A stretch of 44,474 bases of DNA from a bacterium (GTDB taxonomy: Bacteria > Patescibacteriota > Microgenomatia > Daviesbacterales > UBA10151): the NCBI GenBank assembly GCA_030647265.1, contig JAUSJM010000032.1, positions 1-44,474 on the forward strand. The letters are read 5' to 3'. This document shows positions 1-44,474 of this stretch, in pieces. The position numbers and the translations under genes were made by a program. Numbering within the stretch: position 1 is the stretch's first letter; each line of letters opens with the position of its first letter. The notes below the pieces were generated by a model that worked only from the letters and a program-made list of their open reading frames with translations, made no database searches and was not told where the DNA came from.

Positions 1-215
1 GATAAAATCTCAGGATCTTTTTTAGCTGCCTTGCTAATTTCTTCCTTTGAAACATCATGAGGATAAAAATTAGCTCCCGGAAAGTTTTGATTCTCCTGAA
101 GTTTATATAAAGGAGCAATCAGTTTTCCGGCTTCAACTAAAAGTTTCAAAACTGTTTTCTCGTTTGAAGAAAGTTTCGGCAGTTTTGGATTAAACTCAAT
201 TAAAGGTTCATTCAT
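1..215 (-). CDS. Possible M49-like peptidase, N-terminal part only
   Basis: The gene starts with ATG at 215 and runs off the left edge after about 71 codons. The N-terminus (MNEPLIEFNPKLPKLSS onward) is soluble and charged, with no signal peptide. The segment KLIAPLYKLQENQNFPGANF followed by YPHDVSKEEI resembles the start of M49-family (dipeptidyl-peptidase III-like) proteins seen in candidate-phyla genomes; this is a recollection of family sequences, not a search, and the zinc-binding HExxxH-type region is outside the window. The ATG directly follows the TAA stop of greA with no spacer, so the two are probably cotranscribed and translationally coupled. Confidence 0.45.
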   Translation of the reverse strand, partial: MNEPLIEFNPKLPKLSSNEKTVLKLLVEAGKLIAPLYKLQENQNFPGANFYPHDVSKEEISKAAKKDPEIL

Positions 216-674
216 TTATGATATCTCCAGTACTTTACATTTATATCTGACAATCGGCGTTGTCACTTCAACAACCTCGCCTTTTTTGGCACCGGCCAAA
301 GCCATGCCCAGAGGCGATTCGTTGGATATTCTTTTCTTGGAAGGATCCGCCTCAACCCTACCTACTATCTTAAATTCATCAATGCCGTCATCCATTTCAA
401 TTTTTACCGTTGAACCGATAACTACAAAAGCATTGCTTAAGGGACTGACTATAACTTTGGCTCCTTTTAAGATGTTTTCCAATTCAGAAATCCGGCTCTC
501 GGCCATAGATTGCTCCTCCAGGGCGGCATCATATTCGGAGTTTTCCGTCAGATCACCGTATTGCCTTGCCTGATTAATCGTTTCGGCGATTTGTCTTCTT
601 CTGGTATTTTTTAGAAATTCCAGCTCTTCCTTGGCCGCAACCAAACCTTTTGATGTTAAATAAACATTTGTCAT
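216..674 (-). CDS. greA: Transcription elongation factor GreA
   Basis: GreA binds the RNA polymerase secondary channel and stimulates cleavage of backtracked transcripts. The 152-aa product has the usual family length and layout: an N-terminal antiparallel coiled coil (about residues 1-75, with the typical TENSEYDAALEEQ tip) and a C-terminal FKBP-like domain (about 80-152, with SPLGMALAGAKKGEVVEV). Start ATG at 674 is preceded by a strong sigma70-type promoter with an unusually short leader. It is followed without a gap by the putative peptidase gene. No oddities seen; identification is firm. Confidence 0.95.
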   Translation of the reverse strand: MTNVYLTSKGLVAAKEELEFLKNTRRRQIAETINQARQYGDLTENSEYDAALEEQSMAESRISELENILKGAKVIVSPLSNAFVVIGSTVKIEMDDGIDEFKIVGRVEADPSKKRISNESPLGMALAGAKKGEVVEVTTPIVRYKCKVLEIS

Positions 675-687
675 AAGCGTAGGGCAA

Positions 688-716
688 ATTTTAGTTTAAG
701 TTTGAACCAATGTCAA
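688..716 (-). promoter_or_regulatory. greA promoter
   Basis: On the minus strand, -35 TTGACA (711-716), 17-bp spacer and -10 TAAAAT (688-693). The predicted transcription start near 681 leaves only about 7 nt before the ATG, so the mRNA would be nearly leaderless. Confidence 0.7.
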
Positions 717-731
717 TTCCCATGCAGTAAC

Positions 732-761
732 TTAGATTACAAATCTCCCGCATGATATAAT
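732..761 (+). promoter_or_regulatory. tRNA-Glu promoter
   Basis: A perfect -10 TATAAT (756-761) with an upstream TG (extended -10) and a weak -35 TTAGAT (732-737) at 18 bp. Transcription would start very near the tRNA 5' end at 771. Confidence 0.55.
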
Positions 762-770
762 TTTAATCGC

Positions 771-844
771 GGCGCGTTCGTCTAGTGGCCTAGGACACTG
801 GATTCTCATTCCAGTAATCAGGGGTTCGAATCCCCTACGCGCTA
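771..844 (+). tRNA. tRNA-Glu (anticodon CTC)
   Basis: A 74-nt cloverleaf can be folded by eye: acceptor GGCGCGT/ACGCGCT (first pair G-U), D arm GTC/GAC, anticodon stem CTGGA/TCCAG with loop TTCTCAT giving anticodon CTC, and T arm AGGGG-TTCGAAT-CCCCT. It decodes GAG. CCA is not encoded (A then CAAAA follows). The last 16 nt plus 2 flanking nt are duplicated about 160 bp downstream. Confidence 0.93.
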
Positions 845-858
845 CAAAACAATAAAAT

Positions 859-886
859 CCTCCCTTTGGGGAGGTTTTTTGTTTTT
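859..886 (+). terminator. Rho-independent terminator after tRNA-Glu
   Basis: Hairpin CCTCCC-TTTG-GGGAGG (859-874) followed by a T-rich tail (TTTTTTGTTTTT). It sits 14 nt after the tRNA and would end its transcript. Confidence 0.85.
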
Positions 887-1092
887 AGTCCGTGTTGAGA
901 TTTTAATCTGCGCTCTACACAGTAGGAAGCGGGTTCAATTCCGACTTTAGTCGGAACAGGATCGTTCACCAAAGGTGAAGGTAGCCCTAATCCCCTACGC
1001 GCTACACACTGGATCTATCTTATTAGGGAAAATACTAGAAATGGAATAGAACTTCCATTGACAGCTACACCTGGGAAAGGTAGGATTGTCTT
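887..1092 (+). other. Non-coding interval with tRNA-tail duplication and hairpins
   Basis: No gene found. It holds a second copy of the tRNA-Glu 3' tail (989-1006, 18 identical bases to 829-846), a T-arm-like string GGGTTCAATTCCGAC (931-945), and short hairpins CCGAC-TTTA-GTCGG (941-954), TTCACC-AAA-GGTGAA (965-979) and AATGGAA/TTCCATT (1040-1059). The tail copy is the pattern left by site-specific integration into a tRNA gene, or by a partial tRNA duplication. No integrase is nearby. Confidence 0.6.
989..1006 (+). repeat. Direct repeat of tRNA-Glu 3' end (att-like)
   Basis: The 18-bp string AATCCCCTACGCGCTACA occurs at 829-846 (inside and just after the tRNA) and again at 989-1006. Tyrosine-recombinase elements typically regenerate a tRNA 3' end and leave such a copy at the far end. 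The intervening 142 bp is too short for an element, so it would be a remnant. Confidence 0.6.
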
Positions 1093-2586
1093 ATGCTCCA
1101 AACTGCCATTCTTCCCTTTCAACAACCTCTGACACTAAAGAAAAAATTATCTTTTAAAATTATTTTTATTCTTATTTTAGCTGTCATTATTCCTCTTACC
1201 CTCAGTATGATTTTCTCCGGATCGGATGCAGTTAAAAAAAGCCTACCTCTTTTTCTTCTGGCTTTATCCATCGGGTCATTTTTGATCTGGAAACTTTTAA
1301 AACCATTAGAAGAGATCTACCAGGGAACTCTGGTGCTGGCAAAAGGTGAGTTGGGACACCGTTTCAACCTCCATACCGATGATGAGCTGGAACTCATCTC
1401 TAACTCTTTAAACACCATTACCCAAGCCTTAAGCGGCACCATTCAGACCATTTCTCAGGATAAAGACTCTCTTGTATCTGAAAGAAATAAACTTAATACA
1501 ATTATTGCCTCCATTACAGACGGGGTGATTGTTTTAGACTTGCAGCGTGATGTTTTGTTGGCCAATGCCGCGGCAGAAAAAATGCTGGGCTTACCTATTC
1601 AAACTATGGCCGGTAAACCCGTTGATCAACTTATCAGCTTAAAGAATTCTCTCGGTACACTCACTACAGTCCAGGAATACTGCCAAAAACCACCTGCCTC
1701 CAATGCCCCCCTGATCCTCACTTTAAGCAGCAGAAATGGCCAGGAAACCCAAGTGAGGTTTACCGTAGCGCAAATTGTCGAGGGAATTCAGGCAGATCTA
1801 GGTTGTATTTTAATTTTCCATGACATCTCAGCCGACAAGGCTTTTGAACAGATGCAAATTGATTTTGTCTCCATGGCTTCCCACGAATTCCGCACCCCTT
1901 TAACCAGTGTCATTGATTACCTTTCCATTATCGCCGATGAGGGAAAAAAGAAACTAGGACCGGAATTGGCAGGATTTGTGGACCGCGCCCTAATATCCGC
2001 TCAACAGATGACAGCATTAGTGGATAACATCTTAAACGTTTCCAAGATCGAAAGGAGATCACTCTCTATCGATTTACAACCTCTGGACTGGAAAAAACAC
2101 CTGACCGACTTTGTCGATAATACCAAAGTCCTCGCCACCCAAAAAAGGATTTCTCTCCGTCTCAAACTTCCTACCCAAACTATTCCTAAGGTATTAGTCG
2201 ACCAAGTAAGAATTAACGAAGTCTTAAACAACTTGATCAGCAACGCCATCTCTTATACTAAAGAGGGGGGTAAAATCGAGGTCGGAGTCAAGGTAGAACT
2301 GAAAGAGATTGTAACCTATGTCGCAGACAACGGTAAAGGAATTCCCGAGGAAGCTTTACCCCATCTTTTTGGCAAATTTTACAGGGTAACCGGGGCCTTA
2401 GAAGAAGGGAATAAAGGCTCAGGGTTGGGACTTTACATCACCAAATCCATTATTGATCTCCACCACGGCAGGGTTTGGGTAGAATCAAAGGTGGGACAAG
2501 GTTCAACTTTCTATTTCAGCTTACCAATAGCAGATAGTGCCCAAGCTCACCCCACTATTGTGGAACTTCAACCCAAGGCTGCTTGA
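1093..2586 (+). CDS. Membrane sensor histidine kinase (HAMP-PAS-HisKA-HATPase)
   Basis: A 497-aa two-component sensor. Two membrane helices lie at about residues 22-41 and 50-69 with almost no extracellular loop between them. They are followed by HAMP (about 66-118), a PAS-like domain (about 130-245), HisKA with the phospho-acceptor in SHEFRTPL (His264), and HATPase_c with N-box NEVLNNLISNAISY, G1 DNGKGIP and G2 GSGLGLYI. The tiny loop suggests sensing in the membrane, HAMP or cytoplasmic PAS rather than of an external ligand. The ATG at 1093 has a purine-rich AAGGTAGG upstream. The partner regulator starts 31 bp downstream. Cognate signal unknown. Confidence 0.9.
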   Translation: MLQTAILPFQQPLTLKKKLSFKIIFILILAVIIPLTLSMIFSGSDAVKKSLPLFLLALSIGSFLIWKLLKPLEEIYQGTLVLAKGELGHRFNLHTDDELELISNSLNTITQALSGTIQTISQDKDSLVSERNKLNTIIASITDGVIVLDLQRDVLLANAAAEKMLGLPIQTMAGKPVDQLISLKNSLGTLTTVQEYCQKPPASNAPLILTLSSRNGQETQVRFTVAQIVEGIQADLGCILIFHDISADKAFEQMQIDFVSMASHEFRTPLTSVIDYLSIIADEGKKKLGPELAGFVDRALISAQQMTALVDNILNVSKIERRSLSIDLQPLDWKKHLTDFVDNTKVLATQKRISLRLKLPTQTIPKVLVDQVRINEVLNNLISNAISYTKEGGKIEVGVKVELKEIVTYVADNGKGIPEEALPHLFGKFYRVTGALEEGNKGSGLGLYITKSIIDLHHGRVWVESKVGQGSTFYFSLPIADSAQAHPTIVELQPKAA

Positions 2587-2617
2587 CAAGTAGAGTAGAA
2601 AAATCTAACATAAGTGT

Positions 2618-3025
2618 GTGCCTACCTCTAAAAAAATCCTTCTTGTTGAAGATGAAACTTTTATTGCTGATATCTATGCCAGAGAGCTCAGTAAAGCGGG
2701 TTTTCAGGTCAAGGTAGCCAAAGATGGCACTACCGGGCTGAAAACTTTGGAAGAGGAAAAGTTTGATCTGTTGCTTTTGGATATCATGCTTCCGGGAATT
2801 CACGGACTGGAGTTACTCAGGCAGTGGAAGTTGAAACACCCTGATGACACCATGCCGATTTTACTGCTCACTAACCTGGGGCAGGAAGAGGTCATCAAAG
2901 AAGCTTTTACCTTAGGAGCCCGGGGGTATCTTATTAAAGCTTCTTATACCCCTAAACAAATTGTAGATGAGATTGTCAATGCCATATCAAACAAACCCAT
3001 CGCTCCCCCCGCCCCCTCAGCCTAA
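2618..3025 (+). CDS. Receiver-only response regulator (CheY-like)
   Basis: A 135-aa single receiver domain: acidic pair in LLVEDETF (Glu11/Asp12), phospho-acceptor Asp55 in LLLLDIMLPG, and the conserved Lys in GYLIKAS. There is no DNA-binding or enzymatic output domain, only a short Pro/Ala tail. The start is GTG at 2618; no clear ribosome site is visible. It follows the histidine kinase by 31 bp and is almost certainly its phosphorylation partner. Without an output domain it must act by protein contact or pass phosphate onward; the target is not visible here. It converges with hppA with an 8-bp gap. Confidence 0.88.
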   Translation: MPTSKKILLVEDETFIADIYARELSKAGFQVKVAKDGTTGLKTLEEEKFDLLLLDIMLPGIHGLELLRQWKLKHPDDTMPILLLTNLGQEEVIKEAFTLGARGYLIKASYTPKQIVDEIVNAISNKPIAPPAPSA

Positions 3026-3033
3026 ACCAATCC

Positions 3034-5040
3034 CTATCTTAAAAATGGAACCAAGAGTAAAGCTACAATATTAGCTACTTTGATCATGGGGTTTATAGCT
3101 GGACCGGCGGTATCTTTATAAGGATCACCCACTGTATCACCGGTTACTGCTGCCTGGTGGGCTGGAGATTTTTTACCTCCTAAGTTTCCTGCCTCAATAT
3201 ACTTTTTAGCGTTATCCCAAGCAGCCCCCCCGGTAGTCATGGAGATAGCCACAAAGATACCGGTAACAATAATGCCTACCAAAAGCCCTCCCAAAGCTGC
3301 CGGACCTAAAAATAGTCCCACTAGTACCGGAGCAGCCACCGGAATAAGAGCTGGCAGTAACATCTCCTTTTGAGCAGCTTCTGTCACAATAGCCACCGCT
3401 CTGGCATAATCAGGTTTGGCTTTCCCGGTCATAATACCTTTAATCTCTTTAAACTGACGCCTCACTTCGTTGACCACAGCATAAGCTGCTTTTCCTACCG
3501 CCTCCATGGCCAAGGCTCCGAAAAAGTAAGGCAGGGCTCCACCGATAAATAAACCGATGATGACGTTGGGATCAGACAAAGAAAAAACTGCCTCTTTTCC
3601 TGCTGCTGTAAGTTCCTGGGCATAGGAAGCAAAAAGCACCAAGGCCGCCAAACCAGCAGAGGCAATAGCATAGCCTTTGGTAACTGCCTTGGTAGTATTT
3701 CCTACTGCATCCAAAGGATCTGTTACCTCACGGACCGACTCAGGAAGCTCGGCCATCTCAGCAATTCCCCCGGCATTATCGGTAATTGGTCCGTAAGCAT
3801 CTATCGCTACCACAATACCGGTCATGGAGAGCATGGCCACAGCGGCGATAGCAATTCCATAAATTCCGGCCAAGGAGAAAGCTATTAGAATGGCAGCGCT
3901 AATCAAAATGATGGGCAAAAGAGTAGACTTCATGGAAACTGCTAAACCAGCAATAACGTTCGTTCCATGTCCGGTTGTGGAAGCTTGGGCAATACTTTTT
4001 ACCGGGTTATAGCTAGTCGAGGTATAGTACTCGGTAATGAGCACCATTCCCACTGTCACTGCCAAACCAAGAAGAGAGGAAAGGTAGAGATTCATCACGG
4101 AGTATTGACCGTTATCTCCCATCAAAGCAGAAGTTAGAGGATAAAAGGCTGCTGCTGAAAGGATCGCTGATACTGCCAAACCTTTATATAAAGCCCCCAT
4201 GATATTTTTACCCCCTCCTAGGCTGACAAAGAAAGTGCCGATAATTGAAGCCACGATAGAAGCTGCCCCTAAAAGGAGCGGGTAAACAATGGCATTCCCG
4301 AAGTTGGCAAAAACCAAACTTCCTAAAAGGATAGCTGCTACCGAGGTAACAGCATAAGTTTCAAAAAGGTCTGCTGCCATACCGGCATCATCACCCACGT
4401 TATCACCCACATTATCAGCAATCACTCCTGGGTTCCGGGGATCATCCTCCGGAATTCCTGCCTCGATCTTTCCCACCATGTCTGTTCCCACATCTGCCCC
4501 TTTGGTAAAGATTCCCCCTCCTAATCTGGCAAAAACCGAGATGAGACTTCCTCCAAAACCCAAACCTATTAAAGCTTTGACGTCCGAAGTTAAGAAATAA
4601 AATCCAGCCACAGATAAAAGACCCAAACCTACCACCATCAGTCCTGTCACTGCTCCCCCTTTAAAGGCCACATCTAAAGCCTGGGCTAAACCTCCTTTGG
4701 CAGCTTCCGCGGTTCTCACATTAGCCCTTACTGCCACATTCATACCGATATAGCCTGCCAGAGCTGAGGCTACAGCTCCCACTAAAAACCCTAAAGCACT
4801 GTTTTGACCCAGGAAATACCAGAGGGGAATAAAAAGCAAAGCCGCCACAATAGAGATAGTCCGATACTGTTTATTGAGGTAAGCACCAGCCCCTTCCTGG
4901 ATGGCTTGGGCAATTTCTTGCATCTTCTTATTGCCGGAAGGAAGCTTCAAGATCCATTGGGCTAAAGCTAAACCGTATGCTAAAGCAGCCACAGAGGCCA
5001 GTAAAATTACCAACTTTGCGTGTGCTAAAACGAATTCCAT
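3034..5040 (-). CDS. hppA: Membrane H+-translocating pyrophosphatase, K+-independent type
   Basis: A 668-aa integral membrane pyrophosphatase that couples PPi hydrolysis to ion export. The signature loops are intact: [20 protein letters not shown] and then [18 protein letters not shown], and a C-terminal loop with [13 protein letters not shown] and [15 protein letters not shown]. The K+-dependence site reads [10 protein letters not shown]: Lys (instead of Ala) plus the Thr three residues later is the K+-independent signature, and that subfamily is known to pump protons. About 16 membrane helices are expected. In a fermentative small-genome cell it would build a proton gradient from biosynthetic PPi. 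The ATG at 5040 is preceded by AAATTTAGGAG (AGGAG, very close to the ATG). Confidence 0.95.
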
Positions 5041-5090
5041 CTCCTAAATTTACTATGAGGCCAGCACTCTCGTCAAGGAGGACTTTCCCC

Positions 5091-5121
5091 TAGCCTCACA
5101 AGGACCAACCTTGCAAGGCTA
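5091..5121. repeat. Inverted repeat between hppA and the nucleotidyltransferase gene
   Basis: TAGCCTcaCAAGG and CCTTGcaAGGCTA face each other across ACCAA, giving a 13-bp stem with two mismatched positions. It begins 2 bp beyond the stop of the minus-strand gene at 5124, so it may help end that transcript, though there is no T-run. Confidence 0.45.
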
Positions 5122-5123
5122 AA

Positions 5124-5747
5124 TTAAAGCTCCCTACCTGTTTCAGCTAAAAACTTTCCAAATTCTTCTAAGTTGGTAATTCCTCTCTCTAACACAGCTT
5201 GGTAAATGTCCATGCTAAAAATTTGCTTTCTGTATTTCGGATTTGAGGCTATTTGACTTTTTATTTCTAATATTATTCTTCTTTTATCATCAGTAATCTT
5301 ATTTTTAAGTTCCTCTGTTTTAGCTTTGCCTCTTGCATCTTTTTCAAGTATAAAGTGCAAATCTAACTTCCAAGTTAGTGGATTTGATCCTCGCATTTCA
5401 ATTGGTGTAATATCTTTACCAAAGTACTTTAGTCCAATATAAAGGCTTTGAGGAGAATTAGGATTACTATTATTAAACCTGGCTATATTGTCAGAGAAAG
5501 TAACATCTATCTTATATATGGTTTTTACTACTAATTGTTTTATTACCTCGGCAACTACTTCTTTGTCTAACTTGCCTACAACTATTTCTAAATCTATATC
5601 TCTCCAAGTCATAACTCCTAAGGCCAAACTACCAACAATGTGAGGTTCTCCAAATTCTTTCAAGAGATTCATAAGATCAAGGTCCTCTAAAACACCCTGA
5701 GCCTCTTTTTGTAACTCGTCTTGCTGATTTAAGAGATCATGAGGCAT
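5124..5747 (-). CDS. Nucleotidyltransferase-fold protein
   Basis: A 207-aa soluble protein. The N-terminal half has the polymerase-beta-type nucleotidyltransferase signature: GS in HIVGSLALG followed by the acidic pair DID in TWRDIDLEIVVG (about residues 37-55). The middle (VDVTFSDNIARF-like strand, then GLKYFGKDITPIEMRGSNP) and the helical C-terminus do not match a family I can name. Such proteins transfer nucleotides to small molecules, RNA or partner proteins; the substrate is unknown. No HEPN partner or antitoxin gene is adjacent. The ATG at 5747 lies only 6 nt after a TATAAT box, so its message would be leaderless. Confidence 0.7.
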   Translation of the reverse strand: MPHDLLNQQDELQKEAQGVLEDLDLMNLLKEFGEPHIVGSLALGVMTWRDIDLEIVVGKLDKEVVAEVIKQLVVKTIYKIDVTFSDNIARFNNSNPNSPQSLYIGLKYFGKDITPIEMRGSNPLTWKLDLHFILEKDARGKAKTEELKNKITDDKRRIILEIKSQIASNPKYRKQIFSMDIYQAVLERGITNLEEFGKFLAETGREL

Positions 5748-5753
5748 ATCCTG

Positions 5754-5759
5754 ATTATA
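5754..5759 (-). promoter_or_regulatory. Extended -10 box of the nucleotidyltransferase gene
   Basis: The minus strand reads TGTTATAAT, an extended -10 with TATAAT at 5754-5759, 6 nt before the ATG. No good -35 is seen at 16-18 bp. Confidence 0.45.
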
Positions 5760-5773
5760 ACATTACCTCTACT

Positions 5774-5810
5774 GTCCACCCCCAGGGTGGATTAGCTTGA
5801 CACCTGCGGA
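5774..5810 (+). repeat. REP-like palindromic element, diverged copy C
   Basis: TCCACCC-CCA-GGGTGGA (5775-5791) is followed by ATTAGCTTGACACCTGCGGAT. Compared with copies A (8977) and B (16306), the stem has a compensated T-A to C-G change and the downstream TTGACACCT is retained, so the hairpin is conserved as a structure. It lies between two minus-strand genes. Confidence 0.7.
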
Positions 5811-5875
5811 TTTTCTAAAATGATTGAGGCTAAATTTATACTAAAATTCTGAATAACTTTTTCTGGATAACCTTT

Positions 5876-8290
5876 TTAGGCTAAAGCAGAGTAGGGTACA
5901 TGGTGTTGTTGTTTGAAAGATTTGGGAGCAGGAGGTCTGGTTAAAGCTACCTTTAAAACATCATCCATGTGTTTGACAAAGACAAACTTGACATCGTTTT
6001 GGACATAATCAGGAATATCCTCCAAATCCTTCCTATTGTTTTCCGGAGCAATAATGGTTCTCACTCCTGCCCGATGAGCTGCTATAACCTTTTCTTTTAA
6101 ACCACCTATTTCTAACACCCTGCCTCTTAAAGTTACCTCTCCTGTCATAGAAACATATTTTTTTACTGGAATCTTAGTGAAGGCAGAAATAATAGCTGTA
6201 GTTAAAGCAATACCTGCTGAGGGCCCATCTTTAGGGATTGCTCCTTCCGGTACATGAACATGGACATCTACCTTATAGAAAAACCTCTCTGGCAGACCTA
6301 ATTCCCTCCAATGAGACCTGACATAAGATAGAGCTGCCTGGCCTGATTCTTTCATCACATCCCCCAGTTGCCCTGTTAAGAGAAGCTGTCCTTTACCGGG
6401 CATTAGGGTAACCTCAATAAAGATAATATCTCCACCCGCTTCTGACCAGGACATTCCGGTGACAGTTCCTACAGTATCTTCTACCTCTGCCAGTTCCGGC
6501 AGGAACTTAGCCGGCCCCAAAAGTTTAGCCACTTCTTCGGGGGTAATGTTAAAGCTTTTTTCTTTATTTCCTTCAGCAATCTTTCGGGCAACTTTACGGA
6601 TGACTGCCGCCAGCTCTCTTTCTAAGTTCCTTACTCCTGCTTCCCGGGTGTATTTTTGGATAATTTCATGGATGGCCTCATCGGTAAAAATAATCTTACT
6701 CTCTTTCAGCCCATGGCTTTTTACCTGCTTGGGAATTAAGAATTTCCGGGCGATATGAAACTTTTCATCCTCAGTGTATCCTGCGTAACGAATAATCTCC
6801 AAACGGTCCCGCAACGCCGGTGGGATGGTGTCTAAAATATTGGCGGTAGTGATAAACATGACGTTTGATAAATCAAAAGGCACCTCCAGATAGTGATCGG
6901 AGAAAGCGTTATTTTGTTCCGGATCCAAAGCTTCCAGTAAAGCCGCGGAAGGGTCTCCCCGGTAATCCAAACCTACCTTGTCAATTTCATCCAACATGAA
7001 GACCGGGTTGACCATTCCCGCAGTTTTAATGCCCTGGATAATCCTTCCCGGCATGGAACCGACATAAGTCCTTCTGTGTCCCCGAATCTCCGCCTCATCC
7101 CGGATCCCTCCCAGGGAGGCTTTGACAAATTTTCTGCCCAAAGCCCGGGCAATGGACTTGCCGATAGAAGTCTTCCCTGTACCGGGAGGTCCAACAAAAC
7201 AAAGGATCGGTCCCCTTGTTTGCCCGGAAAGTTTATGGACTGCCAGATATTCCAGGATCCTTTCTTTAACCTTAGCTAAACCATAATGGTCTTCATCTAA
7301 AACCCCCTCTGCCTTTTTCATATCTACCTTAGCCTTACCTTCTGCCTTCCAGGGAAGATCTGTTAACCACTCCAGATAATTTCTTTTATAGGAAGCCTCA
7401 GGATTAAGTTGGGACATCTTAGCCAGGGAAGAAAGTTCTTTCAGAGCCTTCTCTCTGACCTCCTTTGGCATCCCAGAACGTTTAATCTTGGTTTCGAACT
7501 CCCGGATTTCCTGGTTTTGTCCCCCGTCCCCTTCACCCAACTCCTCTTCAATCGAACGCATTTGCTCCCTAAGTATTGCTTCCCGGGTCATCTTGGAAAC
7601 CCGCTCCTGGGTTTTATTGGAGATATTTTGGGAGATCTCTAAAATCTTTAACTCTTTTGCTAAAAGCTCGGATAATCTCTGCAGCCTCTCCGCTGCTGAG
7701 ACCATCTCCAAGAGTTGTTGTTTATCAATGGTTTTAAAATCAATAGCTTGAGCAATAGAGTTTACTAAAAGGTTAGGGTCTTCGTTTTGGGAAACCATAG
7801 CCCAGTTGGACAAAGTTCCGGGATCAAACAAGGGATTTCCACCCAGCTCGATAAAACGGCGAAACTGTTCCTTGACCGTCCGGGTCATCGCTTCCGTCTC
7901 TTCATTCTTTTCATAAAGCTCGGGGATCTCCTCCACTTCTGCCTCCAGATAAGTCTCAGTTTGAGTGTAGTTTTTCAGGAAAACCCGGGCCAATCCTTCC
8001 GCAGAAACGGTATACTCCCCTTCAGGGTTTTTAATCATCCGTTTCAAAAGACAGACCGTTCCTACCTGGTAAAGATCTTTATCTCCCGGATCCTCCACCC
8101 GGCTATTTTTCTGAGTCACAAAAACAATCTGCCGATTACCACTCCAAGCTTGATCTAAAGCGGTTTTGGATTTTAAACGCCCGGAAACGATGGGCAAAGA
8201 AGTACCCGGGAACATCACTGTATCCCGAAGCGGTCCTACTGGTAATTTTTCCGGAAGTTTATTTGTTGACATCGGGTAATCGTTTATCAT
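5876..8290 (-). CDS. lon: ATP-dependent protease Lon
   Basis: An 804-aa LonA: N-terminal substrate-binding LON domain (about 12-210), coiled-coil linker with TREAILREQMRSIEEELGEG, AAA+ module with Walker A GPPGTGKTS and Walker B VFMLDEIDK, sensor region, and a C-terminal protease domain with the Ser-Lys dyad (Ser in PKDGPSAGIA, Lys in RVLEIGGLKEK). It degrades misfolded and regulatory proteins in the cytosol. ATG at 8290 is used here, but the Met seven codons in (before STNKLPEK) is equally possible; neither has a clear Shine-Dalgarno. A CIRCE-like operator overlaps its promoter, suggesting HrcA control. Confidence 0.96.
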   Translation of the reverse strand: MINDYPMSTNKLPEKLPVGPLRDTVMFPGTSLPIVSGRLKSKTALDQAWSGNRQIVFVTQKNSRVEDPGDKDLYQVGTVCLLKRMIKNPEGEYTVSAEGLARVFLKNYTQTETYLEAEVEEIPELYEKNEETEAMTRTVKEQFRRFIELGGNPLFDPGTLSNWAMVSQNEDPNLLVNSIAQAIDFKTIDKQQLLEMVSAAERLQRLSELLAKELKILEISQNISNKTQERVSKMTREAILREQMRSIEEELGEGDGGQNQEIREFETKIKRSGMPKEVREKALKELSSLAKMSQLNPEASYKRNYLEWLTDLPWKAEGKAKVDMKKAEGVLDEDHYGLAKVKERILEYLAVHKLSGQTRGPILCFVGPPGTGKTSIGKSIARALGRKFVKASLGGIRDEAEIRGHRRTYVGSMPGRIIQGIKTAGMVNPVFMLDEIDKVGLDYRGDPSAALLEALDPEQNNAFSDHYLEVPFDLSNVMFITTANILDTIPPALRDRLEIIRYAGYTEDEKFHIARKFLIPKQVKSHGLKESKIIFTDEAIHEIIQKYTREAGVRNLERELAAVIRKVARKIAEGNKEKSFNITPEEVAKLLGPAKFLPELAEVEDTVGTVTGMSWSEAGGDIIFIEVTLMPGKGQLLLTGQLGDVMKESGQAALSYVRSHWRELGLPERFFYKVDVHVHVPEGAIPKDGPSAGIALTTAIISAFTKIPVKKYVSMTGEVTLRGRVLEIGGLKEKVIAAHRAGVRTIIAPENNRKDLEDIPDYVQNDVKFVFVKHMDDVLKVALTRPPAPKSFKQQHHVPYSALA

Positions 8291-8309
8291 AACTAATTTA
8301 GCTTCAAAA

Positions 8310-8336
8310 CTAGCAGTAGTTTAGCATGAGTGCTAA
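8310..8336 (-). promoter_or_regulatory. CIRCE-like HrcA operator upstream of lon
   Basis: On the minus strand TTAGCACTC, nine bases, then TACTGCTAG. The first half is a perfect CIRCE half-site, the spacer is exactly 9, and the second half matches GAGTGCTAA at 6 of 9. It overlaps the spacer and -10 of the lon promoter, as expected for a repressor site. hrcA itself is not in the window. Confidence 0.6.
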
Positions 8337-8346
8337 AGTATTGCAA
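8318..8346 (-). promoter_or_regulatory. lon promoter
   Basis: -35 TTGCAA (8341-8346), 17-bp spacer, -10 TAAACT (8318-8323). Transcription would start near 8311, about 20 nt before the ATG. Confidence 0.6.
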
Positions 8347-8386
8347 CCCCTACAATAAACACTATACCACGAACTTAAAACTAATA

Positions 8387-8944
8387 TCAGTAATCTATCC
8401 CAACCTTTGCCAAAAAACCTTTTTCAAAAGGGTGTTTCAAAGGTTTCATCTCCGTAGCCAAATCGGCGTAAGATAAAAGTTTAGAAGAAGCATGGTGGCC
8501 TGTCAACACCAAATCCACCCTAGTTGGTTTATCTTTAATCAATTTTTCAACTTGACTCAAGATAAGAAGCTTAGCAGATAAAGCTCCCACTATCTCATCA
8601 GCAATCACCAAATCCCACTTCCCAGAAATAGTCTCTTTATAAAGCAGTTCAAAAGCTCGGTGAGCTGCTGTCTTATGTTCTTTCAAGGGCAGTTTATCAT
8701 TCAAAATCTTTACAAAACCCTTACCTCCCTGAATAATCTTTACATAAGGAACTAACCTCTTTACACCTTCCAACTCTCCTGTAAACCAAGCCTTCCCAAA
8801 CTGAATAATAAGAACTCTTTTTTTATATCCAGCAGCCCTAAGAGCCAATCCTAGAGCAGCAGTAGTCTTTCCCTTCCCTTCCCCGGTATAAATAATTACC
8901 AATCCTTTAGTTTGCTCCTTAAATTTCATCTTCTTTAGAACCAT
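8387..8944 (-). CDS. cobO: Cob(I)alamin adenosyltransferase, CobO/BtuR type
   Basis: Transfers the adenosyl group of ATP to cob(I)alamin, making adenosylcobalamin. The P-loop YTGEGKGKTTAALGLALRA is at the N-terminus, followed by family blocks VLIIQFGK, WDLVIADEIVGAL, VDLVLTGHHAS, YADLATEMKPLKHPFEKG and the C-terminal GIDY. The reading frame stays open to a GTG at 9010, but that would translate through the REP palindrome; ATG at 8944 (185 aa) or 8929 is more likely. No other cobalamin biosynthesis gene is nearby, so its likely job is activating salvaged B12 for the class II ribonucleotide reductase encoded 1.2 kb away. Confidence 0.9.
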   Translation of the reverse strand: MVLKKMKFKEQTKGLVIIYTGEGKGKTTAALGLALRAAGYKKRVLIIQFGKAWFTGELEGVKRLVPYVKIIQGGKGFVKILNDKLPLKEHKTAAHRAFELLYKETISGKWDLVIADEIVGALSAKLLILSQVEKLIKDKPTRVDLVLTGHHASSKLLSYADLATEMKPLKHPFEKGFLAKVGIDY

Positions 8945-8976
8945 GCCTGTAATATACACCTTTCCTTCAGGATTTA

Positions 8977-9020
8977 AGTTTCCACCTCGGAGGTGGAATT
9001 GTATTGACACCTAAGGATAT
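8977..9020 (+). repeat. REP-like palindromic element, copy A (next to RAYT)
   Basis: The perfect palindrome TTCCACCTCGGAGGTGGAA (8980-8998) is followed by a conserved tail ending TTGACACCTAAGGATAT. The whole 44-nt unit is identical to copy B (16306-16349) at 42 positions. It lies directly upstream of the transposase gene, the usual arrangement of a REP and its RAYT. The TTGACA in the tail doubles as the -35 box of that gene. Confidence 0.82.
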
Positions 9021-9032
9021 CTAAGATATACT
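9004..9032 (+). promoter_or_regulatory. RAYT promoter built partly from the REP element
   Basis: -35 TTGACA (9004-9009), 17-bp spacer, -10 TATACT (9027-9032). Only 8 nt separate the -10 from the ATG, so the transcript would be leaderless. Confidence 0.7.
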
Positions 9033-9040
9033 AGCTTCAG

Positions 9041-9685
9041 ATGCCACATAGATTTATTCCCTTTGTTACTGGACAGTTTTACCATATCTACAACAGAGGT
9101 AGTGAAAAAAGGATAATCTTCCAAAGCAAAAGAGATTATCAGAGATTCCTTAAAACACTCGAATATTACCAACTAGAAGGGCCAAAACCTAAGTTCTCTC
9201 ATTTCCCTAATCTTGTGGTACAAGAGCTGGATTCTTCAAAGAAAATGGTGGAGATCGTCGCTTACTGTTTAATGCCCAATCATTTTCATCTTTTAGTTAA
9301 ACAATTAAGAGATAATGGCATTACAGAGTTCGTGAGTAAATTTCTTAACAGTTATACCAGATACTTTAATACCAAACATGACCGAGTTGGACCACTCTTT
9401 CAAGGCATGGTCAAAGCAGTACTTATAGAAACTGATGATCAGCTAGTGCATATCTCCAGATATATCCACCTCAATCCATTAACATCATTTCTAGTAAAAG
9501 ACTTAGCACACTACAAGTGGTCATCATACCAAGATTATCTTGATAACCATAGTAGTTTTTGTTCCACAGATGAAATCTTAGGGCATTTTAAGAACCCCCA
9601 AGATTACCAGCAGTTTATCTTAGACCAGGTAAGCTATGCTCAAGAAATAGAATTTATTAAACACCAAATAATTGATGAGGTTTAG
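9041..9685 (+). CDS. REP-associated tyrosine transposase (RAYT, Y1_Tnp family)
   Basis: A 214-aa single-strand DNA transposase/nickase of the IS200-like Y1 superfamily. The HUH motif is the HFH in YCLMPNHFHLLVKQ; the candidate catalytic Tyr is in FLNSYTRYFN; the family block PLFQGMVKAVLIETDDQL and IHLNPL are present, and the N-terminus has the typical FYHIYNRGSEKR. RAYTs recognise and process REP hairpins, and here a perfect palindrome lies immediately upstream with further copies at 5.8 and 16.3 kb. The length fits an intact enzyme. The stop overlaps that of the convergent gene by 4 bp. Confidence 0.9.
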   Translation: MPHRFIPFVTGQFYHIYNRGSEKRIIFQSKRDYQRFLKTLEYYQLEGPKPKFSHFPNLVVQELDSSKKMVEIVAYCLMPNHFHLLVKQLRDNGITEFVSKFLNSYTRYFNTKHDRVGPLFQGMVKAVLIETDDQLVHISRYIHLNPLTSFLVKDLAHYKWSSYQDYLDNHSSFCSTDEILGHFKNPQDYQQFILDQVSYAQEIEFIKHQIIDEV

Positions 9686-10170
9686 TCTACCATTTCAAAA
9701 CTTGAGGGCTGTATTTGTGCAGCTGTCATGAACCGAAGTTCACTATGATAATTATACTCACTTTCCTCATCTGATAATAAAGAACAAAGTTTATGGAATG
9801 CTTCATCAAAACTCGAACCTAAGGTATTGACATAGCAAAGTTCCATCCTCTGACCAGAACCTCCTCTGACTAAATCCTCTAATTGATCATACAATGGAGC
9901 TAAAACAGCAGGCGTCGTTCTTGAGGATGCACTCTCGTCAAAAAGACCTCTCAAGTCAGTGAATGCATATATCGACAAAGCAGGAGTAAGAGGAGGTTCA
10001 TCCCAGTTAGCTAAAACAATTCCCTGAAGTCCTTTGACAGCAGCAGCCCGGCGAAGAAACTCTACTAATGGTGTTTTAAAGACTGGTATTTCTAAATCCT
10101 CAATGTGTAATTTTGCTATTTCTTCAGCATCCTGTGGTAAATATTGAATTTTTTTCTTGTACTCTGCCAT
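9682..10170 (-). CDS. Hypothetical protein (162 aa)
   Basis: I do not recognise this family. The product is soluble with no signal or membrane segment. It begins MAEYKKKIQYLPQDAEEI, has a mixed alpha/beta pattern (GLQGIVLANWDEPPLTPALSIYAFTDL) and a C-terminal region rich in Glu and Ser. It has two Cys residues that do not form a metal-binding pair. It lies 12 bp downstream of nrdJ on the same strand and may be cotranscribed with nrdR-nrdJ. Its tail overlaps the RAYT stop by 4 bp. Confidence 0.7.
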   Translation of the reverse strand: MAEYKKKIQYLPQDAEEIAKLHIEDLEIPVFKTPLVEFLRRAAAVKGLQGIVLANWDEPPLTPALSIYAFTDLRGLFDESASSRTTPAVLAPLYDQLEDLVRGGSGQRMELCYVNTLGSSFDEAFHKLCSLLSDEESEYNYHSELRFMTAAQIQPSSFEMVD

Positions 10171-10182
10171 ATTTTAATTACT

Positions 10183-12915
10183 TTAGCACATACTGTACCC
10201 ACAGGAATGGCATTTTTTACACCCTTCTTCAAAGGTGAAAGTGGGCTGGCCACATTCTGGGCAAAGATCGCCGACTACTTTTGTAGCAGGCCTCTCATCT
10301 AGGCTCTGAGAATTTTCTTCACCATTTCCTATGGTTAAATTCAAAGGGATTAATTCTGGCTGTTCCTCTCCCTCACTCCCTTCACATTGGGCTAAATCTT
10401 CCGCTAAGGTTTTAGCTACCGCGTCAGCCAAACTCATCACTCTTTCCTTACCAAAACCAATATGGGATGAACCGCCAATACCCCGCAGTTGTGTTACCAT
10501 CTCCCGTGCTACCTCTGAGGGCTTATTACGGGAGATTCTAAGAGCCAAAGATGCCAGACGGCCGATGGCTTCCGCATCGGCAGCAGTATGCATTCCAGCC
10601 CGGCCAATGGTCACGAAAATTTCAAAAGGTTGGTCCTTTTCATCCCTATTGATGGTAATAAAAGCCTTGCCCACTGGAGTGTTAACTTTATAAGTCCTAC
10701 CTCTCAAGATAATGGGGCGCACTGCTGGCACCTCCCCACTTCTCTCCTGGGGTACAGCTTCTACCCTGGCTACCTCATCTTTTGATTGGCTCATCCCTCC
10801 TGAAGCTAACTGGCTATAATAGGAGTTATCCTTTTTGACTTCCAGGATCTGCTTCTCTCTGGACCCGTCCCGGTAGATAGTGATTCCCTTACAACCCAAT
10901 TCATAAACCATCAGATAGGCATGTCTCACATCTTCTACCGTTGCTTCATGAGTGAAGTTGATAGTTTTAGAAATAGCATTGTCTACATGCTTTTGAAAAG
11001 CAGCCTGTATTCTCACATGCCAATCCGGAGTAATGTCGTGAGCCACTACAAAAACTTGCTGCCACCTCACCGGAACTTCTGATAAACCTTGCACAGAACC
11101 ATGATTTTGCTCAATTTTTTCCAATAACTCTTCCGAGTAAAAACCCTCCTCCTTGGCCACTCTTAGAAAGAAGGGGTTAGTGTTAAAGAGTCTCTTTCCT
11201 TCAATGGTATTTTTGGCATAAGAGAGACCAAAATTAGGTTCGATACCGGAGGAACAATCAGCCAGCATGGCAGTCGTCCCGGTGGGAGCAATAGTAGTAA
11301 TAGCTCCATTACGAAGTTTTAAAGCTGATCCCCTAAAATAGGAGCTTTTTGGATCATAAATTGACCCCTCCCAAGCTAAAAATGTGCCTCTAACCCTGAC
11401 TAGCTCCTGGCTGGCTACTCTGGCATTTTCATTAATAAACTCCATCACCTCTTCTGCCACCTTTAATCCTTCTTCAGTGTTATAACCCACTTCCATCTGC
11501 ACCAGCATATCGGCAAAACCCATCACTCCTAAGCCGATGCGGCGTATTTTCCTGGTCATCTCATTGACCGCGGCAATAGGATAATTGTTCATATCTAAAA
11601 CGTTGTCCAAAAAGTGAACAGCAGTTTTTACCGCTTCTCTTAGCTTTTCCCATTCCACCTGCTTTTCCCTGACAAACTTCCCCACATTGACAGCCCCCAA
11701 AGTGCAGGCATCATAAGGCAACAGGGGTTGTTCACCGCAAGGGTTAGTGGATTCAATCATGCCCAAGGCTGGGGTAGGGTTAGCGTTGGAGTTGTTAATC
11801 CGATCGATAATAATCATCCCCGGATCTCCGTAATGCCAAGCCAGCTGAGTAATGAGCAGGAAAACTTTCTTGGCGTTAAGGCGGCCAACTGCTTGTCCCG
11901 TGCGGGGATTAATTAACTCATAACCTTCATCGTCATGAGTTGCTCTCACTAAATCGTAGAGTTTTTTTACTCCCTCTTCCACCCTTTTTATCTTTAAATC
12001 AACATCCCTGATGGCTTCAGCAAGTTTTATCTCTTCAATAATCTTCTCCCACTCTGGTTCTTTTTCTACATATTTGCTATCCTTTTTGACTTGCTCCATC
12101 CAATCCTCAGTCACACTGACGGAGATATTAAAGTTGGTGAGGGAAAATTCATCCACTTTCATCACCGCGAAGCGCAAAATGTCAGGATGGGTGATACGCA
12201 GTATGCCCATGTTGGCCCCCCGTCTCACTCCACCCTGCTTTACTTGAGAAGTAACATCATTATAAGCTTGCAAAAATGAGGTTGGGCCAACCGTAGTGCC
12301 GCCGGAAGAATGAATGGTGTCACCCCAAGGCCGAAGCTGAGAAAAAGAAAAACCCGTACCTCCCCCTGATTTGTGAATCATTACCATATCCACTAAAGTT
12401 TGGGCAATTGATCTCATGTCATCCTCGATAGGCAGCACGAAACAGGCAGAAAGCTGCTGCATGGGTTTGCCGGCGTTAAGCATGGTGGGAGTGTTGGGAA
12501 TAAATTTTTGGGAAGCCATAAGGCTATAAAACTCTCTTGCTGTGGCCAGCAAGCTCTTGGGACTGGGGTCAAACTGGACGTCCGCAGCAGCAACATTAAA
12601 GGCCACCCGCCAAAACATCTCTGTGGCTGATTCGATAGGCTCACTTAAATCGTTTCTTCGGGCATACCTCGTCTTGCCGATATAGAGGGCAGTTTCTGAC
12701 AGTTGCGGCTCAAATAAATCTTCCGGGACGGGAGGAATATTTTTCCCGATCTCCCAGGCTTTTTCCCGCTCCGGCAACACCCCACTCAAACTGATGCCGT
12801 TTGGCTTAACACCCTTAGCATGACCATTAGTAAGAGTTCGGGGTTTTCTAGCCAATCCTGAAACCTGTAGATTCACACCGGTTGGTTGTTTGTTCTTTTT
12901 GCTTAACATTTTCAT
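10183..12915 (-). CDS. nrdJ: Class II (B12-dependent) ribonucleotide reductase
   Basis: Reduces ribonucleotides to deoxyribonucleotides with adenosylcobalamin as radical source, so it needs no oxygen. Visible blocks include SACFVLPIEDDMRSIAQTLV, HKSGGGTGFSFSQLRP, the catalytic-Cys motif ESTNPCGEQPLLPYDAC, and PTGTTAMLADCSSGIEP. A TSCPD domain follows (VNTPVGKAFITINRDEKDQP) and the end is a four-Cys zinc-ribbon (CPECGQ, CKKCHSCGYSMC) that probably shuttles reducing equivalents. The frame opens with TTG at 12930 overlapping the nrdR stop; ATG at 12915 or 12909 is likelier. It follows nrdR in one operon; CobO nearby supplies the cofactor. Confidence 0.95.
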   Translation of the reverse strand: MKMLSKKNKQPTGVNLQVSGLARKPRTLTNGHAKGVKPNGISLSGVLPEREKAWEIGKNIPPVPEDLFEPQLSETALYIGKTRYARRNDLSEPIESATEMFWRVAFNVAAADVQFDPSPKSLLATAREFYSLMASQKFIPNTPTMLNAGKPMQQLSACFVLPIEDDMRSIAQTLVDMVMIHKSGGGTGFSFSQLRPWGDTIHSSGGTTVGPTSFLQAYNDVTSQVKQGGVRRGANMGILRITHPDILRFAVMKVDEFSLTNFNISVSVTEDWMEQVKKDSKYVEKEPEWEKIIEEIKLAEAIRDVDLKIKRVEEGVKKLYDLVRATHDDEGYELINPRTGQAVGRLNAKKVFLLITQLAWHYGDPGMIIIDRINNSNANPTPALGMIESTNPCGEQPLLPYDACTLGAVNVGKFVREKQVEWEKLREAVKTAVHFLDNVLDMNNYPIAAVNEMTRKIRRIGLGVMGFADMLVQMEVGYNTEEGLKVAEEVMEFINENARVASQELVRVRGTFLAWEGSIYDPKSSYFRGSALKLRNGAITTIAPTGTTAMLADCSSGIEPNFGLSYAKNTIEGKRLFNTNPFFLRVAKEEGFYSEELLEKIEQNHGSVQGLSEVPVRWQQVFVVAHDITPDWHVRIQAAFQKHVDNAISKTINFTHEATVEDVRHAYLMVYELGCKGITIYRDGSREKQILEVKKDNSYYSQLASGGMSQSKDEVARVEAVPQERSGEVPAVRPIILRGRTYKVNTPVGKAFITINRDEKDQPFEIFVTIGRAGMHTAADAEAIGRLASLALRISRNKPSEVAREMVTQLRGIGGSSHIGFGKERVMSLADAVAKTLAEDLAQCEGSEGEEQPELIPLNLTIGNGEENSQSLDERPATKVVGDLCPECGQPTFTFEEGCKKCHSCGYSMC

Positions 12916-12922
12916 TCTTACT

Positions 12923-13369
12923 TCAATCAACTAAAGAACTTACTTCCCGGGCAAAATCTTCCGGGCGCTCAAACTGGCGATAAACACTGGCAAAACGAAG
13001 GTAGGCTATACTATCCAACCTCTTGAGTTCCGAGAGCACTATCTGCCCAATCATCTTTGAAGACACTTCCTGGTTTCCTCTTTTCCTCAGCTTTCTCTCG
13101 ATCCTCTCTGCCAAATCGTCTATTTTATTTACCGCCGGCCTCTTCTCCAGGGCTTTCAAAAGTCCCTTCTTTAATTTATCCCGTAAAAAAGGCTCACGTC
13201 TACCATCCTTTTTTAAAACAACCAGTCCTAAAGCCCCCATCTTCTCATAAGTAGTAAAGCGGCGCTGACATTTTAAGCACTCACGCCTACGTCTGATTTC
13301 ACCGGAAAGGGAGACGCTTCTTTTATCAACTACCCGATTAAGCAAACTACCACAGAAAGGGCATTTCAT
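12923..13369 (-). CDS. nrdR: Transcriptional repressor NrdR
   Basis: A 148-aa regulator of ribonucleotide reductase genes. The N-terminal zinc ribbon has CPFCGS and CLKCQRRF pairs with the RRRREC linker; an ATP-cone follows (about residues 49-139, VLKKDGRREPFLRDKLKKGL), which senses ATP/dATP. It ends with TGA overlapping the open frame of nrdJ, so the two are one operon. A near-consensus NrdR box sits 10 bp upstream of the ATG, consistent with autoregulation of nrdR-nrdJ. Confidence 0.95.
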   Translation of the reverse strand: MKCPFCGSLLNRVVDKRSVSLSGEIRRRRECLKCQRRFTTYEKMGALGLVVLKKDGRREPFLRDKLKKGLLKALEKRPAVNKIDDLAERIERKLRKRGNQEVSSKMIGQIVLSELKRLDSIAYLRFASVYRQFERPEDFAREVSSLVD

Positions 13370-13378
13370 CGTTGCTAT

Positions 13379-13392
13379 ACAATATCTTGTGT
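13379..13392 (-). promoter_or_regulatory. NrdR box
   Basis: The minus strand reads ACACAAGATATTGT, matching the known NrdR-box pattern ACACWATATWTWGT at 13 of 14 positions. Only one box is clear; the usual second copy about 31 bp away is not convincing. Confidence 0.65.
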
Positions 13393-13449
13393 ATATCCTA
13401 ACCTACGATATCAACATGTATAGCTTAACATGTACCACACTCAAAGTGT

Positions 13450-13466
13450 CAATATACTATATATTG
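13450..13466. repeat. Perfect AT-rich palindrome at the cyclophilin stop codon
   Basis: CAATATA-CTA-TATATTG, with the stop codon of the minus-strand gene (CTA on plus) as its centre. It could be an operator for the nrdR region or a weak transcript end. AT-rich enough that chance is possible. Confidence 0.4.
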
Positions 13467-14149
13467 GATATAGTGACTTTTTTCATGATATCGCCAACTT
13501 GAATTTTATCTACAACTTCCTGTCCGGAAATTACCTTACCAAAAATAGTGTAGTTCGGGGGAAGGCTGGGATTATCTTCCAACATAATAAAAAACTGGGA
13601 ACCGTTGGTATTGGGTCCGGCATTAGCCATAGCCACAATCCCCTTGTTGTAGGCTTCGGTTACCGGTTCGTCTTCAAACTGATATCCCGGTCCGCCTGTG
13701 CCGTTACCCAATGGATCTCCACCCTGAATGACAAACCCCGGCACGACGCGGTGGAAGGTCAAGCCATCATAAAAACCGTCTTTTGTCAAAAAGATAAAGT
13801 TGGAAGCAGCTTTACTAGCCTCAGGATAGATGGCAAACTCAATAATACCTTTATCGGTGACAATCACCGCTTTTTTATTTTTTAACTCCTCAGAAGGTAA
13901 AACTCCGGGAAACATTTGGTAAGATTTAGTCATCTTTTGAGTCGGTTGAGAGATTTGCTTAAACGTCGGGTTCTGAGTTACTTGAGATGGGTCTTTATTT
14001 TGTTCATTGTTGTTAAAAACCAGCTTCTCCGGTGTAGGAGTGGGTGTCAACTCTTCACCAAGACTAGCTTTGAAAGACCTTGCTCCGGCTATCCCTAAAG
14101 CTACCACCCCAACCAAAACAAAGAAAATGACAATCTGTTTTTGCCCCAT
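13457..14149 (-). CDS. Membrane-anchored cyclophilin-type peptidyl-prolyl isomerase
   Basis: Catalyses proline cis-trans isomerisation outside the membrane. Layout of the 230 aa: N-terminal anchor (about 5-22, VIFFVLVGVVALGIAGA), a Thr/Pro/Gln-rich linker to about residue 80, then a compact cyclophilin domain with FHRVVPGFVIQGGDP, MANAGPNTNGSQFFIML and NYTIFGKVISG. Catalytic Arg (FHR), Phe and Gln residues are present. It acts as an extracytoplasmic foldase, consistent with the neighbouring wall and disulfide genes. The ATG at 14149 lies downstream of a good promoter. Confidence 0.92.
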   Translation of the reverse strand: MGQKQIVIFFVLVGVVALGIAGARSFKASLGEELTPTPTPEKLVFNNNEQNKDPSQVTQNPTFKQISQPTQKMTKSYQMFPGVLPSEELKNKKAVIVTDKGIIEFAIYPEASKAASNFIFLTKDGFYDGLTFHRVVPGFVIQGGDPLGNGTGGPGYQFEDEPVTEAYNKGIVAMANAGPNTNGSQFFIMLEDNPSLPPNYTIFGKVISGQEVVDKIQVGDIMKKVTISNI

Positions 14150-14170
14150 TACTCAATTTGTAGTCTTTTG

Positions 14171-14199
14171 GTTATACCACCACTTGTATTAGTTGGCAA
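14171..14199 (-). promoter_or_regulatory. Cyclophilin gene promoter
   Basis: -35 TTGCCA (14194-14199), 17-bp spacer, -10 TATAAC (14171-14176); the leader to the ATG at 14149 would be about 15 nt. Confidence 0.6.
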
Positions 14200-14219
14200 G
14201 TAGAAAACAATATCTTTGA

Positions 14220-15134
14220 CTAGATCCCGGCAAGTTTTTTAAAAGAATAGTCCAGTAAGCTCCGGGCTTCGTCCCGCCGGTATTCCGAGTTTAAAATCAC
14301 TCCCAATACCTCGTGTCCATCCTTTTTGGCCAGGGTAACCAGGGTCAGTCCTGCCTCCGGGGTATAACCTGTTTTGAAACCTAAAACTCCGGGGTAGGTC
14401 GTGAGAAGATTTATTCCTGAGTATAAATCATAGTCTTGATGAGTCAGAGTCCGGGGTAAAAGAATATGCGGGAGACTGGAAATATCAACGGTGTGGGGAA
14501 AATGTTTGATAGCATAACGGCTCATCAAAGCCATATCATAGGCTGAGGAGTATTGGTCTCTTCCCTCTTCCTGAAGCCCGGTAGGGTTAATAAAGAGGGT
14601 ATCTTTTATCCCCAAAAGCTCGACCTGGAGGTTCATCTGCTTAATAAATTCTTCACGATCTCCCAAGGCAGCTTCCGCTAAAGCCTCAGCAGCATCATTG
14701 GCGGAAACTAAAAACACCCCGTCTAAAAGTTCTTCCACAGAAAGCTTTTCCCCGGCGATAAGTTCCATGTGGTCCGGTTCCATGGAAGCTGCCTTTTGAC
14801 TGATATAAACTTTATCCTGCCACTCCATATTCTTTAAAGCCACAATCACCGTCATGATCTTTACTAAAGAAGCAACCGGCAAACGGGCATGCTCCATTTT
14901 GCTGTACAAAACTTTACCACTGTCAATGTCTATAAAATAAGCGCTTTTAGCGGTAATCTCGGGCGCTTCATCCAAGGTAACGCCCATCACTTGGGGGAAC
15001 CAGAGGTTAGCTCCACTTGAGCCTTTCCCTATCCAGGGAGAAGCAAGTTTGGAGTTCCAATCCTTGGGCCAAAAAGCATAAAAAACAGCTCCGGAAAAGA
15101 GTATCAAGAAAAAAATGAAAAAAAACTTCTTCAT
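14220..15134 (-). CDS. D-alanyl-D-alanine carboxypeptidase (S11, PBP5-like)
   Basis: Trims the terminal D-Ala from peptidoglycan stem peptides at the outer face of the membrane. The 304-aa protein has an N-terminal signal anchor (about 3-22) and the three penicilloyl-serine-transferase motifs in order: SLVK (in VASLVKIM), SAN (in VSANDAAEA) and KTG (in GFKTGYTPEAG). It lacks the C-terminal beta domain and amphipathic helix of full PBP5, so the N-terminal helix must hold it in the membrane. Divergently transcribed from the L,D-transpeptidase gene across a 104-bp region; the pair suggests a wall with 3-3 cross-links. Confidence 0.93.
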   Translation of the reverse strand: MKKFFFIFFLILFSGAVFYAFWPKDWNSKLASPWIGKGSSGANLWFPQVMGVTLDEAPEITAKSAYFIDIDSGKVLYSKMEHARLPVASLVKIMTVIVALKNMEWQDKVYISQKAASMEPDHMELIAGEKLSVEELLDGVFLVSANDAAEALAEAALGDREEFIKQMNLQVELLGIKDTLFINPTGLQEEGRDQYSSAYDMALMSRYAIKHFPHTVDISSLPHILLPRTLTHQDYDLYSGINLLTTYPGVLGFKTGYTPEAGLTLVTLAKKDGHEVLGVILNSEYRRDEARSLLDYSFKKLAGI

Positions 15135-15238
15135 CCTATTAACTTTCTAATATATCACCCCTTTAACTAAGCAGTAAACTCCAAAAAATATTTAGAGATG
15201 TCTTGATTACTGCTCCGGAGAGAGCCACAATAGAGTTA

Positions 15239-15937
15239 ATGCCCAAGATATTTCTGATTTTAATCGTTGCTCTTTTTGCCCTGTCCTTACTTTACCTTCC
15301 TTCACGTCGTTTTTTAGCTTACCAGCTACACTTGTCCGGTGACAAAACTACTTCCTGTTGTGAGGCCACAGAGGTTGCTGCCTCTTCAGGGGATTTCGAC
15401 GAAGAGGCCAATGTGGCAGTGTTTGGCAACCAAACAATTGATTATCCTAAAACTTCCCTTGCTCAAGGCAGTTTACTCACCGTTGACGATCAGACAGTTT
15501 TAGGTACTAAAAATGAGGCTGGGGAGGACAAATGGATTGAAGTTTCCTTAGACCAACAAAAACTGAGGGCCTGGGAAGGAAACAGGATTGTCAGGGAGTT
15601 TCCCATCTCTTCCGGGTTATGGTCTCCCACCCCTACAGGAGACTTTGCTATTTGGTATAAAACCCGTTATCAAAGAATGAAAGGGGGATCAAAAGAGATG
15701 GGAACTTTTTATGATCTGCCCAATGTTCCTTTTAATATGTTTTTTAACCAAGGCTATGCTGTCCATGGAGCCTACTGGCATAATAACTTTGGCCACCCTA
15801 TGAGCCATGGATGTGTTAACTCTCCCATCTCCCAAGCTGCCTGGCTCTTTGATTGGAGTGGTCCGGTTCTTGCCGAGGGTCAAAACGCTGTCCGGGCTAC
15901 CTCTGACAACCCCGGCACCCGCGTCTTCGTCCACTAG
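15239..15937 (+). CDS. L,D-transpeptidase (YkuD domain)
   Basis: Forms 3-3 cross-links in peptidoglycan or attaches proteins. ATG at 15239 is preferred over the upstream in-frame TTG at 15203, since it puts a signal anchor (PKIFLILIVALFALSLLYL) at the N-terminus; GGAGAGAG lies about 20 nt upstream. The 232-aa product has a linker with CC and acidic residues, then the YkuD fold from about residue 95 (WIEVSLDQQKLRAWEGNRIV) with the catalytic block HNNFGHPMSHGCVNSP. Cys in HGCVN is the nucleophile. Paired with the divergent D,D-carboxypeptidase, which makes its tetrapeptide substrate. Confidence 0.9.
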   Translation: MPKIFLILIVALFALSLLYLPSRRFLAYQLHLSGDKTTSCCEATEVAASSGDFDEEANVAVFGNQTIDYPKTSLAQGSLLTVDDQTVLGTKNEAGEDKWIEVSLDQQKLRAWEGNRIVREFPISSGLWSPTPTGDFAIWYKTRYQRMKGGSKEMGTFYDLPNVPFNMFFNQGYAVHGAYWHNNFGHPMSHGCVNSPISQAAWLFDWSGPVLAEGQNAVRATSDNPGTRVFVH

Positions 15938-15970
15938 ACAAGATTTAAGGTTTGTCATAACATATAAAAT

Positions 15971-16267
15971 ATGCTCTGGAACTTATTGATTTTTGGAAGC
16001 TTGGGATATTCTCTCTACTTAATGAATAAAGTAAAGAAGGCGGGGGTTGATGGTAAGTTAACCCGAAATGAAAAAATTCAGGTCATTATTACCCTTCTAC
16101 TCACGACTGCTATCTCTTGGATAATTTATTACTATGGGTGGAAAGGATCCTTACCTATTAAAGCTAAACAGGTAAACTCTTACCTCCTAAAACTTTTTCT
16201 AGTCCTGGGTGCTGTAGCCATTACGGCACTAGCTCTAGCTGTCTTTTTCTCTACCAGACGAGGTTAA
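15971..16267 (+). CDS. Small three-helix membrane protein, unknown
   Basis: 98 aa with three predicted membrane helices (about 2-18, 37-57 and 73-95) separated by short basic loops (KVKKAGVDGKLTRNEK; KAKQVN). I do not recognise a family. It starts 33 bp after the L,D-transpeptidase stop on the same strand and may be cotranscribed with it. Coding potential is supported by the coherent hydrophobic pattern and its position. Confidence 0.6.
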   Translation: MLWNLLIFGSLGYSLYLMNKVKKAGVDGKLTRNEKIQVIITLLLTTAISWIIYYYGWKGSLPIKAKQVNSYLLKLFLVLGAVAITALALAVFFSTRRG

Positions 16268-16305
16268 ACTTCATTATTTACTTATTTATACTTATTTAAT
16301 TCCTC

Positions 16306-16349
16306 AGTTTCCACCTCGGAGGTGGAATTATATTGACACCTAGGGATAT
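16306..16349 (+). repeat. REP-like palindromic element, copy B
   Basis: The palindrome TTCCACCTCGGAGGTGGAA (16309-16327) plus tail TTGACACCTAGGGATAT; 42 of 44 bases identical to copy A beside the RAYT gene. It sits in the intergenic space between a plus-strand gene and the convergent dsbA-like gene. No good -10 follows its TTGACA, so here it is probably not a promoter. Confidence 0.82.
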
Positions 16350-16408
16350 TATCTTTAACTCGAAGCTAATTTTTACAAAAACTCAACAGGAAAAAATATA
16401 AGGGAATT

Positions 16409-17077
16409 TTATTTACCGGCAGATTCTATGGCTGTCTTAAACTCGTCATAAGGTAAGATTCCTGGGTACTTTTGATCATTGATAAAGAAGGTGGGAGTGG
16501 AGTTGACTCCTAAAGTAAAACCGTCATTTTTATCTTCATTGATTTTAGCATCATATTTGGTGCTCTCCATATCAGTCTTAAATTTGGTGGTATCCAAGCC
16601 TAATTCTTGAGCATAACTTACAAAGAGGTTTTTAAAATCGTTGTTGTCAGTCCAAGCCTCTTGGGTAGCAAAAAGCTTATCATGCATCTCCCAAAACTTC
16701 CCCTGTTCCCCTGCTGCCTCAGCAGCTTTGATGGCATCCAAAGCCTTAGTGTGTTGAGGTAAAGGAAAATGTCTATAGATAAAATTTATCTTTCCCCTCT
16801 CATCTTCCAAAATTCTTTTCACTATCGGTTGAGCAGTAGCACAAGCCGGACACTCCAGGTCAGAAAATTCCACCACTGTTACTTTAGCTGAATCGGTAGA
16901 AATCTTATGGTTGTCAGCTCTTTCTAAAGAATTCAGCAGGTTTGCCGGTACTTTGGTCCCGGTTCCAATATTATTTTGAGAAGAGGGGGTGGATTTTCCC
17001 AAAAAGAAAATTGCCCCTATTATAGCTACTGCAGTAATAACCCCAATAATAAGTAGAACTTTCAACTCCTGGGTCAT
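16409..17077 (-). CDS. DsbA-like membrane-anchored thiol oxidoreductase
   Basis: Introduces or shuffles disulfides in exported proteins. The 222-aa product has an N-terminal anchor (about 6-26), a Ser/Asn/Gly linker and a DsbA-type thioredoxin fold with active site CPAC (VVEFSDLECPACATAQ), FIYRHFPLPQH, an inserted helical domain (AAEAAGEQGKFWEMHDKLF) and the cis-Pro in VNSTPTFFINDQKY. It overlaps the dsbB-like gene by 4 bp, and trxB precedes that gene, so the three form one thiol-redox operon. Confidence 0.92.
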   Translation of the reverse strand: MTQELKVLLIIGVITAVAIIGAIFFLGKSTPSSQNNIGTGTKVPANLLNSLERADNHKISTDSAKVTVVEFSDLECPACATAQPIVKRILEDERGKINFIYRHFPLPQHTKALDAIKAAEAAGEQGKFWEMHDKLFATQEAWTDNNDFKNLFVSYAQELGLDTTKFKTDMESTKYDAKINEDKNDGFTLGVNSTPTFFINDQKYPGILPYDEFKTAIESAGK

Positions 17078-17499
17078 GATTTAGAATTTAATCTCTTGTA
17101 TACTACCATACAAGAGATTATTACTACAAAAGAAAGCAGGGATAAAAGAGGAATGGTAATAAAACCAAAGTAGTTAACATATTTTGTAAGACAAGAAACA
17201 CCGATAGCACAAGGAGCCAGAGTTTCCGAGATAACCTTCCAGGAAAGGAGGTTTTGGTAAAGAGCCACCAGTCCTCCTAAAGAAGCTAGAGGAATAACAT
17301 AATCAGGGAGATTTCTATCCTTTTTGAAAATCCCAATGGGCAAGATTAACACCAGGGGATACATAAAAATTCTCTGATACCAACAAAGAACACAAGGGGG
17401 GAACCCCAAAATCTCACTGGCATAAAGGCTCCCCAAAGTAGAAACGAGGGCCTGGACCCAGGCCAGATAGAGAATGTTCTTAGTAAGCCACGTTCCCAT
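17074..17499 (-). CDS. DsbB/BdbC-like disulfide oxidoreductase
   Basis: A four-helix membrane protein that reoxidises DsbA using quinone. Both Cys pairs are present: CVLC after the first helix (GFPPCVLCWYQR) and Cys-6-Cys in the second external loop (LAPCAIGVSCLTKY). The frame opens with TTG at 17520 inside trxB, but ATG at 17499 (141 aa) gives a normal BdbC length and begins 8 bp after the trxB stop. It overlaps the DsbA gene by 4 bp. Confidence 0.92.
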   Translation of the reverse strand: MGTWLTKNILYLAWVQALVSTLGSLYASEILGFPPCVLCWYQRIFMYPLVLILPIGIFKKDRNLPDYVIPLASLGGLVALYQNLLSWKVISETLAPCAIGVSCLTKYVNYFGFITIPLLSLLSFVVIISCMVVYKRLNSKS

Positions 17500-17506
17500 A
17501 GCTGAA

Positions 17507-18451
17507 TTATACCTTATCAAGGGGGTTTTGGGAGAGGAATTTGGCTACAGTCAAAGCAGTTTTGGCCCCTTCACCGGCAGCAATGATCATCTGTTCTCCC
17601 CATAAGTTATTGACATCACCGGCAGCAAAGATCCCTGAAACAGAGGTAGCCCCGGATTCATCCACTACAATAGCCCCGACCTCATCTTTTTTAGTGAGCT
17701 TATCAAAATCAACAGAAGGGATATAACCGATCTCCACAAAAATCCCCTGGGCAGAGAGTGTCCGTTCCTTCCCGTCAATCTTATTTCTCACCTTCAAACC
17801 TGTCACTACCTGCTCTCCCAACACCTCCAAGGCCTGGTAGTTATTTAAAATCTTTATACTAGAACCTTGGCTAACCTGAGTTTTTAGCACCTCATCTCCT
17901 CGAAGTTCTGCTTCCACATTAACCACTGTGACCGAACTTGCCACATTCATTAAAGAGTAAACAGCATCCAAAGCGGAATTCCCTCCCCCTACCACCACCA
18001 CCTCTTTGCCCTTGAATAAAGGTGCATCACAAGTGGCACAGATGGCCACCCCTTTACCAAAAAACTCCATCTCCCCGGGAATTCCCAGGTGTTTGGGAAC
18101 TCTCCCGGAAGCAATGATTAGGGTTTGACCATCATAAGCTTTGCCATCACCGGTTTTCACTGTAACTTGAGGAAAAGCTCCTTCCATACCCACCACTTCC
18201 ACCCCTTCTACCACCTGAATCAACTCCTGAGGGTAACGGTGAACCTCTTCGTGAAATCTTTTGGCAAGCTCTATCCCGGAAATTAAAGCAAAACCCAAGT
18301 AGTTTTCTACCCTGCTAGCTTGGGCTGCCTGCCCTCCCATGGTCTTGGAGATTACCAAAGTTTTTAAGTTTTTCCTGATGGTATATAAAGCAGCAGAGAG
18401 TCCCGCCGGTCCTCCTCCGATAATAATGACATCAAAAATGTTTTTTTCCAT
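17507..18451 (-). CDS. trxB: Thioredoxin-disulfide reductase
   Basis: An NADPH- and FAD-dependent 314-aa reductase. The FAD motif GGGPAGLSAALYTIRK, the GGQAAQASRVENYLGF block, redox-active CATC (in VAICATCDAPLFKG), NAD(P)H motif GGGNSALDAV, and the C-terminal FAD-binding GIFAAGDVNN are all present. It is first in an operon with the dsbB- and dsbA-like genes, so it feeds the cytosolic arm of thiol metabolism beside the oxidising extracytoplasmic arm. Divergent from the glcD-like gene across 37 bp. No thioredoxin gene is seen here. Confidence 0.94.
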   Translation of the reverse strand: MEKNIFDVIIIGGGPAGLSAALYTIRKNLKTLVISKTMGGQAAQASRVENYLGFALISGIELAKRFHEEVHRYPQELIQVVEGVEVVGMEGAFPQVTVKTGDGKAYDGQTLIIASGRVPKHLGIPGEMEFFGKGVAICATCDAPLFKGKEVVVVGGGNSALDAVYSLMNVASSVTVVNVEAELRGDEVLKTQVSQGSSIKILNNYQALEVLGEQVVTGLKVRNKIDGKERTLSAQGIFVEIGYIPSVDFDKLTKKDEVGAIVVDESGATSVSGIFAAGDVNNLWGEQMIIAAGEGAKTALTVAKFLSQNPLDKV

Positions 18452-18488
18452 CTTCCCAAGCTCCCTTATTTCAGTATACTATAAAAAT

Positions 18489-20123
18489 ATGGCAGACCTA
18501 AAAGACCAGCTTCAAGCTCAGGTTAAAGGGGAAGTTTTAGATGATGTCACCACTCTGGCTATCTGCTCCCACGATGCTTCCATCTTTGAAAGCAAACCCC
18601 AGGTAGTGGTAGCCCCTAAAGACACAGAGGATATCGAGAAGTTGGTACAGTTTGTTACTTCCCACAATCCCCAGCTTTCCCTAACTGCCAGGTCTGCCGG
18701 GACCGACATGTCCGGAGGAGCGGTTAACGATTCCATAACTTTAGATATGACCAAACACTTTAACCGGGTGTTAAAGGTGGGGGAAGATTTTGCTGTCACC
18801 CAACCGGGAGTCCACTACCGGGATTTTGAAGCGGAAACTTTAAAACACCATCTTCTTCTCCCCTGTTACCCTGCTTCCCGGGAACTTTGTACCGTGGGAG
18901 GAATGGCTGCCAATAACTCCGCCGGGGAAAAAACTTTATCCATGGGCCAAACCAAAAAATATGTCAAAAAAATAAAAGCTGTTTTGTCTGACGGCAAGGA
19001 ATATACTTTCGAACCCTTAAATAAAGTTCAGCTCCAGAAAAAGCTGGCCCAAAAAGATTTTGAAGGAGAAATTTACCGTAAAGTTCATAAACTAATCGAA
19101 GCAAATTATGATCTTATTCAGAAAGCCCGGCCGACAGTTCACAAAAACTCTTCCGGGTATCTTTTGTGGGATGTCTGGGACAGGAAAACTTTTGATATAA
19201 GCAAGCTCCTGGTTGGATCCCAGGGGACTTTAGGAATTATCACCGAGATTGAGTTTCGGCTTATTCAGCCTAAAGCTTATTCTAATTTATTAGTTATTTT
19301 CCTCAAGGACTTGAAAAATGTCGGTGAGATCGTCAACAAAGTTTTAACCCACCAGCCGGAAAGCTTCGAATCTTTTGATGACTATACTCTTCGGGTGGCG
19401 ATGCGCTTTTTGCCCGAGGTCATTAAAGTCTTTAAGCCCCATGGGCTGATCTCACTTTTAGTACAGTTCCTGCCTGAGGTTTGGATGTCTTTAACCGGAG
19501 GTATTCCCAAATTAATCCTCATCGCCGAGTTTACCGGGGATTCGAAAGAGGAGGTGGAGCGAAAATGCCTGGAGGCCCAAAAAGACCTTTCCTCTTTTAA
19601 GGTTAAAACCAGGATTACCAAAAGCGAGGATGAGGCCAGAAAATACTGGGTACTCCGGCGGGAGAGCTTTAATCTTCTCCGTCACCACTCCATGGGCCTT
19701 CGTACCGCTCCTTTTATTGACGATATTATCGTCAAGCCGGAATTTTTACCGGAGTTTTTACCTAAATTACAAACACTTTTGGAAGAATACAAATTAGTCT
19801 ACACTATTGCCGGGCATATCGGTGACGGTAACTTCCACATCATCCCTTTGATGAACTTCAAAGATCCCCAAACCCGGGAGATCATCCCCGAGTTAAGCTC
19901 TAAAGTTTATAAACTGGTTTTTGAATACCACGGTTCCATGAGCGCGGAACACAACGACGGTTTAGTAAGAGGCCCTTACCTTCTCCAGATGTTTGGAGAA
20001 AAAGTGTCTCAGCTTTTCAAAGATGTCAAGAGAATTTTTGATCCCCAGGATATCTTTAACCCCCACAAAAAAGCTGATGCAGATTTACAGTATTCCCTGG
20101 CCCATATTGTTCACACCAGTTAA
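18489..20123 (+). CDS. FAD-linked 2-hydroxyacid dehydrogenase (GlcD / D-lactate dehydrogenase family)
   Basis: A 544-aa flavoprotein that oxidises D-lactate, glycolate or a similar 2-hydroxyacid. It has the FAD_binding_4 domain (about 1-225, with LTARSAGTDMSGGAVND, GGMAANNSAG and LLVGSQGTLGIITEIEF) and the FAD-oxidase C-terminal domain with IAGHIGDGNFHIIPLMN and NPHKK. The open frame extends back to 18339 through the trxB start, but ATG at 18489 fits the family N-terminus and has TATACT 8 nt upstream. The last 4 bp overlap the convergent aldolase gene. Substrate not determinable; no iron-sulfur partner is adjacent. Confidence 0.88.
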   Translation: MADLKDQLQAQVKGEVLDDVTTLAICSHDASIFESKPQVVVAPKDTEDIEKLVQFVTSHNPQLSLTARSAGTDMSGGAVNDSITLDMTKHFNRVLKVGEDFAVTQPGVHYRDFEAETLKHHLLLPCYPASRELCTVGGMAANNSAGEKTLSMGQTKKYVKKIKAVLSDGKEYTFEPLNKVQLQKKLAQKDFEGEIYRKVHKLIEANYDLIQKARPTVHKNSSGYLLWDVWDRKTFDISKLLVGSQGTLGIITEIEFRLIQPKAYSNLLVIFLKDLKNVGEIVNKVLTHQPESFESFDDYTLRVAMRFLPEVIKVFKPHGLISLLVQFLPEVWMSLTGGIPKLILIAEFTGDSKEEVERKCLEAQKDLSSFKVKTRITKSEDEARKYWVLRRESFNLLRHHSMGLRTAPFIDDIIVKPEFLPEFLPKLQTLLEEYKLVYTIAGHIGDGNFHIIPLMNFKDPQTREIIPELSSKVYKLVFEYHGSMSAEHNDGLVRGPYLLQMFGEKVSQLFKDVKRIFDPQDIFNPHKKADADLQYSLAHIVHTS

Positions 20124-20983
20124 ACTTTGCCTGCTGAACCGAAGACTTCAATTTTATGTTCCACAATTTGTTGAGCTGCCTCAACCACACTACCCTCTAT
20201 CTTGTACATAGCATATTCATCAGGATTTTTCTCCAGAGCTGTTTCCAAACTATCTCTAAAAACCTGCCTCATCTCGGTGTTAATATTTACTTTCACTATC
20301 CCCTTTTGAATAGCCTCTTTCACCTGGTCATCAGGAATTCCCGAACCTCCGTGAAGGGAGAAAAAAGTATCAGGCAAAGCTTGGACTACCTTTTCTAAAA
20401 TATCCAGGTGTAAATTCTCATCCCCTCCGGCAAAAACTCCATGGACGTTGCCGAAAAAAACCGCCAAAACATCTATGCCTGACTCACTAACAAACCTTTT
20501 TGATCTTTCCGGATCTGAAAACTTCCCCTTGGCTGCTTCTTCTGCTGCTGAGCCAGAGTGAACCTCTGAGGAACCGGTAATATGATCTACTTCCCCTTCC
20601 ACTGTCAGCCCTTTTTGGTGGGCCAGCTCGACCACCTTTTTGGCTATCTCCAGGTTTTCTTCCAGAGGGAGTTTGGAACCATCAAAGTGGATTAAATCAT
20701 ATCCAGCTTCAATCCCTACCTGACAGTCTTCTAAAGTTTCCGAGTGGTCTAAGTTTACTAAAATGGGGATGTCAAAATCCCGGGAAAAGTTTTTGGCCAA
20801 ATCCACCATATTGTCTACTCCCATCCACTTTGTTTCCCCGGGAGAGGACTCGATAATCACCGGAGATCTTAACTTTGTGGCAGCCTGGACAATGGCCTTA
20901 AAAGTTTCCAAATTCCCCACATTAAAAGCCCCAATGGCAAATTTTTCCCTTTTGGCTTTTTGAAGCCACTCTCTAGCTGTCAT
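20120..20983 (-). CDS. fba: Class II fructose-bisphosphate aldolase family
   Basis: A zinc-dependent aldolase of 287 aa in the ketose-bisphosphate aldolase family. Zn and substrate motifs: NLDHSETLEDCQVGIEAGYD (Asp and His), HFDGSKLPLEEN, VEGEVDHITG (Glu), VHGVFAGG (His), and SLHGGSGIPDDQV (His) followed by GIVKVNINTEMR. It would cleave fructose-1,6-bisphosphate or a related ketose bisphosphate in the cytosol. Its start lies 11 bp inside the upstream PfkB-type kinase gene, so kinase and aldolase are coupled, which favours a glycolytic or tagatose-type role. Confidence 0.92.
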   Translation of the reverse strand: MTAREWLQKAKREKFAIGAFNVGNLETFKAIVQAATKLRSPVIIESSPGETKWMGVDNMVDLAKNFSRDFDIPILVNLDHSETLEDCQVGIEAGYDLIHFDGSKLPLEENLEIAKKVVELAHQKGLTVEGEVDHITGSSEVHSGSAAEEAAKGKFSDPERSKRFVSESGIDVLAVFFGNVHGVFAGGDENLHLDILEKVVQALPDTFFSLHGGSGIPDDQVKEAIQKGIVKVNINTEMRQVFRDSLETALEKNPDEYAMYKIEGSVVEAAQQIVEHKIEVFGSAGKV

Positions 20984-21974
20984 AAGATGACTTTAGCTCC
21001 TTTGCCACTATCTTAGCATTATCTTTTAATTTTTCCTGCATTTGGCTGTAGGTTAGAAGTCCTGCTTGGGGACCTATTTGTTCTACTACAGAGGCCCCGT
21101 TGGCTGCCCCCCACCTCATAGCCTCCGGCAAATCTTTTCCATGGAAAAGCCCTGCTTGTACCCCGGTAGCATAAGCATCACCAGATCCTGTCATCTCCAA
21201 AAGCTTGGCTGGAAAAATCCCCAGATGGTAATATTTTTCCCCATCAAATCCAAAAGAACCATTACCCCCATCTGTGACTACTGCCATCTTAGGCCCTAAA
21301 TCAGTAATGCTTTTTAAGAGTTTCTTAGGTGAGATATTTTTCCCTTCATCATGTCCTAAAATAATTTTGGCCTCTTCCAAATTTACAATAAAAATTTCTG
21401 TCAAGGATAAAAGCTTAGGGTTCTTCTTTACTCCTAGTTTTATCTGAAAAGTTCCGGGGTTATACAGGAGTTTTACTCCAGTTCTTTCTAAGTATCTCAT
21501 CAGTTGTTCTACCAAATCAGAGTCTACAAAGACAGGGGAGAGGGAAGTTAAATATACCCACTTGGCAGGGTCCAGGTCAGGAAAATGATATTTCCAGGGC
21601 TGATGGTAAATCAAAATAGTTCTTTCTCCTTTAAAGTCTAAAACTATATGGTGATTAGAAGGCAAATCCTCATTTTTGATAACAAACCTTATATCTATCT
21701 CTTCACTCTTAAACTTTTTCTTAATTCTCTCCCCATCATCATCATTCCCTACATTAGTATAAATAGCTGTTTTTAATTTTAACCTGGCAGCCCCTACAGC
21801 ATTATTGGCAGCATTCCCTGCCACCATAGAAACTGAGGGACCAACAGGAATTTTATCTCCATATCTTAAGGCTAGTTTTAACTCGTTCCCGTTATGGGTA
21901 GAGATCACCTCAGCATCAGTTAAAGGAATAAAGGTATCGATCACGGTGTCACCAACAGAGATCAAATCAAACAT
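20973..21974 (-). CDS. PfkB-family sugar kinase
   Basis: A 333-aa ribokinase-like kinase. The N-terminal glycines (GDTVIDTFIPL; MVAGNAANNAVGAARL) and the C-terminal PfkB signature with catalytic Asp (EMTGSGDAYATGVQAGLFHG) are intact. Overlap with the aldolase gene suggests it makes the bisphosphate substrate, i.e. acts as a 6-phosphofructokinase (or tagatose-6-P kinase); that is inference from context, since PfkB proteins vary widely in substrate. Start ATG at 21974. Confidence 0.85.
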   Translation of the reverse strand: MFDLISVGDTVIDTFIPLTDAEVISTHNGNELKLALRYGDKIPVGPSVSMVAGNAANNAVGAARLKLKTAIYTNVGNDDDGERIKKKFKSEEIDIRFVIKNEDLPSNHHIVLDFKGERTILIYHQPWKYHFPDLDPAKWVYLTSLSPVFVDSDLVEQLMRYLERTGVKLLYNPGTFQIKLGVKKNPKLLSLTEIFIVNLEEAKIILGHDEGKNISPKKLLKSITDLGPKMAVVTDGGNGSFGFDGEKYYHLGIFPAKLLEMTGSGDAYATGVQAGLFHGKDLPEAMRWGAANGASVVEQIGPQAGLLTYSQMQEKLKDNAKIVAKELKSSYDS

Positions 21975-21982
21975 AAAAGTTA

Positions 21983-22010
21983 GGGTCTAGGGTATAGCGT
22001 ATAGGGTCCA
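21983..22010 (+). repeat. Degenerate GGGTATA heptamer array, left of copZ
   Basis: Four in-phase 7-mers: GGGTCTA, GGGTATA, GCGTATA, GGGTCCA. A matching array in inverted orientation lies at 22276-22302, so the small HMA gene is bracketed by them. Confidence 0.65.
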
Positions 22011-22033
22011 GTTATAAAAATCAATCGGCATGG

Positions 22034-22059
22034 GAGCTTACTTTATTATAAAGTAGCTC
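22034..22059 (-). terminator. Hairpin with the copZ stop codon in its loop
   Basis: GAGCTtACTTTA (22034-22045) and TAAAGTAGCTC (22049-22059) form an 11-bp stem with one bulge; the loop TTA (22046-22048) is the TAA stop of the minus-strand gene. It closes the copper operon. The downstream T-run is weak (GATTTTTAT some 15 nt later), so this may stabilise the mRNA end rather than terminate. Confidence 0.45.
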
Positions 22060-22264
22060 TATACCCTGATTTGGCAATGGTTTTTAAAAGATTCTCCACC
22101 CCTACTTTTTCCTCATCAAATTCTACTTCTGTTTCTTGTTTGGCATAAGAGGTTTTACAGGAACAGACTCCTTCTAAATCTTCTAAATCCATATCTATCA
22201 CCATAGCACAAGAAGAACAATGCATCCCTTCAATTTTAAATTTTTTCTTTGTTATTTTAGACAT
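22046..22264 (-). CDS. CopZ-like HMA copper chaperone
   Basis: A 72-aa single heavy-metal-associated domain. The metal site is the GMHCSSC motif near residue 14, in the usual loop after the first strand; additional Cys in GVCSC is less usual. Such proteins hand Cu(I) to the N-terminal domain of CopA. It is the last gene of the copper operon, 37 bp after the UreH/SafE-cupredoxin gene, and is flanked by inverted heptamer arrays. No signal peptide, so cytosolic. Confidence 0.88.
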   Translation of the reverse strand: MSKITKKKFKIEGMHCSSCAMVIDMDLEDLEGVCSCKTSYAKQETEVEFDEEKVGVENLLKTIAKSGYRATL

Positions 22265-22275
22265 ATCTTTCTTCC

Positions 22276-22302
22276 TATACCTTCACCCTAAACCCTATAC
22301 CC
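22276..22302 (-). repeat. Degenerate GGGTATA heptamer array, right of copZ
   Basis: On the plus strand TATACC, TTCACCC, TAAACCC, TATACCC, i.e. GGGTATA, GGGTTTA, GGGTGAA units on the minus strand. Inverted relative to the array at 21983-22010. The last base overlaps the stop of the upstream gene. Confidence 0.6.
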
Positions 22303-23348
22303 TAATTTACCACCTCTACCACCCCTGAATACATCCCCATGGCACAAGTATAGACTAACTTTCCTTCCTGCTGGGGAGTAAACTCCACTGTAGCTTTATC
22401 AGTGGGCTGTAAATTTTTCTTAATCCCTAAAGAGGGGATTCTGAAAGCTAAGGCACAGCTATAAACATCATTGCTGGTAAGATTTAACCTCACCGGGATT
22501 CCTTTTTTAACCTTTAAATAGTTGGGATTGTAACCATACCTTTCTACGGCAATATCGGTTACCTGAACCCCGTTTTCCAACCTGGCTAAATCCTGTTCTG
22601 CCGGGGGAGTGTCTCCCTCCCCTTCCAGGTTAACCTCGAGAGGTATGGCTTCTGCCAAAGTCTGGAGGGTTAGCGAAGAACCCGCCTGGATTAAAGCTCC
22701 GTTGGCAGATGTTATTCCCAAATAGATCACTAAAATTGCAGCGACCTTTAAAAACTTCTTTTGGAAAGCATCTCCCAGGAAGGTAGTAACGTAGCCTAAA
22801 ATAAAAAAGAGGGGAGAGGTCCCTAAAACAAAAGCTCCTAAAATAGCAGCTCCTAAAAGGGGACTGCCGGAGGAAATAGCTAAAGCCTCCATCGCTAAAG
22901 TTGTCCCACAGGGGATAAAGATGGTCAAAGCTCCTAAAAAAGCCGGGGCAAAAAGGTCCCTGCTTTTAGCCTGATTTCTGACCAGTTTAGTTAAAAGCCT
23001 GGGAGGCTGGATGATGACATAACGAAAGATGGGGTGGAGATTCAACAGATTTCCTGCCACAGCCAGCATGTATAAACCTGCTGCCAGCTGGATGAGGATA
23101 CGGATGTTATCAGAAATCTGCAGTGCCCCTCCGAAGGCCCCCAGGATAAAACCTAATCCCAAGTAAGCTGCCAGCTTAGTGGTTAAAAAAGCCAGGACCG
23201 GTCCGGCGTTATGTTTTTTCTTCTCCTTGATCTCTAAATCTGCTTCTTCCCGGGCAGCAATGGTGGAGGCCAAAAGCCCTCCCTGTACTGCCATACAGGA
23301 AACTCCACCCACAGTTAAACCGGTAAAAAAGACTACCCAAAGATCCAT
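22302..23348 (-). CDS. UreH/SafE-type membrane protein fused to a cupredoxin domain
   Basis: A 348-aa fusion. Residues 1 to about 225 form a six-helix UreH-like/sulfite-exporter-like membrane unit with conserved Cys at VGGVSCMAVQGG and IFIPCGTTLAMEA, positioned as in DsbD/CcdA-type transporters. After a Glu/Pro linker, about residues 255-348 form an extracytoplasmic cupredoxin with metal-type ligands in VYSCALAF and YTCAMGMYSG. In copper operons such fusions are thought to take part in metal handling or export, but the transported species is not established. Lies 18 bp after copA. Start ATG at 23348. Confidence 0.8.
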   Translation of the reverse strand: MDLWVVFFTGLTVGGVSCMAVQGGLLASTIAAREEADLEIKEKKKHNAGPVLAFLTTKLAAYLGLGFILGAFGGALQISDNIRILIQLAAGLYMLAVAGNLLNLHPIFRYVIIQPPRLLTKLVRNQAKSRDLFAPAFLGALTIFIPCGTTLAMEALAISSGSPLLGAAILGAFVLGTSPLFFILGYVTTFLGDAFQKKFLKVAAILVIYLGITSANGALIQAGSSLTLQTLAEAIPLEVNLEGEGDTPPAEQDLARLENGVQVTDIAVERYGYNPNYLKVKKGIPVRLNLTSNDVYSCALAFRIPSLGIKKNLQPTDKATVEFTPQQEGKLVYTCAMGMYSGVVEVVN

Positions 23349-23366
23349 GTGAGAATATATTTTACA

Positions 23367-25652
23367 TTATACCCTAACTCGTTTTAGAAGTAAGGAGTTA
23401 GAAACCACAGAAATTGAGCTTAAGGCCATGGCTGCTGAGGCAAAGATAGGGGAGAGTAGGAGACCGAAAAATGGATATAAAGCTCCCATAGCTACAGGGA
23501 TAAGAACCACATTATAACCAAAGGCCCAGAAAAGATTCAGCTTGATAGTTCTCATGGTTTTCTTGGATAAATTAACAGCTGCTGCCACTGATCTTAGATC
23601 TTTGTTAATTAAGGTAATATCAGCAGCTTCTATCGCTACATCAGTCCCTGTTCCCATGGCAATTCCCACATCTGCAGCAGCCAGAGCTGGAGCATCATTA
23701 ATCCCATCCCCCACCATGGCCACTACCCTGCCATCCTGCTGTAACTTCCTCACCTCAGCTTCTTTTTGATCTGGCAACACTTCTGCCAACACCCGATCAA
23801 TTCCCAATTGTCCGGCAATAGCCTGGGCAGTTCTTTGGTTATCCCCAGTGATCATCACTACCTCGATTTTCATCTTCCTTAAGACTTCTATCCCTTCACG
23901 AGCTGTTTCCTTCACAGTATCCATAACAGCAATCAGTCCCACTAATTTCCCATCTGAAGCCAGCATCATCACCGTCTTCCCCTCCCCTTCTAGCCTCGCA
24001 AGAGGTCCTCTGGTAAGGCTAATATCAATCTTTTCTTTTTCCATTAACCTCATGTTTCCCAAAACCACTTTCTGCTTCCCTATGAATCCTTCCACTCCAT
24101 GACCTGGAATAGCTTTAAACTTTTCCACCTTTTCCAACTTTACCTTTTCTTCTTCGGCTTTTTGCACAATAGCCTCTGCCAAAGAATGTTCCGACCCTTT
24201 TTCCAAACTGGCTGCCAACTTCAGAATGTAATCCTTCGACTCCTCTTTGAGTCTGAGCGATGAGGTTTTTGACCTCAGAGTCGATGACCTCCGATCGCTC
24301 AGGATTCCCGATGCCGAAACGACATCGGTCACCACCGGTTTGCCTACTGTCAGAGTTCCTGTCTTATCAAAGACCACTGTTCTAATCTTATGAGCTGTTT
24401 CTAAACTGGCAGCATCCTTGATTAAAATCCCATGTTCTGCCCCCTTGCCTGTTCCCACCATGATAGCAGTGGGAGTAGCCAACCCCATGGCACAGGGACA
24501 GGCAATAATTAACACCGCCACGGAATTTAAAAGGGCAAACAAAAAGGCCGGGGTTGGGCCAAAATCAAACCAAATGACAAAGGTAGCAATCGCCAGCATG
24601 ATAACAACGGGTACAAAGTAAGCGGAAATTAAATCAGCCAGCCTTTGAATAGGGGCCTTGCTTCCCTGAGCTTCCTGGACTAGCTTGATAATCTGAGCCA
24701 GCATCGTTTCCGATCCCACCTTGGTAGCATTATAGGTAAAAGTTCCTGTTTTATTAATGGTGCTGCCAATGACCGTGTCGCCGGAAGTTTTATCAACGGG
24801 GATACTTTCCCCTGTCACCATGGACTCGTCAATGGATGACTCCCCTCCCAAAATTTCTCCGTCCACCGGGATTTTCTCTCCGGGCCTGACTCTGATAACC
24901 ATTCCCACCACCACCTGATCGATGGGTAGATCTACCTCTTTTCCATCTTTAACCACCCGAGCAGTCTTGGCCTGCAGACCGATTAACTTCTTTATTGCTT
25001 CCGAGGTTCCAAGTTTAGCTCTAGCTTCAAAATACCTTCCCAAAAGGATCAAACCAATCACCAAAGCTGAAACATCAAAATAGGGCATGGCCTCTATTCC
25101 TAAACCCTGAAAAACCATGGGAAAAAGCAGTACTGCCAGGGAATAAGAAAAGGCAGCTGAAGTGCCGATGGCAATTAAAGTGTCCATATTGGCAGTCCTA
25201 TGCCTTAAAGCAGAAATAGTGGCCCGGTAAAAACTAAAGCCTGCCCAAAACTGGACCGGGGCAGCAAGTATAAATTGGACCCAAAAGTTTTTCAAAAAAC
25301 CGGGGGCAAAGTTGGTAAGCCCGGGAAAAGTTCCCCATAAAATTAGAGCCCCCAAAGACAAACTGAAAAAAACTTTTCTTTTTAGCTTTTTCAGTTCTTT
25401 TCTTTTTTCATTTCCCGTTTCATCGGAAGTTTTATTTTCTTCAGTAATCATGGCCTGGTAACCCACATTGGAGACAGCAGAAGAAATCTTTTGTTCATCT
25501 ACCTCTTTAGGATCGAAACTGACAGCAGCTGTCTCGGTGGCCAGATTAACATTGGCCTCGGAAACCCCGGGGGTATTTTTCAAAGCATGCTCAATGACCA
25601 TCACACAGGAAGCACAATGCATGCCTTTAATCTGAAACATCTTCTTTTCCAT
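23367..25652 (-). CDS. copA: Cu+-exporting P1B-type ATPase CopA
   Basis: A 761-aa copper export pump. N-terminal HMA domain with GMHCASC (Cys13, Cys16), eight expected membrane helices, actuator TGES ([10 protein letters not shown]), the metal-site CPC in [15 protein letters not shown], phosphorylation motif DKTGTLT (Asp429), SEH in [13 protein letters not shown], and hinge [20 protein letters not shown]. Residues 450-474 are an in-frame 25-residue insertion coded by a palindromic 75-bp element between the P and N domains, rich in Ser, Arg and Lys and absent from typical CopA. The reading frame is intact, so the pump is probably functional. One base separates it from the upstream cupredoxin gene. 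Confidence 0.96.
24231..24305. repeat. 75-bp palindromic element inserted in frame in copA
   Basis: Termini ATCCT and AGGAT are inverted. Nested complementary segments are CTGAGCGAT (24253-24261) with ATCGCTCAG (24294-24302), CGACTC (24237-24242) with GAGTCG (24278-24283), and GAGGT/ACCTC around TTTTG. Exactly 25 codons, it adds residues 450-474 without breaking the frame. TCGACTC/CTGAGCGA-type words resemble dispersed palindromic repeats of other bacteria, but no second copy was found in this window. Confidence 0.7.
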
Positions 25653-25653
25653 C

Positions 25654-26025
25654 TTATTTCACCACTATCTTTCCGTGATACATTCCCATCCCACAAGAAT
25701 AGGGAAACTCTCCACTCTTTTGAGGATTTAGCTCCACTGTTACCCTTTGGTTTAAAGGAAGTTCTTTCCTGATTTTAAAATCCCCTAAAACCACTTCCGA
25801 TAAACAATCAGTAGGATCAGTTCTCAAAAAGTTAATTTTAGTAGTCTTACCACGAGGAATAGAAATTATCTCTGGTGAATAACCTCCATTAACTGTAATG
25901 TCTACCGTATTGGATACCGCTACTTCCCTCCCTCGTTTCATCAGAAAAAACCAGTAAGTTAAAACTACCGCTAAAGCACCCGAAGCAGTAATAATCACCT
26001 TGTCTAAATTCTCCATATCGATCAT
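25654..26025 (-). CDS. Membrane-anchored cupredoxin-domain protein
   Basis: A 123-aa protein with one N-terminal helix (about 9-28) and an extracytoplasmic cupredoxin domain. Ligand-type residues are in [12 protein letters not shown] and in [12 protein letters not shown], the same C-x-M-G-M pattern as in the UreH/SafE fusion. It probably binds Cu outside the membrane and passes it between operon members; that role is inferred. Start ATG at 26025 overlaps the stop of the 49-aa microprotein gene (ATGA), and copA starts one base after its stop. Confidence 0.85.
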
Positions 26026-26171
26026 TTCTTTTCAATCTGCTTCCAGAGCCAAACTCCCACCAAAATTAAATCTATTAACAGTACCAGCCAGAACATAATT
26101 CCCAGGACACTAAAGGCAGCAAAACCGCCTCCTCCCCAGTTCATCATATTTTGATATCCCCAACCCATCAT
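26022..26171 (-). CDS. 49-aa Met-rich single-pass membrane microprotein
   Basis: A short gene in the copper operon. The N-terminus MMGWGYQNMMNWGGGG has four Met and aromatic residues, followed by one membrane helix (about 19-41) and a basic tail KQIEKK. Translation is well supported: a strong Shine-Dalgarno AAGGAGGTGAT (26177-26187) precedes the ATG, and the TGA stop overlaps the next start (ATGA). Clustered extracytoplasmic Met residues are typical Cu(I) ligands, so a copper-related role is plausible. The fold and partner are unknown. Confidence 0.8.
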   Translation of the reverse strand: MMGWGYQNMMNWGGGGFAAFSVLGIMFWLVLLIDLILVGVWLWKQIEKK

Positions 26172-26205
26172 TTAATATCACCTCCTTAATTAATCATACA
26201 ACCCT

Positions 26206-27042
26206 TTAAACCTTCTTTGAAAGCCAATAGAAAAAACCGATGATCCCCAAAGCAAAAGCAATATTTAAACCCAAGTTATTTCCCACATAGCCGTTGGCGA
26301 AACTCCCTGCCCCCTGAATGGTTTTGGTAAACCCGGTGACATCAGCCATCTTGAGCCTCCCGCTTAAAGTCAGCACTAAAATTAGCCAGCCGGTGACAAA
26401 AAAGATAAAAGATGCTATCAAATTACTGGTTAAAATATGAAACTCCCTACCCATTAATTTGATAGTAGCCAAGTTTTTCCGCAAGATGGCTACCGCCGGC
26501 ATCTTCCCCGCCAGAAAAATAGAGATCAGCAGCAGGGGAGTGACCATCCCCAAAACATACATTCCTCCGATAGTTAGCGCCCCGAAGTAGTTGGGAGAAA
26601 GAAAGGTCAAAGTCAAAATGCCGATCAACACCGGGGCACAGCAGGCGCTGGTGATACCGGACATGATTCCCAAAGAGAAGATCGACAGCACGTCCGTTTT
26701 CTGGGGGTTGGTTCCGGGAAGTTTAGGCATAGGTAATTTTATGCCCAGCAGGGTTACCACTGCAGTAATGAGCATTACCAAAGCTCCGATAATATACAAA
26801 GGATCATGGTAGACAAAAAGGGCTTGTGATAAAGCAGCAATCCCTAAAACTGCCGGAAGCAGCACTACAAAAATCCCTGCCCCGAAGACTAGGGTCATGA
26901 GGATAACCTTTTCTTTTTCCTTAAAGACACTCCCTAGATAGGCTGGGAGTAAAAAGGTGATGCAGCAGGGGGCAAATAAAGCTACCATCCCCGCCACAAA
27001 AGCCGCGATTAGTGATGTCTGGTAAATAATCCCCGTTTCCAT
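26206..27042 (-). CDS. CcdA/DsbD-type thiol transporter
   Basis: A 278-aa membrane protein of the cytochrome c biogenesis (CcdA) family, which moves electrons from cytosolic thioredoxin to the extracytoplasmic side. Six or more helices; the redox Cys positions are at FAPCCITFLLPAYLG and SGITSACCAPVLIG, the repeated-motif positions typical of CcdA. The doubled CC is somewhat unusual. It directly abuts the Cys-rich 313-aa gene upstream, suggesting it keeps that protein, or the DUF1573/cupredoxin proteins, reduced. Confidence 0.88.
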   Translation of the reverse strand: METGIIYQTSLIAAFVAGMVALFAPCCITFLLPAYLGSVFKEKEKVILMTLVFGAGIFVVLLPAVLGIAALSQALFVYHDPLYIIGALVMLITAVVTLLGIKLPMPKLPGTNPQKTDVLSIFSLGIMSGITSACCAPVLIGILTLTFLSPNYFGALTIGGMYVLGMVTPLLLISIFLAGKMPAVAILRKNLATIKLMGREFHILTSNLIASFIFFVTGWLILVLTLSGRLKMADVTGFTKTIQGAGSFANGYVGNNLGLNIAFALGIIGFFYWLSKKV

Positions 27043-27984
27043 TTAAGCTCCACAACCCCCTCCTTGGCTTTGAATGCCCGGCACATTCTGAACTGCCTGT
27101 TTAATTCTCTGGGCCCCCTGCAAGGAGGAGTAATCCAGAGATAGGGCCACTTTGGGGTCAACATCTTTCCATTTAGTGCCCTGTTTTTCAAAATACATCG
27201 CCATCTCTACGTAGTTTTGGGGAAACCAAAAAGAGTTGAAAGATAGCAGGTCTTTGTAAATCTGTTTTTCCGAGAGACCGTTATAAACTGCCCACTCAAT
27301 ATAACCTAAAGCTGCCATGCCGTGGTTACAATCCGGGAAAGCGGTAGAGTTGCCACAACAAGATCTAAAAACATTTTCCGCAATTTTCTTCACTAAATCC
27401 TGCTGTTCGGAAGTTAAGGGAATAATCTCTTGTGAGGAATAAAGCTCCATCGCTCCTTTACTGCCTAAAGTCCATCCCCCAGTAGAGGCAAAGTTGCCGA
27501 CCTTATCCCTCCCCTGCTGCATCATCGGGCCTTCATCTAAAACCTTGCTTTTGTTAACTAATCCCAAAGCCCACAGGGTGTTAACCATAAACCTGGAGTT
27601 ACCTTCATTAATCATCATCTTATCCATTGATTCCCCCTCCAGATACTTCATCTCCTCTTTACCGTTTCCCGAAGAGGTAAAAATCTCAACATACTTTTGT
27701 TTATCAATGGCCCCTATATCCACCAGTTGTTTGCCTAAATTTTTCCAAGGTATTGTGGTGGTATAACCTTTAGCAGGCAACACTTGCTGTTTTAAAATAT
27801 TTACCAGCTCTTCCGGACTTTGAGTGGTCTGGACCAGTTTAGCTAAGTTTTTATTAAACTCTCTTTTCAGCAAATAATACTCACCCACAGCAAAGGCCAT
27901 AGAGGAGTTTAAGGTAATAAACACTACCATCCAAAGCGGTATAGATCTAGTGAGAATTTTTTTTAAATTAGATTTTTTTGCCAT
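27043..27984 (-). CDS. Cys-rich extracytoplasmic protein, unknown, copper operon
   Basis: I do not recognise this family. The 313-aa product has a basic N-terminus and one signal/anchor helix (about 13-33). The exported part is helical and carries a cluster RSCCGNSTAFPDCNHGMAAL (Cys209, Cys210, Cys219, His221) and a C-terminal GGGCGA. Cys/His clusters of this type bind metal or heme, or are thiol-redox centres. It lies 4 bp after the DUF1573 gene and its stop abuts the ccdA-like start, which points to a thiol/copper role. There is no CxxCH heme motif. Confidence 0.75.
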   Translation of the reverse strand: MAKKSNLKKILTRSIPLWMVVFITLNSSMAFAVGEYYLLKREFNKNLAKLVQTTQSPEELVNILKQQVLPAKGYTTTIPWKNLGKQLVDIGAIDKQKYVEIFTSSGNGKEEMKYLEGESMDKMMINEGNSRFMVNTLWALGLVNKSKVLDEGPMMQQGRDKVGNFASTGGWTLGSKGAMELYSSQEIIPLTSEQQDLVKKIAENVFRSCCGNSTAFPDCNHGMAALGYIEWAVYNGLSEKQIYKDLLSFNSFWFPQNYVEMAMYFEKQGTKWKDVDPKVALSLDYSSLQGAQRIKQAVQNVPGIQSQGGGCGA

Positions 27985-27988
27985 ACTA

Positions 27989-28486
27989 TCAATCTTTTAC
28001 CACCGTACCGGTAACTGTAAAATTCAAAGTTTTATTACCCGGATCATTTGTTTCCACTGTTACAAACCTGTTGATTGGTCCTACCCCCTGGGGACCGTGG
28101 TAAGCCGGATCAAAAATGATATCTAAGTAAGCTTCTTTCCCTGGAGCCACCTCCCCCACCCAGCTTGACACTGTATCCATACCAAAGAAGGGACTGCCCC
28201 CTGCCTCAACCTTTACCTGGGCCTTGGTACAGTGGCAGGAAGTCTTAATATTAGTCAATTTTAAAACATCCGTTCCGGTATTTTTAATAGTAAAGGTTTT
28301 GGTGACATTTCCTTTATACATGGGGATATTCCCATAATCGGAGGTAGTTTGATCAACAGAAGCTTTGGCATTTTGGGAAACTTCCACCTTACCGGAAGAG
28401 GCGGAATTGGAAAGGAAAAAGATTCCTCCTCCTAAAACAAGGAGGGTGGCAATAGCAAAACCGATAATAACCTTTTTCTCAGACAT
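27989..28486 (-). CDS. DUF1573 domain protein, membrane-anchored
   Basis: A 165-aa protein with an N-terminal helix (about 7-26) and an extracytoplasmic DUF1573 beta-sandwich: DYGNIPMYKG, VTKTFTIKNTG, LKLTNIKTSCHCTKAQV, PGKEAYLDIIFDPAYHGPQG, RFVTVETNDPG. The paired Cys in SCHCTKA are family-typical. Its function is not established; here it follows csoR and precedes the Cys-rich and CcdA-like genes, so copper or thiol homeostasis is likely. Confidence 0.86.
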   Translation of the reverse strand: MSEKKVIIGFAIATLLVLGGGIFFLSNSASSGKVEVSQNAKASVDQTTSDYGNIPMYKGNVTKTFTIKNTGTDVLKLTNIKTSCHCTKAQVKVEAGGSPFFGMDTVSSWVGEVAPGKEAYLDIIFDPAYHGPQGVGPINRFVTVETNDPGNKTLNFTVTGTVVKD

Positions 28487-28498
28487 ATTTCCCTGTCA

Positions 28499-28517
28499 TT
28501 CCGGACCTGATCCGGAA
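28499..28517. repeat. TTCCGGA palindrome between csoR and the DUF1573 gene
   Basis: TTCCGGA-CCTGA-TCCGGAA, a 7-bp stem with 5-nt loop, just downstream of the csoR stop inside the operon. It may attenuate read-through. It looks like a common dispersed bacterial palindrome (CATTCCGGA...TCCGGAATCT), but no second copy is in the window. Confidence 0.5.
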
Positions 28518-28518
28518 T

Positions 28519-28788
28519 CTATTTCCCATTTTTCAAAACTTTCATGATTTCAGTAATAGAGTAGTCCACTTTGCCCTCCTTAATGTGGTCCACTACACAA
28601 GTTTTGAGATGGTTTTCTAAGGTTAGAGAATCTACTTCTTTTAAAGCAGACTGTACAGCTTTGGATTGGGTAATAACATCAATACAATATTCCCCCTCCT
28701 CCACCATCTTAATCACCTTTTTAAGATGTCCCTGGGCAATCTTTAATCTGTGTAATATTCTTTCCTGAGTATCTTTCGGTCTATACAC
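28519..28788 (-). CDS. csoR: CsoR-family copper-sensing repressor
   Basis: An all-helical repressor that releases DNA on binding Cu(I). The frame continues upstream to TTG at 28821, but that lies in the promoter/operator; GTG at 28788, with AGAGGGGG as ribosome site, gives an 89-aa protein of normal size. The copper ligands of the family are present: Cys in EEGEYCIDV, His and Cys in LENHLKTCV (H-x3-C). It is the first gene of the copper operon, and a perfect GC-rich palindrome at its own start indicates autorepression together with copA and copZ. Confidence 0.92.
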   Translation of the reverse strand: MYRPKDTQERILHRLKIAQGHLKKVIKMVEEGEYCIDVITQSKAVQSALKEVDSLTLENHLKTCVVDHIKEGKVDYSITEIMKVLKNGK

Positions 28789-28792
28789 GGTA

Positions 28793-28809
28793 ATCCCCCT
28801 CTGGGGGAT
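28793..28809. promoter_or_regulatory. CsoR operator
   Basis: Perfect palindrome ATCCCCC-TCT-GGGGGAT located between the -10 box and the csoR start, overlapping the expected transcription start. GC-rich C-tract/G-tract palindromes in AT flanks are the known CsoR operator form. Confidence 0.75.
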
Positions 28810-28838
28810 ATAATAGAACAAAAAAATCCTTCTGTCTA
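28810..28838 (-). promoter_or_regulatory. Copper operon promoter
   Basis: -35 TAGACA (28833-28838), 17-bp spacer, -10 TATTAT (28810-28815), immediately upstream of the CsoR operator. It directly abuts the stop of the upstream small gene. Confidence 0.7.
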
Positions 28839-29000
28839 CTACAGTTCTTCTTCTGCTGTAAAATCCCGAGGTAAAATTACTCCTGCTCCTTCTTTAGCCA
28901 CTCTCTCTATTACCTCTTCCGGAGTTACCCTCATCCTTTGGGCATAGGACACTACCGCCCGGGATATATTTAATGCTTGAGGGGCTCTCTGAAACCTCAT
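28839..29000 (-). CDS. 53-aa hypothetical protein, coupled to zinc-ribbon gene
   Basis: Begins at an ATG that overlaps the TGA of the preceding zinc-ribbon gene (ATGA, 4 bp). The product is MRFQRAPQALNISRAVVSYA continuing through a helix-rich, charged segment (RVTPEEVIERVAKEGAGV) to an acidic end. I know no family. The coupling and lack of internal stops support a real gene. The in-frame Met upstream at 29036 would lie inside the partner gene and is less likely. Confidence 0.6.
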   Translation of the reverse strand: MRFQRAPQALNISRAVVSYAQRMRVTPEEVIERVAKEGAGVILPRDFTAEEEL

Positions 29001-29155
29001 TGCCAGCGGTAAAGAGGCCTCTGGTGTTTTTGACAATACATACCGCTTTCAACAGCACAGTCGTTACAGGCAAAAGTGTCATACCTACCATCATACTGCC
29101 TTTTAGGAATAACATTTATAGTTTCCGGATCTTTACCACAAATCTCACAATTCAT
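28997..29155 (-). CDS. Small zinc-ribbon protein (52 aa)
   Basis: The ATG at 29155 gives a protein starting MNCEICGKDPETINVIPK with two Cys pairs: CEIC, and CNDC (FACNDCAVES), followed by Cys-x2-His (MYCQKHQ). This is a compact zinc-binding layout. The frame extends to 29191, but the Met placed just before the first Cys pair is the better start. It is followed by a coupled 53-aa gene and precedes the copper operon promoter. Function unknown. Confidence 0.7.
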   Translation of the reverse strand: MNCEICGKDPETINVIPKRQYDGRYDTFACNDCAVESGMYCQKHQRPLYRWQ

Positions 29156-29227
29156 GCCCCAAATTTTACTACTAAAGCTAGGTAAATACAAAAATCCAAA
29201 ACAGAATCAAAAAATTTTTGTAAATTT

Positions 29228-29512
29228 TTACTTTCCCTGTGATAGAACAATTTGGAAAACAAGTCCAACCAACATAAGCACAGTAAGCCCAGCAATAACC
29301 TTAGTTAAAATAATCATTTTGTTGGTTTGTTTTTCTGATTTAATATTAAAGTCTCCAATTATCTTATGAAGTTGTGTTATTGATTCATCTAAAATCTCAT
29401 TAGATTCGACTAATCCCCTGATTGCTCTGACCACATACTTATCAGGGCCGTTAGTATCTCTATCAAGATGCTCAAAACCTTCCAGTATATCCTTGTATCT
29501 TTTTGCTACCAT
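29228..29512 (-). CDS. 94-aa C-tail-anchored protein of the restriction operon
   Basis: Not a family I recognise. The N-terminal 60 residues are soluble, charged and helical (ILEGFEHLDRDTNGPDKYVV; NEILDESITQLHKIIGDF), and a single membrane helix lies at about 66-90 (MIILTKVIAGLTVLMLVGLV). Such a layout puts the soluble part in the cytosol. It starts 2 bp after the hsdS stop, so it is the last gene of the type I restriction-modification operon. Confidence 0.68.
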   Translation of the reverse strand: MVAKRYKDILEGFEHLDRDTNGPDKYVVRAIRGLVESNEILDESITQLHKIIGDFNIKSEKQTNKMIILTKVIAGLTVLMLVGLVFQIVLSQGK

Positions 29513-29514
29513 CT

Positions 29515-30744
29515 TTACAATTCTCCCTGAAAAGCTTGATGTAAAACTGACTGCTGCAAAGCTTCTAAATCTTGTAATTGTTCTTTCTGAAGTTTTTGCA
29601 AAGATTGCACTTTTTCACTCAAACCATCCAAATACGCCACAATTTTTTCCTGCTCTATTAAGTCTGGCAATGGAACCTCTATCGTCTCAATTCTCATCAA
29701 GGCTAGTTTTGGTTGTCCAACTTGATTTGTTCTCTTCTTAATCTCTTCTTTTCCTTGAGATGAATCAAGAAAATAAACTATAAATCTGTTGTTAACTCCA
29801 TTTTCCTCATTGAAGACAATTTTCGCTGCGTTTTCTGTAAGGTTTGCACCACTTAATTGCGGTGGAACTGTACCTACTGTCCCAATGGTTCCTGCTATTG
29901 AAATATAAGCATCTTTATCTGAAATCGTATAGCGAGAAATTTGTCGCTGGGTTGCGGCCCCTAAATATCTTAAGCCTGCTGTATCAATAGAGTAATCTTT
30001 AAAATCAACAACTCTAATATAGGGATACTCTGTCTTTACGGCTGAAAACTGCTGTCCGGCAGGCAACCTTTTACCCCCTTTGACTTCACTAAAATCTTTT
30101 ATTTCTTTTTTGTTGTACCTTTTACTTAAATCATCAAAAGTTTTCTTTAGCACTGATCGTAAAATTTTCTGAGTTTCCCCTGCTGATTGTTGGCGAACGG
30201 TTCGAGATTCTTCAATTTTTTCCAAAATTGCTTCAAGTTTTTTTACAATTCTTTTTTGATCTTCAATCCCCGGCAGAGGAATTTCTATAAATCCTGATTT
30301 CTCCTTTGTTAAATGAACGCTATCACCAATGATCTTCTTTAATTGATTTTGTCCAAACTCTGAAAGAATATATAACAATAACAGCTTTGGTAAAATTATT
30401 TTAGGACTAGCTCTATAGCAAATTAATTCACTTGCAAAAAATACTTTTTTGAATTGAGATGGTAACTCATCAACTACAACTGCTTCCTCTCCAATTTTTT
30501 CTGAACTGTGACCTGCAGAAGTAATAAGTAAATCTCCAATTTGAACCTTCTTTAATCCTTTCAATGAATCTTCTTTAACAAAACCTTTATCGTTCATGTT
30601 CCAATTAATTCCGTTTTTTGTAATATCTCGATATTTCAGAACCTTATATTCCCCACTATTTAGGTAATCAATTGTTGCAGGTGTTTTACCAACAATAATT
30701 TCTGCAACTTCTCCTAATTTTTTAATTGACCAATTAGTTTTCAT
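29515..30744 (-). CDS. hsdS: Type I restriction-modification specificity subunit
   Basis: The 409-aa DNA-recognition subunit. It has two target-recognition domains, each followed by a conserved helical spacer: the first ends IPLPGIEDQKRIVKKLEAIL (about 170-195) and the second ends VPLPDLIEQEKIVAYLDGLS (about 370-395). This repeat pattern implies a bipartite recognition sequence. The sequence itself cannot be predicted. It overlaps the membrane-protein gene upstream by 4 bp. Confidence 0.93.
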   Translation of the reverse strand: MKTNWSIKKLGEVAEIIVGKTPATIDYLNSGEYKVLKYRDITKNGINWNMNDKGFVKEDSLKGLKKVQIGDLLITSAGHSSEKIGEEAVVVDELPSQFKKVFFASELICYRASPKIILPKLLLLYILSEFGQNQLKKIIGDSVHLTKEKSGFIEIPLPGIEDQKRIVKKLEAILEKIEESRTVRQQSAGETQKILRSVLKKTFDDLSKRYNKKEIKDFSEVKGGKRLPAGQQFSAVKTEYPYIRVVDFKDYSIDTAGLRYLGAATQRQISRYTISDKDAYISIAGTIGTVGTVPPQLSGANLTENAAKIVFNEENGVNNRFIVYFLDSSQGKEEIKKRTNQVGQPKLALMRIETIEVPLPDLIEQEKIVAYLDGLSEKVQSLQKLQKEQLQDLEALQQSVLHQAFQGEL

Positions 30745-31172
30745 TTATCTAATTTAAGAATATTTATATCCTTTTTTGTTAATGAAGTTTTTTCTCCTTG
30801 TAAATTTCTTAGCTCTTTTCTGATAACAATTACCAATTCTTTATAAAAGGTATCTCTTTTATTTTTATCTTTTTTAGAAGAGAAAGTTTCTAAATATTTA
30901 TTCGAGAGCTTTATAACTTCATCAGAAGCATATAAAGGAGCATGCGTGTATAATTCTTCCATAAAGTTTTTTTGCCTTTCTTTATTCTCCCAACCTTCGA
31001 AAAACCCGATAATATTTTCAAGGAAACGCTTATACTGGTCCTCCCTGCGTTCAACTATTCTAAGCTCTATCTCTCTCTTTTTCTCCAAAAAATGATTAAT
31101 ATACGCACCAGAAATACCACCAATTCCAAGTAAACCTAAAATTGATATTGCTGTCTGAATATCAAAATTCAT
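30741..31172 (-). CDS. N-terminally anchored protein inside the hsd operon
   Basis: A 143-aa protein with one N-terminal helix (about 8-26, AISILGLLGIGGISGAYI) followed by a long charged helical region (HFLEKKREIELRIVERREDQYKRF, split here only in description) likely to be coiled-coil. No known family comes to mind. Its stop overlaps hsdS by 4 bp, and the ATPase gene ends 25 bp upstream, so it belongs to the same transcript. Membrane proteins between restriction genes suggest an accessory defence function. Confidence 0.68.
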   Translation of the reverse strand: MNFDIQTAISILGLLGIGGISGAYINHFLEKKREIELRIVERREDQYKRFLENIIGFFEGWENKERQKNFMEELYTHAPLYASDEVIKLSNKYLETFSSKKDKNKRDTFYKELVIVIRKELRNLQGEKTSLTKKDINILKLDK

Positions 31173-31197
31173 AAATTTTTCCAGTTTTTCTTACTAG

Positions 31198-32922
31198 TTA
31201 GTCGTTTTTATTTACGTCTTCTTTTAAATTATTAATGTATTCATTCTGACTCAGAAGAGATATAAACTCACCACCGTCTACAAGTTTTCTAACCTCTCCC
31301 CAAAAATCACCATTTAAACCTAAAATTATTCCCAATACTTCTTTACCAGGAATCCATTTCCAATCTTTCGATGAAACAACGCTATCAAACTTCTTCTGAA
31401 GCTCTTCTTGATTAAGTGAAAGTTCTGAGGCTTTGCTTTTCCAGTCGTCAAGTTCCTCAACTGTTCCTTTTGGGAAATACTCATATTTAAACTTTCTTAA
31501 AACAATATTTTTGACGGCAGTACTAACTAAGCTTTTAAAAAGACTTTCTTTTTTGTTGTTAATTTGTTCCCAAACCAAATCATTTCCAGATTTCGAATTA
31601 CCTTTCGGGATTATTCTATTCAGTAATTCTGGGATCAGGAAAATATTCTCAATTTCCCAAAATGGTAGGTTAAATATTCCTTTTGCGGCGTCATTTTGAG
31701 GGGTATTAGGAGGAAATCCATCCGAAGAATTTATTTGTCTGTCACCATCGAATAAGATTGATAACTTAATAGGAGTAATGTTTCTATTAACATCTTGCAA
31801 CACTTCAACTCGGGCCTCAGCTCTACTTTTTAGAGTTCCAAAAGACCAAAATCTCTTCTTAATATCTTTTCCAAAAATCCAACTCAATAACTCTCTAGTT
31901 TTTGGAGCATTCTCACCTTTTAAAGTAGTTTCTGGATCATTCTCTGCACATACCCAGTGCGAAGTAAAAAAAGATGGGTCTATGGGAAGTCCAAGTTGAT
32001 CCACTACTTTTTCAATTTCTTCATTAACCTCAATATTTTTAATCTCCCCTTTTGCTAAAAGCACAATATTCGCTTCATTTAGAAAATGATGGAGTATATC
32101 TCCCGAATGGGTAGCTATTAAAACTTGGTTTTCTTTTGCCAACAAGCTTATTAATTCGCAAAGTTTTCTTATCTGACTACTATGTAAGTGTAATTCAGGC
32201 TCATCAATTAAAATTATTTTTTCTTTCTCATCCCGTACTCTATATAAGAAAGCAAGAAAGTAAAGATATTCTTTTTCTCCAGCACTTAAATCAGTTAACT
32301 GAACTTCTCTATTTAAGTAATCAAGAAAAAACGCCGGAGGATCTCGATCAAAATCAATTTTTATACTTTTTTCGAAATCAACAAGGCCCAATTGATAATG
32401 ATCCTCTATTTTTTTTGTAAGTTCAGGGACTTTTTGCCCTGAATCTTTTATTACTCTAAGTAGTTCTGAAATAACTGCTTTATTAAATTCATCGACAATG
32501 TTTATTTCTTCAGTTTGGTCAGAAATTGTAAAATCAGAGATTGATTTAAATGGATTAGCTGTCGCAAGTTGACCCTTTACAGATCTGTCCGAGCTGATGA
32601 ATTTGATTTTATTTTGTAGCCTGTCCGAACTTTGCCAAGAGCCATTTTTTAAAAACGCTACTGTCTGTTGATTATTAACATCTTTTATAGAAATATAGAC
32701 CAACTGTTCATCAGTTATCTTTTCGATTTCACTTTTTGATGATTCTGGATTATATCCTTGCTGATTTTTTGAAGCATTATCTATCATTTTCAAAGATCTT
32801 GTTTTTCCACTACCATTTTTCCCTAGCAGTAAGTTGACACCAGGTTTTAGGTTTGCTTCTCCCTTAAAAGCTAAGGGACCATACCAACGCACAATAATTT
32901 TCTCTAAATAAAAATTGGTCAT
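31198..32922 (-). CDS. AAA/ABC-type ATPase with DUF4435/OLD-like C-terminus
   Basis: A 574-aa P-loop ATPase. Walker A is LGKNGSGKTRSLK (residues 34-41), the ABC-type signature LSAGEKEYLYFLAFL, Walker B IILIDEPELHLHSSQ and the switch His in ATHSGDIL follow. The C-terminal part (LSILFDGDRQI, then FNLPFWEIENIFLIPELL) looks like the DUF4435/TOPRIM-like end of OLD-class defence ATPases, from memory of the pattern. It overlaps hsdM by 4 bp and sits between hsdM and hsdS. It is probably an accessory antiphage or regulatory component of the type I system. Confidence 0.82.
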   Translation of the reverse strand: MTNFYLEKIIVRWYGPLAFKGEANLKPGVNLLLGKNGSGKTRSLKMIDNASKNQQGYNPESSKSEIEKITDEQLVYISIKDVNNQQTVAFLKNGSWQSSDRLQNKIKFISSDRSVKGQLATANPFKSISDFTISDQTEEINIVDEFNKAVISELLRVIKDSGQKVPELTKKIEDHYQLGLVDFEKSIKIDFDRDPPAFFLDYLNREVQLTDLSAGEKEYLYFLAFLYRVRDEKEKIILIDEPELHLHSSQIRKLCELISLLAKENQVLIATHSGDILHHFLNEANIVLLAKGEIKNIEVNEEIEKVVDQLGLPIDPSFFTSHWVCAENDPETTLKGENAPKTRELLSWIFGKDIKKRFWSFGTLKSRAEARVEVLQDVNRNITPIKLSILFDGDRQINSSDGFPPNTPQNDAAKGIFNLPFWEIENIFLIPELLNRIIPKGNSKSGNDLVWEQINNKKESLFKSLVSTAVKNIVLRKFKYEYFPKGTVEELDDWKSKASELSLNQEELQKKFDSVVSSKDWKWIPGKEVLGIILGLNGDFWGEVRKLVDGGEFISLLSQNEYINNLKEDVNKND

Positions 32923-34349
32923 ATTAAATTCTCAATCTCTGAAATAAGTTTTTGTATATCCTTTTCGTTCTCCTTAATGGATTTAAGTATTTGCTCGGGT
33001 GATTTATGTTCTGTATCACCTTTTCCATTTGGATTTTTGGCGGATAAATCATAGTTTTTACCTACAATCTCCTCTGCTGAAACTACCCAAGAATTTTCTG
33101 AAATTTCTCGCTTTTGGTATTTTGTAAAAGCATCTTTTGTGTGATCATCTAAAATTGGGCTTTTCTTGGTGTATTTAACACCAGAGGGTGGAGTAAGCTC
33201 GTAGTACCAGATTTCTTTGGTTGGTATGCCTTTTTCAAAAAATAATAAATTTGTTTTTGGTCCTTGACCAGAGGAGGAAACATTGGCAAAAACCCCTGGC
33301 GGAAGACTGATAATAGTATGCAGATTAAAATTCTCTAATAGTTCTTTTTTAAGATTGGTATAAACACCTCCTGTACGGAAAAGTATGCCTTCCGGTAGAA
33401 CGATTCCACAACGGCCTCCAGTTTTCAATTTTTTCATTACATAGAAAAGTGCCAAAAGTTCAGTATCCGAACTTTTGAGAGGAAAACTTTTTAAAAGTTC
33501 CTTTCCCTCCACACCGCCAAAAGGCGGATTAGTTAGGATAATTTCAAAACGTTCCCGCTCCGGAATAGAAGTTAAATCTTCTGCAAAGGTGTTAGTTTTG
33601 ATTAGGTGAGGAGATTGTAGACCGTGCAAAAGTAAATTCATTATTCCAAGCAAAAACGGTAATGATTTCGCTTCGTTGCCAAAAAAAGTCTCATTTTGAA
33701 GTGTCGAAAAATCTTTGGCAGTCATTTTTGGATTTTTCTCTTTTAAATATTTGAAAGCTTCACCCAAAAACCCACCAGATCCCGCGAATGGATCGTAAAT
33801 TCTCTCACCAATTTTGGGATCAATAATTTTAACCATCAAGCGAATGATTGCTCTTGGAGTATAAAACTCTCCTGATGCTCCGCTTTCCTGACCCATTTTA
33901 AGAAGCAATTCTTCATAAACTTGGGAGATTATATGTGTATCAGCTGGGTCTGAAAAATCTAAATCATCTAGTAGGTTGACTACATCTTTAAAGTTAAATG
34001 GTGAGTGCATATTGTTGCGTAAATCTTCAAAAAGAGCAGAAACAATATCCTTGAGCGGTGTACCATGAAGGTTTTGTAAGTAGGGGAAGAGTTTAGTGTT
34101 TACAAATTCAAGTTGATCTTTTGCTTCTAGGTTATGCCAAGCAGACCATTGATATTTTTCATCCATAACCGGTTGATAACTTTCACCAAAAACTTGCGCT
34201 CCGAGTTTACTTTTACGCTCAATTTGTTCAAAAAGTTTTAAGAAAAGCATCCAGGATACTTGTTCAATATATTGAAGAAGATACAGTTTATCTCTGCGCA
34301 TAATATCGCACGCAGACCAAATTTTGTTCGAAAGCGTTTGTCTATCCAT
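32919..34349 (-). CDS. hsdM: Type I restriction-modification methyltransferase subunit
   Basis: A 476-aa N6-adenine methyltransferase. The N-terminal helical HsdM domain (LSNKIWSACDIMRRDKL, LFLKLFEQIE) is followed by the SAM-binding fold with FYTPRAIIRLMV, DPFAGSGGFLGEAF (motif I) and ILTNPPFGG (motif IV). It pairs with HsdS to methylate the host site. It overlaps hsdR by 8 bp and the ATPase gene by 4 bp. Confidence 0.94.
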   Translation of the reverse strand: MDRQTLSNKIWSACDIMRRDKLYLLQYIEQVSWMLFLKLFEQIERKSKLGAQVFGESYQPVMDEKYQWSAWHNLEAKDQLEFVNTKLFPYLQNLHGTPLKDIVSALFEDLRNNMHSPFNFKDVVNLLDDLDFSDPADTHIISQVYEELLLKMGQESGASGEFYTPRAIIRLMVKIIDPKIGERIYDPFAGSGGFLGEAFKYLKEKNPKMTAKDFSTLQNETFFGNEAKSLPFLLGIMNLLLHGLQSPHLIKTNTFAEDLTSIPERERFEIILTNPPFGGVEGKELLKSFPLKSSDTELLALFYVMKKLKTGGRCGIVLPEGILFRTGGVYTNLKKELLENFNLHTIISLPPGVFANVSSSGQGPKTNLLFFEKGIPTKEIWYYELTPPSGVKYTKKSPILDDHTKDAFTKYQKREISENSWVVSAEEIVGKNYDLSAKNPNGKGDTEHKSPEQILKSIKENEKDIQKLISEIENLI

Positions 34350-36858
34350 TCAATGTCCCTTGATAAAGATATTCTTGAAGCTTCTTTATAGTCGCTGTTG
34401 CATTTTCTGGACCCCCGAGATTTTCTATAATTTTTTCAATTCCCATCTCCTGAAATTTCGGCAAGTTGAAAACTTCTTTTCTGGAAATATCTTCGATTCC
34501 ACCTACACGGTATTGATCAAGAAGAGCCAAAAGTATTGGCTGGGCTTCTTTTCCTAAGGATGAAAGAAATTCTTGTTTTCGTAGTTCTATTGCCCGAGCT
34601 CTTTCATCCCGACTGATAATTGGTGCATCAAAAGCAATATGGGCAAGTATATCGAAGAAATCTGCATCTTCTCGATCCAAAAGTTTTGCTAAGGCATCTG
34701 GTGAAACACTTATGTTTTTTAATTTTCCAATGAATTCTTTTCTTCTTTGCTCATCAATCCAAATATTTTCAAGGTCACCTAAAGTTATCCCTAGTTTTTC
34801 AACCTCTTTTCTGGAATATTCTTTATATTCTGCTGCCTTTAAGTGATTACCACCAACATCAAAGGTAAGATCAGATGTTGAGTGAATATAAACATCTACA
34901 CCACCGAGAGTAATTTTGGCTGGAGCTTTACGCTCTGGTTTTAGTTCGTAAATTTCTGGTTGAGGTTCTAAGGTTGGGGTAATTCTTAGTTCCCTGCGAG
35001 TAAAACCAGTGGCAGAAATCTGTAACGTTACTTTGACTGCTGGCAAGCCTTCAAAAGAAAACATCCCCATTTCGTTGGTTGTAGTCTGTACATGTTCATA
35101 ATTTTTGGTAACTACTGTTACCTTAGCACCAATTATAGGAGTATCAGTTTTAGAGATGACAACCTTACCTTCAAGGAAATAATCTAACGGCCCCAATTCT
35201 TCCTCCTCAGGCTCTTCTGTATCCGGTGGGGTTAATTGTGAAAAAAGCCTGGTTGCATTAACGTAATCAATTATTCTAAAGAAATATTTACCTGTTGCTT
35301 CATCAATTCTTGATCCACGGCCAATAATTTGATTAAACAGAACTACTGAGGAGATGGGTTTAATCAGGACCACGTTTTTTACAGATGGAATATCAACACC
35401 TGTTGAAAGAAGATCAACTGTAGTTGCTATAACTGGTGTTTTCTTTTCCGAATCCTTGAAAGCATCTGTAAGGTCTCTTGCGTTTGTTTCTTCGGAAACT
35501 ATGGTTACCGCATAATCATTTTTTCCTTCTGCGGAAAAGTGATTTTGCAAAAGTTTTGTCATTTCCCGAGCGTGATCGTTATTAACACAAAAAACTATTG
35601 TTTTCTCAAATGTTCCAAATTTCTTAAGAAGTCCGGCTAGATGTTCAGCAATCCTTTTAGTTAAGTTTGGGATAGCAACTTTTCTTTCAAACTCACCCGA
35701 AGAATAAAAAGTTTTAATCTCATCATCAAACTCTTCGGGATAGAATATTTCAGCTCCTTGTAAACGTTGTTCTTCAACATCAACACCACCTTCTTTGTGA
35801 AGATTGGTAATTACTCTTTGAATTAAGTAATTTGCTAGAAAGCCATCTTTAATTCCTTGCTGAATATCATATTCAAAAACTGGTTCACCAAAATATTTAT
35901 ATGTATCAACATTGTCGGTTCGCTTTGGGGTAGCAGTCATTCCAAGGTGTATTGCAGAGGAGAAATATTTCAAAATATCATGCCACAGATTCCAACCAGA
36001 GCGATGACATTCATCAATGATTATCAAATCAAAAAAGTCCGGGGGGTAATTTTCAAAAAGCTTCTTACCATTTTTTTGAGAATAAAGGGTTTGATAGGTA
36101 GTAAAGTAAACATCACGAACTTGATCAGCTTTGCCTTCTTCTATTTTGTAACGAGCATCCTTAAAAGGTTCAAACTCAAAAGTGTGAGCCTGATCCCTAA
36201 GCATTGTACGGTCTGCCACAAAAAGAATTCTTTTAAAGTAGCCAGAGTTGTATAGTTTCCAAGCAGCTTGAAAAGCTACCTTAGTTTTTCCCGACCCTGT
36301 TGCCATTGCTACCAAAACTCTTTTGTTCCCATTTACGATCGATTCAATGATTTTTTGGATTGCCTTGAGTTGGTAATAACGAGGATTCTTTCCGACAAGA
36401 GAATGATGCAGGGGGTATTCAAGAGGATTTTTCTCTAATTTTTTAGCAAGGGTTTTATTGAAACTGACTAAACGGGAATAAAGCTCATCTGGGGTTGGGA
36501 ATTTTTCTATAGTTGTTTGCGTATTTGTTGTAAAATCAAATTCTTCAATACAATGACCATTAGTTGAATAAATAAAAAGAACTTCCAGTTTCTGTGCGTA
36601 ATCTTTGGCTTGCTGTATACCATCAAGCGGTGTATGGCTTTCGTCTTTAGCTTCTATTATGGCAATCGGGAAGGCTTCATTGTGCATCAGTAAATAATCA
36701 GCAATCTTTTTATCGTCACGAATAACTTGATCACCAAAAATGTTGACTTTGCCAGCTGTAATTTGGAATTCACGCAAAATATTCCTATCTTCCCAGCCAG
36801 AAGATTCGATTTTTGGATCAATCAATTTTGCTCTGGTATCTGCTTCATTTAAGTTCAT
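34342..36858 (-). CDS. hsdR: Type I restriction endonuclease subunit with inserted beta-sandwich domain
   Basis: The 838-aa motor/nuclease subunit. The N-terminal PD-(D/E)xK nuclease has Asp54 (KIADYLLM) and Glu69-x-Lys71 (AIIEAKDE). The SF2 helicase follows with Walker A MATGSGKTK (195-203), DECH (292-295), TATPKRTDN (318-326) and motif VI IIGRGSRID (521-529). Residues about 571-642 are an unexpected carboxypeptidase-regulatory/Ig-like beta-sandwich (GKVVISKTDTPIIGAKVTVV ending ATGFTRRELRIT), after which the usual C-terminal helical region resumes. First gene of the operon; a weak promoter TTGTTT-17-TAAAAT lies upstream. Confidence 0.93.
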   Translation of the reverse strand: MNLNEADTRAKLIDPKIESSGWEDRNILREFQITAGKVNIFGDQVIRDDKKIADYLLMHNEAFPIAIIEAKDESHTPLDGIQQAKDYAQKLEVLFIYSTNGHCIEEFDFTTNTQTTIEKFPTPDELYSRLVSFNKTLAKKLEKNPLEYPLHHSLVGKNPRYYQLKAIQKIIESIVNGNKRVLVAMATGSGKTKVAFQAAWKLYNSGYFKRILFVADRTMLRDQAHTFEFEPFKDARYKIEEGKADQVRDVYFTTYQTLYSQKNGKKLFENYPPDFFDLIIIDECHRSGWNLWHDILKYFSSAIHLGMTATPKRTDNVDTYKYFGEPVFEYDIQQGIKDGFLANYLIQRVITNLHKEGGVDVEEQRLQGAEIFYPEEFDDEIKTFYSSGEFERKVAIPNLTKRIAEHLAGLLKKFGTFEKTIVFCVNNDHAREMTKLLQNHFSAEGKNDYAVTIVSEETNARDLTDAFKDSEKKTPVIATTVDLLSTGVDIPSVKNVVLIKPISSVVLFNQIIGRGSRIDEATGKYFFRIIDYVNATRLFSQLTPPDTEEPEEEELGPLDYFLEGKVVISKTDTPIIGAKVTVVTKNYEHVQTTTNEMGMFSFEGLPAVKVTLQISATGFTRRELRITPTLEPQPEIYELKPERKAPAKITLGGVDVYIHSTSDLTFDVGGNHLKAAEYKEYSRKEVEKLGITLGDLENIWIDEQRRKEFIGKLKNISVSPDALAKLLDREDADFFDILAHIAFDAPIISRDERARAIELRKQEFLSSLGKEAQPILLALLDQYRVGGIEDISRKEVFNLPKFQEMGIEKIIENLGGPENATATIKKLQEYLYQGTLNG
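34933..35148 (-). other. Carboxypeptidase-regulatory-like domain inside HsdR
   Basis: Codes HsdR residues about 571-642. The pattern G-x-V, then GAKVTV, TTTNEMGMFSFEGLP, VTLQISATGF is the canonical CarboxypepD_reg / Cna-B-type order, normally found in surface and secreted proteins. It is flanked by a Glu-rich linker (TEEPEEEELG) on one side and a Pro-rich one on the other, as expected of an independent module. Confidence 0.7.
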
Positions 36859-36924
36859 ATTATCTTATCCTGTCTGCTATTTTAGTACTTAACCTAAGTG
36901 AAAACAATGTAAAGAGGTCTTATC

Positions 36925-36952
36925 TTGTAAAAAGGTTTTGAAGTACTATGAT
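36925..36952 (+). promoter_or_regulatory. Possible promoter of the HtrA-like protease
   Basis: -35 TTGTAA (36925-36930), 16-bp spacer, -10 TATGAT (36947-36952). Start near 36959 would leave a leader with GGAGGGGTGAT, a strong ribosome site, before ATG 36978. Confidence 0.4.
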
Positions 36953-36977
36953 TATCCTAAGAAGTGGAGGGGTGATC

Positions 36978-38240
36978 ATGAAAAATCCTTTGAAGAAAAT
37001 CAGGAAATTTTTGGGGAAACTACTTCTCAGATTAAGATTGTATTTTAGAAAACTTCTTTTTCCTATTTATCTTTTTCCATTAAAGATTGCTACCTATTCC
37101 CTTTATTACCTCTTGTTATTTTTGATCAAATTAATCCTGGCTTTGTTGGGGCTTCTTTTTGACGCCCTAAAATACCCCTTTAAATCCATGAAGCACTTTT
37201 TAAAATTTGCCCTGCTTCTGTCAGCATCTTTATACCTTGTAGCATCGCTGTTTGTAATCGGAGATTATCTAACCAAACAATATGGTTGGTGGGGTAAGTT
37301 TTTCTGCGCCTACGGAACAAAGGAAAAGTTATTAGGCTCGGTTGTCAGAGTTGTGGGTGGTTATTCCGAAGGCTCGGGCTTTTTTATCTCTGAAACCTCG
37401 GTCTTAACCAACTTCCATGTTATTGCCGATGAACCCAGCCCGAAAATTATTTTTCCTGACGGGAGTTTTACCACCCCTGTTAAAATCCTGGGTGATAAAA
37501 ATGCCGATTTGGCACTTCTTTTTACCGATAAAAAGTACCCTGAAAAAGTTTTAACCATACCTGATAAAGTAAAACTCTACGCAGATGAACCGTTGACCGC
37601 TGCAGGTTATCCTCTGGGAACCGAATTAACCGGGAAAGCTACCACGGTAAAGGGTAACTTTATCGATTTCCGTCATTCTAAAATCGATCCGGTCTATTAC
37701 ATCCAGACCAATGTCAGTTTAGTACCAGGTATGAGCGGCGGGCCTCTAACCGATCAGTGCGGGACAGTGGTGGGAGTAAATACCACGAGTCTGGCCGGAA
37801 TGTCACTTTTTATCGGGGCGGACCAGGCAAGGGACATGGTCCCGACTCTGACCGACCAGGGAGTAACCAAGATAGAGGTTGATCCTTCTTCCTCCCCGGA
37901 AGGCTCGGTTAAAGCTTTTTACACTTACCTTAAAGCCAGGAGGATGGAAGACGGTTTTAAACTGTTAAGCCGAGAATACCTTAAGAAAACTAATTTCCAG
38001 GAATGGACCAATAGGTTTAAAGATATTCTGGATGTTGATGTCATTAAATCGGAAAAGTTTGAAAAGTCCTCTGACACCGCTTTTGTTAAGTTTTCCACCA
38101 AAAACTGGGTAGACAATGAGGCGGAGTTCCACTTCTACGAAGGAACCTGGCAAACACTCAGAGAAGACGGAGTTTTTAAGATGCTTAAAAGCAACATCAA
38201 AGAGGTCGAAAACCCCGATTATTCCTGGCTTTATGAATAA
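36978..38240 (+). CDS. Membrane-bound HtrA/DegP-like trypsin-fold protease
   Basis: A 420-aa protein. ATG at 36978 is preferred over 36948 because GGAGGGGTGAT precedes it. The N-terminus is very basic (KNPLKKIRKFLGKLLLRLRL) and followed by about three hydrophobic segments to residue 95. The protease domain has catalytic His (TNFHVIAD), Asp (NADLALLF) and Ser (VPGMSGGPLTDQCGTVVG). There is no PDZ domain; instead the C-terminus (from about 300, GSVKAFYTYLKARRMEDGFK) looks NTF2-like. It probably acts outside the membrane in quality control or surface-protein processing, next to the polysaccharide locus. Confidence 0.85.
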   Translation: MKNPLKKIRKFLGKLLLRLRLYFRKLLFPIYLFPLKIATYSLYYLLLFLIKLILALLGLLFDALKYPFKSMKHFLKFALLLSASLYLVASLFVIGDYLTKQYGWWGKFFCAYGTKEKLLGSVVRVVGGYSEGSGFFISETSVLTNFHVIADEPSPKIIFPDGSFTTPVKILGDKNADLALLFTDKKYPEKVLTIPDKVKLYADEPLTAAGYPLGTELTGKATTVKGNFIDFRHSKIDPVYYIQTNVSLVPGMSGGPLTDQCGTVVGVNTTSLAGMSLFIGADQARDMVPTLTDQGVTKIEVDPSSSPEGSVKAFYTYLKARRMEDGFKLLSREYLKKTNFQEWTNRFKDILDVDVIKSEKFEKSSDTAFVKFSTKNWVDNEAEFHFYEGTWQTLREDGVFKMLKSNIKEVENPDYSWLYE

Positions 38241-38366
38241 AGATGATCTGCCAGGTTTTTAAATTTGATAAGACATAACCAAGCTTTACCTGGAGTAGGC
38301 AATCCATACAAAATCCTTACCGCCTATACACCTTTTTTATGAATTCAGTTAGTAATATACACAAGT

Positions 38367-39287
38367 ATGACTAATCTCAAAATTTGTATTGTCGGGCCGG
38401 GAATCGTCGGCCAGGCTACAGGAAAAGCATTCCTCGCCAAAGGTTTTGAGATAACATTTGTCGGTGTTGACCCGAAAAATATCACCGACCTGCGCCACGA
38501 AGGGTATAACGCCAACCTTGTCAACGAAGTCTTCAACGGCAACTATAATTTTGATGTCACATTTTTAACAGTTCCTACCCCCACTCTGGATGGAAAGATT
38601 GATATATCAGCCCTCAAAGATGCCTCTATAAATCTAGGAAAAAATTTGGCTCACTCTGACAAATATCATTTAGTAGTTGTAAAAAGCACCGTTCTCCCCG
38701 GAACTACTGAAAATATGGTTATTAAGTATATTGAAAAATATTCTAAAAAAAGGGCAGGACCGGACTTTGGTGTTTGTATGAATCCGGAATATTTAAGGGA
38801 AAAAACAGCTGACGAAGATGCTTTAAATCCATGGCTTATTTTAATCGGGGAATATGATAAAAAATCAGGGTATATCTTAAGCGAAATTTACCGGGATTTT
38901 GATGGGCCAATTTACCGCGTCAGTATTACTGAAGCAGAGATCCAAAAATATATTCACAATTTGTTTAACGCGACAAAGATAACTTTCTTTAACGAGATGC
39001 GTCAGATCGGCCAGAAGATGGGCATAAATATCGAGAAGGTCTTTAATTTAACAAGCTTAAGTGCAGAAGGTGTCTGGAATCACACCTACGGCATAAAAGA
39101 TAAAGGTCCTTTTTCAGGTAAATGTCTGCCTAAAGATACCCAGGCATTTTTTTCCTGGGCAGAGGAAAACGGTTTTGATGCCAAGCTTTTGAAGTCTGTA
39201 ATCGAAGTTAACGAAAAAATAAAAACAAAGAAATTCTTCTCTCATCAAGCCAAGTCAGAACACGAGCGCAGTCATCTTCCTCTGTAG
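38367..39287 (+). CDS. Short UDP-glucose/GDP-mannose 6-dehydrogenase
   Basis: Oxidises a nucleotide sugar to its uronic acid with two NAD+. The Rossmann motif VGPGIVGQATG (about 9-19), TVPTP and VVKSTVLPGTT blocks, NPEYLREKTA, and the catalytic Cys in GPFSGKCLPKDTQAF are all present. At 306 aa it is far shorter than usual members: it stops soon after the catalytic Cys and lacks the C-terminal nucleotide-sugar-binding domain. The next gene starts 15 bp later, so the domain is not lost to a frameshift nearby. CLPKD (not CFPKD) hints at GDP-mannose, but substrate choice is uncertain. Context supports supply of uronate to the synthase. Confidence 0.85.
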   Translation: MTNLKICIVGPGIVGQATGKAFLAKGFEITFVGVDPKNITDLRHEGYNANLVNEVFNGNYNFDVTFLTVPTPTLDGKIDISALKDASINLGKNLAHSDKYHLVVVKSTVLPGTTENMVIKYIEKYSKKRAGPDFGVCMNPEYLREKTADEDALNPWLILIGEYDKKSGYILSEIYRDFDGPIYRVSITEAEIQKYIHNLFNATKITFFNEMRQIGQKMGINIEKVFNLTSLSAEGVWNHTYGIKDKGPFSGKCLPKDTQAFFSWAEENGFDAKLLKSVIEVNEKIKTKKFFSHQAKSEHERSHLPL

Positions 39288-39302
39288 CTTTTAGGGGGAA
39301 AT

Positions 39303-42182
39303 ATGCAGGAAATTATTAATGAAGCATGGTTCTTTCTGCAGCAATATCTAGACCTTCATCGTTTTTTGGTACCTTTGGGAATCTTAGGTCTATGGCGTTG
39401 GGGGGTGTGGGTTTTTAAAAAAGTGATAGCCCTCCGTTATCGTCCCTCCAAGCAAACTTACTGGGCCACAACTTCCATCATCACTCCGGTCTATAATGAA
39501 AATCCTCAAATCTTTAAACAAGCCCTCTATTCCTGGATCTCTAATCAGCCGACAGAGATAATTGCCGTTGTTGATTCCTCAGACCAACCTTGCATTCAAA
39601 TCATGGAAAAAATTCAGCAGGAATTTACCAATGTCCGATTAATAGTCACCAACAAGCCCGGTAAAAGACCGGCTTTGGCCGATGGTATTTTGGCAGCCAA
39701 AGGCGAGATTGTGGCCTTAGTTGACAGTGATACCATCTGGTCAGAAGGTGTCCTGGATAATAGTCTGGCCCCCTTTAAAGATCAAAAAGTAGCCGGAGTT
39801 GCCACTTACCAAAACGTCCTCAACCCCAAAACAATCGCTCAAAAAATTTTTGATACCCAGCTTGATCTTCGTTATTGTGACGACTTCCCTTTTTTGGCTG
39901 CTGCAGGAAACGCCCTGGTTTGCCTTTCCGGACGAACCGCTTTTTACCGGCGGGATGTTGTTCTCCCCCTTCTTGATGATCTGGTCAATGAAACATTTTT
40001 AGGCACACCGGTAGTCAGCGGTGATGATAAGAGGTTAACTTATCTAGTATTGGCCCGGGGTTGGAAACTGGCTTATCAAGCAAACGTCCATGTTTATACT
40101 CCCGGAATGGCGGATATGGGCTCTTATTTAAAACAGCGGCTCCGTTGGTCAAGAAATAGCCTCCGAGCAGACATAAGAGCTATGATTGAAGGTTGGACAT
40201 GGCATTATCCGGCCTTAGCTTTCTTTCAAGTTGATAAAGTATTTCAAACTTTTGCCATCATTGTCAGTCCGATCTATTTTGTCATTTCCCTAATCCTAGG
40301 GCTTTGGATACCGGCAGGGATAATACTTGTTTGGTGGCTTGTCAGCCGGAGCGTTAAGATGTACCCCCATTTAAGACGCCGTCCCCAAGATTTGAAGATA
40401 CTCCCTATCTTTGTGCTTTATTCATTCTTAACCGCCATTATCAAACTTTATGCTTTCTTTACTTTAAATACCCAGGGGTGGATTACCAGATGGGATAAAT
40501 CACGTCTGCCGAGGTTTCGTTTTCTTCGAGAGGTACCAGCATATCTGGCAACCATCATCACAGTTTGTCTCTTCGGAGTGGGAATCTATTATTACCAGCA
40601 ACAAACTTATTTTCTTCCTCTTGCCCAGCGTCAGCAGCTCATTGCCAAAGCATTAGCTGAAGACATGCCGGCCCGATTTTCTGCCACTCAAACCGAAAGC
40701 ACACAAACTGTTCCTACTGCAGATTTACTGGTCAAACGATATACCGTGACTCAAGGGGATACTCTTTATAGTATCGCTGCAAAATTTGAGATTGACCAAT
40801 CTGACCTTCTGGCAGCCAACATAAGCCGGATTCCCAACTGGAACAATCTCGAACCGGGAGCAGTACTCAGTGTTCCCGGCAAAGATACCCATCTAACCCT
40901 GCCTTCTAACTTCAACTACCAAAGAATATACGCCGATCCCAAACGGATAACCTATACTGCAACAACTAATACCATCGAAATTTTTGGCCGCGGTCAAATT
41001 ATTGATTTGGCCGAAATCAGCACCGAGGTGGGGAAAGAACACCTTGAAGAAGTTTCCCCAGGAGTCTGGTTTCTAAAGTCCAATATCTTTTTACATTCGG
41101 GAACAACTTTAAACCTGGATCGTGACCAGGTTAAATGGCTCCGCATGAAAAGCGATAGCGGGGGCTATATTAATATATTAGCTTACAACGCCGTGCTTTT
41201 TACCAACGGGGTGCAAGTTACCTCTTGGGATGAACAAAACAACGATGCTGATAAAAATATGCAGGATGGACGAAGTTTTATCTTGGCCAAAGACAGCTCG
41301 AGGATGGACCTTTACAACAGCGAGTTTGCTTATCTTGGATTTCCCCGCACTCCGGATTTGACAGCCTCACCATACGGAGTGTCCTGGAGAATGAGTAACG
41401 GAAAACGTGGGACCGCCCTGCTTACAGGGGAGGTCATCAACAGCGATTTCCATAATAATTACTTTGGCGCCTATACTTTCGGCGCCACCGGAATTACCTG
41501 GCAGGATAATAAGTTTCATGACAATGTCCGTTACGGACTCGATACTCACGATGATTCAAACGGATTTTTAGTGGAAGGAAACATGGCCTACAACAACGGC
41601 AGTCATGGCATTATTTTTTCCAAACGCTGTGTTAATAATGTTATCCGCAACAATTTATCCTTTAACAATAAAGTTCACGGCATCATGCTGCACGAGCAAT
41701 CAAGTAACAATATCGTTGAAGACAACACGGCAAGCGGTAACGGAGAAGGAGGTGTTGTTATGTGGCACTCCAGCAACAACGTTGTCCGGAATAATAAAAT
41801 CTATGACAGCAAGTTGGGCATCAGGGCAAATGTCGGATCAAACAATAATTTGTTGGAGGGAAACAATATTTCCGGAATCTCCCAATATGCCATCTATCTT
41901 TATGACGGGGCAACTAATAATACTATCCGCCAAAATTCTTTAGTCAACAATAACCACGGTATTTACCTTAAATCCCCCAACAATATTGTTGAAAACAATG
42001 TCTTAAAGTATAACCAAACCGGCATTTACCTTACGGGGGATGCCCGGGAAAATGTAATTTCCCAAAACCAGATTATTTATAGCAAGCAATATGGTGTTTA
42101 TTCAAAAATATCTTCCGACCAACACAATTTCTTAAAAGACAACGAGTTTAAGAGAAACCGGAGAGATTTATTTGCGGTTTAA
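39303..42182 (+). CDS. Fused polysaccharide synthase (GT2) - LysM - AlgG-like C5-epimerase
   Basis: A 959-aa fusion. Residues 1-432 form a processive family-2 glycosyltransferase: first helix about 21-38, DSSD (91-94), DSD (141-143), GDD (240-242), QRLRW (278-282), then four helices and an interfacial QGWITRWDKSR segment. A LysM follows (about 479-525, YTVTQGDTLYSIAAKF). Residues about 545-959 are a right-handed beta-helix of AlgG type: YGVSW, the catalytic-type D-T-H-D (747-750, in VRYGLDTHDDSNGF; Pro replaced by Thr), and GSHGIIFSKRC. It would polymerise and export a polyuronate, anchor to peptidoglycan and epimerise residues outside. Ribosome site AGGGGGAA. Confidence 0.88.
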   Translation: MQEIINEAWFFLQQYLDLHRFLVPLGILGLWRWGVWVFKKVIALRYRPSKQTYWATTSIITPVYNENPQIFKQALYSWISNQPTEIIAVVDSSDQPCIQIMEKIQQEFTNVRLIVTNKPGKRPALADGILAAKGEIVALVDSDTIWSEGVLDNSLAPFKDQKVAGVATYQNVLNPKTIAQKIFDTQLDLRYCDDFPFLAAAGNALVCLSGRTAFYRRDVVLPLLDDLVNETFLGTPVVSGDDKRLTYLVLARGWKLAYQANVHVYTPGMADMGSYLKQRLRWSRNSLRADIRAMIEGWTWHYPALAFFQVDKVFQTFAIIVSPIYFVISLILGLWIPAGIILVWWLVSRSVKMYPHLRRRPQDLKILPIFVLYSFLTAIIKLYAFFTLNTQGWITRWDKSRLPRFRFLREVPAYLATIITVCLFGVGIYYYQQQTYFLPLAQRQQLIAKALAEDMPARFSATQTESTQTVPTADLLVKRYTVTQGDTLYSIAAKFEIDQSDLLAANISRIPNWNNLEPGAVLSVPGKDTHLTLPSNFNYQRIYADPKRITYTATTNTIEIFGRGQIIDLAEISTEVGKEHLEEVSPGVWFLKSNIFLHSGTTLNLDRDQVKWLRMKSDSGGYINILAYNAVLFTNGVQVTSWDEQNNDADKNMQDGRSFILAKDSSRMDLYNSEFAYLGFPRTPDLTASPYGVSWRMSNGKRGTALLTGEVINSDFHNNYFGAYTFGATGITWQDNKFHDNVRYGLDTHDDSNGFLVEGNMAYNNGSHGIIFSKRCVNNVIRNNLSFNNKVHGIMLHEQSSNNIVEDNTASGNGEGGVVMWHSSNNVVRNNKIYDSKLGIRANVGSNNNLLEGNNISGISQYAIYLYDGATNNTIRQNSLVNNNHGIYLKSPNNIVENNVLKYNQTGIYLTGDARENVISQNQIIYSKQYGVYSKISSDQHNFLKDNEFKRNRRDLFAV

Positions 42183-42186
42183 AAAA

Positions 42187-43329
42187 ATGAATGTTTTAAA
42201 TAGAAGCTTTTTACTTTTAGCAGTGCTATTTTTCCTGGTGATGTTGGGGATTTTCGTCTATTCCCTCTTTCTCCAAAGTTCCCCCAGTCTCGGACCAGAC
42301 TTTCAAAGCGTTTCTCCAAAGACTGTCATCGCCTATTATGTCAGTCCCTCGGGAGATGATAATAACAACGGTAAATCTGTAAGTTTACCCTTTAAAACAA
42401 TCCAAAAAGCTGTTGATTTAGCCCAGCCCGGTGAAACCATCCAGCTTGCCCCCGGGATTTACCTGCAAGATGTGGTCACCAAACGCGACGGGAAGAAAGA
42501 TGCTCCCATTGTCATTAGTGGTCCGACTGAGGCCATTGTCCAAGGCGGGGGCAGGGACAGGATTTTTGAAATTCACCACAATAATATTTTTTTACAGGGA
42601 TTTACCGTTAATGGGCACTTTTCTCAAACAGATTCTACTTCCGGATACCGCAGCAAACTTCTCTACATTCAAGGAAAAGGAGTCAAGGCAGGGGTCACGG
42701 GATTAAAAATCACCGGCATGACTATAAAAAATTCCGCAGGTGAATGTGTACGCCTCCGCTACTTTGCTCAAAATAACGAAGTCTCCCATAACAACATCCA
42801 AAACTGTGGGGTTGACGATTTCCTCTTTAATGGGGGAGGAAAAAACGGTGAGGGTATTTACATCGGCACCGCTCCCGAACAGTTAAAAGACAGGAAAAAC
42901 CCCACCGCTGATCCGGACCAATCCAACAACAACTGGATTCATGACAATAATATCAACACTCAAGGTAATGAATGCGTCGATATTAAGGAAGCCTCTTCAG
43001 GCAACATCGTGGAGAATAATAAATGCACCGGACAAATGGATCCGAAATCAGGGGGTATGGATTCAAGGGGCAGCAAGAACTCTTTTCGTAACAATATAAT
43101 CTTTGGAAATTTAGGCGCCGGAATCCGTTTAGGAGGTGACAAAATTACCGACGGAATTGATAACAATGTGTACGGCAACATTATTAAAGACAACCAGTCC
43201 GGGGGAATAAAATTCGAAAGAATAACTCAGGGAAAAATTTGCAGCAATATCATGTCAGGAAATATCGATGGTAATACGGTGGGCACTTTCGGAATACTGT
43301 TTAAACCAACCTCAAATTGCCCAAACTAA
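42187..43329 (+). CDS. Anchored right-handed beta-helix protein (polysaccharide lyase/epimerase candidate)
   Basis: ATG at 42187, 4 bp after the synthase stop, gives 380 aa. An N-terminal signal anchor (about 7-28) is followed by a DUF1565-like beta-helix entry (YYVSPSGDDNNNG, PFKTIQKAVDLAQPGETIQL, APGIY) and parallel beta-helix repeats with many Asn ladders. Lys in CVDIKEASSGN and Arg in GGMDSRGSKN are placed somewhat like the Lys/Arg pair of PL6-type lyases; this is tentative. It may cleave, modify or bind the polymer made by the upstream fusion. It ends base-to-base with the convergent PL7 gene. Confidence 0.8.
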   Translation: MNVLNRSFLLLAVLFFLVMLGIFVYSLFLQSSPSLGPDFQSVSPKTVIAYYVSPSGDDNNNGKSVSLPFKTIQKAVDLAQPGETIQLAPGIYLQDVVTKRDGKKDAPIVISGPTEAIVQGGGRDRIFEIHHNNIFLQGFTVNGHFSQTDSTSGYRSKLLYIQGKGVKAGVTGLKITGMTIKNSAGECVRLRYFAQNNEVSHNNIQNCGVDDFLFNGGGKNGEGIYIGTAPEQLKDRKNPTADPDQSNNNWIHDNNINTQGNECVDIKEASSGNIVENNKCTGQMDPKSGGMDSRGSKNSFRNNIIFGNLGAGIRLGGDKITDGIDNNVYGNIIKDNQSGGIKFERITQGKICSNIMSGNIDGNTVGTFGILFKPTSNCPN

Positions 43330-44259
43330 TTATTGATGGGTGACAGCGGCCTGATAAACAACAACCTCACCAAAGTTTCCGTCACTACAAAGTGATGAAC
43401 CTTCCTTGCTGCAGTTTGACTGGGTATAGGCTCCGGTTTTAAAGTAAGCACCGGAATAACTTTTGTCTAAAATATAGACAGAACTGCTCCCTCCGTTGTA
43501 ATAAACCTTTGTCTTTCCACTCCCTACCTCAAATTTGACGTTAAACCTTTTTCCCAAGGTGTAATTTGAATCAATGGTAAAGACATTTGAGCCGTTAACA
43601 TTGACATAAAGATTGGGATACTCTAAACGGATAACAACGACATCATCATCTGCATCATGGATTTGACCGGCCACAACATGTTTTTTAGTCTGGGGAACAG
43701 CAGTAATTGCCTCATCAAGAAACATGGTGTGAGTGCCTGTTGTAGAAGACCAACTGGCATTTTCCGCTCCCCCACCGGTCATCTCCCGGAGTTCGGAACG
43801 GGGATACTTTGAACCGCTGGTAGTTACACCGTTTACCGGCGCCCTAAAACGCAGGCCGCCTCCACTGGGCAAAAACCAGGGATCCATTATATAGGAAGAA
43901 AGTGTCGGTTGTTTTATTTCCGTAGGATGTCCGGAAGAGCCAATAGGAAGTGTTAATTTCCAGTTCAAGAGGTTTATGGTTTGGACAGATGAGGCCTCCT
44001 TTTGAGGAGCAGGTGAGGGAGTAGGTGTAGGAGTGGAGGTAGGAGTAACACTTAAAATTTTAGCTTCTTGGGGCTTGATAGGAAAAGGGTTAGAAACAAC
44101 AGCGGCACTTTTTGAAGTTTTACTATCTGCTTCAATCCTGGTATTAAAAAATAGTTTCTGGGAAAAAGCTGCTGTTACTAGAATTAATAGGACAGCCAGG
44201 CTGTAATATTTGGGGTGGGAAAAAAATTTCCGGGCAGGCTTTAGTACAGATTTAAACAT
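43330..44259 (-). CDS. PL7-family alginate lyase, membrane-anchored
   Basis: A 309-aa polysaccharide lyase. N-terminal anchor (about 19-36), Thr/Pro/Ser linker (VTPTSTPTPTPSPAP) and a PL7 jelly-roll from about residue 93 (INLLNWKLTLPIG). All three catalytic blocks are present: YPRSELREM (Arg154), GQIHD (Gln199, His201) and YFKTGAYTQ (Tyr288). In PL7 the QIH form is associated with polyguluronate or mixed blocks rather than polymannuronate. Transcribed toward the synthesis genes from its own promoter, it could trim or release the nascent polymer. Two Cys near the C-terminus may form a disulfide. Confidence 0.9.
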   Translation of the reverse strand: MFKSVLKPARKFFSHPKYYSLAVLLILVTAAFSQKLFFNTRIEADSKTSKSAAVVSNPFPIKPQEAKILSVTPTSTPTPTPSPAPQKEASSVQTINLLNWKLTLPIGSSGHPTEIKQPTLSSYIMDPWFLPSGGGLRFRAPVNGVTTSGSKYPRSELREMTGGGAENASWSSTTGTHTMFLDEAITAVPQTKKHVVAGQIHDADDDVVVIRLEYPNLYVNVNGSNVFTIDSNYTLGKRFNVKFEVGSGKTKVYYNGGSSSVYILDKSYSGAYFKTGAYTQSNCSKEGSSLCSDGNFGEVVVYQAAVTHQ

Positions 44260-44264
44260 TCAGT

Positions 44265-44283
44265 AGTTTGTTTAAAACAAACT
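44265..44283. promoter_or_regulatory. Palindrome at the PL7 start
   Basis: AGTTTGTTT-A-AAACAAACT, a perfect 9-1-9 palindrome ending 5 bp before the ATG. It lies in the leader downstream of the -10, so it could be a repressor site or an RNA hairpin that hides the start. Confidence 0.55.
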
Positions 44284-44289
44284 CGGGGA

Positions 44290-44318
44290 AGTGTAATGGG
44301 TCTTTGCCCATTTGTCAA
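44290..44318 (-). promoter_or_regulatory. PL7 lyase promoter with spacer palindrome
   Basis: -35 TTGACA (44313-44318), 17-bp spacer, -10 TACACT (44290-44295). The spacer contains AATGGG-TCTTTG-CCCATT (44295-44312), a second inverted repeat in operator position. Confidence 0.65.
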
Positions 44319-44410
44319 ATTTCTAAAAATTCCTCTTAAACCAATTTAAAAACGTCCTCCCTTACCAAAGTTAAAATGTCCCCTTAGCACTTAAGCAGTA
44401 ATTGGTTAAA

Positions 44411-44474
44411 ATGCATCATGCCTATGTGGATATGCATGATCAACTTAATGAAAAAGAGCAGTGTAAGTTTAAGA
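44411..44474 (+). CDS. Possible start of a gene cut by the window edge
   Basis: From ATG 44411 one frame stays open for 21 codons (MHHAYVDMHDQLNEKEQCKF) to the window end; a second frame from 44419 (MPMWICMINLMKK) is open too. The charged first frame is more protein-like. Upstream are two similar words, ACGTCCTCCCTTA and ATGTCCCCTTA, which could be ends of an insertion sequence. Too short to assign. Confidence 0.3.
   Translation, partial: MHHAYVDMHDQLNEKEQCKFK

Follow-up and report, generated by a model that had tools for sequence, protein, structure and literature searches.

A probable alginate-type polyuronate locus with a truncated sugar dehydrogenase and a synthase-epimerase fusion in Patescibacteria

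Genes at the locus

There are four neighbouring genes at positions 38,367 to 44,259 of the window, by which we mean the whole 44,474-nucleotide stretch that was analysed, and all of them lie where the initial annotation had placed them (Table 1). The genome containing the window comprises 785 kb in 35 contigs. Its assignment to a probable Patescibacterium agrees with the kin of the locus, which are found in Levy-, Curtiss-, Davies-, Roizman-, Ames- and Woesebacteria. The AGGGGGA element in the gap between the first two genes suggests that the dehydrogenase and the fusion are carried on one transcript. No genes for periplasmic or outer-membrane export or for acetylation were recognised at the locus or among the genes that recur near its relatives.

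The convergent gene encodes a PL7 lyase (PF08787, 2e-41), as had been proposed, and all three motifs named for it are present as RSELR, QIH and YFKTGAYTQ. Its best match in the PDB is the polyguluronate lyase 1uai (E 2.4e-67), with which it shares the fold family and the motifs RSELR, QIH and YFKxGxYxQ. Unlike 1uai and its relatives, it carries an N-terminal membrane anchor and lies beside a synthesis locus. The second beta-helix protein does adjoin the fusion, and it is matched by DUF1565 and beta-helix profiles only (Pfam, NCBIfam). When it was examined as a possible lyase, the signs were limited to a weak match of its N-terminal part to a xylosidase in the PDB and Pel9A-like Pfam hits in two of 20 members.

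Table 1. Features of the locus, in coordinates of the window
Feature	Position	Strand	Evidence
NDP-sugar dehydrogenase, short, probable GDP-mannose 6-dehydrogenase, 306 aa	38367..39287	+	Pfam, PDB profile search, fold
Catalytic CLPKD motif of dehydrogenase, aa 253-257, Cys253	39123..39137	+	Family alignment
AGGGGGA, ribosome-binding-site-like, inside 15-bp gap after dehydrogenase stop	39293..39299	+	Sequence
Synthase-LysM-epimerase fusion, 959 aa	39303..42182	+	Pfam, NCBIfam, PDB, fold
GT2 synthase part with transmembrane helices, aa 14-430	39342..40592	+	D141xD143, GDDK 240-243, Q278RLRW282
LysM domain of fusion, aa 480-525	40740..40877	+	PF01476 1.1e-11
AlgG-like right-handed beta-helix C5-epimerase domain, aa 548-959	40944..42179	+	NCBIfam, PDB profile, fold
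Predicted catalytic DTHD of epimerase domain, aa 747-750; Tyr744 just before	41541..41552	+	Family alignment
Second beta-helix protein, secreted/anchored, DUF1565	42172..43329, likely start ATG 42187	+	Pfam
PL7 alginate lyase, 309 aa, N-terminal membrane anchor/signal	43330..44259	- (convergent to operon)	PF08787, PDB, motifs

The short dehydrogenase

The first gene had been called a nucleotide-sugar dehydrogenase with a CLPKD motif, and both the motif and the Pfam domains (N-terminal domain 4.2e-30, central domain 1.1e-21) are found. The enzyme class is therefore upheld, but that annotation overlooked that an entire C-terminal domain is missing. This nucleotide-binding domain (PF03720) is absent from the protein and was not found in the genome. 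The truncated form is seen in all relatives, whose complete members span 274-340 amino acids. The catalytic Cys, Lys, Asn and Glu residues of the NAD-binding and central domains are present, and the Cys is kept in 48 of 50 aligned family members.

The best PDB profile match is 1mfz, the GDP-mannose dehydrogenase (GMD) of P. aeruginosa, at 237.9 bits, and the best UDP-glucose dehydrogenase reaches 216 bits, which is below GMD by a modest margin. Rhizobium AlgD scores 200-205 bits versus 77-174 for other full-length dehydrogenases. In a tree, the short dehydrogenases form one clade (support 98) with AlgD placed next to it, and the predicted fold has a TM score of 0.88 to GMD and at most 0.69 to the other matches listed. 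By sequence, tree and fold, the best fit is that this enzyme is closer to GMD/AlgD than to the UDP-glucose dehydrogenases, and it is probably a GDP-mannose 6-dehydrogenase.

Short enzymes of this kind have been described in brown algae, where GMDs of 320 and 315 amino acids were assayed and produced GDP-mannuronate, and where departures from the bacterial GMDs include a Val in the GxGxVG motif and a Pro five positions before the Cys (PMC4782291). In the present family, the same GxGxVG position holds Val, Ile or Phe in 49 of 50 members, mostly Val (Ile in the window), and a Pro at Cys-5 occurs in 47 of 50. The full-length reference dehydrogenases have Tyr or His in the former position and no Pro in the latter. 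In addition, the GGxCLPKD sequence near residue 260 corresponds to the brown-algal short form. In a published BLAST search, the protein closest to brown-algal GMD came from Woesebacteriota, at 40% (PMC11468063). The likeness to the algal enzymes is drawn from published lengths and motifs and from that one BLAST statement.

The synthase-LysM-epimerase fusion

The second gene had been read as a processive GT2 synthase joined to an AlgG-type epimerase. The domain boundaries first given for these parts (1-432 and 545-959) are about right, but a LysM domain lies between them that was missed in this reading of the architecture. The LysM domain is probably a peptidoglycan anchor.

The GT2 call is borne out (PF13641, 1.6e-29), and the synthase does not group with the cellulose or PNAG enzymes. 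Profile searches of the PDB give 118 bits to hyaluronan synthases versus 31 bits to cellulose synthase, and the NCBIfam model for PNAG synthase gives only 47 bits. What needs correction is the kind of synthase, which is hyaluronan-synthase-like rather than a relative of Alg8: it scores 202 bits against a hyaluronan-synthase-like protein versus 97-102 bits against Alg8, and it has a GT2 and transmembrane fold of the hyaluronan synthase type. No PilZ protein that could be the Alg44 partner of an Alg8 was found in the genome. A very long branch leaves the position of Alg8 in the GT2 tree uncertain. Since the GT2 part is nearer to hyaluronan synthases, which use UDP-sugars, than to Alg8, its sequence does not in itself establish the use of GDP-mannuronate. 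When the predicted fold of the whole fusion is compared with known structures, AlgG and hyaluronan synthase rank at the top.

The epimerase domain, a right-handed beta-helix, matches the NCBIfam AlgG model at 2.7e-39, and we call it AlgG-like rather than file it as an AlgG orthologue because its 135 bits fall short of the 700-bit equivalog cut-off. AlgG is also matched in the PDB (1.2e-30), with a profile score of 199 bits versus 42 bits for NosD. The D-x-H-D motif reported earlier is found as DTHD in the window, where the family consensus is DPHD. The Tyr, His and Asp residues, whose catalytic roles are taken from PMC4444821, are nearly invariant in the family alignment (Tyr744 in 44 of 45, His in 44 of 45, D747 in 43 of 45).

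Gene linkage and pathway interpretation

There are 79 related loci, gathered by an alignment-based scan of genome contigs; a scan with a single window protein as query gave no match, and a scan of viruses with the fusion as query revealed no relative. Linkage is strongly conserved. The dehydrogenase lies no more than 300 bp from 57 of the 70 GT2 genes related to that of the window; 61 of the 70 have an epimerase-like protein fused or nearby, 23 have relatives of the second beta-helix protein in the vicinity, and 16 have a PL7 lyase, 14 of which keep QIH. Carriers include many lineages of Microgenomates and Parcubacteria, WWE3, Saccharibacteria, Chloroflexota and, with the genes separate, Nitrososphaerota. 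Because the gene pair recurs across so many lineages, the locus is not a product of chance. Identity of the fusion is 47-57% in the first relatives, and that of the GT2 part is 42-68% across 44 relatives.

The known bacterial routes to alginate, those of Pseudomonas, Azotobacter and their relatives, take about a dozen genes and span two membranes. In Pseudomonas, Azotobacter and Rhizobium the pathway consists of AlgD, Alg8, Alg44, AlgG, AlgK/E, AlgX/J/F/I and AlgL. The window locus resembles it in having a dehydrogenase nearest AlgD, an AlgG-like epimerase and a lyase. It differs in the truncation of the dehydrogenase, in the fusion of epimerase to synthase, in a synthase that is not of the Alg8 type and for which no PilZ protein was found in the genome, in the lack of export and acetylation genes at the locus, and in a lyase that belongs to PL7, where PL5 AlgL is usual. 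With the brown-algal pathway (Ectocarpus, Saccharina, ManC5-E) the family shares a GMD of about 315-320 amino acids that ends soon after the catalytic Cys region, the Val in GxGxVG, the Pro before the active-site loop and DPHD epimerases (PMC4782291, PMC11468063). Unlike that pathway, whose synthase is still unidentified, the two-gene module is prokaryotic. Like class I hyaluronan synthases (HasA, Chlorella virus HAS), the GT2 part has the GDD and QxxRW motifs, and one protein may both polymerise and translocate within a single membrane. It is unlike them in its fusion to LysM and epimerase domains and in its linkage to a GMD-type dehydrogenase, and its context argues against the alternating sugars of their product.

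The observed gene content, conserved linkage, domain identities, conserved catalytic residues and fold matches make it likely that the locus encodes an alginate-type pathway compressed to suit a cell with one membrane. For this pathway we infer the substrate, the identity of the polymer, the membrane topology, the order of events and the roles of the lyase and second beta-helix protein. The short dehydrogenase would oxidise GDP-mannose to GDP-mannuronate, which the GT2 would polymerise at the inner membrane face while threading the chain through its own channel. The LysM domain would keep the fusion at the peptidoglycan on the outer face, where the tethered beta-helix would turn part of the mannuronate of the emerging chain into guluronate, and the lyase would trim or free the polymer. 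The initial proposal of an alginate-like polyuronate pathway is supported, in that neither the grouping of the epimerase, nor that of the synthase, nor the linkage speaks against it. Alginate as opposed to another uronan gains support because the dehydrogenase is AlgD-like and of the short brown-algal type. Precursor supply, sought by a few family searches in the window genome, is less clear: GalU and one mannose-1-phosphate-guanylyltransferase-like protein are encoded, and PGM/PMM was not found. Three carriers, one of them 99% complete, lack any PF00483 nucleotidyltransferase, and this lack of a recognisable sugar nucleotidyltransferase in some carriers counts against the alginate reading, as does the DTHD in place of DPHD in the epimerase domain of the window.

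One alternative is another epimerised polyuronate, such as a glucuronan converted to an iduronate-containing polymer, for which a UDP-glucose dehydrogenase would supply a GT2 that polymerises GlcA. The kinship of the GT2 to hyaluronan synthases, the presence of GalU and the glucuronan lyase 7nde among the PL7 matches fit this idea, but we consider it rather unlikely given that the dehydrogenase sides with AlgD and shares its truncation and residues with brown-algal GMD, that the epimerase is nearest mannuronan epimerases, and that 7nde matches the lyase at only 1.3e-7, far behind 1uai. An alternating, hyaluronan-like heteropolymer whose uronate is epimerised by the beta-helix is improbable. 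In its favour, the synthases of solved structure that come closest are bifunctional hyaluronan synthases. Against it, the synthase has just one NDP-sugar enzyme as a regular neighbour, and uronate homopolymers are the substrates of AlgG-like enzymes and of PL7 lyases, which lie near 16 of the 70 GT2 genes.

It is very unlikely that the dehydrogenase is degenerate and the locus a decaying, horizontally acquired cluster that makes no polymer. The missing C-terminal domain would suit such decay, as would split fusion genes in a few relatives (L058, L061) and a stop codon in another (G013 contig 15), but the truncation is universal in a family that keeps its catalytic residues, active enzymes of this length are known from brown algae, and the fusion reading frame is open in the window and in 39 full-length relatives. 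Similarly, there is very little likelihood that the beta-helix is an adhesin or polymer-binding scaffold on the synthase instead of an epimerase. Adhesins often contain repeat beta-helices, and the NCBIfam cut-off for AlgG is not reached, but the preference for AlgG over NosD, the near-invariant Tyr, His and Asp and the fold match to AlgG all point to an epimerase.

Literature searches on alginate in CPR/Patescibacteria or Thaumarchaeota turned up no account of such a system. It is possible, though doubtful, that Patescibacteria, Chloroflexota and Nitrososphaerota hold an undescribed lineage of alginate synthesis that combines a short GMD with a mannuronan synthase of the hyaluronan-synthase type and an epimerase either fused to it or encoded next to it. 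Brown algae would then have acquired their GMD, and perhaps their type of synthase, from this lineage, which would thereby give a lead to the mannuronan synthase still missing in seaweeds. No such synthase has been validated in brown algae, and their GT2s are unlike Alg8 (PMC11468063).

If the alginate reading is true, polymerisation, export and epimerisation would be accomplished by a single fused protein together with one dehydrogenase. Much biosynthesis is as a rule missing from ultra-small cells of the Patescibacteria type, and related sets of genes reach the archaea. The locus would also provide a functional setting for the nearest known bacterial relatives of brown-algal GMD, among which a Woesebacteriota protein has been noted (PMC11468063), and its GT2 offers a concrete, testable model for the missing algal synthase. 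Moreover, a fused synthase-epimerase would be useful for making alginate of set composition.

Organization of the locus and its fusion protein

The source genome is a 785-kb draft that is 92% complete, and the window is its contig 28, of 44,474 bases. The final 6 kb hold a compact locus, and the four genes that the initial annotation had placed at 38367-44259 are indeed present, encoding an NDP-sugar dehydrogenase, a GT2-epimerase fusion, a second beta-helix protein and a PL7 lyase.

Features of the locus and of neighbouring parts of the window
Feature	Position	Strand	Remarks
Type I restriction system	29515-36858	-	HsdM and HsdS separated by an AAA_15-type ATPase gene and a small gene; HsdR with a carboxypeptidase-regulatory-like domain (aa 562-626)
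Trypsin-like protease	36948-38240		Membrane-anchored; immediately upstream of the locus
NDP-sugar dehydrogenase	38367-39287	+	306 aa
AGGGGGA	between dehydrogenase and fusion genes		Ribosome-binding-like sequence ahead of the fusion gene
Synthase-LysM-epimerase fusion	39303-42182	+	959 aa; starts 15 bp after the dehydrogenase
Fusion, processive GT2	aa ~14-430		With transmembrane helices
Fusion, LysM domain	aa 480-525
Fusion, right-handed beta-helix	aa 548-959
Second beta-helix protein	42172-43329	+	385 aa; anchored; overlaps end of fusion gene; probable ATG at 42187
PL7 lyase	44259-43330	-	309 aa; faces the other three genes

The predicted structure of the fusion protein (mean pLDDT 88.9) finds its best fold matches in the mannuronan C5-epimerase AlgG and in hyaluronan synthase, each covering one half. 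Hydropathy and the predicted fold indicate four to five membrane helices, both around the catalytic domain and after it. Because LysM and AlgG-like domains are extracytoplasmic in other proteins, the C-terminal half probably lies outside.

Assignment of this half to the AlgG-type C5-epimerases, as proposed at the outset, holds in the fold match and in profile searches alike. The beta-helix matches the NCBIfam AlgG family at 2.7e-39 and AlgG crystal structures at 1.2e-30, and a profile built from 45 relatives scores 199 bits against AlgG, 82 against AlgE4 and 42 against NosD. Roles have been assigned in AlgG to a tyrosine ahead of the motif and to the DPHD histidine (PMC4444821), and in the alignment each of these positions is kept in 44 of the 45 relatives. 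The D-x-H-D motif named initially is present, and in the window it reads DTHD rather than the DPHD of AlgG.

The GT2 motifs DxD, G-D-K and Q..RW do not vary among 37 full-length relatives. In profile comparisons, hyaluronan synthases, NodC and actinobacterial GT2s are closer to the synthase region than the alginate synthase Alg8 is. In the GT2 tree, relatives from Patescibacteria, Chloroflexota and Nitrososphaerota group together, separate from the hyaluronan synthase-like and NodC references; the placement of Alg8, which has a very long branch, is unsure. Hyaluronan synthases move their own polymer across the membrane, and therefore an enzyme of this kind would fit a single-membrane cell. PilZ, the c-di-GMP sensor domain of Alg44, was not found in the window genome. 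A Curtobacterium plasmid locus (L124, 6917-11488) combines a GT2 akin to the fusion synthase with a glycosyl hydrolase and a full-length dehydrogenase.

The short dehydrogenase as key to the substrate

The key to the substrate of the module is its dehydrogenase, which consists of an NAD domain and a central domain and ends about 50 residues past the catalytic cysteine. The C-terminal domain PF03720 is absent from the protein and was not found in the window genome either. Since its relatives are all 274-340 amino acids long, leaving aside cut or shortened copies (229-241 amino acids), the short form is a trait of the family and not damage.

Among solved structures, the best profile match is the Pseudomonas aeruginosa GDP-mannose dehydrogenase (GMD; 238 bits), compared with 216 bits for UDP-glucose dehydrogenase. 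Rhizobium AlgD references, which are unannotated genes from plasmid alginate-type operons named here by gene order and similarity, score 200-205 bits versus 77-174 for other full-length dehydrogenases. Short forms constitute a single clade in the dehydrogenase tree, with AlgD neighbouring, and the predicted fold superimposes on GMD along its length (TM 0.88, 2.6 A), versus a TM of at most 0.69 for the other matches listed.

The same odd short shape is seen in brown algae. The two Saccharina GMDs (320 and 315 amino acids) have a GxGxVG motif close to the N terminus and GGxCLPKDV around position 259, production of GDP-mannuronate has been demonstrated for both, and the residues that set algal apart from bacterial GMDs include the valine of GxGxVG and a proline five positions before the cysteine (PMC4782291). 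In a 2024 survey, the bacterial protein closest to brown-algal GMD came from a Woesebacteriota genome, at 40% identity (PMC11468063). Among 50 short dehydrogenases, the valine position is V, I or F in 49 (Ile in the window) and the proline is present in 47. Tenhaken et al. reportedly found in 2011 that the Ectocarpus GMD has no C-terminal domain and accepts GDP-mannose specifically.

Distribution of the module

Gene linkage is conserved in related genomes. Fusion and short dehydrogenase are adjacent in other genomes of the same class, with fusions 47-57% identical to that of the window, and scanning 84,980 species genomes with a profile yielded 79 loci. These include Levy-, Curtiss-, Davies-, Roizman-, Ames-, Woese-, Moran-, Falkow-, Staskawicz-, Nomura- and Taylorbacteria, WWE3, Peribacteria, Saccharibacteria, Chloroflexota and Nitrososphaerota. 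A dehydrogenase lies within 300 bp of 57 of 70 related GT2 genes; an epimerase-like protein is fused to or near 61, the fusion itself accounting for 47. Less frequent neighbours are the second beta-helix protein (23/70) and the PL7 lyase (16/70), and an fn3-domain protein and a sortase recur at 13 and 10 loci. No linkage of the upstream trypsin-like protease to the module was seen in relatives. The parts are encoded as separate genes in Saccharibacteria, most Chloroflexota and Nitrososphaerota, and the most divergent epimerase-like proteins are archaeal (49-90 bits). The trait is patchy, with the full fusion in three of 380 evenly sampled genomes of the phylum, the window genome among them.

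In Nitrososphaerales archaea (Nitrososphaerota loci L091-L100), the related GT2 adjoins a divergent short dehydrogenase, and several also encode a beta-helix protein at a distance of a few kb. Loci L040 and L041, from bins titled Curtissbacteria and Daviesbacteria, have the same dehydrogenase and the same GT2, which reflects either recent transfer or mis-binning. On a contig filed as viral (IMGVR_UViG_3300010885_087330; L131, 2971-6202), genes for a short dehydrogenase, a GT2 (PF13632) and a PL7 lyase directly follow one another; should the contig be a genuine phage, it may remodel an alginate-like capsule of the host. Short dehydrogenases of the same clade occur on three further viral contigs (L130, L133 and L134), adjoined by ParB-like and glycosyltransferase-like genes.

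Proposed product and precursor supply

We propose that the short GMD would convert GDP-mannose to GDP-mannuronate, which the GT2 part of the fusion would polymerize and extrude. With LysM holding it at the wall, the tethered beta-helix would then epimerize the polymer at its exit, and the anchored PL7 enzyme could trim or release it. The best match of this lyase is a polyguluronate lyase, and its QIH motif is kept in 14 of 16 members. In this scheme the genes, folds, residues and linkage are observations; the substrate, the product and the topology are inferred. A glucuronan-type product is possible, given that the fusion GT2 is akin to enzymes that use UDP-sugars; the GMD-like dehydrogenase points to GDP-mannose.

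The precursor route is incomplete in the window genome. GalU is encoded, as is a 235-amino-acid protein with mannose-1-phosphate guanylyltransferase as its top family match, at 173 bits, which is under a cut-off set for longer proteins, and a few family searches of this genome found no PGM/PMM. The sugar nucleotidyltransferase family PF00483 is absent from three fusion carriers (genomes G016, G356 and G419), one of them 99% complete. We conjecture that hosts may supply these cells with nucleotide sugars or precursors, which by itself does not separate GDP-mannose from UDP-glucose. The alginate-like polyuronate pathway of the initial annotation is supported with corrections, as an alginate-type pathway whose synthase belongs to a different family, whose epimerase is fused and whose dehydrogenase is short and of the brown-algal type.
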